DNA of 55,832 nt from Candidatus Altimarinota bacterium (GTDB lineage Bacteria > Patescibacteriota > Gracilibacteria > BD1-5 > UBA2023). The notes under the pieces are model-generated. The model made no database searches. It was not told where the DNA came from and saw only the letters and a program-made list of their open reading frames with translations. This document shows, one piece after another, positions 1 to 55,832 of the stretch; the first letter of the stretch is position 1; every line of letters starts with the position of its first letter. The translations under genes were made by a program, and so were the position numbers. The stretch spans positions 1 through 55,832 of the forward strand of contig JAQTWX010000005.1 in assembly GCA_028689065.1 (NCBI GenBank). The letters are read 5' to 3'.

Positions 1-446
1 TTACTGAAGTACCTTCAAGTGAAGCAATAGTTATCACTCCAGAGTATGTAGCAGAAGTAAAAACAGAACTCAGTGAAGGTCGTCGTGCAGGATTTCGATT
101 CTTTGTAAAAAACAATAAAAAAATTATCGCAGGTGTTGGAGTACTTTTTTCCATTTCTGCTATAGCACTTTTCTCTAGTTCATTCTTCGGAGCCGATATA
201 CAAAAGTCAGGAAAAAGCAATATCCAAGAAGTATCCAATATACAGCCTGACGTAACAGGTGATGAGCTTCTATCCGATACATCTGAAACAGGAACTATTT
301 CCCAGCCAGAGACTGCTACTATCCCTGTAGAGACACCGAATTATGAACTTGGTCGTGATTACAATATCGTAAAGAATACCAAGAAAAATATTCAAACGAA
401 AAAATCTATTCCTACTACTTCTGAGGAGGAAACACTAACTCCATAA
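1..446 (+). CDS. C-terminal part of an unknown single-pass membrane protein (5' end outside window)
   Basis: The open frame runs from the window edge to a TAA at 444-446, giving about 147 visible residues. A charged stretch (FFVKNNKK) is followed by a hydrophobic segment of about 20 residues near visible residues 41-62. After it comes a Ser/Thr/Pro/Glu-rich, low-complexity tail with no cysteines. This fits a cytoplasmic N-terminal region, one membrane anchor and an extracytoplasmic tail. I do not recognise the family. A strong terminator follows, so it is transcribed separately from nusA. Confidence 0.7.
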   Translation, partial: TEVPSSEAIVITPEYVAEVKTELSEGRRAGFRFFVKNNKKIIAGVGVLFSISAIALFSSSFFGADIQKSGKSNIQEVSNIQPDVTGDELLSDTSETGTISQPETATIPVETPNYELGRDYNIVKNTKKNIQTKKSIPTTSEEETLTP

Positions 447-506
447 AAAGATTTGATAAAATAAAAGATTTACATATACTCTCTCTTGTATTTGGGAGTT
501 CGCGAA

Positions 507-541
507 AAAGAATTTGGGCTTTCCTCCAAATTCTTTTTTTT
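507..541 (+). terminator. Rho-independent terminator
   Basis: An 11-bp stem (AAAGAATTTGG with CCAAATTCTTT) around an 8-nt loop is followed by a T run. It closes the transcript of the upstream membrane protein just before nusA. Confidence 0.85.
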
Positions 542-575
542 ATACCAAACTATTATATCCTAATTTATTTTTACT

Positions 576-1637
576 ATGATAGACATAAAAAAGATAGAAC
601 TTGCTATCAATCAGATTTCTGCAGAGAAAAAAATACCACGTGAACGTCTTGTGGAGATTATTGAATCCGCTATCCGAACTGCTTATCAGAAAGATTTTGG
701 AAATAAAGAAAGTAAAGTAATGGTTCATCTTAATTTCGAGGATGAAACTATCGAAATCAGCGTAGAAAAAACCATTGTAGAAAAAGTTGAAAACCCAGAT
801 ACTGAGATGACTCTCGAGGATCTTGGAGATGATGCAGATGGATTCTCTATCGGAGATACTATTGAGATTGATGTGAGTGATGAAATTCTCGAAGATGAGG
901 AAGGTTTCGGACGTATCGCATCACAAGCTGCTCGTCAGGTTATTATCCAAAAAATTCAAGAAACAGAAAAGGAAAAAATCTTCAATCTTTTCAAATGAAA
1001 AGAAGGAGAAATTATCAGTCTCAAAGTAGAAATGGTCGAAAAAAATCGAGTACTTCTCGATTATAATGGAAACCAAGTTGTTCTCCCAAAATCCGAACAA
1101 GTTTCCAAAGACAAATATACTCCAGGACAACGAATCTATCTCTCTGTTGCAAAACTTGAAGAAGATACTCTTTCTGGACCTCGTGTAACACTTACTCGAA
1201 AAGATACAAATCTCGTTGTAAAACTCTTTGAGATGAATGCTCCAGAACTCGAAGATGGGACTATCGAAATCGTGAGTATCGCTCGTACTCCAGGATTCAA
1301 AACTAAAATCATCGTTGCTTCTGAATATGAAGAAGTAGATCCAGCAGGATGTCTCATTGGACCAAAGGGTTCTCGTGTTCGTGCAGTTGTTGATGAAATC
1401 GCAGGAGAAAAGGTGGATATCATTAATTATACTCAAAATCGTGAAGAACTTGTACGAAAATGTCTCGTACCAGGAATAGTCGAAAAAGTCACGATTGATG
1501 AGGAAAACAAGATTATACGATGTACTGTAAGTGAAGAAGAGAAAGCGAAAGTTCTCGGGAAATGAGGAGCAAATATCAATCTCACATCTGAACTTCTTGG
1601 ATACAAGATTATATTGGATGCAAAAGAAGAGAAATAA
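576..1637 (+). CDS. nusA: Transcription termination/antitermination factor NusA
   Basis: NusA binds RNA polymerase and nascent RNA and modulates pausing, termination and antitermination. The 353-aa product shows the N-terminal polymerase-binding domain (about residues 1-125), an S1 region (about 135-200) and two KH domains, including the CLIGPKGSRV signature. It ends after KH2, without the acidic repeats found in some proteobacteria. Two in-frame TGA codons, at 996-998 and 1563-1565, must be read through. The frame continues with clear NusA sequence after both, and the second is followed by GANINL, a typical KH2 ending. The stop is TAA. The ATG at 576 is the first start after the terminator. 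Confidence 0.95.
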
Positions 1638-1643
1638 AAAAGA

Positions 1644-1736
1644 TGTCATCCTGAATGATAGTGAAGAATCTTCCATTGTAAATCTTATTAAATAAGATGT
1701 AATAGCGGCAGATTCTTCGTTTCACTCAGAATGACA
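1644..1736. repeat. Imperfect inverted repeat (REP/MITE-like, TGTCATyCTGA type)
   Basis: The left arm, 1644-1671, begins TGTCATCCTGA and ends GAAGAATCT. The right arm, 1710-1736, is its approximate reverse complement, starting AGATTCTT and ending AGAATGACA. The loop contains a smaller palindrome (ATCTTATT..AATAAGAT). A related arm occurs near the end of the window (55598-55622), so this looks like a dispersed element. It lies between nusA and rplI and could act as a transcript hairpin. Confidence 0.6.
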
Positions 1737-1765
1737 AATATTTTTAATACTAATTCTCTCAAATT

Positions 1766-2230
1766 ATGGCAAACAATACCGTATCAGTACAACTTCTTGA
1801 ACGAATAGCCAATGTCGGAAAGGAGGGCGAAATTATCGAGGTGAGTCATGCGTATGCAAGAAACTTTCTCATCGCAAAAAAGCTCGCTCGACTCGCAACT
1901 CCCGAACTCATTAAACGAGAAGCAGAGAAAAAGAAAAAAGCTCAAGATAATAAAAGTCACCTCATCGAAGCCCGTCATGAAATTGCTAAAAAACTTCATG
2001 GAATGATTCTTACCTTTGAACTTGCTGGAAGTAAAGATAAAATCTTCGGTGGAATTGGGGAACACGAGATTATCGTAGAAATCAAGAAACACTACGGTGT
2101 AGAACTCGAGAAAAAACATATTCTCCTTCCAGAAGGACACCATCTCAAAAAGGTAGGAGTCACCGATATTAAAATCAATCTCGGAAGTGATGTAAATATC
2201 AAGATGCATATAGAGATTAAGAGCAAATAA
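1766..2230 (+). CDS. rplI: 50S ribosomal protein L9 (bL9)
   Basis: bL9 binds 23S rRNA near the L1 stalk. The 154-aa product has the usual N-domain (VQLLERIANVGKEGE followed by the YARNFLI motif at about residues 30-36). A charged connecting helix rich in Lys/Glu comes next (about 45-75), then a C-terminal domain. The length is normal. There is no internal TGA and the stop is TAA. It sits between nusA and ruvX on the same strand, probably in one operon; the repeat upstream separates it from nusA. Confidence 0.93.
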   Translation: MANNTVSVQLLERIANVGKEGEIIEVSHAYARNFLIAKKLARLATPELIKREAEKKKKAQDNKSHLIEARHEIAKKLHGMILTFELAGSKDKIFGGIGEHEIIVEIKKHYGVELEKKHILLPEGHHLKKVGVTDIKINLGSDVNIKMHIEIKSK

Positions 2231-2244
2231 TTTTACCAGTGCCT

Positions 2245-2655
2245 ATGTCCACCCTTGCCATCGACTACGGAACCAAAAAAATCGGACTTGCGATAGCAGT
2301 GGAAGAGATTGCTTTTCCCATCGCAATTATCGCAACAAAAGAAGCCTTCTCTCGACTTCCAAAGATAGTAAAAGAGCGTGGAATAAATACGATTGTTATA
2401 GGGATTGCCAACCATATGGATGGAACCACTTCGGAACAAGCAATCCGAACTCGAGAGTTTCAAAAAAAGCTCCAAAACATCCTCCCAAAGGATATTCAAT
2501 ATATCGAATGGGATGAACGACTCACAACTTTTGAAGCCAAAAATTCCATGGATCCATTCGGGAAAGATCCACGCAAAGCCATTGATGATGTTGCTGCGAG
2601 TATTTTTCTTCAAAGTTACCTCGATTCGACCCAGAAATCAAAAAATACTTTTTAA
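2245..2655 (+). CDS. ruvX: Putative pre-16S rRNA nuclease / RuvX (YqgF family)
   Basis: YqgF/RuvX is a small RNase H-fold nuclease implicated in 16S rRNA 5'-end maturation and recombination. The protein (136 aa from ATG 2245; a GTG at 2239 would add two residues) begins LAIDYGTKKIGLA, the typical first strand with the catalytic Asp. It contains the WDERLTT motif (Glu) and ends with a DDVAASIFLQ helix carrying the final Asp pair. These are the family's metal-binding acidic residues. It starts 14 nt after rplI and ends 9 nt before uppS, so it is probably co-transcribed with them. Confidence 0.9.
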   Translation: MSTLAIDYGTKKIGLAIAVEEIAFPIAIIATKEAFSRLPKIVKERGINTIVIGIANHMDGTTSEQAIRTREFQKKLQNILPKDIQYIEWDERLTTFEAKNSMDPFGKDPRKAIDDVAASIFLQSYLDSTQKSKNTF

Positions 2656-2664
2656 TTTTTCTCT

Positions 2665-3339
2665 ATGCATATTTGATTTATCATGGATGGAAATCGTCGA
2701 TGGGCGAAACAACATATGCTCCAGACTTTTCTCGGTCATCAAGAAGGGAGTAAGCGTGTCGAAGAAATAATCGAAATCTGTTACAACGAGGGGGTTGAAT
2801 ACTGTAGCTTCTGGGCACTTGCCAAGAAAAACATAGAAAATAGGAGCGAAGAGGAATTAAAATATCTCTATAAACTCTTTGAGGAAATAGTTGAAAAACT
2901 TCTTCCAAAACTTCTCGAAAAAAACATTAAATTTGAGTGGGTAGGAAATCCTGAAATACTCCCCTCTCATATTGTAGAACTTCTCGATACTACAAAAGAA
3001 AAAGCAAAAGATGGAACCAAGATGACCTTCATTCTCACTATCGGATATGGTGGTCAGGACGAGATTATCCGAGGTATCAAAAATTTTGTAAAACAAGGAG
3101 GTGATATAGATTCTCTTGATGAAAATACTTTTCTCCCCTTTCTCGATACCGGTCGATTTCCTGCACCAGACCTTATAATCCGAACTGGTGGCGATACGCG
3201 ACTCTCTGGATATTTCCTCTATCAGAGCGAATATAGCGAGTATTATTTCACGCCTACACTCTGGCCGGATTTCAAGGAGGAAGAGTTCCATAAGGCATTT
3301 GAGACTATCAAAGGAGCACGACGTATGTTCGGGAAATAG
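2665..3339 (+). CDS. uppS: Isoprenyl transferase (undecaprenyl diphosphate synthase, UppS)
   Basis: UppS condenses isopentenyl diphosphate onto an allylic diphosphate to make the C55 carrier lipid for envelope synthesis. The protein (224 aa) opens MHIGFIMDGNRRWA, matching the family start in which MDGNxRWA binds diphosphate and Mg. Residue 4 is encoded by TGA (2674-2676). Starting after it, at ATG 2683, would lose the conserved first strand, so the TGA must be sense. Later motifs include the IRTGGDTRLSGY region and the LWPDF motif near the C-terminus. The stop is TAG. It links functionally to the WecA/MraY-like gene at 53-54 kb, whose lipid acceptor it would supply. Confidence 0.95.
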
Positions 3340-3376
3340 AGAATTTCTCAAAATTGTTTTCACTAAACTTTTAAAA

Positions 3377-3835
3377 ATGAAATCCCCAACCGTTTCACTT
3401 CACGTCAATAAAAAAGCCCTGTTCGATTATGAAATCGTACAGGGATATGAAGCGTGAATCAAACTCACAGGACCGGAAGTAAAGAGTATACGAGCAAAGC
3501 AGTGCAATCTCAAAGGAGCCTATGTGAGTCTCGCCTCCGGACGACCGATTCTGAAAGGATTCCATATCTCTCCGTACGAACACCTCCCCCACAAACTCGG
3601 AATCAATCCGACTGCCGACCGAGAAATACTTCTCAAGGGAAAAGATATCGACTATCTCACCGGGAAGATGAAAGAAAAAGGATTCTCCCTTATCCCGACC
3701 GAAGTCTACTTGAAAGGAAATCTTATCAAAATATTGATAGCCCTTGCACGGGGACGAAAGGTATTTGAGAAGAAACAAGTACTCAAAGAACGGGATGTCA
3801 GCCGAGATATGGACCGGGAAATAGGAAGATATTAA
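3377..3835 (+). CDS. smpB: SsrA-binding protein SmpB
   Basis: SmpB delivers tmRNA to stalled ribosomes. The 152-aa product contains the AGIKLTGPEVKS core of the OB fold, the GKGKDIDYLTG-like middle region (LLKGKDIDYLTGK) and the basic C-terminal tail (KKQVLKERDVSRDMDREI). The Gly in AGI, which is near-invariant in SmpB, is encoded by TGA at 3455-3457. This is some of the best evidence in the window that UGA is Gly rather than Trp. I did not recognise the tmRNA gene with confidence here. Confidence 0.95.
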
Positions 3836-3840
3836 AAAAA

Positions 3841-3870
3841 AATCCTAAAGCAATGCTTTAGGATTTTTTT
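3841..3870. terminator. Bidirectional terminator between smpB and trxB
   Basis: A perfect 11-bp stem (AATCCTAAAGC with GCTTTAGGATT) encloses a 3-nt loop and is flanked by A and T tracts on both sides. It can stop transcription from smpB (+) and trxB (-), whose TAA lies inside it. Confidence 0.9.
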
Positions 3871-4763
3871 AAGAGATCTTCATGTATTGAATGAGCTGCC
3901 AAGCACCCCTCCGCGGCACTCATAATGGTCTGTTGGAATTTATTGGAGTTAGTCGTGATATCTCCAGCAGCATAAAGTCCTGGAACACTCGTCTCTTGAC
4001 GCTTGTCCACCACGATGTATCCGGCAGAATCTTTTTCTGGATTAAAATCATCTATAATTGCTGTATTTGGTTCATTTCCGATAGCGACAAATACTCCGTC
4101 AACTGCGAGTTCCGCCCCATCGGTCATAATACATTTTTCCACACCAAATCCCCCTTCTATGGAAGCAATACTTGTCTCAAAATGCACGTGAATATTTGTA
4201 TGTTTCCCAATCTGATCAACCCAAACCGTCTCTGCTCGAAACTGTTTTCCTCGTACAAGAATATGAACTTCTTTACATATTTCCGCAAGATAGAGAGCTT
4301 CGGTAATAGCAGTATTCCCTCCACCAACAAGCGCAACCGTACGATTTCGAAAGAAATTTCCATCACAGGTAGCACAGTAGGATACCCCAGCTCCGAGAAA
4401 TTTCTCTTCGCCTGGAACTCCGAGATGTCGGTACCTATTCCCAATTGCAAGAAGTACATACCGAGACTCGAGTGTTTTCCCGCTTGCTGTCTTCACAATA
4501 AAAGTAGATTTATCTTTCGTAACACTCATTACTTCATCTTGAATAAGTTCTGTTCCAGCAGAAACCGCATGCTCTGTGAATCGATCCATAATCTCTCGTC
4601 CAGAAGCTGATAGAGTCCCCGGATAATTTTCGACTTTATGAGAAGTTGCAAGTGCTCCACCAGGCATAGCTCCGATGATACAGTTCTTGAGCTTGTAACG
4701 AGAAGCGTACATTCCAGCAGGAAGTCCCGCGGATCCAGCTCCAATAGTAATAAGATCGTACAT
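3858..4763 (-). CDS. trxB: Thioredoxin reductase (NADPH, FAD)
   Basis: This enzyme transfers electrons from NADPH through FAD to thioredoxin. The 301-aa product has the N-terminal FAD-binding GAGSAG (residues 8-13). The redox-active CATC is at residues 130-133, followed by DGNFF. A second dinucleotide-binding GGGNTA sits near residue 148, and a C-terminal FAD motif reads GLYAAGD. The length is normal and there is no internal TGA. It is the last gene of the minus-strand run that starts with the giant secreted protein. A redox role for the nearby cell-surface protein is possible but not shown. Confidence 0.95.
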   Translation of the reverse strand: MYDLITIGAGSAGLPAGMYASRYKLKNCIIGAMPGGALATSHKVENYPGTLSASGREIMDRFTEHAVSAGTELIQDEVMSVTKDKSTFIVKTASGKTLESRYVLLAIGNRYRHLGVPGEEKFLGAGVSYCATCDGNFFRNRTVALVGGGNTAITEALYLAEICKEVHILVRGKQFRAETVWVDQIGKHTNIHVHFETSIASIEGGFGVEKCIMTDGAELAVDGVFVAIGNEPNTAIIDDFNPEKDSAGYIVVDKRQETSVPGLYAAGDITTNSNKFQQTIMSAAEGCLAAHSIHEDLLKKS

Positions 4764-4787
4764 AATATAGTTGTTAATTATTAGAAA

Positions 4788-5375
4788 TTAGTTGCTTGAA
4801 TCTGAAATATTATCCTCAGATATCTGATTTTTTACCACTCTTTTTGTTTTATTTTCCTGAATAATATTTCGAATAACACTCGCGCTATCAATAGGTTCTG
4901 GAGCGAAATGCATAATAAAATGAGAATTATCAGATGCTGTATGTATAGAAACGGTGCCAAAATTAAAGAGATTTTCCAAAAGTCCCTTTGTTTGAGCATT
5001 TACCTCCTTTATATCATCAAGTGAACATTCAGAAATAGTTCGATTTAAAAAAGAAATCTGCTCTATTCCTCGTATTCGTTGATCTGTTATAATAAAGAGG
5101 TCAAGCTCATTATTTATCCAAGTTACATAGAGAAAGAGAAGATATATCGACCAATAAAGTATCAAAAATATGGAAAAAATACTTCCCTGTGTAAAAGAAA
5201 ATATCGAAGTACTATATACAACGAACAATAGGGAAGAAACAATCAATATAAAAACATAGAAAGCCAGATGGGCATATACTATCCAGTGACGTTTAAATAC
5301 AAGTTTCAATTGTTCACCAGGTCGAAAAGTATTCTTGAGACTAGTTATATCAATCCCTTGAATATCGAGAGACAT
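4788..5375 (-). CDS. Membrane protein with bacterial PH (bPH2/YdbS-like) domain
   Basis: The 195-aa product has an N-terminal soluble stretch containing FRPGEQLKLVFKRHW. Two transmembrane segments follow (about residues 36-57 and 66-86). After these comes a PH-like domain with the DLFIITDQRI and SLDDIKEVNAQTKG motifs common in YdbS/DUF304 proteins. The C-terminus is charged and probably disordered. The family's molecular role is not established; members are often membrane-stress or secretion associated. It lies between tsaB and trxB, with its start 13 nt downstream of the tsaB stop. Confidence 0.75.
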   Translation of the reverse strand: MSLDIQGIDITSLKNTFRPGEQLKLVFKRHWIVYAHLAFYVFILIVSSLLFVVYSTSIFSFTQGSIFSIFLILYWSIYLLFLYVTWINNELDLFIITDQRIRGIEQISFLNRTISECSLDDIKEVNAQTKGLLENLFNFGTVSIHTASDNSHFIMHFAPEPIDSASVIRNIIQENKTKRVVKNQISEDNISDSSN

Positions 5376-5388
5376 ATTATAAAGAAAA

Positions 5389-5958
5389 TTAGGTGATATT
5401 TGGCTTCTTAATATAGAACGGTTCTATTCTTTGAACAGGATTTATTATTTGGAGATTTTTACAGATTTTCTCATAAGAGAGTTCTGATTGTATAGAAATA
5501 CCTTTATTTGTAAAATCATTTACATCCCCTATTCAAAAGTAATCTCTCTCTGGAATCTCTGAAATAGAAATAAGTTCAGGGGAACTATTTTTGGATTGTT
5601 GTATCAAGTATTCTCCCCTATTTGCCCGAATAAGTATAGGAAAATTCCATCCAGATAATTCTCCAAGCATAAAATAATTTATACTATATAAAGGAATGGG
5701 ATGTACAAATGAAAGTGTATTTATCGTGAGTGTAATAATACGCATAGCAGTGAAACTCCCTGGTCCATTCACCACTATCACTCCATCCAAGTCTTGATAT
5801 TCCAGTTTATTATTCAGAAGAAATTCAGAAAGAGAAATGAGAAAATGTTCTGATTCCCGTCCTTTGAGTTCCAAACTTTCTTGCGATACTATATCCTTTC
5901 CAGAATCGAAAAGGATATAGGTCGCAGGAGTAGAGATAGTGTCTATGAGAAGATACAT
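5389..5958 (-). CDS. tsaB: tRNA threonylcarbamoyladenosine biosynthesis protein TsaB
   Basis: TsaB is the scaffold partner of TsaD in making t6A37 on ANN-decoding tRNAs. The protein (189 aa) starts MYLLIDTISTPATYILFD, with the ASKHA phosphate-1 strand. It carries VVNGPGSFTAMRI (the family's GPGSFTGLRI, here with Ala for one Gly) and ends with an FYIKKPNIT segment resembling the usual YLR-P ending. The N-terminal 141 residues stop at a TGA (5533-5535), and reading it as Gly gives a normal-length C-terminus ending in TAA. It starts 21 nt after the giant gene, so the two are probably co-transcribed. Confidence 0.85.
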
Positions 5959-5979
5959 GGAGTTATTTCTAGTAAGAGA

Positions 5980-8900
5980 TTATTTTAATATATATTCTGC
6001 ATTAATTTTATACAAAATATTTGCGATGATATTTTGTCCTGCATCTTGAAGTTTGAGTACTATATAAGAATCCTTGGTTGTATAAGAAAGAGAGTATTTC
6101 GAATCAAGAATATAAATATCTCCTCATTTTGATATACCAGCAATCGCCTTACTATTTGCATCAATTACATATCCTCACTCTGGAAGACTTGGACTAGAGA
6201 GGGTGTTTTTTACAAAAGAGAAACCAGTGGTTGGGGAAATAAATATACCATTTCCTGTAAGTTGATCAAAACTTGAAACCTGTTCTATATTCGATGCTGT
6301 AGATATATCTATTTTTTCGGAGAATATAACCGTATTATTGGTAGTAAGAATCTGAATCTGAAGTGGTGATGTTGTACTTGCTGGAATAACAGCAATATGA
6401 AATGAGGTATCTTCAAGAGAGATTTTTCCAGTTTTTTCATTGATTGTTGCGATATTATTTCCGGATCGTGTAAGAATAATATCACTTGTATTATTGGAAA
6501 GAAGAGCAAATCGTCCATCATTTTCTGTACGAATACCACCTGATGTAGTCGGTTGTATACGAGTCATAATATTATTTCTGAGTCGAAATATATCAATAGG
6601 TTCATTTGTAAGACTTTCATTTAATATTCCTGATACCATAGTACCAGAAATAGTTTGTATCTCTGGAACTGGAGCGTATATTTCCATTGTTATATCTCCG
6701 AAAGAAATATTTTTATTATTATCTTCCGCATAAAGTCGTATCTTCTTTTTTGAGAGCGTATCAAATGGTCCTATATCAAGGTCATAAATAGTATTTCATT
6801 TCTTAATTCCATATATCGTATTTGGGTCAAGACTATCTGTATCATTTTTCATATCCCCATCCCCATTTGTATCATGAGTTAAATCAGCATCAATCCAGAT
6901 ATTATTGACTCCAGATATATCTACTACATAAGGAACAAGATTAAGTTTCTGTGCCTGATATACTGGCACTCGAATCATTTCTCCATAATTAATAAGTGGT
7001 CCTTCTTTATCAGCTGCTTGTTGAGGAGAGAGAAGATGAAGAGAAGTTATGGTACTATTTATATTTTTTTTAACAGAATAAAGCTTCGTATAATACCAAT
7101 CATTTGTTGTTGGAAGTGATACATTGTATTCCTGGAACTTATTTCAAAGAGCATAAGATTGGTATGTTCCTGGACCATCAATATAAAGAGAACTTCCATC
7201 ATAATAAGAAAGAGAGACAGAACTATTTCTTCCCACTTCAACTATCGTACCTGGAAGAACTGGTATTCCTATTAGATCATTAGCACTGATTGTTTTTTGT
7301 TCAGGAGTTTCACTAAATAAATACAGTTTTCAGCTCTTTATCCAAACCTTGGTATTCGTAAGAAATTCATAATTTGTATTTGCTGCAAAAGTAAGAGTAT
7401 TATTTTGCATATCACCATCACGGAGATATTCTATAGTAGCACCTCATGCGCCTGCATATATACTACGTCCTTGAGAAATAATAATAGGAGTTATGCCATG
7501 TGTTTCTGGTGTCACTTGTTGGTATGTATTCATAGTTACTGTCGCTTCTCATGCTCCGCGTCAAAATGAAACAGTATTATTTCTTCAAATAAATCCAGCA
7601 TGGGTAGTATCAAAAACTGTCTCATTTGGAAGATTCGGTATCAAATCTACCTTATGAATAGTTGCTTGTGGCTGAATGGAGGTAGGAAGTTCCCCTGAAT
7701 CAATTCTATCGAATCGGTCTATATAATCATAGTATTCCAATCGGAAAAGATTATCTTCGAGAGAATTTGCTGGCTGAAATGAGAAATTGATTTCATTAGA
7801 AGTAACGAAAGTTTCCGTAAAATGATTTGGTGCAGAAAGAGCTATCGGAGAATTATTATCTGATGTCATATGAAGAAAGTTTTGCCAATTCCATACCTTT
7901 GGCGAATCGGAGAAATGACCAAGATTTGGTTCATTTAAGAAGTTTTGTTTTAAATAGAGGCTATTACTCATTCGATACACGATATCGCTATCCCCATCTT
8001 TATCAACATCAATATTTATCACTTCTTCTGTCCCATCTACTGCATCGATATAATCAAACAATCGAACTTGCTTACCATTTTTATCAAGAATGTATATACC
8101 TGCATATGAATATGAAGAAGCAGTCGAGGATACAGTAGAAACTGGTGATGAAGAACTTGTTGTGGCAGCAGTAGTATATGAATACGATTTACTTTCACTA
8201 CTGAGTCAGAGAAGTTTATTGGTACTATCAATATAAGCAAGCCTATGAATAGTATCGTTCTTTTTTGTATCTTGAATAAAAGAAGAGAGACTTTCTCGAA
8301 CTCATGAAACAAGAGTATTTCCCATATCTTGAATCTCCTGAACTTCCGTGTCTGCTCCTCATTTTTTTATCTGTTCGAGACTTGGAAGGATACGATTGTT
8401 GATGTCAGATATCTTTTGTTTTACATCATCTTGTCGCGCAGTTTCGAGAGAAAGATGACTTGCTTTTATAACATCTCCCTTAAAAGACAAGAAAGAAGGA
8501 AGAATAATATTTTTCTTCGGAGCATCAGTTCTGAGTAATGTATCCATCTCTGTTTTGAGTCGTATAACTTCTCTTTTCTCACCATGGAGATAATCTTTAA
8601 GGAGATGAAATTTTTCCGTATTTTGATTCAAAAGACTTTGGATAAATACATCTTCTGTTTTTCCTTGATAACTTATTGCTTTTTGAAGTGTATCAGCAAC
8701 AGTGAGAGCTTCAGGATCATGCATATCACGAATAGTCTGTATATTTTCTGTCAATAATTGTCTTAGTTCCTGCACAGTTACTTCTTCCTTCGAATGTTTC
8801 TCCATATAATGATTCAGTGCTACGAAATTATGAAGCACATCAAAAGAAAGCTTACCGAGGAGAGAAACAAGCACATCTTTTGTGGTTGTTTTGTCAGATT

Positions 8901-11900
8901 TTGGCTGAGTATATCATTGGATGTTTGTATTGGAAATACTTGGGAGTTTTACATCTGGAATCACGATAGATCCGATATTGGAAAGATCATTAGTGAATTG
9001 ATTTAATGGACTGAGTGCAGCCTTTGACATCTCAATAATAAAGGCGGTTTCCAACTCGAGATTTATAAAAGTTGTTACTTTAATAGCATCAACATAAGAA
9101 TAGGAGAATTGTGGAAATTCTATTTTAATGAAATCGGTTGGAAGTGTTCCATTTCGTTCTGTTATCTGAGCAATTTGATCACCAGCTCTCCATTCTGGAA
9201 CGAATGGATTAGTTTTCATAACACAAAGTACCTTTGCAATAAGCTTGAATATTTCCAACACTCAAGCAATGCTTGTTGGGAGTTTCGGTATAGTTGGTGG
9301 TGGTGGAAGATCTGGAAGTTTAATATCTGGAAGACTTGGAAGATCTGGGAGATCTGGTAAAGCAGGAAGTCTTGGTAACAAAGGAAGAGTTGGGATTCCT
9401 ATTTGTACCGTTGGAACATCTGGCAAAGAGAGTCGTGGAAGTGTTGGAAGTATCATCGGTACATAATTGGAATGATATTCTGGCAATAATATAGTTAGTC
9501 CCGCACGAATGTTATGAAGATCGAGCCAGATATCTGGAAGTTTTGGGAATGTAATAATCGGGATATTTGGAATAAGTCCAGAAATAAGCTTAAACATAAA
9601 ATGTTTAAGATCTTGTCGTTCATTCGCACAAGTTGCACACTCTTTTTCATATCAATAAAAAAGATCTACGATAAGTTGCCAGGATTTAAGAATAGCCTTT
9701 ATAAGGATATATAGTTCCACCCAAGTCTTAAAGCGTTGCCCATTGTCTGCTATCCATCATCCCATCATAAACTCAATGGATTCAACATTACAAAGAATCT
9801 GAGCTATGTATCGTTCTTTCCAAGTGAGATATTTGAGGAATTTTTCTGGAAATTTCTTATAATCTTCCACTATATTTATATTCTCTTGAAGAGAAGAAAT
9901 AAATCATTCTGTATCAAGTATAATTTGTTTATCTACTCCATTTACACTTCCAAGACGAGACCATTTTTCTTTTTTATCAGCAAGTTCATACTGCCATTGT
10001 TTGATAGTTAAATTCGCGTCTGCAAGCCATTTATCAAACTCCTCGGGAGAAAGTGTAGGCACATCAATATCTATCATCTCTGTCTCAAGTTTAATAAGAG
10101 GAAGATGTGACATAAAATCATATGCCGCTTTTATACCAGAAATATTTTTCCCTAAATCTCCACTCGTAGTATCAGCTTTTTTTCATTCCATGAATTTACT
10201 CGCAATATCTGCGTATCCGGAAAAATCGAGTCCGGAAAAATCCGGCAGTATAATATAGAGTGTCGGAAGACTTGTGATTTTATTAATAATCTCTTCTAAT
10301 TGATTATTTACCCAATCCATGAGAAATCATGGTTCTGCAGCAACTCGTTTATTTTTAATTTTGACAATATTTCCAGAATCAAGATTTGCAAGACCTGCGA
10401 GATCAAGAGAAGTTTCAAAATCCGATCCTTCTCCATTGAGTCCGATTCCAATAAGTGGTCCGGAAGAAATACTTAAAAGATTTCATTGTGCCAGGCTTGC
10501 ATTAATTTCTGGGAGATATGCATTATTTCCTGAAACATATTGAATAATATTTGCTCTATCTCTTGGGAGAAGAGTTTGATTTGATCAAGCTGATGTACCT
10601 GCTATACAAGAATTCGCATTAAAAGAAGGAGTATCACCGTTTCCGTTATCCACCAACAATCCTTGCGAAGCAACATCTCCACTCGAACCATCACCAGCAC
10701 AAGAATTTAATGGCTTAGCAACCACAATACAATTCCCTCATGGGACCAATGGAGAAACACCCTGAGGAGGAAGGTTTCCTGTAGCTCCAGCAGGTCAAAA
10801 ACACATCGCTGTACCTACCGCTCCTGTAATGGTCGGAGTAATAAAAAGACGAAAGAAATTAGACGAACTATTTGTACCAAGCCATCAACCAGCTCCTAGA
10901 CTATTTGACGAACAAGTAGAATCGAGTCCAATTGGGGATATAGGCCATACCATTGGTATAGGCATACATCCCCATGGTCCATAAATTGGAAGCCCTGTCA
11001 ATGCTGAAAATACCGGTATTCCTGAATCAGGAGTAAGAGACATGAGTGGCATTCCCATGATAGTCGGAGAAGATCATGGAGCTAGCGGTGCATAATTAAG
11101 TGGGGAAGTAATACATGAACCTCCTCAAAATCCACATCAGAGACCTGTTACAATCTCATCAATTCCATTATTTATCGCATCGATTTTCCCAGAACTTAAT
11201 CCCCCTATCTGTACATTTCCCGTTGCTGCATCATAGGAAACCACAGGAGTATTTGTCTGAGGAGTACGATTCGTATTAAAATTAGCAAGAGCTTCTGATG
11301 CATAGTTTGATAATACAGTCGATTCCCCACCATTCTTTAATGCTTCAGCACTTGCATTAAGCTCATCAATATAATCAGGAATGCCATTATTATTAAGATC
11401 AATCGCATTTTTCTGAAGCTCTTCCGGAAGCACAGAATTATCAACAAATACTTTTGTTCCTTTTTCATATGTTCGAGAATATGGCTGAATAGATCTCCAT
11501 ATAATGAGGTTTGCCCCGCACATATTGTTCGGAGAAAGAGAGATATCACCATATGTATCATTTCCTGATTCACCTCCTTCAAGTAATCCTACTTGTATCT
11601 TTCCAAATGTCACAGGAGTTGCTGTCACAAGATACTGTATCGTAATAGTTTCACTTGGTGCAATACTTGCAAAATCAAATCCATAACTAAAATTTCCTGT
11701 TGTAAGAGATTTGAGAGGATGCTGTTCTTGTTTTCCATTTCGAATAAGTGTAAATGTACCTTTTGAATCTTCTTGAAATATCTTCGCCTCATTAGAATCG
11801 AGATATACTGCATCTCGAAATGTACGAGAAGAAGTATTGGTAAGTTTAATCTCTACTCGAATTTTATCGCCTGTTTGCATAGTATCTCTCGTAGCACTAT

Positions 11901-14900
11901 CCATAATTCTATATGTCTTCTCTACTTTCAATCCTTTCCCTTCAGCAAAAGGTGAGTAAATAAAAACTCTATTACTTCCCGTACCAGAAACTGTTCCATT
12001 TCCAGATTCACTCACATAATTGAGTGAATAATAAATTACATTATTAATCAGCCCCTGATCTACATTCCCTGAATTAATAGTACTTGGAAGTACTAATCCA
12101 GTATAAGAAAAAGCTCCTCCGTCATTACGTACCTCCTTTGAAAGAATCATCCCAAGTCCATTTTCTATAAGTTTCTTAGTGAAAAAATGTTCGGTTTTCC
12201 CTGAGACTACTCGTGTACTTCCATAGAGTATATTTATCTCTCCACTATCATCAGTGGTGATAATATCTATCTTCCCATCTGCATCCATATCAAATATTTC
12301 AAGTTGTCGTATCTGCCCATGGAGGTCCTCAGTAATTCCTGATGTATTAATAATAAGAGGATATGTGCGAGTGAATTTTCCTGCGACATTATCTAAAATG
12401 AGGAGTCTCCCCTTTGAATCTGTAAGAGCAATATCGTCATGTCCATCACCAAAGAAATCACCTACTCATTTACGTAGTTTTCAAGCATCAGCAACATATG
12501 CAAGATATCCCATATCTTTAAAAGAACCTGCATAATTCATAAGAAGTTGTATTTTTCCACTTTCATAGAAAATAACAATATCAGATACTCCATCACCATT
12601 AGCATCGATTTTTTTATAGGATTCTATCTGTTCACCATTCCCAACCGTAAGCTGAGTTCCGATAGTTCTATCAAAATGAGAAGTTGATGGAACAATGTTC
12701 GGAAGATGTGAAACAGCATCTCAAAGAGTAATAGTTGAAAAGGTTTGATAAAATTTAGTTGCATTACCAATGGTAGTTCCTGCAGCCACTTCCAAAAACA
12801 TTCGGTTCGTTCCTTCCCATCCGATACCTGCTTTTTTTGGATAATTCTCAAGACTATCTGGATGAGCTGCTTTCATCATATAAACATTATCCAGATCGCC
12901 AATAGCACCTGCGGTCATATCTCTAAAAGCAAACATTATCCCCTCTGACCCCTGAGAAGATACTCCGAGATGTGTTTTATGAGAAACATATTTATTGGAA
13001 ATAGTTTCAAATACGAGCTTATTTTTATAAGTCGCAAGACCCACATTAAGTTCCGAAGAAGAAACCATTTCGATAGTGTCACTCGAAAATTTTATACCAA
13101 AATATCCCATTTGTACTCCTGCAGAAACTATCTTAATACCGAGAAGATTGGAAATTGTTGCCTGATCAAGCTCGAGATCTATGCCAAAAGTTTTTTCTAT
13201 TCTTCCATTCTGATCCATCTGAAGAAGTCGAGTTCCATTCGAAGAAAAGAGTGTAAGTCATCCGTTTTCTGCAACACTTGTATTTCCATTGAATCCTTTC
13301 ATAAATACTGTGGTCTCGGAAGATATCTCACAGTTTGTTATATCTGTACCAGAACCCGTACAAGGGAGAAAAGTAGTAACATTCGGATCTATATTCAGCC
13401 AAGCATTAGCTATATTTTCTTTTCTGTATGTATCATAGAAAGAAATATAACTTGTAGAGGTATTATTTGTAACAGTAGCTTGGAGTGCTGATGTATTATC
13501 TGTTGCTTGTACATATGTATATTTTCCTGCTGGAGTAAATCCAAACAATTCCTGCTCTTTCCATGGATTATTGAGAAGAGTAGTGACAGCTAATGATTTA
13601 GAATTATGATTAAAAAGAATCTCTCCTCCGAGATATTCCTTCTGAGTTATATCACCGTATTCTCCTCCGAGAAGTACGCTATACTGAGCATCGTAACGGA
13701 GAGTATCAAGTCTCGATTTATTAAAGATATAATACGTATCGAGAGTAGTAATATTTTGTGAAATCCCATTTACCGAAACGGAAGCTCCGGATTTATCAGT
13801 AATAACAAAACCATTAGATTCTAGACTTGGGCTCACAGTTCCGATAATATATGCCTTTCATGGAAGAGCGGTGGCTCCTATATTAAAATCAACGATACCA
13901 TTTGTAAAAGTATGTACGGTATTTGGAATGGTAGTATATTTCTGATAATCTTGTGGAATTTCAAGTGTGAGATTATATCCAGTCGCGAGATAAGCAATAT
14001 TTCCATATCGGTCATAGAGTGTTGCTCGAGTTGCATCAAGGTTTCCATCACGAGCTTCTATACGATCATATTTCTTCGCAAAAGTAAAGCTCATAGGAAC
14101 GTCCGGAAGAACGGTAATAATATTCCCTTCGACAGTATTGATTCCAGGAACTTGAACACTCATTTGGATATCTTTTGCTGCAATAGTACCTGGAGTCAAA
14201 ATAATATCTGCTTCAGAAACTCCGTTCACGATTTTAACAAATGGAGCACTAAGAGTTCCTGAAAGTTTTGGAAAATCAAGAGAAAGAATTCCGTTATATC
14301 CACTAATTATTTGATTGTTTTTATCGAGCACACGAACACGGAGAGTATGTCATTCTTTTCATGCGACAATCTGATCTTTATTATCTACTTCTACCTGAAC
14401 TTTCGCATAATCTATCGAACGAAGTGTAATAGTATTTGAAGCAATATTAACTCTGTCGATACGGAAAGAAAGATTCATTCCAGCACTTACTGATGCATTT
14501 GTTACAGTAAAACTCGTATATCCATCCGTGATATTCTTGAATGTTGTCACTCCAAGTTTCTCACCACCATCACCTATAAATTCTGCACCTCATGATATAG
14601 ATCCACTCAGCTTATACATCTCTCCTTGTGCGAGATTTCCAAAAGAATCAAGAACACGAACAAGAATAGTATTTTTTTGTCCAGCAATAAAGATATTGGA
14701 AGATGGAGATACTTCTATATTTGTAGGAAGAGCAGGAATAACGGTCATAACAATAGATCCACTAATCCCTTTAGAATCAGTAAACTCAAAACGATATACT
14801 CCTGATTTATTCAGAAGTGATGCATCATTGAAAATATAATTATTATCAGGTATATTAATAGGACCTTTAAGAAGAACGTTGCTTATATCATCATACACCC

Positions 14901-17900
14901 GAAGTATATAGGGAACGTTTCCTGAAAGAGCGATATTAGCTTTGTTGATTTTTCGGAGATTAAAAAGAATTCCATTTGGATTTCCGGCTGTAATAACAGA
15001 ACTAGAGATAAAATCAGTAGCTCCTGTTTTTATCTGACTTTGTACAGAGATACGTTCATAACGAACAGAAATAGTTACTGATTGTGATGTTTTATCTACA
15101 ACAACATTACCATTCGTATCTTTTGTAAGAATATGTGCGTCGAGAACTATATCAAAATCAGTATTCTTGCTTGTAAAACTATAGCTTGCGATACCGTTTT
15201 TTGCACGAATCTGCATCGGACTAAAGTTTACATATGAATCAATATTTGCGATGTTTGCAATTGCTCCTTGTCCTGCTCGATCATATACAACATTTCGAGT
15301 AGCAGTTCCATCTGTAGAAACTACTGTAAGTTTCTTGATATCAAATGAAACCATATTAAAACTATCGATATCGATAATTCTTCCGTTCTTTGTAAGTTCA
15401 ACTGTAAGTGGTACTGATTGTCCGTATCCAAAAATTTTTCATGGATCATTAAATTTGAGTTCTCCACTACCAATAAGTTCATATCCATCAAGGATACCAT
15501 TTTTATTGAGATCTTGTGAATTTTCAGGAGTTGCAAATGAAGAACTAGCTACTTGACCTCCCTTCTCACTACTCGACCCTCCACAACTTCCAGGACTGAT
15601 AGTTGGAGGAAGGATAGTTCCAAGCCAACAAGATATTGCTCATAGCCACTCTGAAATAGGAACTCCTCATGGTGGACCACAAGCGGGAGTAGAAGGAGTA
15701 GTCGTTCCATTACTCGCACTCGCGATATTTGTTCCATCAATAAGTCCCTGATAACTATTTACGCGATCTATAATTCCTGTTATATTTGCGGGAAGCGAAG
15801 CTTTTGCTCCTGGATCCACTTTTAGATACATATTTTTTGCGTCACCAACCGCTCCGATATAAGCAATCTCATAATCATTTTTCTTTCCATTTGCACTGAT
15901 ATTACTCTCTCCGTCAATATTCAGACTACGTTCCAAAGTATTACTGTATTTGAGAGTCGCATTTTTCATATTATTCCAAATCACTGACTCTGTCGCAGCA
16001 TTAAGTGCTGCAGGCTGGCTACTGAGAATTTGATAGAGATCAATATTCCCTCCAAGTGATGTAATCTCTGCAGTTTTTGCATCGAGAAACTCTTTAATTT
16101 TCTTCTGTGCACTCGGATAATTTAATTCGGAACCATTCAGAACGATCCGAAAAAGATTCGGATATACGATACTATGATGTATGAGATTTTTATCGAAAAA
16201 GTCCACATATCTTTCTTTATCGGAAGGAAGAGATGGGGTTATCATATCTTTAAGCTCTATAGCATATTCTTCATCTGTCGGAGATTTATGTTCCACAATA
16301 GAATTAGAAAGCGTTTTGAAACTATATGTTTTTGTATAAGCAATAGTTGAGGCAGTTCCATTATCTCCTCCATCATCTTTACAAAATTCTCCTGATTCTT
16401 TTACTATTACTCCATCGAGTTCTAGTCTCTGCTTCGTACAATCTTCAACGGGAAGATTATTTTTATAAGTGACGTAGTCAGAAAATGGAGTATCAAGAGG
16501 TATATGTACTGTGCGACAATCAAAACTAGTTCCATTATTGGTTTCTTTTGGCCAGTATTTTGGAACCATGTTCCAAAAACCACCATCTCCGCCACCATAA
16601 GAATCATGAACCATTTCGGTATATGGCTGGAGAAGCATATTATTTACAAGACAATCCTCTGCGGTTGCTACATGGAGAGAAGAATCTGTAGCAAGCTCTT
16701 TCGATCCTCCTATATCAAAAATAGGGCTTACAAAATTTTTATATATATGAGCATCAAGGGTCATTTCACCTGTCTGTATCTTTGTTTTATTCAGATTTAA
16801 CGGTGAATTTCCTCACCAATAAGAAAGAGTTTTGGAGCTTGTCTTAGAGAGACATGTCTGAGCATTGGGATTATTACTGAGAAAGTTTACATCTGGTTGA
16901 AGATTATTTATGTTATATCCTCGATTTGCCTCTACGATAACTCATGAATTTGTTGTATTTCCACGAACGATACTACATTGTTTTGCATCAGTAATAGTAC
17001 TCGCCTCTTGTCCGAAAAAATAATTTTTATAAACAAGTGTAACATTTTTACTATTAACATTCAGTGAACCTTTATTTATTTTTGTATCAAAAGTAAAACC
17101 CGTAGCAATCTTGAGTGGTTCTGCAAGTTGCGTTTTTAAAAGATTATCAATTGCTGATTCAAACAATGTATTGGTATCTTTGAGAGTTGTTCTCATGAAA
17201 AGATCTCTTTTTGCAATCACTACTGGAGTACTATCCACTCGTACGGTCGTATCACCATATCGACCGGTATTATGAATATATCGGAGAACATCTCCCATAT
17301 ATTTCGCATTAAATACTTCAAAAAACTGTTTTACTGACTTTTCGATAATATCTTTAGTTGTAATATCCGGAGTTTTGGATATATCCATGGTAGTACTAGA
17401 ATTGGCATCAATAAGAGCCTGAATGCCTGGTACTGTTATTCCTTCTGCAGCACTTTGTGTAGCATTATATATTTTTTGTGCAAGATATTTATTGAATCGA
17501 TGATATGCAATATCTTCAATATTTTCCAGATAGAGAAGATAGGATTTCCAAGAATCTGCACTTGCTGTTTCCTGATCATGAAGTGCATCCATGTAAAAAA
17601 CTCGTGGCTCAGTAGGAGTATTCTCTGTAGAAAAAAGTCCCTGTTTATTGTAAAAATCATGAGTTTTGTTAAAAAAAGCAACAAGTTCACTATTATTCTT
17701 AGTTACATCACCTGTATTGGGACGAATAACAGAATGCCAAATTTCTGGTTTCTCTTCGGTAAGAGTTTTTGTAGTATATTCATAATATTTTTTTGTTTGA
17801 TTATATATGAAACTCTTCATGTCAAAATCCACATAAGGATAGACACTCATAAATGCTTTTCCATCCTTATGCACAACAGGAAGTGGTACTTCTCCAATAA

Positions 17901-18240
17901 GTACTGTCCCAACGAGACGAGAAAGTCCAACTCCATCCCCTTCATAAAAAAGTTTCTCATTGATAGAAGCAATATTATAAGGATTTGTGGTCTTTTGAAC
18001 TGGAAATATAACAACTCGTGTATTTGGAAGATACGACTGAACATCCTGTGCGTACTGAAAAATCTTGGATTTTACCGCTCCCGTATAGATAGCATCATCT
18101 ACAATGAAAGATATAACATCCGCATTCACTTTAGCTTCTGCACGCGTAGAATCAAGCATTGGAAGCTGAAAAGTCTGGAGAAAAAGCAGAGAAAAAATCA
18201 AAAAGGAAGAGAGCCATTTTTGAATGCGAGAGTAGTTCAT
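5980..18240 (-). CDS. Giant secreted/surface protein, about 4,086 aa, with FG-GAP/VCBS-like and Ig-like regions
   Basis: One frame runs from ATG 18240 to TAA 5980-5982. I checked every codon column across the gaps and found no in-frame TAA or TAG, only about 40 TGA read as Gly. Residues 1 to about 36 form a signal peptide (hydrophobic SFLIFSLLFLQ, then SxRAEA). About 37-800 is a unique globular-looking region. About 910-1500 holds several beta-rich, Ig/invasin-like segments. About 1870-2000 has three FG-GAP/VCBS-like repeats, including DANGDGVSDIV and DMDADGKIDII. Near 2280 is DLNNNGIPDYIDE (TSP3-like). About 2882-2993 is a Pro/Leu-rich repeat, 3123-3294 is helical, and near 3411 is DVDKDGDSDIV. 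It is probably an adhesin or host-contact protein; the family is unknown. No sorting motif was seen at the C-terminus. Confidence 0.85.
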
Positions 18241-18256
18241 AGATTTGAATAAGTTT

Positions 18257-18288
18257 TGATACTATGGTAATTCTGTTCTATAGTATCA
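18257..18288 (-). promoter_or_regulatory. Inverted repeat in the leader of the giant gene
   Basis: The 9-bp arms TGATACTAT and ATAGTATCA are separated by 14 bp, starting 17 bp before the giant gene's ATG. The arms include TATGAT/TACTAT, which could serve as a -10 element. It may therefore be an operator or a 5' hairpin in the mRNA. Confidence 0.45.
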
Positions 18289-18436
18289 TATTTGGGTATT
18301 TTTGCAAAACATTTTCGAGGGAAAAAGAGAAGAAAAATACTCCGAAAATTTCGCATAAAAAAACTATTTAATTTGACTTTCGTGAATAAATTGTATTATT
18401 CAAATATTGACTTTTATAAAAATAGTTTTTTACTCT

Positions 18437-19276
18437 ATGAATAGTCCTTCTGATATTGCCAACATAACGAAAGAGCATCGTCCTACAATGGAAGCTCAAA
18501 TAAAAATTCTCTCACGCCTCAATGAAAATACAGGTTGATTTCATACCCTCTACTCTCTTCTAGATGAGACTATATGGAAATCTCCTACAGCACTTGCAGA
18601 AACATGGATACAACGAGTGGCAAAAGATGAATATGAAGAGCTTCTTGCGATAGATCAAGATTATGAAGTGAATCAAATAAAGGCACGAACCAGGAAAGAT
18701 ATATTACGTGCAACTACCTGAGAATTGATTCAGTATTATGAAGAACAATCTTTTTTAAGAAGAATGATTATAAAAGGAATTGTAGCTGATACTCTAGCAA
18801 ACAAGCTTCCTCCTAACGATCAGGATTGAATTATAGCAGCAGAACTAGGAATCCCTCCCAATGTATGGCAGAGTATGCTCTGACTCTTTTCCAATAATCC
18901 AGATTTTCTTCCAATTTTACGTCTTCCAGATACAAATATTGTTAAACATACCAATCCATCGGGGAAGATTGAATATACTCTTGTTACCCCTGAATGCGAA
19001 CCAGAAAAACTATTGCCATTTCAGACTATACCTGGAATAGAAATCGGGAAATACGTATATACTGGGACGGAAATAGATGATAGTACCGGGATAACTCTCT
19101 CTCATTTTCATATAGAGGTTCCAGCACTTGCAATAAGTGAGGATGTCCTAAAACGATACGCAGGTATGACCGTTAAGATGGAAAAAGAACGAACTGAAAT
19201 CAGAAATATAATACACCTACAATTTGGTGGAATCCCCGTATGGAAAAGACGATTTGGGAGAGACGAAAATAATTAA
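18437..19276 (+). CDS. Hypothetical protein, 279 aa, four UGA codons
   Basis: The frame runs from ATG 18437 to TAA 19274-19276. It passes four TGA codons (18536, 18719, 18827, 18881) that are otherwise the only interruptions. The product is soluble, without a signal peptide or membrane segment. The N-terminal half is helical and charged; the C-terminal half looks mixed alpha/beta (LPFQTIPGIEIGKYVY). I recognise no family. It is divergent from the giant gene across a 196-bp spacer that holds TTGACT at 18373 and TATTAT at 18394 (15-bp spacing, slightly short). A strong terminator follows immediately. Confidence 0.75.
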
Positions 19277-19281
19277 ATAAA

Positions 19282-19312
19282 TAATAATCCCCCGAATTTC
19301 GGGGGATTATTA
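19282..19312. terminator. Rho-independent terminator (bidirectional shape)
   Basis: The stem TAATAATCCCCCGA/TCGGGGGATTATTA has a short loop. It closes the 279-aa gene on the plus strand and could also end the minus-strand gene at 19383. Confidence 0.85.
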
Positions 19313-19382
19313 CTAAATCCTGTCATTCCAGAATTTTTCGGGCACAGATTCCTTAGAAAAGTGGAAAATATATGACTGTAAA

Positions 19383-20153
19383 TTATTCCCCTAAACTTTT
19401 AAGAGAATTGACTTGTTTTAAAAGTTCAGCAATTGATTTAATTGAATGTTTTGTAAAAAATACATCCTTGTCATCCTGAATATTTCCTGCACACAAAACA
19501 GAAAGTGATTTATTAATAAACTCCGTTTTGGTCGCTTTATTAATAATTTTCTCTTCGTCAGTTAAATTCTCATCACTCATGCTTAATAATATATTATGGT
19601 ATGATTGTGCTATAACTTTTCTGTTTGCATAATCATTTCTAAGTCGAGAATAGTATCAATATTGAGATGAAACAAACCACAAAACTCATATACCCAAAAG
19701 AGTAAGCGTACCACCCTGAATTATATGATCCATCCAGTTCAAATGTTCACTAATTAATACTATATGTCCTTCTATGAAAGTACCCCAAACTAATATAACC
19801 GCACAAAGCCATCATATCATTGATGTTCGGTAAGAATCTTCTTGGTTTTCGAAGGCTCTCGCCATCTTTTTAATTTCGAGCGAGTTGATTTCTTCCTGCT
19901 TGCTTTCGATAAGATTTTTAAAGTGAAATACTTCGTCTTCGAGTTTCTTTATATTTGCGTCCTTCTCCTCAATACCAGTCTGATATACCAAATTCGATTC
20001 TGTTAGCTTTTCAATACTTTGCGTGTGTCACAAAATATCCTTGGATAAATTAGAGATTGTTTCACTTGAACCGCGTATTTGCTCCTCAAGAGTCTCAATT
20101 TGGGACTTTTGTTCAATAATTTGTCATTCAAGCTTTTCAACTTTTGTTACCAT
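19383..20153 (-). CDS. Coiled-coil membrane protein, 256 aa, five UGA codons
   Basis: Only the last 65 residues are visible under the standard code. With TGA as Gly the frame extends upstream to an ATG at 20153 with no TAA or TAG, through TGA codons at 20124, 20028, 19812, 19686 and 19656 (plus-strand positions of the TCA). Residues 1 to about 130 are a long charged coiled coil (VEKLEGQIIEQK, IKKLEDEV). One hydrophobic segment (WLCAVILVWGTFI) and a second (LTLLGIGVLWFVS) follow. The C-terminal tail is charged and cytoplasmic-looking, ending LKSLGE. The topology suggests a membrane-anchored coiled coil. The function is unknown. Confidence 0.75.
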
Positions 20154-20190
20154 AAAGAATTTGATATTAGAATTAAAGTCTTCTTTAAAC

Positions 20191-20220
20191 AAGGTCCCCA
20201 CTCTTTCGAATGGGGACCTT
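20191..20220 (-). terminator. Terminator downstream of dnaK
   Basis: A 10-bp stem (AAGGTCCCCA with TGGGGACCTT) and a 10-nt loop lie just past the dnaK stop on the minus strand. Confidence 0.75.
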
Positions 20221-20227
20221 TAAAATA

Positions 20228-22123
20228 CTATTTCTCTTCCACTTCAGCATCTACCGTTCCATCATCTTCTTTCTTGTTGTTGTCTTTTACGTTCACTCCT
20301 TCTTCTCCTTCAGGAGTTCCGCCTTTGGCGTAGATTTCCTGACCGATTTTCATCATAACTTCGTTGAGAGGATTCATAGCACCGTCGATAGCCTCCTTGG
20401 AAGCGTCGGCTTCAGCGAGAACTTTCTTGAGTTCTTCAATCTTGGTAGTTGCTTCGGTTCCGAGAGCAGCATCGTATTTTCCTTCGTTGTCCTTGAGGGT
20501 CTTCTCAGCTTGGTACACCGCAGAGTCTGCATGGTTACGAGCTTCTATGGATTCTTTCTTTTTCTTGTCAGCTTCTCGATTCGCTTCCGCTTCTTTTACG
20601 AGTCGATCGACTTCCTTGTCATCCATTCCGGTAGAACCTTGAATCGTAATCTTCTGTTCTTTTCCAGTTCCTTTATCTTTCGCAGTAACATGGAGAACTC
20701 CAGATGCATCGATATCGAAAGTAACCTCGATTTGTGGAACTCCTCGTGGAGCCGGAGCGATTCCAGAGAGAACGAATCGTCCGAGATCTTTGTTGTCGCT
20801 TGCCATCTCACGCTCTCCTTGGAGAACATGGATTTCTACGCTATCCTGATTGTCCATAGCAGTAGAGTATACTTGCGATTTACTGGTTGGGATAGTCGTA
20901 TTTCGCTCGATCATGCGAGTCATCACTCCCCCGAGCGTCTCGATTCCGAGAGAGAGCGGAGTAACATCGAGAAGAAGAACGTCTTTGACATCCCCTTGGA
21001 TGATACCAGCTTGGATGGCTGCTCCAAGAGCAACTGCTTCATCTGGATTTACGGATGCATTTGGTTTCTTTCCGAAGAATGCTTCTACTTTCTGAAGTAC
21101 GAGAGGAACACGAGTCGAACCTCCGACGAGGATAACCTCATCAATCTGTCCAACATTTACTCCTGCATCCTTCAATACTTTTCGACATGGTTCGATAGAA
21201 CGTTCTACGAGATCCGCGATAAGTTCCTCAAATTTTTGACGAGTAAGCGTCATATTAAGGTTACTTGGAACTCCGTCATTCATCGCGATAAACGGTTGAT
21301 TGATTTCTGTAGAAGTCGCACTTGAAAGCTCAATTTTCGCCTGTTCTGCAGCACTTCGTACTCGTTGTACGGCACTTGCATCCTTACGAAGATCGATTCC
21401 TTCTTTTGCTTGGAATTCAGACATAATCCATTCAAAAATACGCTGATCAAAGTCGTCTCCTCCGAGATGTGTATCTCCATTTGTTGCGAGAACTTCGAAT
21501 GTTCCTTCTGATCCGATATCGAGAATAGAAATATCGAAGGTTCCTCCCCCGAAATCATATACCGCAATCTTGTGATCGTGGGATTTTTCAATACCGTACG
21601 CAAGAGCCGCGGCCGTCGGTTCATTCACGATTCGCTTTACATCGAGTCCGGCAATCTTTCCGGCATTGATAGTCGCCTGACGCTCTGAGTCATTGAAGTA
21701 TGCAGGAACAGTAATAACCGCTTCTGTAACAGTCGTTCCGAGAAATTTCTCAGCATCACCTTTAAGTTTCTCAAGTACTTTCGCAGAGATTTCCTCTGGT
21801 CGAACTCCCTTTCCATCCCATTCAATAAGACATCCTCCATCTGGACCTTCTGTTACTTTGAAGGAAATATTCTTGAGTTCTTCCGTAACTTCCGAGAATT
21901 TACGTCCGATAAAACGCTTCGCAGAGTAAATAGTCTGAGCAGGATTTACTACTGCCTGTCGTTTTGCAGGCATCCCAACGATAGTCTCCCCTTTCTTGTT
22001 TGCTACGATAGATGGAGTTGTTCGTCCTCCTTCGGAGTTTGGAACTACTTTTGCTTGACCTCCTTCCATAAAAGCCACACATGAGTTCGTGGTTCCAAGG
22101 TCGATTCCGATAATCTTTGACAT
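20228..22123 (-). CDS. dnaK: Chaperone DnaK (Hsp70)
   Basis: DnaK is an ATP-dependent cytoplasmic chaperone working with DnaJ and GrpE. The 631-aa product has the ATPase signatures [13 protein letters not shown] (residues 5-17), the second-signature region [10 protein letters not shown] and the third-signature region VGGSTRVP. The substrate domain includes [11 protein letters not shown]. The C-terminus is the acidic, Gly/Glu-rich tail ending DAEVEEK. There is no TGA in 631 codons, in contrast with the neighbouring genes. The stop is TAG. Upstream lie a -35/-10 pair and a CIRCE-like operator. dnaJ, grpE and hrcA are not in the window. Confidence 0.97.
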
Positions 22124-22172
22124 AGGTGTAATAGATAAATAATAAAATGAGTTACAAAAACTCTTGCCCCTT

Positions 22173-22200
22173 ATGATATAGATATTTTTTATCCTGTCAA
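22173..22200 (-). promoter_or_regulatory. Sigma70-type promoter of dnaK
   Basis: On the minus strand TTGACA (22195-22200) is followed after 16 bp by TATCAT (22173-22178), about 50 bp before the dnaK ATG. Confidence 0.65.
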
Positions 22201-22207
22201 AACTTTT

Positions 22208-22234
22208 TTAGCACATTTTATATAGTGGTGCTAA
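22208..22234 (-). promoter_or_regulatory. CIRCE-like HrcA operator upstream of dnaK
   Basis: TTAGCAC and GTGCTAA are separated by 13 bp. This matches the outer seven bases and the spacing of the CIRCE element (TTAGCACTC-N9-GAGTGCTAA); the inner two bases of each arm differ. It overlaps a possible second -10 (TATAAA on the minus strand) upstream of the TTGACA promoter. This suggests heat-shock control by HrcA. Confidence 0.6.
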
Positions 22235-22278
22235 TGAATGGATTTTTACGAGGGTTTTAGGAAAAGTAGGTGATTTTT

Positions 22279-22307
22279 TTGACAAAATAGTTATTATAAG
22301 GTATCCT
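22279..22307 (+). promoter_or_regulatory. Promoter of the UGA-rich three-gene cluster
   Basis: TTGACA (22279-22284) is followed after 17 bp by TATCCT (22302-22307). The predicted start of transcription is near 22314, so translation would begin at ATG 22335 rather than the in-frame ATG 22311. Confidence 0.5.
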
Positions 22308-22334
22308 CGTATGGATATTAATAATTCATATCTT

Positions 22335-22604
22335 ATGAACAAAGAAAAAAAGATAGAATACACTATCGAACTTCTCATCTGACTCTGATTAATAAAAGAG
22401 AAAATACTCTATATACAAGGAGAATTAATGAAAAAAGATGAAAGCGATATTAATAAGATGCTCACTAAATTAGAAAAATATTACACAGATCAAAATCTCA
22501 TTGATAAAGAATTTATAAGAAAACTTGATAGAATAAATAATCAAGTAGACGAATCAATAGAATCAACTATTGAAAAATCCCAAATGGAAAATCTTATTTT
22601 TTAA
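22335..22604 (+). CDS. Small hypothetical protein, 89 aa
   Basis: From ATG 22335 to TAA 22602-22604, with TGA codons at 22380 and 22386 read as Gly. An in-frame ATG at 22311 would add 8 residues but lies at or before the predicted transcript start. The product is charged and almost entirely helical, rich in Lys, Glu, Asp and Ile, with no signal peptide. It is first of three closely spaced small genes and 11 nt before the next. No family is recognised. Confidence 0.65.
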
Positions 22605-22615
22605 TATTTATCATT

Positions 22616-23077
22616 ATGTCAGAAGTAAAAGAATACATTTCAGTAAATGAAAAAGAGTTTTGAAAAAATAAAACTCTTGAATTAACAATTAACGGTAATA
22701 TATTAGACAGTAATCTACAAAAAATAGTTCAAGATAAAGTAAATGACTTAAATACTAAATTAGATAACAAATATGATACATCCGTAATGGATAATTGAGA
22801 TGAAAATATCTGAGATGCTGAGAAAGCAAGACTAACTGCTCAATTGAAAGATATCATCAAATGATTCAATACACTTATCGCTCAAATAGAAGAAGACTAT
22901 ATAGGCCAAACAAAAGAAAAACAAACAGAGATAAAAACAGATATCTCTACATATTTCTCTGACAAATCTCTCTTTGTTGAACAATGAAAATGAGTAGCTT
23001 CTGCCCTAAGAGGTTATGCATGAATGGATGCCTCTGATGCTGCTCCTGCTAGAGCAAAAGAATTGCCATTAAATTAA
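22616..23077 (+). CDS. Hypothetical protein, 153 aa, seven UGA codons
   Basis: The frame from ATG 22616 to TAA 23075-23077 is interrupted only by TGA codons, seven in all. That is one of the highest densities in the window, and under the standard code nothing would be called here. The product is hydrophilic and mostly helical (LQKIVQDKVNDL, ARLTAQLKDIIK), ending in an Ala/Gly-rich stretch. There is no signal or membrane segment. It sits mid-cluster, with its stop 5 nt before the next ATG. No family is recognised. Confidence 0.65.
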
Positions 23078-23082
23078 TATCT

Positions 23083-23535
23083 ATGTCAGAAATGGGAAAA
23101 AATAACAATTCACAAACTCTTGAGAATGCATATTCTCAAGAGTCTTTAAGTCCAATGACTTGCGAACTTGTTATAGATTTGCATGAAAAATTGAGATATA
23201 CAAGATTCATCTCAACCATGGAACTCGAGAAGCTCAATACATGTCATAATATAGAAAGATTGCATAAATATTTTGAAATTGAAAATAAAATTCTAGATTC
23301 TATTTTTATAAAAAATCCAGATTTTAAAAATAAGCTAAGTTTTCAAATATTCATTGAATTAAATACAGAAAATGAAGCAGTACTTGAACTAATTCAAGAA
23401 TATACTTCTATTGATTATATTAGACATTCCGCCAAAGACTTTAAAGATGAAAACATCTCTTGAATAAGGGTTTTTGGAAAGAAAAATAAAAAAAGATTTT
23501 ATATTTCTGATATAGAGATTGAAAATAAGCAATAA
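23083..23535 (+). CDS. Hypothetical protein, 150 aa
   Basis: The frame runs from ATG 23083 to TAA 23533-23535. A TGA at 23461-23463 is read as Gly, adding 24 residues that end in DIEIENKQ. The product is soluble and acidic, with a helical central part (FEIENKILDSIF). It may follow the previous gene translationally, being 5 nt away. A terminator follows at once, ending the cluster. No family is recognised. Confidence 0.7.
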
Positions 23536-23562
23536 AATTCCCCGAATATTCGGGGAATTTTA
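23534..23562. terminator. Bidirectional terminator
   Basis: The stem AAATTCCCCGA/TCGGGGAATTT has flanking A and T tracts. It lies between the plus-strand cluster and the minus-strand methyltransferase, whose stop is within a few bases. Confidence 0.85.
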
Positions 23563-23565
23563 TTA

Positions 23566-24789
23566 TTAGAGCTTGAGTCCGAGTTTTTCTTTCGGAAGGA
23601 GTTCAAGTTTATAAATCTCTCGTCCGACGGTCTGTCCAGGACGACGGTAGAGAAGACTTTTATGAGTAGTGGTTCGGAATGGAATATCTGGGCCGAGGAG
23701 CTCTTTTCGTTCAAATCCGTATCGTTCGATAATCGGAAGTATATCCTCAAAAAAAATATCTTTTCCCCGATTATCCCAGAATGGAAAACAGATGATAATA
23801 GTACCACGAAATCCGACGGTTCGGAGATCCCGGAACATTCCATCATAAATGCGGGTAAGTTTTCGGCATTGTTCCGCAATCTTATCAGGAGTAACTGTTT
23901 TTGTTCCCATTACATCCCCGAGATATCCTTCAGAAACAATGGAAGTAGTTTTAGTATCCATACTTTCTGGAATGGTTGCTGCGATTTTTGAGGCATCAGC
24001 TTCAAAAACTAGCCCATCAATATCAATTTCATTTTTATGAGCAAATTCTCCCATACTCTTATTTGCTGCGGTAACCATTGCAGAAGAAAGATCACTTCCG
24101 TACACTGTATCATACCCCATATGAGCCGCTTCAATCAATACTGTCCCGAGTCCACAGAACGGGTCATAAACAGCCGAACGTTCTATAGACTGAACTCCAG
24201 CGAGATTTATCATTATCTGAGCGAGCTTCGGTGGCAACATCCCGACTCCCATATCTCGGGTTTTGTCCATATCCCGAGCCGCATACGCATCAACATCCTG
24301 ATAAGCAATCGTGATTCCCATATATGAATTCTTTCCTACTTTTACATAATTCATCTCAGTTCGAGATTCCGCAAGATGCTCTTTTTTATACACCGCAGAA
24401 TTAATATTCTTCGGTTCTTTGTTTACGAGTCTGAAAGACTTATCTTCACAGGATTTGAGAAATTTTTTAATACGGAGTCCTGTAGCAAAATTATCGATTT
24501 TCTCCCCATACCCCGCAACAGCAAAAGGAACTTTATTCGTGCGATCGACTTGTTCTAAATATTTCTTGGTAGCGGTCATAAAATCAGGAATATCCTTGAC
24601 TTCCTCGAGTATTTTTACCACCTTGATAACTCCACCCATATGAGCGAAACGAGCACAGACTTCTGTTTCAGAAACTCAGGAAACGAGAGCTATTTGCTCA
24701 GAAGCAAATTCAAAAACCGCCGTCGGGAAAAGACTATAGATTTCTGCAAGTGAAAGCCGGAACTCCCGACCGAGAATAAATACAAACAT
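23566..24789 (-). CDS. Trm11/TrmG10-like SAM-dependent RNA methyltransferase
   Basis: The likely role is N2-guanosine methylation of tRNA, by family resemblance. The true start is ATG 24789, not the internal ATG at 24639. The extra 50 residues begin MFVFILGREFRLSLAEIYSLF, a typical N-terminus for this family, and include one TGA-encoded Gly (24676-24678). The total is 407 aa. A THUMP-like region is followed by the SAM-binding DPFCGLGT at about residues 209-216. SEGYLG at about 286-291 sits where many members have a DPPYG-type catalytic motif, so the catalytic residues are divergent. The C-terminal lobe contains the FWDNRGKDIFFED segment. The target RNA is uncertain. Confidence 0.75.
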
Positions 24790-24804
24790 TTTTTGAAAAA
24801 ATAA

Positions 24805-24832
24805 TTGACTAAAAAGAAAATATGATTATACA
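24805..24832 (+). promoter_or_regulatory. Promoter of the small ORF/RNA at 24.87 kb
   Basis: TTGACT (24805-24810) and TATACA (24827-24832) are separated by 16 bp. Confidence 0.5.
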
Positions 24833-24874
24833 AGATACGGCAAATTCGCCAAAAACTTCATCAAGGAGATGATT

Positions 24875-24988
24875 ATGAAAACCAGTACTGCTTACGGTGT
24901 GCAGTGCTTCTATCTCAACTTCTGAAGGGGGTGATCAACCTATCTCGATTCGCAGGGTGAGCTCGTGCTCCTGCCCCTGTCTGGCTAA
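24875..24988 (+). CDS. Candidate 37-aa small protein (or part of a structured RNA)
   Basis: AAGGAG lies 6 nt before ATG 24875, an unusually good ribosome-binding site for this window. The frame ends at TAA 24986-24988 and contains two TGA codons (24923, 24932) read as Gly. The product runs from MKTSTAYGVQCF to LVLLPLSG, with a Gly-rich centre. It has its own promoter and a terminator at 25037. The sequence is markedly richer in G+C than its surroundings and folds well (GCAG..GAGC tcgt GCTC..CTGC), so a non-coding RNA is a real alternative. No family is recognised. Confidence 0.45.
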
Positions 24989-25036
24989 TCCCAGTGCAAT
25001 AGAATTGTATGGTAAGAGGGCACTCAAATAAAGGGA

Positions 25037-25063
25037 TAAAAGGGCGTTACATACGCCCTTTTT
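25037..25063. terminator. Terminator between the small ORF/RNA and pnp
   Basis: AAAAGGGCG and CGCCCTTTTT enclose a 7-nt loop. It works for the plus-strand transcript and probably also for pnp on the minus strand. Confidence 0.85.
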
Positions 25064-25071
25064 ATTTTGTC

Positions 25072-27231
25072 TTATTCTGCGATAATTCTCTCAAGTCCAA
25101 CACGCCCTTTCTCTTTATCTACTGCAATAATCTTCACTTGTACAACATCACCCATTTTAAGGAAGTCCTCGATGTTCGTTACACGTTCTTTGGCGATTTT
25201 GGAAATATGAATCATCCCAGATTTTCCTTTTGCCCATTCGACAATTGCTCCGACCCCTTCGAGAATCTTCACAACTTTCCCTTCCATAACATCTCCTACT
25301 TCGTCGTCCTTGAGTATGTTCTTTATAAAAGCAATGGCTCATTCCCCAGATGCCTGATTCTTAGCAGTAATAGAACACTGTCCATTATCTGCAAGGCTTA
25401 CTTCAACACCGAATTCTTTCTCGATCCCCTGAATAGTTTCCCCTCCCTTTCCAATTACTTCACGCATTTTCTCTTGTGGAACAAGAATAGAAAGAATAAA
25501 TGGTGCATACGGTGAAAGTTTTGGACGTGGAGCCGAAAGCTCTCGACTCATCTCGGTTCGGATATGATCAAGCGATCATTTTGCCTGAGCAAATACTTTC
25601 GCAACAACTTCCATAGAAAGTCCTGCGATTTTACAATCCATCTGAAGAGCAGTAATACCCTTGTCCGTTCGTGCTACCTTGAAATCAAGATCTCCGAGGA
25701 AATCTTCTTGAGCTTGAATATCAGAAAGTACCACATATTTTCCTGTTTCATCATCGTAGATCATCCCCATCGCCACTCCGGAAACGAGTGCAGTAATCGG
25801 CACTCCAGCATCCATCATCGCCATAGTCGATCCACACACCGATGCCATAGAAGACGACCCGTTACAAGTCGTGATTTCTGAAACCATTCGGATAAAATAC
25901 GGGAACTTTTCGAGCGAAGGAAGAACTGGCTCAAGTGCTTTTTCTGCGAGCCGTCCGTGTCCAACCTCACGACGTCCCACTCCACGAAGCGGACGAACTT
26001 CTCCAACAGAGAATGGAGGAAAATTATAGTGATGAATATATCGTTTTGTATTTTCTTCAAACATATCGTCGATGATCTGGATATCACCAGGACCTCCGAG
26101 TGTCGCTATAGTAAGTGCCTGAGTAATACCACGCTGGAAAAGTGCGGAACCATGAACTCGTGGGAGGATTCCGAAACTTCCACGAACTGGACGAACTTCA
26201 TCGAATTTTCGACCATCAAGACGGAGTCCTTTTTCGAGAATATTCTTTCGCATGTGTTTTTTTACGATGGAGTATACAGCACTTTCTATATCATTATCCG
26301 CATACGGTTCAGAATCATCAGTTGGAGCGAGAGCAAGCTTCATCTCCTCTTCAAGAGCCACAAGAGCATGATGAAAATCGGTCTTTCCGAGATGATAAAG
26401 TTTTGTGATTCGTTCATCGGTAATAAGTGTGTCAATTTTGTCTTTGAGTTCTGTTTTGTCAGCAACTGCAAAAAGTTTCTTTTCAGTAATAGGATGTGTA
26501 CTGCTATAAAAAGCGATAAAATCCTTTTGTGCTGCAATAAGATCACGAACGAGTCCATGAGCGAATTCAAAAGCCCGAATCATTACTGATTCATCTACTT
26601 CTTTTCCTTGTGACTCTACCATGGTAATTGCGTCATCAGTTCCTGCAACCGTAAGGTCGAGAAGAGCACTTGAAAGATCATCGATTGATGGGTCGAACTT
26701 AAAGGTCGTACCATCAGTGAGAAGTGCAATACGAACTCCTGCAACTGGTCCTTCAAATTCCGAGATACCTGCAAGCTTGAGCGCAAGTGAAGCTCCTGTG
26801 ATTCCATAAAATCCATAATCGGAAGTCCCAGAAGAGGACATAATAGTCGAGATAATTTGGATATCATTGATAGTTCCTTTCGGGAACATAGGACGTATCG
26901 GACGATCTATAAGACGACTGTTGAGAATAGCTGCTTCTGATGGGCGTCCTTCTCGTTTCATAAAGCGATTTCCACCGATTTTCCCGGTTGCATAGTATTT
27001 CTCTTGAAATTCTACAGAGAGTGGGAAAAAGCTCGCACTTTCATTTACTTCCTCTTTAATCCCCGCAGTGGTTAGAAGATAATTCCCTTCCTCGTCACGA
27101 ATTACTACCGAACCATCCGCAAGAAGTGCAAGTCTTCCAGATTCAAAAGTAATCTTCTTTCCGCCGATGTCGTATGTCTTGGTGACCATTGCCTTGGAAA
27201 AGGCATTCTGATCAGAGAGTCCTGCTATCAT
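25072..27231 (-). CDS. pnp: Polyribonucleotide nucleotidyltransferase (PNPase)
   Basis: PNPase is a phosphorolytic 3'-5' exoribonuclease of mRNA turnover. The 719-aa product has two RNase PH domains (residues about 1-230 and 310-540). The second contains the GERRRPH-like catalytic region around GRREVGHGRLAE. A KH domain follows (EVIGKGGETIQ), then a C-terminal S1 domain (GKVVKILEGVGAIVEW). Two TGA codons (25576-25578 and 25339-25341) separate the core, KH and S1 segments; as Gly they restore full length. The N-terminus is somewhat extended (MIAGLSDQNAF). The stop is TAA. The upstream leader holds a hairpin and a candidate structured RNA, and pnp leaders are autoregulatory in other bacteria. 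Confidence 0.95.
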
Positions 27232-27387
27232 AAAAATGAAAATAAAAAGATAAATCTTCTTTTCTCTCTGATAGAAAGAGTGGAGAGATACGACCGGAAA
27301 ATATTTTCAAGCCCTATCCCACATCCCTTATTCTAACAATAAAAAAGAATCGGGAGGATTATATAGAAAAATAGGGAAAAGGGAAAT

Positions 27388-27413
27388 AAAAAAATCCCCC
27401 AGTACTTCGGGGG
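27388..27413 (-). terminator. Terminator or attenuator upstream of pnp
   Basis: On the minus strand CCCCC and GGGGG enclose an 8-nt loop, followed by a run of seven T. It ends the transcript that starts near 27673, or attenuates transcription into pnp. Confidence 0.8.
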
Positions 27414-27673
27414 ACAGCGCTGAATCCGCTTGGTTACATCGAGATGGAACGCTAAACTGTGCGTCCAGTTCGACAATAGTATTCATCAATAAGGAAATCC
27501 ACATCATGCGTAATTTTGCGAGCATGAGTGGGGCGATTGCTCTCGACCTTGTGGGTCGAAATGGCGGTGGAATGTTTATGCCAGAGCGATTGCGAATGCG
27601 AATTTTTTCAAAACGCTCTCCTTGAAAGTTTCAAAAATCCAGATAAATCTGGGCCAATTTGTTACCAAACAGC
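27395..27673 (-). ncRNA. Candidate structured RNA or leader upstream of pnp, about 280 nt
   Basis: The minus-strand transcript is bounded by a promoter (TTGACA 27702-27707, TACATT 27680-27685) and a terminator (27388-27413), with no convincing long frame. Local hairpins include CCAGA/TCTGG, AGAGCG/CGCTCT, TCGACC/GGTCGA and ACGC/GCGT. Within the AGAGCG hairpin a ribosome-binding site (AAGGAG) precedes a TTG-started 11-codon frame ending FAFAIALA-stop. That could be a leader peptide, and it faintly resembles a tmRNA tag, but tmRNA ends and a T arm are absent. I cannot assign a known RNA family. Confidence 0.45.
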
Positions 27674-27701
27674 ACGGGTAATGTATCTACGTTTATTTGA
27701 T

Positions 27702-27733
27702 TGTCAAAAGTTTTTTATAAAAAACTTTTGACA
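27702..27733. promoter_or_regulatory. 32-bp perfect palindrome carrying divergent -35 boxes
   Basis: The arms start TGTCAAAAG and end CTTTTGACA around an AT-only centre. The minus -35 (27702-27707) serves the pnp leader RNA. The plus -35 (27728-27733), with TATCTT at 27750-27755, serves pncB. Confidence 0.7.
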
Positions 27734-27756
27734 TATCATATTTTCTGAATATCTTG

Positions 27757-27777
27757 TAAGTGTAATAACTACACTTA
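27757..27777 (+). promoter_or_regulatory. Predicted NrtR operator 1 (pncB)
   Basis: Perfect 21-bp palindrome TAAGTGTA-N5-TACACTTA immediately after the pncB -10, covering the expected transcription start. It is the best-matching copy of the five. Confidence 0.7.
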
Positions 27778-27835
27778 ATAAGAAAGCAGGATTTAAAATA
27801 CAGAAAAGCCACGGCTTAAATTTTTTCTCTTTAAG

Positions 27836-27856
27836 TAAGTGTAACAATTACAATTA
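27836..27856 (+). promoter_or_regulatory. Predicted NrtR operator 2 (pncB leader)
   Basis: TAAGTGTA-N5-TACAATTA, one mismatch from the palindrome, 28 bp before the pncB ATG. Confidence 0.6.
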
Positions 27857-27884
27857 ATAATTATTTCCTGTAACTTTTACTTAT

Positions 27885-29240
27885 ATGCGCTCCACTCTTC
27901 CATTTACTCTACATAACTGCTTTGCAGTTGCTCGTGATGAAGCAGAGATACAGTCTCTTCTCAATAACGACATCTATAAGTTCCTTATGCTCGACTTTAT
28001 TCTCGCCCATCCTGAGTACAGAAAGATTGAAGTAAAGTGGAAAATGAAGGTACGAAATAAGGATATTCATCTCGCCAATGTAATTCCAGAAAGTGCTCTA
28101 CGAGAACAACTCGATGCTGCAAAAGCACTCCCCGGATTGAGCCAAGCGGATATTTCCTATCTTCGAGGGATGGTTACTAATACAGGAAAACCCTTACTTA
28201 ACGAACAGACGCTTATGTTTCTTAAGGATTTTCATCTCCCTGATTATCACTTAGAAGCAGATAACAAAGATGGATATGACCTTACATTCACTGGACCATG
28301 GGAAACTTCTATTATGTGGGAGATTCTCGGACTCAAGATTATAAACACCCTGTATCTCTACCATTATACAAAGAAAGCGAAACTTACTCCGAGTGAATTT
28401 AATGGGATTATGACAAAAGTTTTTGGTCGACTTTACGATGATATAGATGTTGTTAAATCCCATCAAAATGTTACTTTCTCTGAGTTTGGAACCAGAAGAT
28501 CAGCGAGTACTGATATCCATAGAATGGTGTTGGAAATCCTGAATAGCGAACTTCCTGAACAATGCATCGGAACCTCCAATGTTATGCTCGCCAAAGAATT
28601 TTGACAGAACAATCCACGTGGAACCAATGCTCATGAACTTCGTATGATTCCAACTGCCATGGTGGATGAACCTCAGGAGATTATCGATACGATGTACCGT
28701 ATCGACCGAGAATGGATGAAACACAATCCGGAACTTGCTATTCTTTTACCAGACACTTTCGGAACAAGTTTTTATCTTCAACATGCGCCAGACGATATTA
28801 TCCAATGACATATAGGAATGCGTATAGATTCCAAAAATCCACTTATCGCTGTTCCAGAATACGTTAATTGGCTTATAGGTCACGGGCAAGATCCCAAAAC
28901 AAAACTCGTGATTCCATCAGATGGACTAGATGCGCAAAGTTTGGTAGATATTACTCAGAAATGTTCTTCACAGGTTGGAATACTCACTGGTGGCTGGGGA
29001 ACAAACCTCACCAATAATACGAAAGGTACTATGCCGATTAACAAGGAAATTTTTGGTCCTTTCTGATCATTCTCGGTAGTTATAAAACCAGAAGCAGTGT
29101 ATAGACCTGGTCGCGGATGGGTAAGTACTGTTAAGCTTTCCGATAATCCAACAAAAGCAACAGGAAGTGATGAAAGAGTAAATCTCTTTAAGAAGACATT
29201 TGGAGTAGAAGGAATGGAAGCACAAGAAGTAAGCGTATAA
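27885..29240 (+). CDS. pncB: Nicotinate phosphoribosyltransferase (PncB)
   Basis: PncB converts nicotinate and PRPP (with ATP) to nicotinate mononucleotide. The product is 451 aa. Motifs include LLNNDIYKFLM near the N-terminus and FSEFGTRRSAS (the phosphoribosyl site). GTSNVMLAKEF, GTNAHE, LPDTFGT and the C-terminal VKLSDNPTKATG follow the E. coli PncB order. Three TGA codons (28602, 28806, 29064) are read as Gly; the frame joins without other stops and ends in TAA. It is first in the NAD salvage run, downstream of two predicted NrtR sites. Confidence 0.93.
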
Positions 29241-29269
29241 TAAAAACACAAATATATTTTCCCAAAAAA

Positions 29270-29290
29270 TAAGTGTACAAATTAAAATAA
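29270..29290 (+). promoter_or_regulatory. Predicted NrtR operator 3 (pncA)
   Basis: A good left half, TAAGTGTA, has a degraded right half at the same spacing, 16 bp before the pncA ATG. It is weaker than the other four. Confidence 0.4.
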
Positions 29291-29306
29291 TTATCCATTA
29301 ACTTTT

Positions 29307-29921
29307 ATGTATATGAAAACTATCGAACAAGGAAGACAGGCGGTTATCGTCGTAGATTATCAGAATGATTTCGGAAAACCAGGAGCTCCCCTCTATGTAA
29401 AAGGAGGAGAAACTCTTTCCCCACTCATTAACAGTCTTATGAGAAACGTAAAAACACAATCTGGACTCGTTATCGCGACTCGAGATTGGCACCCAGACAA
29501 GAGTGTTCACTTCGATGCTTGGCCACGTCACTGTATAGCAGACACTGAAGGTGCTGACTATGTTGAAGGATTCGACCGAAGTTTGGTCGATGTCGAGATA
29601 TTCAAGGGGTACAAGAACAGTGATGACGGATATTCTGGATTCGAAGGAGTGACAAAACTTCTTGGAAATCCAGACGATGGATTTGGTGTGGCACCGGGAG
29701 CAAAAACTCTCCATGAAGTGCTCATCGAAAATAACGTTAAAATCGTGAAAATCGTCGGACTTGCCACTGATTTCTGTGTGAAGGCAACAGTGCTCAATGC
29801 AGTAAAGGACTTTCAGACTATCGTCTATGAAGAAGGAATCCGAGCCGTTGATCTCAAAGAATGAGATGGTGAACGATCCATACGGGAGATGTTATTAAAC
29901 GGAGCAAAAATGGTATCTTAA
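29307..29921 (+). CDS. pncA: Nicotinamidase (PncA)
   Basis: PncA hydrolyses nicotinamide to nicotinate and ammonia, feeding PncB. In the 204-aa product the isochorismatase-fold catalytic triad is visible: Asp17 (VVDYQNDF), Lys100 (EIFKGY) and Cys157 (ATDFCVKA). Metal-binding residues lie around RDWHPDKSVHF (residues 59-69). One TGA (29862-29864) is read as Gly, and the last 18 residues end at TAA. ATG 29313 is an alternative start two codons in. It is the next gene after pncB, behind a weak predicted NrtR site. Confidence 0.93.
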
Positions 29922-29985
29922 AACTATATAACCGAGCAATAATATTTCCTTTATATCATTCAAAAAAATCATCACAGATTTATAT

Positions 29986-30023
29986 TTGACTAAATAATAT
30001 ATTTAGCTATAAATATATTATTT
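29986..30023 (+). promoter_or_regulatory. Promoter with overlapping 14-bp inverted repeat (CoaD-CoaE-HD gene)
   Basis: TTGACT (29986-29991) and TATAAA (30008-30013) have 16-bp spacing. The arms AAATAATATATTTA (29992-30005) and TAAATATATTATTT (30010-30023) form a perfect inverted repeat across the -10. It differs from the TAAGTGTA sites, so another regulator or a DNA-shape effect may act here. Confidence 0.5.
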
Positions 30024-30044
30024 CACTCATTAAATTTAGGAACT

Positions 30045-31853
30045 ATGAATACTTTTTCTAAGCTTCTCGCGGTTTCCTGAGATCCTTGGACACATGGTCA
30101 TGATGATGTTCGTAAACGAGCAGGTCCAGGAACCCTTGTCGGGATTGCTAATAATCCAAAGAAAACCTATTCGTTTGCTATGTGGGAACGACTTCGTCTC
30201 GCACAGCACGCCATGAGAGATATATATCCGTCCCATATCAAGATTATCTCTGGATCTGGAGCGCTCTATATGAAAGAGAATCGTATTCCAACGCTGGTGC
30301 GTGGTTGTCGAAACTTTATCGATGCCGCCGAAGAAACAACACTTCGATTTTTCTACAAGAGTGAATTTCCCGAAGTAACATTCGAAACTATAGATGCAGA
30401 GCCGAATTCCCGAGTAGCAGAGATTAGTTCTTCGGGAGTGAAAGATGTGCTCAGAGTCGGACATAATATATCTGGATTCGTAACCTCCCGAGTCAAGCAA
30501 GCCCTTGAATCTCGTATCATTCGTCAGTACCCTGTGGCGATAACTGGAGAAATGGGTTCTGGAAAATCCTATATCGCACGCGAGATAAAAAAGATAAGCG
30601 ATTCCTATGGTGTATCCTGTATCCATATCGATATGGATACTATCGCACATGATATCTATAGTACATTCAACGAACCTATCTATCAGGAATGCCGTCAAAA
30701 ACTCGTCGAAGCCTTTTGAGCGAGCATTCGATTATCTGACGGATATATCGATCGAACGAAACTTGCAGAGATATTTAGAAAGGATGTAACTGGTGAGAAA
30801 AAAGCTCAACTCAATAGTATTATGAGGGAACCAGTTCTCCATCGGTACACGAAGATGACTCTCTGAAAAGAAGGTATTATCATCGTCGACAATGCTCTCT
30901 TGGCGGAATTTGAACTCGGGTATTTAGCAAATCATCATAGTCTCGTTGTAACTGCAGACCCAAAGACTCGTATGAGTCGGGTGAAAGCACGATATAAAGA
31001 AAGAGGAAGAAATATATCCACGTCTGCTGTTGAGAAAATGTTTACATCACAAATGGATACTAGTCAGAAAAAATCAATACTCGGACATACTATAGAAAAG
31101 GAAAATAACGGAAGTATTACAGAAATAGACAATAGTAAAAATACTTCTATCGACGCTCGAAAAACATTTTTTGGTATGCTCCGAAATATCGATATATCAG
31201 GAGAACTCCGTACTGGGATTATCTTCCATCTTTTGGGAGTGAGCGGATTTGAACGAGAACAGTGTGTAACAACTCTCAAAAGAAAACATGAAGAATCTCA
31301 TAGAAGGTATCATACCTGGGAACATATCATTGAGATGCTCGATTTTCTCTTCGAACATGCGGCAGCGACAAACATGTCCGATGATGAAATCGCAACTCTT
31401 GGTGGTGCTATACTTTTTCATGACAGTGTTTATAGTATCGATCCAGTATACTATCGAGATAACGAGGTACGTAGTGCAAATTTCGCAAAAGAATTCTTGG
31501 AGAAACACCTTGTAAAAAAGAATTTTGTCGATGCTATATATCAACTTATCTACTCAACCGCTCATGGAAATGGAGTATTTACCGAAAATGATCCGCTCGC
31601 ACTCCTTCTTCGTGATTCTGATCTTGCAATACTCGGTGCTACCAAAGAACGATATCAACTCTATGTAACCGATATTATGGATGAACTCGGAATCGGTACA
31701 AGTAAAGAAAATCAAGCAAAACGAATCAAGCTTCTTACAAAATTTCGGAGAGATAAAAAACTCTATAAAACGGAGATAGGAAATGAGAAATTCGCTGAAA
31801 ATGCACAAAAGAATCTAAGTTGGGAGATACAGAGATTAAAAAGAACACAATAA
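30045..31853 (+). CDS. CoaD-CoaE-HD fusion: phosphopantetheine adenylyltransferase, dephospho-CoA kinase and HD-domain protein
   Basis: This is a single 602-aa frame, reading TGA at 30078, 30717 and 30864 as Gly and ending in TAA. Residues 1 to about 160 look like CoaD: VSGDPWTHGH has the T-x-G-H nucleotidyltransferase motif at 16-19, and PTLVRG and EISSSGVKDVLR follow at the CoaD positions. Residues about 162-370 look like CoaE: P-loop GEMGSGKS at 168-175, HIDMDTIAHD, and QMDTSQKK near the end. Residues about 385-602 form an HD-superfamily hydrolase: KRKHEESHRRYHTWEH (His423, His427) and LFHDS (His459, Asp460). The first two parts would catalyse the last two CoA steps. The HD substrate is unknown. 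The gene lies between pncA and nadE. Confidence 0.85.
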
Positions 31854-31895
31854 AATAAGAACTTCTTCTACTCTTCTTTTTCTTTTATTTTCTAG

Positions 31896-31916
31896 TAAGT
31901 GTAAAATTTACACAAA
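31896..31916 (+). promoter_or_regulatory. Predicted NrtR operator 4 (nadE, upstream)
   Basis: TAAGTGTA-N5-TACACAAA, upstream of the nadE -35 (TTGACT 31922-31927). Confidence 0.6.
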
Positions 31917-31945
31917 TAAATTTGACTTTAAAATGAATCGGAATA

Positions 31946-31966
31946 TAAGTGTATATATAACACTTA
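31946..31966 (+). promoter_or_regulatory. Predicted NrtR operator 5 (nadE, overlapping -10)
   Basis: TAAGTGTA-N5-AACACTTA overlaps the -10 (TATAAG 31944-31949) and the expected start of transcription, 12 bp before the nadE ATG. With operator 4 it flanks the promoter, a classic repression geometry. Confidence 0.7.
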
Positions 31967-31978
31967 ATAAAAAATACT

Positions 31979-33847
31979 ATGATTACTCTCTCTCAAACAA
32001 ACATCGTCGCCGGGCGACCGGATATCAATACTCGAAACTTGATTCGTGATATCTGTATCGCAGAGGATAAGGGTTCTGATCTTCATGTTGCAACCGAGCT
32101 TGCAATCTCTGGATACATGATCGGGGATGAATGGGAAAATGAAGCATTTGTTCGCGAATGTGAAGATATGAACCAGGAAATCATCAATGCCACAAGGGAT
32201 TCAGTAATGTCCGTTATCTGGGGAAATATCCTCAGTGACCCTGTGAAAGTCAATGAGGATGGTCGTATCCGAAAGTACAACGCAGCATTTGTCGCTCGAA
32301 ATGGAGTCCTCATCCCGAACAAAGCACTCGGTGATGGTGCATTCGCTCTCAAGACCAATATGCCGAAATACCGATACTTTGACGATGAGCGACACATAAC
32401 CTCTCTCAAAGATCTTGCTTTTGAAGAGGGTGCGAGCATCGATACTATTGACCAGTATTACCGTGTAATCGATATGACAATTGATGGAGTGAAACGAAAT
32501 GTAGGGGTGATTATCTGTGAAGATATGTGGGATGATGATTATGTAATCAAAGTAGTTGACATACTCAAGAAGAAGGGTGTTAATATAATCGTAAATCTCT
32601 CCGCTTCACCCTTCGGAATCGGAAAACAAGGAAAACGTGACCGACTCCTCGCGAGACAGAGCAAAGGTATTGATATTGTCTACACGAATCGAGTCGGAGC
32701 TGAGAATAACAGTAAAAATGAATACGTCTACGACGGAGCGAGTGTCGTATTTCGCGACGGAAAAAAGATATTTCAGGTACCATCGTTTCAGGAAGGAGTA
32801 TTTGAGGTTCAGGAAAAAAAGATAAAAAACGAAGAAAAGGAGATGAGGAAAATCGAAAATGCTCTCATCTACGGAATACGTGAATATATGAGAAGTTCCG
32901 GACAAAAAAAGCTCGTCATCGGGCTCTCTGGAGGAATCGATTCCGCTCTCGTGGCAGCACTCGCGGTCCAAGCAATCGGTGCTGAAAATGTCATCACGGT
33001 CAATATGCCATCGGTGTATAACTCCGATATGACCAAAGACTTAGCGAGGGATCTCGCGAGGGAACTTGGAATCGAGTACCATGTCGTTCCGATTCAGGAA
33101 AGTGTTGATTTTACCAAGGCTCAGATTGGCGATATTCTCGGAATCAAAGTCGAGGGGCTTATGGAGGAAAATATCCAAGCTCGAGATCGTGGTTCGAGAG
33201 TTCTCATGGCAATTGCTGCACAATCTGGATGTATCATGACCAATAACGGAAATAAGCTCGAGATAGCAACCGGATTCGCAAGCATCGCAGGAGACCTCAA
33301 TGGAGCCATCGCACCGATTGCAGACCTCTACAAGACTCAGATTTTTGCACTTTCAAGAATGATGAGCCAGAAATACAGTATCCCGACTCTCGCGAAAATC
33401 TGTGATATTCCGCCATCTGCCGAGCTTTCAAAAGATCAAGCAATCGAGGAAGGAAAAGGAGATCCGTTCTTCTTCGAGTACCACGACCGGCTCATGTACC
33501 AGTTCCTCGAGATGCGTCGAGATCCAGCTCAAATCCTCACCTCCTATCAGGATGGGAAACTCGAAGAACTCCTCAACTCATGGACGTACGATGTTGGAAC
33601 AGAATATGCTCTCAAGAAGCCGATTATCGGAGCAGACGGATATTTCCCAACCATCGGAGCTTGGGTTGCCGATGTCGAACGCATCTGGAAACTCTTCCGC
33701 GGAGCATCGACTATCAAAGGAAAATACATACCAACCATCATCTCCCTGAGTCGTCGAGCCCTCGGGTACGATCTCAGACGAAGCGAGATGAGTCCGTACT
33801 TTTTGAAGAAGTATGAGGAAAAGAAAGGGGAATTGCTTGAAAAATAA
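31979..33847 (+). CDS. nadE: Glutamine-dependent NAD+ synthetase
   Basis: NadE amidates nicotinate adenine dinucleotide to NAD using glutamine and ATP. In the 622-aa product the N-terminal nitrilase-type glutaminase domain shows Glu40 (VATELAISGY), Lys115 (IPNKALG) and Cys180 (VIICEDMW). The C-terminal ATP-pyrophosphatase domain starts near residue 290 with the PP-loop SGGIDS at 317-322. The length and domain order are those of glutamine-using NadE, so ammonia need not be free. There are no TGA codons. The two predicted NrtR operators at its promoter make it the clearest regulated gene of the region. Confidence 0.96.
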   Translation: MITLSQTNIVAGRPDINTRNLIRDICIAEDKGSDLHVATELAISGYMIGDEWENEAFVRECEDMNQEIINATRDSVMSVIWGNILSDPVKVNEDGRIRKYNAAFVARNGVLIPNKALGDGAFALKTNMPKYRYFDDERHITSLKDLAFEEGASIDTIDQYYRVIDMTIDGVKRNVGVIICEDMWDDDYVIKVVDILKKKGVNIIVNLSASPFGIGKQGKRDRLLARQSKGIDIVYTNRVGAENNSKNEYVYDGASVVFRDGKKIFQVPSFQEGVFEVQEKKIKNEEKEMRKIENALIYGIREYMRSSGQKKLVIGLSGGIDSALVAALAVQAIGAENVITVNMPSVYNSDMTKDLARDLARELGIEYHVVPIQESVDFTKAQIGDILGIKVEGLMEENIQARDRGSRVLMAIAAQSGCIMTNNGNKLEIATGFASIAGDLNGAIAPIADLYKTQIFALSRMMSQKYSIPTLAKICDIPPSAELSKDQAIEEGKGDPFFFEYHDRLMYQFLEMRRDPAQILTSYQDGKLEELLNSWTYDVGTEYALKKPIIGADGYFPTIGAWVADVERIWKLFRGASTIKGKYIPTIISLSRRALGYDLRRSEMSPYFLKKYEEKKGELLEK

Positions 33848-33869
33848 AAAACACCTCCGAAGAGGTGTT
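33842..33869 (-). terminator. Terminator of the minus-strand small membrane gene
   Basis: AACACCTC and GAGGTGTT enclose CGAA; on the minus strand this is followed by a long T run. It also sits at the end of nadE on the plus strand, but lacks a T tract there. Confidence 0.7.
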
Positions 33870-34185
33870 AAAAAATACGAAGTTTTGCAATCCATTTAAT
33901 ATCGTATTTCCATGGAAAATATATGAATGGGGATGTAGAAATGGGCCATAAAATGACTTGAATCCATTTACAATTTTCTCGATTTTTGAGGAATAATTCA
34001 TATAACATCCAACCCGTTGTAATATATGCGATAAAAATAATCAAATGCCTTATTGGTATAGACATATATATCTGAGTTTTGGATATATAGGAAGAAATTC
34101 CACCTACAAGAAGAATCCAGAACAAACCACATATCAAATGAAGGAAAAATGCTTTGAAACCCTTATGTGACCATATATTATTCAT
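33868..34185 (-). CDS. Small membrane protein, 105 aa
   Basis: The frame goes from ATG 34185 to TAA 33868-33870. AGGAGG lies 6 nt before the ATG, a strong ribosome-binding site. Two to three hydrophobic segments are visible (FFLHLICGLFWILLVGGI, LIIFIAYITTGWMLY and possibly the C-terminal WPISTSPFIYF). Charged residues suit a small integral membrane protein. It lies opposite in strand to the NAD genes, between nadE and nadD, so it splits that run. No family is recognised. Confidence 0.7.
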   Translation of the reverse strand: MNNIWSHKGFKAFFLHLICGLFWILLVGGISSYISKTQIYMSIPIRHLIIFIAYITTGWMLYELFLKNRENCKWIQVILWPISTSPFIYFPWKYDIKWIAKLRIF

Positions 34186-34340
34186 TATTGCCTCCTAAAA
34201 TTAGGAATTTCATTTTAGAAATCACATCTTATTGGCATGTGAAATACTAAATATTTATATCTGTAAAAATATATTTGTCAAAAGTAAAATCCCTAGGAAG
34301 AAAGAATTGTGCAATCTTATATTTCTCAACTATAAAAACT

Positions 34341-34919
34341 ATGAAAACTCTTATCTATGGCGGGGCATTCGACCCTCCACATTTGGCACATGAACATATC
34401 GTCCGAAGTATCGCGGAGCAGTACCAACCTGAGAGAATCCTCATTATTCCGAGCGGTCAACGTTCTGATAAATCGTACAAAGTAGCATTGGAACATCGAG
34501 TGCAGATACTTTCCATATTCGCTGAGGATCTCGCAGATATCGGTGCAGAATTAGTCGATGATTTCATGGTCGGACGTGTCACTGACGGTACAACTCTCGG
34601 AGTAGATCGAGTTATGCAAGAACGATATGGACATTCTCCGACTCAGGTATTTGGAACAGATGTTATCCCAAATATGAAGCTCTGGGATCCGAGCGGACGG
34701 GTAGAGCGAGAAATTCCAAAGATTTTCGTATGTCGCTCCGGTGCTCCTACTCCTGATTTCTCTCGTGTAGACAACCATCACATCATCACTCCAGAACTTC
34801 CTTCGGATATTAGAGCACTCTCCAGTACTGAAATCCGTGAAAATGTAAAAAAGAATGTGTTCCACGGACTCGCTCCGAGAATTGCGGAGTATATTCAAAA
34901 AAACAGACTTTATCGTTAA
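34341..34919 (+). CDS. nadD: Nicotinate-nucleotide adenylyltransferase (NadD)
   Basis: NadD adenylates nicotinate mononucleotide to nicotinate adenine dinucleotide, between PncB and NadE. The 192-aa product starts MKTLIYGGAFDPPHLAHEH, with the GGxFDPxHxxH nucleotidyltransferase signature. VFGTDVIPNMKLW and the ISSTxIR-like ALSSTEIREN near the C-terminus complete the family pattern. ATG 34341 is chosen because the conserved first strand begins there; the open frame upstream looks non-coding. The next gene starts 12 nt downstream. There are no TGA codons. Confidence 0.94.
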   Translation: MKTLIYGGAFDPPHLAHEHIVRSIAEQYQPERILIIPSGQRSDKSYKVALEHRVQILSIFAEDLADIGAELVDDFMVGRVTDGTTLGVDRVMQERYGHSPTQVFGTDVIPNMKLWDPSGRVEREIPKIFVCRSGAPTPDFSRVDNHHIITPELPSDIRALSSTEIRENVKKNVFHGLAPRIAEYIQKNRLYR

Positions 34920-34931
34920 TCGGATACGCAT

Positions 34932-35549
34932 ATGAAAAATACAGCAACATGGCAACAAACCATTGAAAGGATACCGGATATCCCAGTTCCAAGAATTATT
35001 GATTCAAAACCGCTTAACAAAGGGAAATTCTTAGAACTTTCTGAAAAGATCATAGAGTATCCAAATGGAATGACTCGTCACTATGAGGGAACTTCTCGGA
35101 TAGAGACGAAAGAAATCATTTCTGTTCTCGCAAAAACCCGAGAGGATGTATTAATACTTATCGCAGAATATCGTCCACTCATCGCTCCATATTGGAATAT
35201 CTCTCTGCCTGCAGGCTTGGTCGATCCTGGATATAACCGAGAAGAAACCTGTCGAAAAGAACTGTTGGAAGAGACAGGATATATGGGTGAACAAACGCAA
35301 TTTCTTATAAATACCGCACCGAGTCCAGGAGGAAGCAATGAAATTATCTCTCAATATTATATGCCCGATGTAGTTCCGAGCCCAGAGTGACAAAAACTTG
35401 AACCATCCGAAATAATTGAAGTTCTCAAAGTTCCCATGAATGAAGTCGATATGCTTATAAAAAAAGTTATGAATCTTACTGAACTTTTTGTAATCGACGC
35501 AAAAATTGCACAGGCAATGAATTATGCGAGATTGCGAGATTATATTTAA
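34932..35549 (+). CDS. Nudix hydrolase, ADP-ribose pyrophosphatase type
   Basis: The probable reaction is hydrolysis of ADP-ribose to AMP and ribose 5-phosphate. The 205-aa product has a Nudix box at about residues 95-117 (AGLVDPGY, then REETCRKELLEETGY), containing the REx2EE core as KELLEETG. SPGGSNE after the box is typical of ADP-ribose pyrophosphatases. One TGA (35388-35390) is read as Gly; the following helix ends at TAA. Lying between nadD and the NrtR-like gene, it could tune the ADP-ribose pool that NrtR proteins sense. The substrate is inferred from the family and context. Confidence 0.85.
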
Positions 35550-35622
35550 GACTCTCTAAAAAAAGCTTTTGCTTTTTCTTCTCTCTTTCGTACAATGACG
35601 ATTGTATTTCTTACACTTTCCT

Positions 35623-36330
35623 ATGCCAACAGAAAACCCTCAAAAAGAATTCACGAAGAATATCTGGGAACTTTCCATTCCTGTTCTTGCTCTCGATGTA
35701 GTGATATTCACTATCTATAAAGGAGAACTCTGCATCGTAACCATCAATACTACTCCCGGTGTGACAAATGATCATCTGATGCGACTCCCTGGAGGGATTC
35801 TCCGATCGGGAGAATGACTCGATGTAGCATTCGACCGTATACTTCTCACTAAGACCGGACTTTCGAATATCTATAAGGAGCAACTTATTACTATCGGAAC
35901 TCCTGAACGTGACTCTCGTGGACATGTTGTATCTATCGTATATTATGCTCTTGTTGACTCTCAGATACTTCTTGCCTCTCTTGATCTGACTCGTGCCCAT
36001 CTTGTCTCTATCGGAGATGTGCTTTCTTCGGATATTATGGCCTATGATCATGCAGATATAGTCAAATATGCCCGACAGCGTCTTGAATGGAAGATGGAAT
36101 ATACGAATATATCCCAGAATATTCTCCCTGCTCGTTTTACTCTTTCCCGTCTTCAGGAGGTGTACGAGATTATCTTCGGACACGCTTTCGATAAACGAAA
36201 TTTTCGGAAGAAATTCCTCTCCACCGGGATGCTCCACGAAACCGACGAACTCGATCGAGAAAGTTCAAATCGTCCTGCGAAGCTCTATGAATTTTCGGAT
36301 AAGGAGTTGAAAATTACCCAGTTACTGTAA
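35623..36330 (+). CDS. nrtR: NrtR-type transcriptional regulator (Nudix plus winged helix)
   Basis: NrtR represses NAD genes and is released by ADP-ribose or related NAD metabolites. In the 235-aa product residues 1 to about 145 form a Nudix-like domain (LALDVVIFTIYKGEL, LPGGILRSGEG) whose Nudix box is degenerate (no intact REx2EE), as expected for sensors. Residues about 150-235 form the characteristic winged-helix C-terminus (FTLSRLQEVYEIIFG, then KRNFRKKFLSTGML). The TGA at 35815-35817 supplies the Gly just after the GGILRSGE segment. A TACACTT half-site lies at about 35612-35618 before the ATG, hinting at autoregulation. Confidence 0.9.
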
Positions 36331-36342
36331 ATATAATAAAAC

Positions 36343-36407
36343 AAAAAACTACCCCGACTTTTGTTGGAGTAGCCTTTGGATTTATCTGGTGCCCGGAAGA
36401 GGACTTG
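36343..36407 (-). repeat. Duplicated 3' end of tRNA-Leu with its terminator
   Basis: These 65 bp match 36540-36604 with three mismatches. They include the terminator stem and the last 20 or so bases of tRNA-Leu, up to GGACTTG. The rest of the tRNA is missing. A reversed fragment (TTCAAGTCCTCTT) occurs near 36504-36516. This pattern is expected of an integration or deletion scar at a tRNA 3' end. Confidence 0.75.
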
Positions 36408-36446
36408 TTTTTCTTTTATTGCATTCCAGAAAAACTCCTTGCGACG

Positions 36447-36472
36447 AAAAGCCAGCTTCAACTGGCTTTTTT
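36447..36472. terminator. Rho-independent terminator
   Basis: AAAAGCCAG and CTGGCTTTT flank a 6-nt loop, with a T run on the plus strand. It probably ends the nrtR transcript. Confidence 0.75.
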
Positions 36473-36535
36473 CCTGACTCGTTCCTCATCAGTGTCGCTA
36501 CGGCTTCAAGTCCTCTTATTTAATCGTAAGATAAA

Positions 36536-36570
36536 CTAAAAAAAACTACCCCAACTTTTGTTGGAGTAGT
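36536..36570 (-). terminator. Terminator of tRNA-Leu
   Basis: On the minus strand an 11-bp stem (ACTACTCCAAC with GTTGGGGTAGT, including a G-T pair) and a 4-nt loop precede a T run just after the tRNA. Confidence 0.85.
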
Positions 36571-36583
36571 TTTTGGATTTATC

Positions 36584-36667
36584 TGGTGCCCGGAAGAGGA
36601 CTTGAACCTCCACACCTTTCGGCATACGCACCTCAAGCGTACGTGTCTACCATTCCACCATCCGGGC
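36584..36667 (-). tRNA. tRNA-Leu (anticodon GAG)
   Basis: 84 nt including an encoded CCA. The acceptor GCCCGGA pairs with TCCGGGC. The anticodon stem TACGC/GCGTA holds loop TTGAGGT, giving GAG. The T arm AGGTTCAAGTCCT is intact, and a long variable arm (class II) fits leucine. Confidence 0.93.
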
Positions 36668-36724
36668 AGGATGTAAAATTTTCTTCTCTTTGAGGTCTTA
36701 CTAAGAAACATGGTACACTAGAAC

Positions 36725-36823
36725 AGGAGTCGTTCTTCAGTCGCCAGAGACGGCTACGGGTCAGAAGACAAATCATTGTCTTCTTAAAATCGTTTCACGA
36801 TTTTACCCTCCTATTCGACTCCT
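36725..36823. other. 99-nt cloverleaf-like structured element between two tRNAs
   Basis: The closing stem AGGAGTCG (36725-36732) / CGACTCCT (36816-36823) is perfect. Inside are a short GCC/GGC hairpin, then a GGGT/ACCC stem enclosing two strong hairpins. These are AGAAGACAA/TTGTCTTCT (9 bp) and TAAAATCG/CGATTTTA (8 bp). It lacks tRNA T-loop and D-loop signatures on either strand. It is probably transcribed on the minus strand between tRNA-Arg and tRNA-Leu. The function is unknown. Confidence 0.5.
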
Positions 36824-36882
36824 ACAGGTGATGTAGAAATCAAGTTCAGATGAGAATTTCTCGTACAATGTACAAATTATTA

Positions 36883-36959
36883 TGGTGCACTCAGTAGGAG
36901 TCGAACCTACAACCAACGGCTTCGAAGACCGCTACTCTATCCAGTTGAGCTATGAGTGC
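36883..36959 (-). tRNA. tRNA-Arg (anticodon UCG)
   Basis: 77 nt including an encoded CCA. The acceptor GCACTCA pairs with TGAGTGC. The anticodon loop CTTCGAA gives UCG. The T arm TAGGTTCGACTCCTA is intact. Confidence 0.92.
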
Positions 36960-37033
36960 AAATCATTCTCTTTCCAGAGAAAGCCGATGCAGTATATGGA
37001 AAAAACTCCTAAATGCAAAATTTTTTTAAATAT

Positions 37034-38185
37034 TTATTCATTCTTCTCTCATACAACTGACGAAGAAGATAAATCCTTTCTAAAAAAAGAAAGAATATTC
37101 ATTATTTTAGTGCTCACAGAAATAGATGAAAAAGCCGACATATCCCTTTCTATTTTGTTTAAAAGAGGATTTGAGAAAACTTTCTTCAAAGCTTCCTGCA
37201 TCTCTATAATACTCATCGGACGAAAAAATACCGCATCATCTTTTTTGAGAAAAGATGTAATACTTGGAAGTGAGGAGACTATAAGAGGGGTGTTATGTAC
37301 AAGGGGTGTCAAAAGAGATTCTTCCGATCATTCATACAAAGATGGAAGAGCATAGAGAGATGCACCCTGATAAAGTAACTCCATTTTTTCCTCATCTATT
37401 ATATTATAGATATGCACTCGCCCCTGAAGTTCGAGTTGTATTAGTGTAGAACGTATCTCATGATAGGAAGGATCTTCTTTTCAAACAAGGACAAGATCGA
37501 TGGATTCTTTGATATCTTTCAAAAAGAGATGGTATGCCTGAAGAAATCTTGGTATGTTTTTATGTTCTGTTAAATGTCCTACTGAAAGAATATATTTTTC
37601 TCCAATTCCTTCTTTTGTGAGAAATTTCTGAATTTCATTTTGTTCAAATATTTTTCATTTTTCCATCCCTAAATACATAGGTGGGATAATATGGATGTTT
37701 TCTTCATGAACATCAAATATTTCAATGATATCTCGTTTCAGTATCTCACTCAGTACAATAATCGCATGAGCTTTTTTTATACTATTCCGTAAAAGAAAAT
37801 TATTCCAATAACGCAATAATGTTCATCCTGAGTACTTTCTTGGATAGAAATATGGTACAAGATCTGGGAGAAGAACGATGGTTTTTCCTCGATAAAATAA
37901 TGGAATATTGGGATGTGAGAAAAATACAACATCAAGTTTTTCTTTGGAAAGCTCGTACAAGAAGCATATCTGCTCACACACACTTCCTGTTTGCGTAGAA
38001 GTTTTAATAATGTGGAAACGGGAAGATTTCGGAATAGTACACTCCCCTGCTTCTCGATCATGAAAAAAAAGCACATATTCATTTTCGTCTTCATTTTCCA
38101 TGAGATATGAGACAAAATGTTCCATGTATTTTCCTATATATCCGTGTAATGAGCCATAAGTGCGACAGTCTATTCCGATACGCAT
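37034..38185 (-). CDS. Glycosyltransferase family 4 (GT-B) protein
   Basis: The protein probably transfers a sugar from a nucleotide donor to an envelope glycan. The 383-aa product is read from ATG 38185 to TAA 37034-37036 through several TGA codons (37823, 37653, 37480, 37327 and 37049 by plus-strand position). The N-terminal half starts MRIGIDCRTYG. The C-terminal donor domain contains KYILSVGHLTEHKNIPRFLQA, VLVGKEDPSY and the E-x7-E type ALPSLYEGSEESLLTPL. The TGA Gly in YEG-S occupies a family-conserved Gly. Further envelope glycan genes lie at 50-54 kb. The acceptor is unknown. Confidence 0.85.
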
Positions 38186-38341
38186 ACAATAATAAAGAAG
38201 GGGGAAAGTGTAAAATATTAAAAGTATAATATCTATTTTTTTGTATTTACAAAATTGATTCTCCTCAGACCAACTTATAAAAGAAAAACTCGCATTTTTC
38301 TTAATTACCCATATACTTCCAAGCATATTTATCAAAAAACT

Positions 38342-40264
38342 ATGAAATCCCAATACTTTACCGGAATATACTCTCAGATTCAACCTCACTTCGGATTTGT
38401 CGAAACTTCTGAAGGTGAGGTATTTTTCATCGGAAAACGTGAACGAAATGGGGCTCTTGATGGTGATACAGTGAAAGTACAAATTACAAAACAAGGAGCA
38501 GATGGTAAAAAAGCGGAAGCAAAAGTAATAACTCTCATAAAACGAACAGAAAAGGTATTGGTTGGGAAATATATGAAACGTCCGAAAAGCACCTACGGAT
38601 TCGTACAAGTAGTTGAAGGTTTTATGGGGAAAGATATATTTATCTCTGACCGTGATGCTCTTGGTGCGAAAAATGATGAGATAGTAACAATTCGGGTATT
38701 TGGCGACAAGAATAAACCACACGGAAAAGTTGTGTCCGTGCTCGGTCACAAAGACAGTCCTGGGATGGCGGAACGAATAGTATTCCACGAGAATGGAATC
38801 GTGAAGGAATTCCCAAAAAACGTGATAATGGAAGCGGAGAAGCTCGGGGCAAAAACTCTCACTTCTGGGCGGATTGATATGAGAAATGAGTGGATAGTAA
38901 CCATCGACGGGGCTGATGCAAAAGACCTTGATGATGCGATTTCAGTAAAGAAACTTTCAAATGGGACTTTCGAACTCGGAGTCTATATCGCAGATGTTGC
39001 CGAATATGTATCAGAGAATTCTCTCCTCGACCGTGAGGCACTCAAGCGCGGGACGAGCATCTATACTCCCGATGAGGTGATTCCTATGCTTCCGGAGCAC
39101 CTCTCCAATAATCTCTGTTCTCTTCATCCGGGAAGTCCAAAGGCAACACTGAGCATTATTATGGAGCTTGATAAAACAGGAAAAGTACTTCGCTCTCGAA
39201 TCGACGAAACACTTATTGAATCAAAACAGCGATTTACGTATGATGAAGTACAGGATATTATTGATGTACTAGACAAAAAGAAAACAGGACAAGAAATTCT
39301 CGAAAAATATCCAACAGAAATTATCTCTCTTATTTGAAATGGGCTTGAACTCAAGCGTATTCTCGACAAGCGTCGTGCAAGAGAATGAAAGATTGATTTC
39401 GACCTCAAGGAAGTGAAGATTACAACCGATTCTACTGGGAAAGTGGTGAACATATCCAAACGGGACCGATCCGAATCTCATAAAGTTATCGAAGAATTTA
39501 TGATTCTCGCAAACGAGGAGATTTCCAAATTCTTTAGTCTCAAAAAAATACCATTTCTCTACCGAGTCCATGAGAAACCGAGCGAAGAAAAAACCGACAA
39601 TCTTATAGAGCTTTTGGATCACTACGGATATCATATTTCTCGTGAAACCCTCTCTCCTCGGTCGCTCCGTGAGATTATGGATACACTCCATGAGAAGGAC
39701 TATTATTTCGTACTTTCCAAGCAGATTTTGTGTAGTATGTCTAAGGCGATTTATTCCGAGGAAATGCTCGGGCATTTTGGACTCGCACTTACGTACTATT
39801 CACATTTCACTTCCCCTATCAGACGGTATCCCGACCTCCAGATTCACCGAATCATCAAGGCTTGGCTCCATAAAGAACTCGATAAAAAAGAGCTTTCTCG
39901 ATATACAAAACTCTTGCCAAAAGTAGCGACCCATACTTCCACGACCGAGCGAAAAGCGGAGAATATCGAGTATATGATTCGAGATATTAAGATTATCGAC
40001 TATATGCAGGATAAAATCGGAAAGATTTTTGATGGAATAATTTCATCCATTGGGGATCATGGAATCTACGTGGAACTTCCGAATGGTATCGAGGGGCTCA
40101 TCTATATGAAGGATATGCGGGCTACTCACCATTTCGATGAGCGAGCCGGAACCCTCAAAAGTCTCTCTGGAGGAAAAACTTACCGTCTCGGCGATCCGAT
40201 TCGAGTGCGGGTTACTCAAGCGGACAAGACACTCCGACGATTGGATTTTGAAGTGGTAAAATAA
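38342..40264 (+). CDS. rnr: RNase R/RNase II-family 3'-5' exoribonuclease
   Basis: This is a hydrolytic processive RNA exonuclease. The 640-aa product has cold-shock-like OB domains (residues about 1-170). The RNB catalytic domain has the IDGADAKDLDDAI motif with its four Asp residues near 206-216. The SHFTSPIRRYPDL motif lies near 485, and a C-terminal S1 domain (about 555-640) carries DGIISSIGDHGIYVEL. TGA at 39335-39337 and 39386-39388 are read as Gly. At 640 aa it lacks the long N- and C-terminal extensions of E. coli RNase R. With pnp it gives the cell two RNA-decay exonucleases. Confidence 0.93.
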
Positions 40265-40277
40265 TTATTCTGAATTA

Positions 40278-40311
40278 AACTTTTCCCAAATTTTAGGGAG
40301 AAGTTTTTTTT
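40278..40311 (+). terminator. Terminator of rnr
   Basis: AACTTTTCCC and GGGAGAAGTT form a stem with G-T pairs, followed by eight T. Confidence 0.85.
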
Positions 40312-40414
40312 GATTGGAAAGATAACTTTTCATCTAACTGTAAAATAAACAATCATTTAAACTTGATTTTTTATAAAAAAGAATACTATGCTCGCTTACT
40401 TCTTATAAAACCAT

Positions 40415-42553
40415 ATGAATACTTTTCTGCTTGTTGCGCTTTCATTTATTACACTCCTCATGATTTCAACGGGAGTATTTCTCCTCTCAAAGCGGTTTAA
40501 TTTCCCATATACCGTCTCGCTTGTGGGAGTTGGTATTCTTATTGCTCTTCTTTCGCAGTTTCCAGTTTTCTCATTTCTCGATGATTTTCATCTCACTCCG
40601 GAAATTCTCCTCTATATTTTCCTTCCGATACTTCTTTTCGAATCTGCATACAACATAAAGTATAAAGAAATGCTTCGTTCTGCGAGATCTATCTCTCTCC
40701 TCGCGGTTGTTTCCCTTATTGTTTCCGCATTTCTCATAGCAACATTTATCCATTATGGAGCACTTCTTTTCGGGTATCATATACCATTTCTCATAGCACT
40801 TCTTTTCGGGACACTTATTTCCGCAACCGATCCAGTAGCAGTTCTCGCACTTTTTAAGGAACTCGGAGCACCTCGTCGTTTGACGCTTATATTTGAGGGG
40901 GAATCACTCTTCAATGATGGAACCGCATTTGCACTTTTTCTCGTCATACTTACCTACATCCAGTCGGTAGCAGGATTTCATTCAGATGGACATGAAAATC
41001 TTTATGGTATATTTGCGAACCATTTTTTCTGAACTGATACGATGGGACTTATCGTAACAGGTATTATTTCTTTTCTTCTCATGATTCTTGTGGGAATGCT
41101 TTTCGGTTCATTCATCGGGATTGTGTTTTCAAAAATTATCGAGAAAATTAAAAATAATGAATTTCTCGAAATTACACTCACACTCATTCTTGCTCATACG
41201 ACGTTTATTCTCGCGGAAGTACTCAATCACTTCCTCTTGCCAGTTTCTGGAGTAATCGCAACCACTCTTGCAGCCCTCGTAGTCGGAAACTATGGACGTT
41301 ATAAAATCAGTCCAAAAGTGGAGGAAACTATGGAACGCTTCTGGGGATTTTTTGCTTTTATCTCCAATTCGCTCGTATTTATCCTCGTCGGTATTATGAT
41401 TGTTTCTCTCGGAATTGATTGGAAAGTTATGATAATTCCTGTTGCTATCGCGATTATCGCGGTTGTTATCGCTCGTGCAGTGAGTATATATGGAATAATT
41501 ATTCCACTTAACTGGACTCGAAAAGAGGAACAAATTCCTCTCTCTTGGCTTCATATGCTCTCGTGGGGAAGTCTTCGTGGGGCACTTGCTATCATCATGG
41601 TACTTCTTATTCCTGAATCACTCACCATTGCGGGATGGGATTTTTCATTCTCTATTCGAGACTTTATACTCGCGCTCACGGTCGGATGTATCGTGTTTAC
41701 GACTTTCATTAAAGCGACAACCATTATTCCTCTTATGAAACACTTTCATATCGATAAACTTCACGAAATAGAGGAAGTGGAACACGTAGAGGGAAAAATG
41801 ATTATGCTCCTCGAAGTACTTGCAAAAATAGGAAGTCTCAAAGAGCGAGGGTTTATAATGGATGAGGAATACACACTTCTTTATGAAAAATATACACAAG
41901 AACTCGAAATAGTACGGAAAGAGCTTGATGGGCTCATGAAACAAAAATGAGATGCGATTCCTGGTCTTATCAGTCGTGTCATTACTCTCCATGCCCTCGG
42001 AATAGAGAAATTCTCTCTCAAGAAACTCTATATGTACAATGAAATATCGGAACATGAGTTCAAGATTCTTCTACGCAAGAATGAGTCCCAGATTCATCGT
42101 GTCGAGATGGGTCTCCCTCAAATCAAAACAGAAGGAGAGGAAAGAAATGCCAATCTTTTTGAACGATTCACTGAAATGATATCAAGTTGGCTTCACAACG
42201 ATGTAAACCCAACTCTTTCTCGATTTATGCGAGCCAGAGCCAGACTCATTATCGCCGATAGTGCCCTCAAAGGACTCATCGTCTTTGAAGGGGTAGATTT
42301 CATCGCGGGACGCAAAGAGTTCCGTGAAATTCAAGAGCTCTACACGAGCTTCCGCGAAAATGCCCGCAAAGAACATGCCGAACTTTTTGCCTCAAACAAA
42401 GACCTCCTCGTCGAGTTCGACTCCCACCTCGCAAACAAGTCGCTCCTCAAACAACAAGAAGTCATCGTAGAAGATCTCTTCCAGAAAGAGATTATCTCCC
42501 CGAAACTCTACATCCGATTCAAAGAAGAGATTGAAGAGAAGATTTATGAGTAG
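40415..42553 (+). CDS. Na+/H+ antiporter, CPA1 (NhaP/NHE) family, with long cytoplasmic tail
   Basis: It exchanges cations for protons at the cytoplasmic membrane. Of the 712 aa, about 1-430 form 12 or so membrane segments. These include LFGTLISATDPVAVLALF and FEGESLFNDGTAFALF, with the ND pair of electroneutral CPA1 members. SWGSLRGALAI carries the conserved Arg. Residues about 440-712 form a charged, helical cytoplasmic tail, probably regulatory. TGA at 41030-41032 and 41948-41950 are read as Gly. A 6-codon frame (ATG 40388 to TAA) precedes it and could be a leader. Ion specificity cannot be told from sequence. Confidence 0.9.
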
Positions 42554-42558
42554 AATAA

Positions 42559-43509
42559 TTAAAGAGCCCGAGAGGGCTCTTTAATGTTTACTTGGTTATA
42601 TTCCAAAAAAGCCATTCATCTAGTTGTTAGACTATTGATTATAGTTGAATTTAATGTTCAAAGTCAATAATCGGCATTTGTAGTAGATATCAAAAACCAC
42701 TTGCTATATCTTGATAATCTTAATATTGTGACCTTAATATTTTCATCTTTAAAAAAAGATTTAATTTGGTTTGAATCTATGTTTTTTCAATTTGATACGA
42801 GTTTTAAGAAATTAATGTCTAAAGTATCTAAGTCTTTAAATATTTTTTTGTATAAAATACTATTATCGTTTTTTAAAAATAAATCATTACTTATAGTTTT
42901 AATATAAGATTCTAATATCCAGATTAAACCATCTGCAATATCTTCTTTATAGTCACGTGTGCCAAACCTAATCTTTTCTCATTCTTTAAGATAAATATCT
43001 TCTGAAATACTTAATTTTTTAAAATAATCACTCATCATTAAATCATTAATATCTCCTAATGATAAAATTCAGAATTGGTGTGTAATACTATTTCTTATAG
43101 CCCTAAAACCAACTATATAATTACTTATCTCTAAAAGTTTATCATTTTCATAATTTAATATTTCTTGTAAGAAATCAATTTTTGTTCTTTTTTCTTTATT
43201 CTTCTTATCATACCTTATTCAGGTTATTTTTAACATTTCATCCATAAAATCATCAAAAATTTCATATGAATATAATAAGAAGGCATAATTAATTATGTTT
43301 TTATCATATGTATTTTTTATAGATTTTTTTCGATCCTCCTCAAAAAAAATTCATATTTGTGAGTTAATTTCTTGATATTTTGGTGCGTAATTTAATGACT
43401 CAGTGCATGTTTTTTCTAATAATCGTGCTAGGTTCGAATTTTGACACGAAAATAAATATAGTTGATGACTATATCTTTCTCAAATAATATCAATTTCATA
43501 CTTAGACAT
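42559..43509 (-). CDS. AT-rich, UGA-rich hypothetical with HEPN-type RNxxxH motif, 316 aa
   Basis: No standard-code frame covers this kilobase. With TGA as Gly one frame is open from ATG 43509 to TAA 42559-42561, through nine TGA codons (43480, 43351, 43219, 43069, 42979, 42787, 42664, 42658, 42616 by plus-strand position). I checked every codon column and found no TAA or TAG. The product is helical, Lys/Asn/Ile-rich and soluble. Residues 139-144 read RNSITH within GFRAIRNSITHQFG, the RNxxxH motif of HEPN RNases and toxins. The gene is visibly more AT-rich than its neighbours, and its last codons run through the antiporter's terminator. These features suggest an acquired gene. A HEPN role is inference. 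Confidence 0.65.
42561..42584 (+). terminator. Terminator of the antiporter gene
   Basis: AAAGAGCCC and GGGCTCTTT enclose GAGA. It lies inside the 3' end of the convergent gene at 42559-43509. Confidence 0.85.
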
Positions 43510-43527
43510 ATTTATTAAGAGTTTGAA

Positions 43528-44685
43528 TTACACTACCCACCCTCCATTCTCAAACACTTTCACATCACCAATATACATGCTCCGAAGGGCGAGGAAAATA
43601 TCAATATGAAATCTCTGAACTTCGGTTTTTGGGAGCTTCTTTCCGTAGAGTCCGTGCTTTTTCCCGAGGGAGAGATGGATTCCAACTTTTCGTTCGTGGA
43701 AATTGATGTCCGAGAGAGGAGTTGCGGTCGATGGAGCAGGGTTGAGTCCGAGTCCGAGCTCGCGTACGAGCACTTCGCCATTTTCATTATCGCGAATCAT
43801 ATTGTAGAGCTTCTGGAACTCGGGAGGAAACTGATCCGATGGGAGAACTCGCCCGTTCTCAATCGTGAGCTCAAACGGTTCGCAGATGCGGATACCGAAA
43901 TCGTCCCCGGGATAGGTATCTATGAGACATTTTCCATGGACACTGGAGAGTTCGAGTGCTTCGGTGAGTACTTCCCCAACGGGGAGCGTTCCTCATTTGT
44001 GTTCTGCTTGAGAGTAATCGCCCGTATTCCCGAGAACTCGGTCGGTCTTGCCGAAAATAAGTTCCGATCCATCGATGGAAATGAGTTTCGTCTCTTTTGC
44101 CTCGGCAAAAAGTTTCGTAAAAACTTCCAGCGAACGGACGTATTCGGGCGTGCGATACTGGAGACAATCGATAAAAGTATCGAATTCCTCTTTTTTGATG
44201 TAGGCAAGATGGTTGTGTTCTATGACGTGTACGCCGATATTGAAGAGCTCAAGCCGTATACGGAAAGTTGAGAGTCGAAAGTTCGCGGACTGCACGAGGA
44301 TGACAATGGAACCTTCGGGAAGCCCGAGAAGTTCCGATTTGATGGATTCTATCTGAGGATCCACTTCCTCGGCTTGCTTCGTCTCGATAACTTCGTGATG
44401 ATTGAGTCCCACGCGGATGTTTTCCGCGAGATTATGCGACGTGATAACCCGAGTCTGTTCCGCGATATGCGGATTTTCCGGGTTGAGAAAACCTCCGCGA
44501 TACAGTGGTTGGGGTGGATTTTTGAATTCCCTTGCAACAGCCTCTTTGGGAAGAACTGCTTTATATGCATCTGAAAGCAGAACCGCGAGCGGAGATTCTC
44601 GATCGTAGAGAAAATATATTTTCTCGTTCGTATAATCGAGATTTTTGTGGATAATATCGGAGCAAGCTTGTTCGAGTGGAGTCAT
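43528..44685 (-). CDS. M29-like metallo-aminopeptidase
   Basis: The likely role is release of N-terminal residues from peptides in the cytoplasm. The 385-aa product is read through one TGA (43993-43995) that supplies a Gly in HKGGTLPVGEV. This resembles the NLPxGEVFT region with a metal-ligand Glu in M29 enzymes. SSVHGKCLIDTYPG follows. The C-terminal half has NFHERKVGIHLSLG, like the family's NIHxALG, and HIDIFL near the end. Other expected metal-binding residues are plausible but not all identified by eye. The stop is TAA. It sits 18 nt upstream (minus strand) of the HEPN-motif gene. Confidence 0.65.
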
Positions 44686-44752
44686 ATTTGAGAATGAAAA
44701 ATAATTTCCTTGAAGTATAGGGAAAAAGAGGGATTATTCAAACTGAGGTAAA

Positions 44753-44782
44753 AAAATACTCCCGAATCTTCGGGAGTATTTT
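44753..44782. terminator. Bidirectional terminator
   Basis: AAAATACTCCCGA and TCGGGAGTATTTT form a perfect stem with A and T tracts. It ends the 3D/PG-binding gene on the minus strand. Confidence 0.88.
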
Positions 44783-44799
44783 AGATAAATTTATGGGTA

Positions 44800-45978
44800 T
44801 TAATTATTCATAGCAAGTTTATTTCCTTGTTTTTCCTTGAGGGAGAGTAGATCTTGAAAAAGTGCTTCCTTTGTTGCCTTTCCGAGTTCCCCAAGTTCTC
44901 CTCTATCTATTCCTTTGTCTGTTTGATAGGATATAAGTGCAGAATTTGTTTTTGGTCCGAATATAGCAGTGTCTTTCCCTTCAAAGTATCCGAGAGTCTG
45001 AAGAGCTTGTTGAAGGTATCGTACATGGACTCCGATTTCATTCATCTTCGGAGTGCCGAAGCTTTGTACAAAAAGTGCCACTTCTTTTTGTTCAGCAAGT
45101 CTTTGTTTCTCTTGTTCTGCTTTGAGAAGAGCAATGCGAGCTTCTTCTGCTGCTCTCTCCTCTGCAAGACGAGCTTCCTCGGCGATACGTTCTTTCTCAG
45201 TTTCCTGATATGCTATGTAAACTTTCTTGAGCTTTGCACGCGTTTGCACTCCGAAGTATCCTGCTCCGAGATTTGTCGGAGCAGTTATGAGTTTGTTTGC
45301 GAATTGAAAGTCATAGATAGCATCTATCAATGCTTTGGAATATTCTCCGTCTATTTCTCCTCGATAGTAGGAAAGATTTGCGAGTATAGTTTGCACTTCC
45401 TTGATTTTTTCAGAATCGGTATTTTTTCCGATAGCTTTACTGAAAATATCCTCCTCTTTTATATATTTTTTTGTATTTATTTTTGCTATCTGCACTTTAG
45501 AAATATCGATAGTTTTTTCATCTACTGCCGCAGCAGAAGTAAGAATTTTTCCCATGACGCTTCGTTTCCCCCAGGAGAGAGCCCTTTTAAGCCCTTCTTC
45601 TCATTCCCCCATCCAGATATCGAGCCTATCGGCATCGTATCCTCGGGATCCAGCAGATACAATTGCTCCACCACGATCATCGACCGTTCCAACTCCAAGT
45701 CATTGGAGGTATATTTTGGTACCAAAAGGATAGGTTTTCGGAGCTGCAAGCATTCCTTCGTATACTCATTTTCCGCTCGCTCCATGAGTACCATTTCCGT
45801 TGAGTCGTATATCTGCCTCATAACTTCCTTTGAGATAAAAACTCTGATTCGGAAGTGGTGAATAGTAGGCAGTAACAATGAACTTTCTTGTTTCTGATAA
45901 AGAAGTCTCACTTGCAAACACTGGAGAAAGAATGGAAAGAAACTGAAGAAGAATAAGACTTATGCTGATATTTTTCAC
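44800..45978 (-). CDS. Secreted 3D-domain protein with two peptidoglycan-binding domains
   Basis: The 392-aa product is read from ATG 45978 to TAA through three TGA codons (45766, 45700 and 45601 by plus-strand position). A signal peptide (about residues 1-22, ending VFASE) is followed by a 3D domain with TAYYSP, GTKIYLQG, VDDRGGAI and DADRLDIWMG. The three Asp positions of that fold are visible. A PG_binding_1-like repeat (VQTILANLSYYRGEIDG) comes next. A Glu/Ala/Arg-rich helical linker leads to a second PG-binding repeat (LQQALQTLGYFEGKD). It probably binds or cleaves cell-wall glycan, as related 3D/MltA-like proteins do. This implies a peptidoglycan wall. Confidence 0.85.
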
Positions 45979-46082
45979 AGGTTTTTATTTTTATTTGGTA
46001 AATGACCGTTTCATTGTATCATACAATCAATTCATCTGGCAAAAGAACAGGTATTGACTTTTTTTATATAAAACGCATATTT

Positions 46083-46802
46083 ATGTATAAAACTCCTTTT
46101 TATCTTACAGAACCTGTCGGAAATAATACATTTTCCTATGAAAATAGGACCCAGAAAACACTTTATATCCCCTCTCTTATTGATGGAACTATTCATGATA
46201 TAAAACAAGGGATTGAAGTGGTTTTTCAAGATATAGATGAGCAAGGAATGCTCCAATCCTGTACGGGACTTCGGAATTTTGTTCGCATGAAATGGAATGG
46301 AATTTCTATGATTATTTTCGATAATCATAATCATGCACTCTATTTCTGGTACGAAGCTCTTTCCCAAGAGCTTATTGGGTCAAAAAATACGCTCGTGCAT
46401 ATCGACGAACACTCGGATCTCTGGGAAAATACTAATAATCTCTCAAAAAATCCAAGTCTTGAAGAAGTTTTTCATTTCACAAACTCAGAATGTAATGTCG
46501 GAAACTATATTCAACCAGCTCTTCGAAGTGGAATTATAGAAAAAGTCCTCCGAATAGAGGACACGATTGGAATGGAGAAATATGGCTCATACCAAAAATG
46601 AGAGAACGAATCCCTCATCTTGAATCTCGACCTCGATTTCTTTGCTCCAGAACTCGATTATATCTCTTTTGAGGATAAGAAGCGGATTATCCTCCATTTT
46701 GCCCGTCAAGCAAAGATCATCACAGTAGCAACGAGTCCCTTTTTCATAGACCAGAATCGGGCGATTGAGATGCTCAGAAAGGTATTTGAATTTGATTCCT
46801 AG
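46083..46802 (+). CDS. UPF0489 family protein
   Basis: The 239-aa product is read from ATG 46083 to TAG 46800-46802, with TGA 46599-46601 as Gly. The LVHIDEHSDLW motif (residues about 123-133) and LNLDLDFFAPE (about 179-189) are typical of UPF0489. This uncharacterised family has an arginase-like arrangement of Asp/His residues that may bind metal. An in-frame ATG at 46002 would add 27 residues without an obvious fold. It is convergent with the next gene, with a 4-bp overlap. Confidence 0.75.
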
Positions 46803-47395
46803 TTTTTAATACAGTAGAGAAATGCGACATTACGAGGACGGACTGTTCATTCATAAGATGGTGTTCTAACATCAGGTGTTCCAGATATTCCTCACAGTGT
46901 ACTATTTGCATTATAGAAATCAGTATCTGTCATTAATGAAGTAGAAGGATTTAATACACCATTTTGAGATATATGAAGTCGTGTACCATCTTGTATACTT
47001 CCAAATACTCGTCCCCCATCAGTTCCCGTAGTATTTCGATTCCATCCTCGGATAAATTCTCCTCGAAGGTCTGGTCTTCCACTTATACCATCTGCTTCAC
47101 TCCAGCCACTTGGACAAGTAGTAAGGTTAAATGCCATAATTGCTCCTGTAGGTACGATTCCACCACTCCCCTCCACGCTCAAGAGTCGTTCATTGAGATT
47201 ATCGACATTTCAGACTAAAAGATTCCATCCAGCGGCAGTAAGTGGATTACCAGAAATTTGATTTCGTATACTCGTTGGATCTGACCAGTTATAATTAAGT
47301 GCATACGTGACGCTCGCGATAGTTAGCATCAGGAATAATCCAGTAACAACTCCGTTTGCTGCCTTATTTCCAAACCAAGATAGAAACTGTTTCAT
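46799..47395 (-). CDS. Secreted or anchored phage-tail-collar-like protein, 198 aa
   Basis: The frame is read from ATG 47395 to TAG 46799-46801 through TGA codons at 47210, 46892 and 46847. An N-terminal hydrophobic segment (VVTGLFLMLTIASVTYAL) looks like a signal or anchor. The rest resembles tail-collar or short-tail-fibre domains: IVPTGAIMAFNLTTCPSGW, then RPDLRGEFIRGW, with a C-terminus (VRPRNVAFLYCIK) close to the RPxNVALxYIIK ending. Several terminal motifs appear only when TGA is read as Gly. No other phage genes are nearby, so a cell-surface fibre is more likely than a prophage. Confidence 0.8.
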
Positions 47396-47514
47396 ACAAA
47401 AGAGAAATAAAAAATTAAGTTACTTGCATTATTCTATAATTTTTCGGAATTTCAAGTTTCATTCTAAAAAAGCGACTATCCTTTCGAATAATCGCCTGAG
47501 AAATTAAGATATTT

Positions 47515-48714
47515 TTATTTCTTCGCACTCATTTTATTGACTACTATCTGTTGTCCGAGCATAAAAAGCGTTCCTATAAGCCAATAGATTCCAACTCCAG
47601 CTGGAAAAAAGAATGTAGAAACTGCAATCATAGCTGGCATTCCCCAGAGCATAAATTTATTCATCACACTCGGATCTGGCATGAGAGATGGTTCTGTTTC
47701 AGTATATTTCCCATCTTTCTTCTCGATAATTTTTTTCTCGAGTTTTTCGAGTTTTTTTACATCCGCATCTTTCGGAAGAGAAAGCTTAATCTGAAACCAC
47801 TGAGCTATACCAACTGCAAGGGCAAGAAACATACCTGTAATACCTCCAATGGAAAGAAGGTGGATTCCAAAAAATACCGTATCGATTCGAGAGATATCGA
47901 AACCCTGAAGAGGAGAGTAGAGATAGTAGTAGTTCGAGAAATCGGTAATTTCCAATACCACCCAATAAAGGACGATGAGAAGAGGCATCTGAATGAGGAG
48001 AGGAAGGCAAGAACCAAGTGGATTTACTTGTTCCTCTTTGTAGAGATTCATGAGTTCCATACCGATTTTTGCTTGGTCACCTTTGTATTTTTCTTGTAGC
48101 TCTTTGATCTTTGGTTGAATAGCCTGCATCTTCTTGCTATTTGCAAGGATATGATGTTGTGGAACAAGAAGGATAATTCGTATAAGGATTGTTACGAGAA
48201 TGATTGCAAGACCGAAGCTATATCCTGGAAGTGTAGAAATAAGAAACGCAAAGAGATTATAGATAGGAGCATAAAAAAGATTTCGAAAAAGTGAACGGAA
48301 AAAACCTGGAGTTTCTCCGATAGTGTCACCATACGAGGTATTTCCATTAACAGTAAGTGCAAACTCGTATTTTCCTGGTGTCTGAAAGAGTTTATAGAGC
48401 GGAGAAATATCGAGTTTTTCTTTTGCACCCGCTGCAAGAGTGAGTGTTGTACAAAATTCTTTTGGTGGATTTGTCAGGAGATTATGATTTTTTTTGATAC
48501 TAAAATCGCGACAAGTATCAAGAACAACACCTGAAGAGGTAGCATTCTCCACTTCAACTACTGGGATAGTGGGACTCACATAAGAAGTTGCTCCGATATG
48601 AAGAACTATTTCATTGCTCGGAATAATATTCTGCACCGGTTTCGGGAGAATCCAGTTTAATACAATAAGAGTAATGAAAAATACAAGGAGAAAATTTAGG
48701 AGACGAGTGTTCAT
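47515..48714 (-). CDS. yidC: Membrane protein insertase YidC/Oxa1
   Basis: YidC inserts and folds inner-membrane proteins with or without SecYEG. The 399-aa product has an N-terminal anchor (about residues 5-22) and a short extracytoplasmic domain (about 30-130). The conserved core follows: YNLFAFLISTLPGYSFGLAIILVTILIRI carries the hydrophilic-groove Arg. Next come a Lys-rich cytoplasmic loop (AIQPKIKELQEKY) and further membrane segments ending near the C-terminus. The periplasmic domain is smaller than in E. coli. There are no TGA codons. Confidence 0.95.
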   Translation of the reverse strand: MNTRLLNFLLVFFITLIVLNWILPKPVQNIIPSNEIVLHIGATSYVSPTIPVVEVENATSSGVVLDTCRDFSIKKNHNLLTNPPKEFCTTLTLAAGAKEKLDISPLYKLFQTPGKYEFALTVNGNTSYGDTIGETPGFFRSLFRNLFYAPIYNLFAFLISTLPGYSFGLAIILVTILIRIILLVPQHHILANSKKMQAIQPKIKELQEKYKGDQAKIGMELMNLYKEEQVNPLGSCLPLLIQMPLLIVLYWVVLEITDFSNYYYLYSPLQGFDISRIDTVFFGIHLLSIGGITGMFLALAVGIAQWFQIKLSLPKDADVKKLEKLEKKIIEKKDGKYTETEPSLMPDPSVMNKFMLWGMPAMIAVSTFFFPAGVGIYWLIGTLFMLGQQIVVNKMSAKK

Positions 48715-48752
48715 TGATTGAAAATTAGAACTTTAAAATAAGATTTTTTAGA

Positions 48753-48827
48753 TGGTGTCCTCGACAGGAATCGAACCTGTGTCTAAGCCTTAGGAGTGCC
48801 TTGTTCTATCCACTGAACTACGGGGAC
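48753..48827 (-). tRNA. tRNA-Arg (anticodon CCU)
   Basis: 75 nt including an encoded CCA. The acceptor GTCCCCG pairs with CGAGGAC with one mismatch. The D stem GTTC/GAAC is intact, the anticodon loop CTCCTAA gives CCU, and the T arm reads CAGGTTCGATTCCTG. Confidence 0.92.
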
Positions 48828-48907
48828 AAATGTACTATTGCTTTTCTCTTAAAAATCTATACTATTACCCCAAGAAAACGACTGTACTATATGAAAAAAG
48901 CGTAAAA

Positions 48908-49804
48908 ATGCAAATACACTTAGAGAAAGTTCAAAGGTTTCTCAAAAACTCTTCCCTACTGCCAAAAATCATCATAATTTATGGTCCAACCGCTTGCGGA
49001 AAAACGACCCTTTCTATAGAACTTGCAAAATATCTTGATACTGAGATTGTTAGTGCAGATTCCAGACAGATTTACCGACACATGGATATAGGAACTGGAA
49101 AAGTAACAAAGAAGGAGATGCAGTGAATCAAACACTATATGCTCGATATTCGAAACCCTGATGAAGAATACTCAGTTGGAGCGTATCAGAAAGAAGTATT
49201 TGAAATTATTCGAGATATTCAGAATCGCGGAAAGATTCCAATTCTCTGTGGAGGAACTGGACTCTATCTCGATTCCATTGCCTTTCATTTCGATATTCCA
49301 CCCAGAGAACCTGATTGGGAATACCGTAATTCACTGGAGCTCCTTCGTCAGGAAAAATGAAATCAATACCTCTGGGATATGCTCGCCTCTCTCGATTCAA
49401 AATATGCACAAACAATTCATCCAAACAGCCACCATGCAGTAATTCGAGGTCTTGAAGTATGGAAAGAAACTGGTAAATCTAAGTCGGAACTCAAGCAAAA
49501 AAAAGACCCACTTTTTGATGTATTATTCCTGACTCCGTACGATGGGGATCGTGAGAAACTCTATAAGAGAATCAATGCTCGTATCGAGGAGATGTTCGCT
49601 CTCGGGCTCATAGATGAAGTAAAAAATATCCTCGAGAAAGGATATAGCCCTGATTGTAAATGACTTGGTACTATCGGATACAAGGAAGTGATAGAATATC
49701 TAAATGGGAAATATACTCTTGAAGAATGTAAATCAAAAATACAACAAGGAAACCGAAATTATGCTAAGCGACAACTCACCTGGTTTCGTAAATATGAAGA
49801 ATAA
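48908..49804 (+). CDS. miaA: tRNA dimethylallyltransferase (MiaA)
   Basis: MiaA isopentenylates A37 of tRNAs reading UNN codons. The 298-aa product has P-loop GPTACGKT at about residues 26-33, followed by [31 protein letters not shown] and the later [12 protein letters not shown] complete the family pattern. TGA codons at 49124, 49358 and 49661 are read as Gly. The first gives [10 protein letters not shown], where MiaA has a conserved Gly before the HHLID segment. ATG 48908 places the P-loop at the usual distance; the open frame before it overlaps the tRNA leader. The stop is TAA. Confidence 0.95.
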
Positions 49805-49810
49805 AAATAA

Positions 49811-49840
49811 ATAAAAACCCGACAGAGTCGGGTTTTTATT
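49811..49840. terminator. Bidirectional terminator after miaA
   Basis: AAAAACCCGAC and GTCGGGTTTTT enclose AGA. It sits between miaA (+) and a small membrane gene (-). Confidence 0.9.
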
Positions 49841-50052
49841 TATTTTGATAAGAAATTTGTAATTTTCTTTAAAAGCTCGAAAGGAATCCGTTCCCACATC
49901 TCGAGCATTTCACGAATCTGATCGATAAATTCCATAATTTTTTCTACTTTTCCAAGGATAATAAAAGCTCGATAAAGTACGAGGGAAAGCAATGTTCCAA
50001 TAATAACAGAGAAAAATATCAAAATACTATCAAGAATAAGTTGAGTATCCAT
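49840..50052 (-). CDS. Small membrane protein, 70 aa
   Basis: From ATG 50052 to TAA. One N-terminal membrane segment (ILIFFSVIIGTLLSLVLY, about residues 10-28) is followed by an amphipathic helix (KVEKIMEFIDQIREML) and a charged end. It lies 23 nt downstream of the thioredoxin-fold-like gene and is probably co-transcribed with it. No family is recognised. Confidence 0.65.
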   Translation of the reverse strand: MDTQLILDSILIFFSVIIGTLLSLVLYRAFIILGKVEKIMEFIDQIREMLEMWERIPFELLKKITNFLSK

Positions 50053-50075
50053 AGTGAAAAAAGTTAAGAATTATT

Positions 50076-50513
50076 TTATTTTTCTTCTTCAGTTTTTTCA
50101 TAAAATGAGAAGCTTTTAATGAAAGCACGAATTTCAGAATCGGTAGTTATTTTCTTAATTTCCCCGTCATTCATCTTTACTACGACTGAAGGAACTGCCT
50201 CAATTCCAATAGTTTTTCTGAGTTCTTCACTCCCCTCTTCGATAATAATACGAACCGAACCAGACTCTACCCATGCCTTGGTGATAAGTACTGGAAGAAT
50301 AGGAAGAAAAAACTTTGTAAAAACATCTCCATCTCTAAGTGCGAAGATAGCAAACCTTTTTTCCTTCAAAAGTTCCTCATAAGAAGCGTTATCTTTGAGA
50401 GTCAATTTACTTTCTTTGAGTTTTTCATAACTCTGTGCCCCAGTCTTCTCGGCAAACTCTTTACTTGTCTCAAATCCTTTCTTTGCCATGTCTTTAATTT
50501 TTTGCCAATCCAT
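50076..50513 (-). CDS. Hypothetical protein with thioredoxin-fold-like C-terminus, 145 aa
   Basis: From ATG 50513 (ATG 50516 adds one Met) to TAA. The N-terminal 50 residues are charged helices. The C-terminal part (FAIFALRDGDVFTKFF to the end) looks like a thioredoxin fold, with the cis-Pro-type IGIEAVPSVVVKMNDGE. It has no CxxC, so redox catalysis is unlikely. Its start overlaps the end of the csaB-like gene by 20 bp, implying translational coupling. Confidence 0.65.
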   Translation of the reverse strand: MDWQKIKDMAKKGFETSKEFAEKTGAQSYEKLKESKLTLKDNASYEELLKEKRFAIFALRDGDVFTKFFLPILPVLITKAWVESGSVRIIIEEGSEELRKTIGIEAVPSVVVKMNDGEIKKITTDSEIRAFIKSFSFYEKTEEEK

Positions 50514-51600
50514 CAAAAAAATTATTAGTAGTAATATATATTTCTCGCTTTATTGTATCATTTTTTGTGCTCAAAGCAAATTTCTGCTCGTTTTTCTCTT
50601 TTTCGAGCTGAAGAAATCGTTTTTTAAAAATTTCTATATCAAACACTCGTGCTGCGAGAGAATATTCATAATTAATCCCCCGGATAAATTCATCGGTCTT
50701 TTTTCCATAACTTATAGCAAAAAATGGAATCGCATGAACGAATGAAAGAATAAGACTATGAAGACGCATACCGACAACAAATTCCAGTTCCTTGTACATC
50801 GCGAGTGTTTCCTCAAGATTTTGTGTGGAATGAATATGGTATTTCTCTTGGAGACCTGCGAGAAATACGTCATCGTTTGCAGAAATATTTTCTGAATGAA
50901 ATGAATGATTGATAAGAATAGGTTCATATCCGTGAGCCATGAGAAAACTGATAATTTTCTCAATATTTTCGAGCTCGTCCTGTAAAAATCCAGAACGAAA
51001 CGAAAGTCCGATTTTCGGTCGCTGTTTTATGAGGAGCTTCGGAATCTCTGGGTCGTAAGAAATCACTGGATCCCGAAGAAGAAGCGCTTTGATTCCTATA
51101 GATTCGAGTGTTTTCTTACTTTCACTATCACGAACGGAGATATAAGTATTTTCTCCAGAGAAAAGTGGAAGTATCTTTTTTTCATTCTCTTTTTTCAGAT
51201 GAATCCCGAGTGACCAATAAACAAGTGGTTTTTTAAAGAATTTTACAATCCATACCCGAAACTTCCATTGAGTGAGAAGTTTATCGAAATCCTGTCATTT
51301 CTCATCATCATAGAGAAGTCCACCACCTCCTATAACAACCACGTCAGATTTACGAATCGTAAGAATGGTTTTTATAAAGTACCAAATATTTCGGAGTGGT
51401 CGAGTTCTAAAATGATGAGGAAAATATGGAAGATATCGAACTCGAAAATCTTCTGGAAGGAGAGAACTCTTCTCATCATACGTAAAAACCGAAAAAGTCG
51501 CTTTTGGATAGCGATTCTTGAGGTAAGTATATTCTTGGAGAAGGATAAGTTCATCTCCGAGATTATAGGCACCAGTAGCAGTAAATAGAGAGAAATGCAT
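50494..51600 (-). CDS. CsaB-like polysaccharide pyruvyl transferase
   Basis: It probably adds a pyruvyl ketal to a cell-wall polysaccharide, as CsaB does to create S-layer attachment sites. The 368-aa product is read from ATG 51600 to TAA through TGA 51295-51297. The N-terminus shows FTATGAYNLGDELIL, the typical family opening, followed by VVVIGGGGLLYDDEKG. The C-terminal half carries the donor-type signature VVGMRLHSLIL. ATG 51600 is chosen because ruvA ends at 51603. With the WecA/MraY-like and GT4 genes it points to a decorated wall polymer. Absence of the other csa genes in the window leaves the substrate open. Confidence 0.85.
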
Positions 51601-51602
51601 AA

Positions 51603-52190
51603 TTATTTTGCAAGGTTTTTTATACAATACACCATCCTATCTTGAAGTCCTATAAGTGTATCTGGAATGGAATCTACGATTCGGTCAACCGATTTTCTGT
51701 CATATCCCATAGAGAGGAGAGAATCAGTAATCTCAACATTTCCTGGCTTGCGAAGCGGAGCCTGCGGAACTTGTTCTGTGATGTCATCGATGCTGACCTT
51801 ATGTTTGAGTTCGACGATAATTTTGAGAGCCATTTTCTTTCCGATTCCAGGAAGTGATGAGAGAAATTTCTCATCTCACTCATCGATAGCTTGTATGAGA
51901 AGGTTTGTTCCAAGCGAAAGCATAGCAAGAGCAGTTTTCCCACCGACTCCACTCACTTTTAAAAGCTTGCGAAAAAGGGATTTTTCTTCTCGGGTTTCAA
52001 ATCCGAAAAGGACTTCGGAAACGTCAGTGATGTGATGGTGGATATGGAGGTCTTTTACTTCTCCAACTGTAACATTCGAAAGAGTACGGACAGGAACGAG
52101 AATCTCGAAGCCGAGACCTGTTCCAGTAACAACGAGATCTACTTTTCCATCTTCGATGGTAATAATAGTTCCAGAGAGATGAGAGAACAT
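51603..52190 (-). CDS. ruvA: Holliday junction branch migration protein RuvA
   Basis: RuvA binds the four-way junction and loads RuvB. The 195-aa product has an N-terminal OB domain (MFSHLSGTIITIEDGKVDLVV). Tandem HhH motifs follow: LLKVSGVGGKTALAML, then FLSSLPGIGKKMALKI. The C-terminal UBA-like domain III reads DSLLSMGYDRKSVDRIV. TGA at 51876-51878 gives IDEGDEKFL, where RuvA proteins usually have Gly-Asp. The stop is TAA, 2 nt before the csaB start. ruvB and ruvC are not in the window. Confidence 0.95.
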
Positions 52191-52252
52191 AGAAATAATG
52201 AAGTAATGAAGATATGGAGGCAGTATAGTCGGAATGAAGATTTTGGCAAAAA

Positions 52253-52280
52253 TAAAATCCCACTCAGAAGTGGGATTTTA
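52253..52280. terminator. Bidirectional terminator (pilin side)
   Basis: TAAAATCCCAC and GTGGGATTTTA enclose a 6-nt loop. It follows the pilin stop on the minus strand. Confidence 0.88.
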
Positions 52281-52296
52281 CTAAAATTAAAAATAA

Positions 52297-52908
52297 TTAT
52301 TGTCCATTTATAATTACAACAGATGTATCATCAGCAGCTGCAGCTAGAGCGGTACCAGCCGCATTTACAACTCACTTAGTAGTTCCAGTGATAGAATCTT
52401 TAGCCACCAAAGTAGAATTATTTGCTACATCGAGACCAGATTCAAGACGTACAAGTGCTGAGAGTGTTGCACCTCCTCAATCAGTGGCAGCTTTATTTTG
52501 TACATTTCCAAGGTTTTCAAATGCTGTAGAAACTTCATATTCTCCATAAAGAATACCATTATTATCTGGTCATGCAATATATGCGTACGCACAATCCGTA
52601 CCATTCTCTGCTGTACCACCATCATTACAAGGTTGTGCATATTTTGAGTCTGTTGGAATCTTTCCAAGATATTTTGCTAATTCCACCTGGAGAGTACTTC
52701 CTCTTGGGTATTCAGATATATCTTGATACGATTGTTCAATTCCTCCTTGAAGTGCCTTAACATCATTGATACGTGTTGTATCACGAGCTTTCTGGATCTG
52801 ACTCGTATATGTAGCAGTTGCTCCAGTCGCGAGAATACCGATAATAGTAATAACTACAAGGAGCTCTATGAGGGTAAAACCTCGAGTACTGTTTTTTAGT
52901 GTAAACAT
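52297..52908 (-). CDS. Type IV pilin or pseudopilin major subunit
   Basis: It is processed by a prepilin peptidase and assembled into a surface filament. The 203-aa product has a short leader ending Gly10, followed by FTLIELLVVITIIGIL (residues 11-26) with Phe at mature position 1 and Glu at position 5. The helix continues with TATYTSQIQKARDTTRINDV. The C-terminal head contains two Cys (PCNDGG and DCAYA) able to form a disulfide. TGA codons at 52570, 52477 and 52372 are read as Gly, two of them in the variable head. The assembly ATPase and peptidase are not in the window. Confidence 0.9.
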
Positions 52909-53009
52909 AGTATAAAAAGAAAGTTAATAAGTAGCGAGAAGTATTATATGCAATGTTTTTTAAAATGTAAATAGAAAAGTAGGACTTTTTTATTTTTTAT
53001 GGTGAAATA

Positions 53010-54185
53010 TTATTTCTTGAGCGAGAGAATCTTGGTAATAAATACAACGATAATAATGAGAACAAAGAAAAGTATAACCTTTCCGACTTTATCGAGGAAT
53101 ATTGCTGCCATACCAAAGAGAAATGCAAGAGAATAAACAAAGTATCGAACGAAGTTCTCTGACATACCCATATTGAGTAGTCGATAATGAAGATGATGAA
53201 TACGATCCCCTGCGAGTGGATTTTTTTTATTATAAAGACGCATGAGTATGACATAAAAAGCATCGATCAAATATACTCCGAGAACCGTCGCAACTGTAGC
53301 TATCTTCCCTCCTGCGATTATCGCAAGAGTCGCAATCATAAAAGCAATAAACATAGTTCCAGATTCTCCGAGAAGCACCTGAGGTTTTATATTATAAAGC
53401 CATCCAATAAGAACCGAGGGGATAAATATGGCAAGACAAAAAAGTACAAAAGTAGAATTGGCTTGAGAAAGAGAGGAAGAGTCAATAAGATAGAGCTTAA
53501 TAGTGAGAATCGTCATCACAAGAAGCGTTACAAACGAGAGACCAGAAGTAAGACCCGGGACTCCATCTGACCAATTCACAGAATTAAACACAATCACATA
53601 CCAGATAATAGTGAAAATGAGTGGAATAAGGTAAATCTGCAACGAACCAAGAACGATATAATACTGATCGAGATAGAGAACTCCTCCAAATATATTGGAG
53701 ATATAACTAATCTTAATACTGGTGATTCCGATAATAGCTCCTATCCCGATTTGCATAGCAAGTCGTACTTTTGCGGGAACAATAAATGGTGTGTCTCGAC
53801 GCATTTTCCCAAGCTCTTCTGCTGTTTTTTTCACATCGCTTTTACTTTCACGATCAAATTTATAAATCGTATCGAGATCATCCACAAAACTTATAAGAGT
53901 TACCACAGCACCCAACACGAGAATAATAAAAAGTCGGTGTTGATTTATATCTGAAAGGAGCGGATGAAGAAAGAGCGAGAGAAGAAGAAAATTAATATAG
54001 AAAATACTCCCAATACCGAGCGGAACTGGTTTTCTCTTGTGTCCATAAGGAGCAGGGTTATCGAGAAATCCAAAATGTTCAAAGAGGTATTTTCCTATAT
54101 GAAAAATAACAAAAGAGGAGATGAGGGAGACTCAAAAAAAGAGTCCGAATTGTGTAAAAAAGGGAAGAGATGCAAGAAAATTCAT
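53010..54185 (-). CDS. WecA/TagO/MraY-family sugar-phosphate transferase
   Basis: It transfers a GlcNAc-type sugar phosphate to undecaprenyl phosphate, the product of the UppS pathway, to start glycan synthesis. The 391-aa product is read from ATG 54185, through TGA 54132-54134, to TAA. It has about 10 membrane segments. Motifs include GHKRKPVPLGIGS, ISFVDDLDT (the DD pair), NSVNWSDGVPGLTSG and GDRIHHLHYRLL. The HHLHYR order resembles the WecA/TagO branch more than MraY. The ATG at 53918 is internal, because the upstream 89 residues contain the conserved first motifs. Confidence 0.9.
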
Positions 54186-54260
54186 AACTTTTGAGATTAT
54201 TTTTATACCCGGAGAGTATAGGCAAAAGTTTTATTCTGTCACCTTTTTCTTCTAGGAATC

Positions 54261-54662
54261 CTAATTATCTTGAAGATGAGCAAGAATATTTTCCAATTTT
54301 TTATCCATCCACTGATTGAATAAAGATTCTCTTTCTTCATCCTCAGAAAAAAAACAACTACATATTTCCTCAAGTTCCTCTCTGCTCATTTCTGATAATT
54401 GTTTCCATGTATCACTCGTATTGTTGGACTCATAAATAAAATCAAGGCGATGAAGTATATCTTCGCTCGTCTTACCTCGAATAATTTCAAAAAAAATAAA
54501 AAGATCGGAATTAGAAATTTGTTCAGATTCATGAGAAATATTTTCATCATTCACCGCTAGGACTTCTTCTGTTAAATCTCTCGTATCTTGAGTGATATTA
54601 GAAACATCCTCCTGAACCCAGGAAGCATGCATATCTCCTCATAATTCTTCTCGTTCCAACAT
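54261..54662 (-). CDS. Hypothetical acidic protein, 133 aa
   Basis: From ATG 54662 to TAA. A TGA (54639-54641) is read as Gly, giving MLEREELGGDM before an internal ATG at 54632. The upstream ATG is preferred because of the promoter spacing; AGGAG sits too close to the internal one. The product is Glu/Asp-rich and helical (EMSREELEEICSCFF), soluble, with two Cys near residue 104. No family is recognised. Confidence 0.6.
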
Positions 54663-54692
54663 AGATTTACAAAAATACTGATAAATGTTATT

Positions 54693-54720
54693 TTTATAAT
54701 AAAAAATCACTATTTGTCAA
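54693..54720 (-). promoter_or_regulatory. Promoter of the 133-aa gene
   Basis: On the minus strand TTGACA (54715-54720) and TATAAA (54693-54698) have 16-bp spacing. Confidence 0.55.
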
Positions 54721-54722
54721 AA

Positions 54723-55511
54723 CTATTTCCGTTCCTTTGCTTCTCTCGCTTTATCTTCAATTTCCTGTTCCTTTTCTTTCATATATGCCATGAAAGCTTC
54801 CCGTTTAAAGAAATAAACATATACTATTAGTCCTATCATAAGACCTGCAAGAACATAGGAGAAATAAGAGAGAATAGTCTTGTAATATGTTACGAATACT
54901 ACCCCAAGAGTAATAATAGTTCCCGCCCAAAGAATAGACCCTATGATATTATATATCCAGAATTTTCCTGTGTGCATACCCATGGAACCAGCAATAAACG
55001 GAATGAAAGCACGAGTAAAGTTATGAAACTTTCCGAGAATCACAAACCATGCACCGTTTTTTTCAATTTGTTTTCGAAGGTATTTGAGCTCGGTTCTACC
55101 AAGTCCGAACCAGTCTCCGTATCTTTCAAGAAAGTCTATTCCATACCACTTCCCGAGAAAATATCCTATAGCATTCCCGATAAGTGCCCCGATGATAGCG
55201 AAGATAATCATATACCCCAGTTGGAGATGTCCAAGTTTTCCAAAAAATCCACCAACGAGGAGCATAATCTGTTGCCCGGGAACAAGTACTCCGATAACAG
55301 GAAATGATTCAATAATGCTCGATATAAATGCTATCAGATAGTTCCAGCTTCCGAGAAGATGAATCTGCTTTTCCATCCAAGAGATAAAAAGCTCAATCCA
55401 GGAAGGCTTAAATAATGCAATAGCTACAAGTGCAAATACCAAAGCTCCGAAAAGGAAATTCAAAATCTGAAAAAAGATATGAGAAATCTTGAGAATGAGT
55501 TTTTTTTGCAT
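54723..55511 (-). CDS. DedA/SNARE-associated (VTT-domain) membrane protein
   Basis: DedA proteins are implicated in flipping undecaprenyl phosphate and other lipids across the membrane. The 262-aa product has about five membrane or re-entrant segments. The core motif ESFPVIGVLVPGQQIMLLVGGFF carries a Glu-x-x-Pro-x-x-G-x-x-x-Pro-G pattern. GKFHNFTRAFIPFIAGSMGM holds the conserved Arg region (usually GRFxPxxR). The C-terminal tail is charged (MKEKEQEIEDKAREAKERK). It fits functionally with uppS and the WecA-like gene. Confidence 0.9.
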   Translation of the reverse strand: MQKKLILKISHIFFQILNFLFGALVFALVAIALFKPSWIELFISWMEKQIHLLGSWNYLIAFISSIIESFPVIGVLVPGQQIMLLVGGFFGKLGHLQLGYMIIFAIIGALIGNAIGYFLGKWYGIDFLERYGDWFGLGRTELKYLRKQIEKNGAWFVILGKFHNFTRAFIPFIAGSMGMHTGKFWIYNIIGSILWAGTIITLGVVFVTYYKTILSYFSYVLAGLMIGLIVYVYFFKREAFMAYMKEKEQEIEDKAREAKERK

Positions 55512-55572
55512 AGTAGAGGATTAGATATTATTTTATGAGAGATTTACAATGGTAAATTGTTCGGCAGAGCCC

Positions 55573-55622
55573 CAGAATGACAAATTATTATAAAAAATCA
55601 TCCTGAGTGTAACGAAGGATCT
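55573..55622. repeat. Second copy of the TGTCATyCTGAG-type inverted repeat (degenerate)
   Basis: CAGAATGACA (55573-55582) and TCATCCTGAGTGTAACGAAG at 55598, ending GGATCT by 55622, match parts of the arms at 1644-1736. The orientation and short spacing differ. Confidence 0.5.
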
Positions 55623-55672
55623 ACCACTGTCAATCTTTTTATAGCGAATCGGATAAATCTCTCCATGTGGGA

Positions 55673-55832
55673 TTATAAGTATTTATGAGTCATATTTTTC
55701 TTTTCCGAGCCCATCATTTTATTTTCCTTTCCGTATTTCGCAAATACAACATCTCATTTCTGTACCTGGGCGTTACAAACAACAAATGGTTGGTCATTTT
55801 CGAAATACTTGTCATGAACAGGACGGACGGAG
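55673..55832 (-). CDS. C-terminal end of an unknown protein (5' end outside window)
   Basis: On the minus strand a frame enters from the window edge and runs to TAA 55673-55675, with one TGA read as Gly (VQKGDVVFAKYG). About 52 residues are visible, charged and Lys-rich at the end (EKKNMTHKYL), with one Cys. No family is recognised. The call rests only on an open frame with plausible composition. Confidence 0.45.

Follow-up and report, generated by a model that had tools for sequence, protein, structure and literature searches.

In animals, COASY unites the two final steps of CoA synthesis in a single chain in which PPAT is followed by dephospho-CoA kinase (DPCK), and the archaeal DPCK was identified via its fusion to PPAT (PMC6650551). 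Other proteins of the pathway carry additional domains. Mycobacterial CoaE has an extra C-terminal domain (UPF0157, GrpB), and in PANK4 and the plant PANK2-DUF89 fusions, a hydrolase is joined to a CoA-pathway enzyme. The protein described here has the domain order of COASY, followed by a C-terminal HD hydrolase domain. It is encoded in a window of 55,832 nucleotides (the whole stretch of DNA that was analysed).

A CoaD-CoaE-HD fusion in a single reading frame

The fusion and its parts comprise the following features:

30045..31853, + strand, CoaD-CoaE-HD fusion ORF; one open frame of 602 aa in translation table 25
30045..30518, + strand, CoaD (PPAT) domain, aa 1-158; TIGR01510, motifs, and a fold match to E. 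coli CoaD
30522..31130, + strand, CoaE (dephospho-CoA kinase) domain, aa 160-362; PF01121 and conserved motifs
31149..31850, + strand, HD hydrolase domain, aa 369-602; PHROG 19425, model with pLDDT 92.7 and predicted class I PDE fold
30078..30080, + strand, TGA read as Gly12; Gly is found there in standard-code CoaD-CoaE fusions
30717..30719, + strand, TGA read as Gly225; the site is Gly in 12/12 fusions
30864..30866, + strand, TGA read as Gly274; table 25 translation

The triple fusion in one frame that had been claimed from the sequence-only reading is borne out by the table 25 translation and the domain matches, and the motif positions given there (TxGH at 16-19, P-loop at 168-175, H423, H427, and H459-D460) are all correct. 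The observation of the fusion is confirmed, and all three active-site motifs are intact. The frame contains exactly three TGA codons (G12, G225, and G274). Their reading as glycine is supported at G225, which is a Gly in 12/12 fusion relatives in the alignment, and at G12, which is encoded by ordinary Gly codons in the motif YAFSGDP of standard-code CoaD-CoaE fusions. The odd CoaD loop AVSGDP was considered as a sign of decay and rejected; SGDP is common to genome G160 and the standard-code fusions of Patescibacteria. Elsewhere in the window (5980-18240, − strand), a giant surface or secreted protein is probably encoded by a single frame that stays open for 4086 aa and includes 40 TGA codons.

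The CoaD domain appears to be a divergent member of the PPATs, named on the basis of motifs and fold. Its match to TIGR01510 (61.2 bits over aa 10-157) is below the equivalog cut-off of 103.3 bits, and the active-site motifs S11, T16xG18H19, K40, R86G87xR89, and SSS (S128-130) are all present; S11, H19, K40, R86, R89, and S128-S129 are invariant in 12/12 fusions. In a Foldseek search, the CoaD part matched E. coli CoaD (6b7a) with an E value of 1.8e-8 and a TM-score of 0.88 by target length, and solved structures of PPAT and dephospho-CoA kinase match the corresponding halves of the fusion. The CoaE domain passes the cut-off of PF01121 (63.9 bits over aa 164-356; cut-off 27) and falls below that of the equivalog TIGR00152 (60.6 bits; cut-off 65.55). 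It retains the P-loop GEMGSGKS (168-175), D198, and R312/R316, and G173-K174-S175, D198, R312, and R316 are invariant among the 12 fusions. In the full-length AlphaFold model, the CoaD and HD parts are good and the CoaE part is poor (pLDDT often <60).

Family and fold of the HD domain

In the profile scans, the HD part stayed below every Pfam and NCBIfam cut-off, and a Pfam scan of the fusion gave no match to DUF89. PHROG 19425 (“phosphohydrolase”) is matched by 9/9 aligned relatives, with 1.1e-20 for the HD domain of the window. The motifs Y422-H423-x3-H427, H459-D460, N473-E474, and D524-x-D526 are present; H427, H459-D460, and D524/D526 correspond to the metal-ligand pattern H...HD...D of the HD superfamily, and H423, H427, H459, D460, D524, and D526 are invariant in 12/12 fusions.

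The AlphaFold model of the domain (pLDDT 92.7, pTM 0.89) has the catalytic domains of PDE5, PDE10, PDE2, and PDE9 as its top matches (Foldseek, VIA-align), and the alignment with PDE5 covers 217 of 234 residues (VIA-align; Z 17.5, rmsd 3.5, 18% identity). As modelled, it is an HD domain with the fold of class I cyclic-nucleotide phosphodiesterases. A profile alignment places its YHxxxH, HD, and later D onto the PDE5 segments YHNWRH, HD, and ACDLS, which in PDE5 provide the general-acid histidine and the metal ligands. The signature of class I PDEs is HDx2Hx4N. It is absent from the HD domain of the fusion, where residues 459-467 read HDSVYSIDP, with Tyr replacing the second His, and the domain is therefore not filed as a PDE. 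The Pfam profile PDEase_I matched 3 of 53 relatives, weakly (best E 0.0014), and the HD domain of the window is not among the matches listed.

By tblastn, the same family links to a member annotated as “N-methyl-D-aspartate receptor NMDAR2C subunit”; at this locus (L153, 4995-5639), the annotation is a clear misnomer. The family that bears this name, and with it PHROG 19425, presumably corresponds to COG4339.

Distribution among Patescibacteria

The architecture recurs in other Gracilibacteria, where the sequence-only reading had proposed to look for it. Full-length CoaD-CoaE-HD proteins are encoded by 12 of 353 genomes of the class, in the families f1, f2, and f13, and their occurrence across three GTDB families excludes a chance origin of the fusion. 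One further genome of the class (G049) encodes CoaD-CoaE without the HD. All CoaE matches in the three families lie within such proteins, except for one weak partial match (G073). The order is reversed to HD-CoaD in the patescibacterium G351.

In a 380-genome sample of the phylum, CoaD-CoaE fusions without HD are present in the families f71 and f155 and probably also in f41 (L319-L324; the locus of L324 ends at the contig edge), and no HD was found within ~1.5 kb of them. Their presence elsewhere in the phylum suggests that the CoaD-CoaE fusion is older or more common than the addition of the HD. In the families f52 and f66, separate coaD and coaE genes adjoin each other. The earlier statement that CoaD and CoaE are normally separate proteins in bacteria needs amending, given the HD-less fusions in other families of Patescibacteria and in viral contigs. 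A scan of genome contigs for exact peptides of the single fusion protein yielded no relative. A scan of genome contigs with an alignment returned only ordinary CoaD loci. Their flanks (80 loci) do not contain this HD, so that its linkage to CoaD is no general feature of bacteria.

A different stand-alone HD protein (motif HDTGF) occurs in about 20 Gracilibacteria between rseP-like and tgt-like genes (L011-L031). These stand-alone HDs form a separate, long-branched clade and were dismissed as evidence against a role in CoA metabolism.

Linkage to CoaD and CoaE in viral contigs

When viral contigs were scanned with the alignment of the fusions, three arrangements came to light. In L157, a CoaD-CoaE fusion overlaps an HD gene of its own frame; in L173, CoaE follows a fused CoaD-HD; and in L166, CoaD, HD, and CoaE lie in overlapping frames. 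In L166 (4442-5591), the CoaD frame is broken midway and resumes in another frame fused to the HD, which represents a sequence error or a frameshift. In the phage-like contig L157, the CoaD-CoaE fusion and the COG4339-like HD are directly preceded by a SpoT/MESH1-like HD gene (4455-4973).

A search at the DNA level for the motif HDx[VI]YxPxxxxNE yielded 134 loci in IMG/VR contigs (in which misclassification is possible), 129 of which encode this HD by profile; the pattern picks one subset of the HDs. Linkage, counted when CoaD and/or CoaE was fused to the HD or located at most 1.5 kb away on the same strand, was found in 33 of the 129 loci, and in 29/110 after deduplication at 90%, a set that also takes in loci from the alignment scan. 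By contrast, none of 120 loci (1.1 Mb) of a control HD family (HDTIEDT, SpoT-like) had CoaD, CoaE, or this HD nearby (Fisher p 4e-11, calculated for loci that are not independent). The linkage is non-random and not a local accident. In a tree of the HDs, whose branches are weak, those linked to CoaD are scattered, requiring 17 changes versus 33 when shuffled.

The fused architectures in viral contigs comprise HD-CoaD and CoaD-HD, each with or without an adjoining CoaE. Where the HD itself adjoins, it follows CoaD-CoaE or CoaE, or precedes CoaD-CoaE or CoaD. The fused viral CoaDs retain the motifs HxGH, R-x-L-R-N/D, and ISS. No HD was found within ~4 kb of the stand-alone coaD genes of Microcystis phage MaAM05, Brevundimonas phage Kikimora, Caulobacter phage C1, and Prevotella phage Lak-B5 (L178-L181).

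In 96 of 132 viral loci with this HD, neither CoaD nor CoaE is nearby, so the HD can act alone or with partners encoded elsewhere. A CoaD of at least 75 bits is present elsewhere on the record in 12 of 50 HD-only viral records, and a CoaE-like kinase, its family judged from sequence, is encoded in the examined stretch at 10 of 81 HD-only loci. Eight of these 81 loci have a Sir2-like gene ~5 kb or less from the HD (e.g., L223, 2893-3633), a possible link to NAD.

CoA pathway and gene neighbourhood

The source genome (1.04 Mb, 96% complete) has its sole CoaE in the fusion. Its only CoaD-type matches are the fusion and the neighbouring NadD, which leaves the fusion as the only convincing CoaD; separate coaD or coaE genes, the possibility of which had been raised against the fusion, were not found elsewhere in this genome. 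None of the 13 genomes with a fusion (the 12 with the full-length protein and G049) encodes CoaBC (PF04127), type III PanK (PF03309), or type I PanK (TIGR00554), whereas control genomes were positive. AcpS (PF01648) was detected in 2 of the 13; the others show no holo-ACP synthase. The only steps of CoA synthesis evident in these genomes would thus be the last two, and given the absence of CoaBC and of PanK types I and III, CoA is probably completed from scavenged 4'-phosphopantetheine. E. coli reportedly cannot import 4'-phosphopantetheine (review PMC12570885); in animal cells, a 4'-phosphopantetheine route from an external source has been described (Srinivasan 2015, as cited in PMC9352595). 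The retention of only the last two steps in these Patescibacteria implies acquisition of 4'-phosphopantetheine or a close precursor, and the source organism is probably host-dependent.

The fusion is flanked by genes of NAD metabolism:

27885..29240, + strand, pncB, nicotinate phosphoribosyltransferase; NF003704, 273 bits, below cut-off
29307..29921, + strand, pncA, nicotinamidase; NF008623, 106 bits, below cut-off
31979..33847, + strand, nadE, NAD synthetase; TIGR00552, 132 bits, above cut-off
34275..34919, + strand, nadD, nicotinate-nucleotide adenylyltransferase, start codon uncertain; NF005519, 65 bits, below cut-off
34932..35549, + strand, NUDIX hydrolase; PF00293, 40.9 bits, above cut-off
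35569..36330, + strand, NrtR-type NAD-salvage repressor; NrtR_WHD, 82.5 bits, above cut-off

By its predicted gene content, in the order pncB-pncA, fusion, nadE, nadD, NUDIX hydrolase, and NrtR-type repressor, this neighbourhood is a cofactor (NAD)-salvage cluster. NAD genes are also located near the fusion in several relatives, and the cluster was not seen in the f13 relatives checked. In G026, the vicinity of the fusion comprises a PRPP synthetase, an NAD kinase, and a PHP protein weakly matching 3',5'-nucleoside bisphosphate phosphatase. For L036 (4833-5867), the PHP-type protein near the fusion is one that matches this phosphatase weakly, and possible PHP-type proteins were identified by eye in L037 (1517-2494) and L040 (10991-12514), near a fusion or the CoaD-CoaE of G049. 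Such a PHP-type protein could remove 3',5'-ADP in the HD's stead where the HD is missing.

Proposed function and alternative explanations

The domain content and its recurrence make it likely that the fusion is a COASY-like CoA synthase with an HD domain that works in CoA metabolism, CoA synthesis being the well-supported part. The PPAT domain would adenylylate 4'-phosphopantetheine, presumably scavenged from outside, to dephospho-CoA; the CoaE domain would phosphorylate the ribose 3'-OH of dephospho-CoA to form CoA; and the HD domain would hydrolyse a related metabolite, acting in control or clean-up alongside CoaE. The HD hydrolase probably has a role in CoA metabolism that has so far gone unrecognised. 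Precedents for a hydrolase in such a role are PANK4 and the HD enzyme MESH1, which strips NADPH of its 2'-phosphate. For the reaction itself, we offer a tentative guess that may well prove wrong: because PDE-type sites protonate the ribose 3'-O leaving group, the HD may cleave CoA-type nucleotides at the bond to their ribose 3'-oxygen, with CoA to dephospho-CoA or 3',5'-ADP to AMP as candidate reactions. The phosphohydrolase coupled to CoA synthesis that the sequence-only reading had suggested gains support from the fusions and neighbours in phages, but the coupling would be to salvage rather than to full synthesis, as the earlier steps are missing. Its other suggestion, that a cofactor intermediate is cleaved, is plausible.

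It is possible, if unlikely, that the HD is instead a phosphatase that acts on 4'-phosphopantetheine or oxidised forms of it, for damage control or to limit the rate, comparable to the unrelated DUF89 domain of PANK4. The PANK4 phosphatase, proposed to act on 4'-phosphopantetheine, limits CoA synthesis (PMC9352595), and in phages the HD is often joined to CoaD without CoaE; the same compound is the substrate of CoaD. However, it would be costly to destroy a precursor that has to be scavenged because the cell is unable to make it anew, and the PDE-like fold, although it does not fix the substrate, favours nucleotides.

The closest solved folds, those of cyclic-nucleotide PDEs, the presence of the HD family in many large phages, and the second, SpoT-like HD that adjoins the module in one contig would also be consistent with hydrolysis of a signalling nucleotide (a cyclic nucleotide, an alarmone, or a defence signal), with the linkage to CoaD and CoaE serving regulation or phage counter-defence instead of CoA chemistry. 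This is unlikely, because the several different orders in which the HD is fused to CoaD are hard to account for unless the two share a metabolite, and the PDE motif HDx2Hx4N is missing (HDSVYSIDP).

A more speculative and quite improbable extension of the CoA reading is that CoaE and the HD, within one protein, oppose each other as kinase and phosphatase at the 3'-phosphate of CoA, setting the ratio of CoA to dephospho-CoA, and that phage HD-CoaD, together with the reversibility of PPAT, dismantles host CoA to 4'-phosphopantetheine and ATP or rebuilds CoA after host attack. CoA would then be a contested cofactor in phage infection, as NAD is.

The position of the fusion between pncA and nadE, and an NAD kinase near the fusion in one relative, might indicate that it serves NAD(P), with CoaD adenylylating NMN or NaMN and the kinase or the HD acting on NAD(P). 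This is very unlikely, since the cluster itself includes a dedicated NadD, two PPAT-specific motifs (RGxR and ISSS) are retained in the N-terminal domain, which can be aligned to structures of PPAT, and the CoaE family is dedicated to the phosphorylation of dephospho-CoA. Moreover, those f13 and viral members whose surroundings were checked are not part of such clusters. An assembly or frame artefact, or an HD that is a dead passenger, can hardly be upheld and is already largely refuted, for even though the HD part falls below all Pfam and NCBIfam cut-offs and the relative G049 lacks it, the same architecture is present in twelve independent genomes, six HD residues are invariant in 12/12, and the HD fold is confident.

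Comparison with known systems

As far as the open-access literature is concerned, the impression of the sequence-only reading that the architecture is undescribed holds: no description of CoaD-CoaE-HD or HD-CoaD was found. New here is the HD as a putative catalytic partner of a COASY-like CoA synthase that recurs in phages. With the preferred CoA reading, a widespread HD family misnamed as an NMDA-receptor subunit gains a testable place in CoA metabolism. A family shared by bacteria and phages is also placed near the class I phosphodiesterase fold. With large phages carrying a module of CoaD, CoaE, and HD, it may be asked whether infection by phages targets CoA.

Unlike COASY, the fusion in the window has a PPAT of the bacterial CoaD type (TIGR01510) and an added C-terminal HD, and the earlier pathway is missing. 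The fusions in the Patescibacteria families f71, f155, and probably f41 agree with it in the order CoaD-CoaE and in the SGDP loop variant but use the standard code and are free of HD within ~1.5 kb. In the mycobacterial CoaE-UPF0157 proteins, the extra domain is unrelated and CoaD is lacking, so that only the CoaE part matches, whereas the DUF89 of PANK4 and plant PANK2-DUF89 belongs to another family and resides on a pantothenate kinase rather than on PPAT or DPCK. The HD family of PHROG 19425 annotated as NMDAR2C is the same by profile and tblastn, but its annotated members stand alone. The placement of the HD follows the logic of gene fusion, as did the identification of the archaeal dephospho-CoA kinase.
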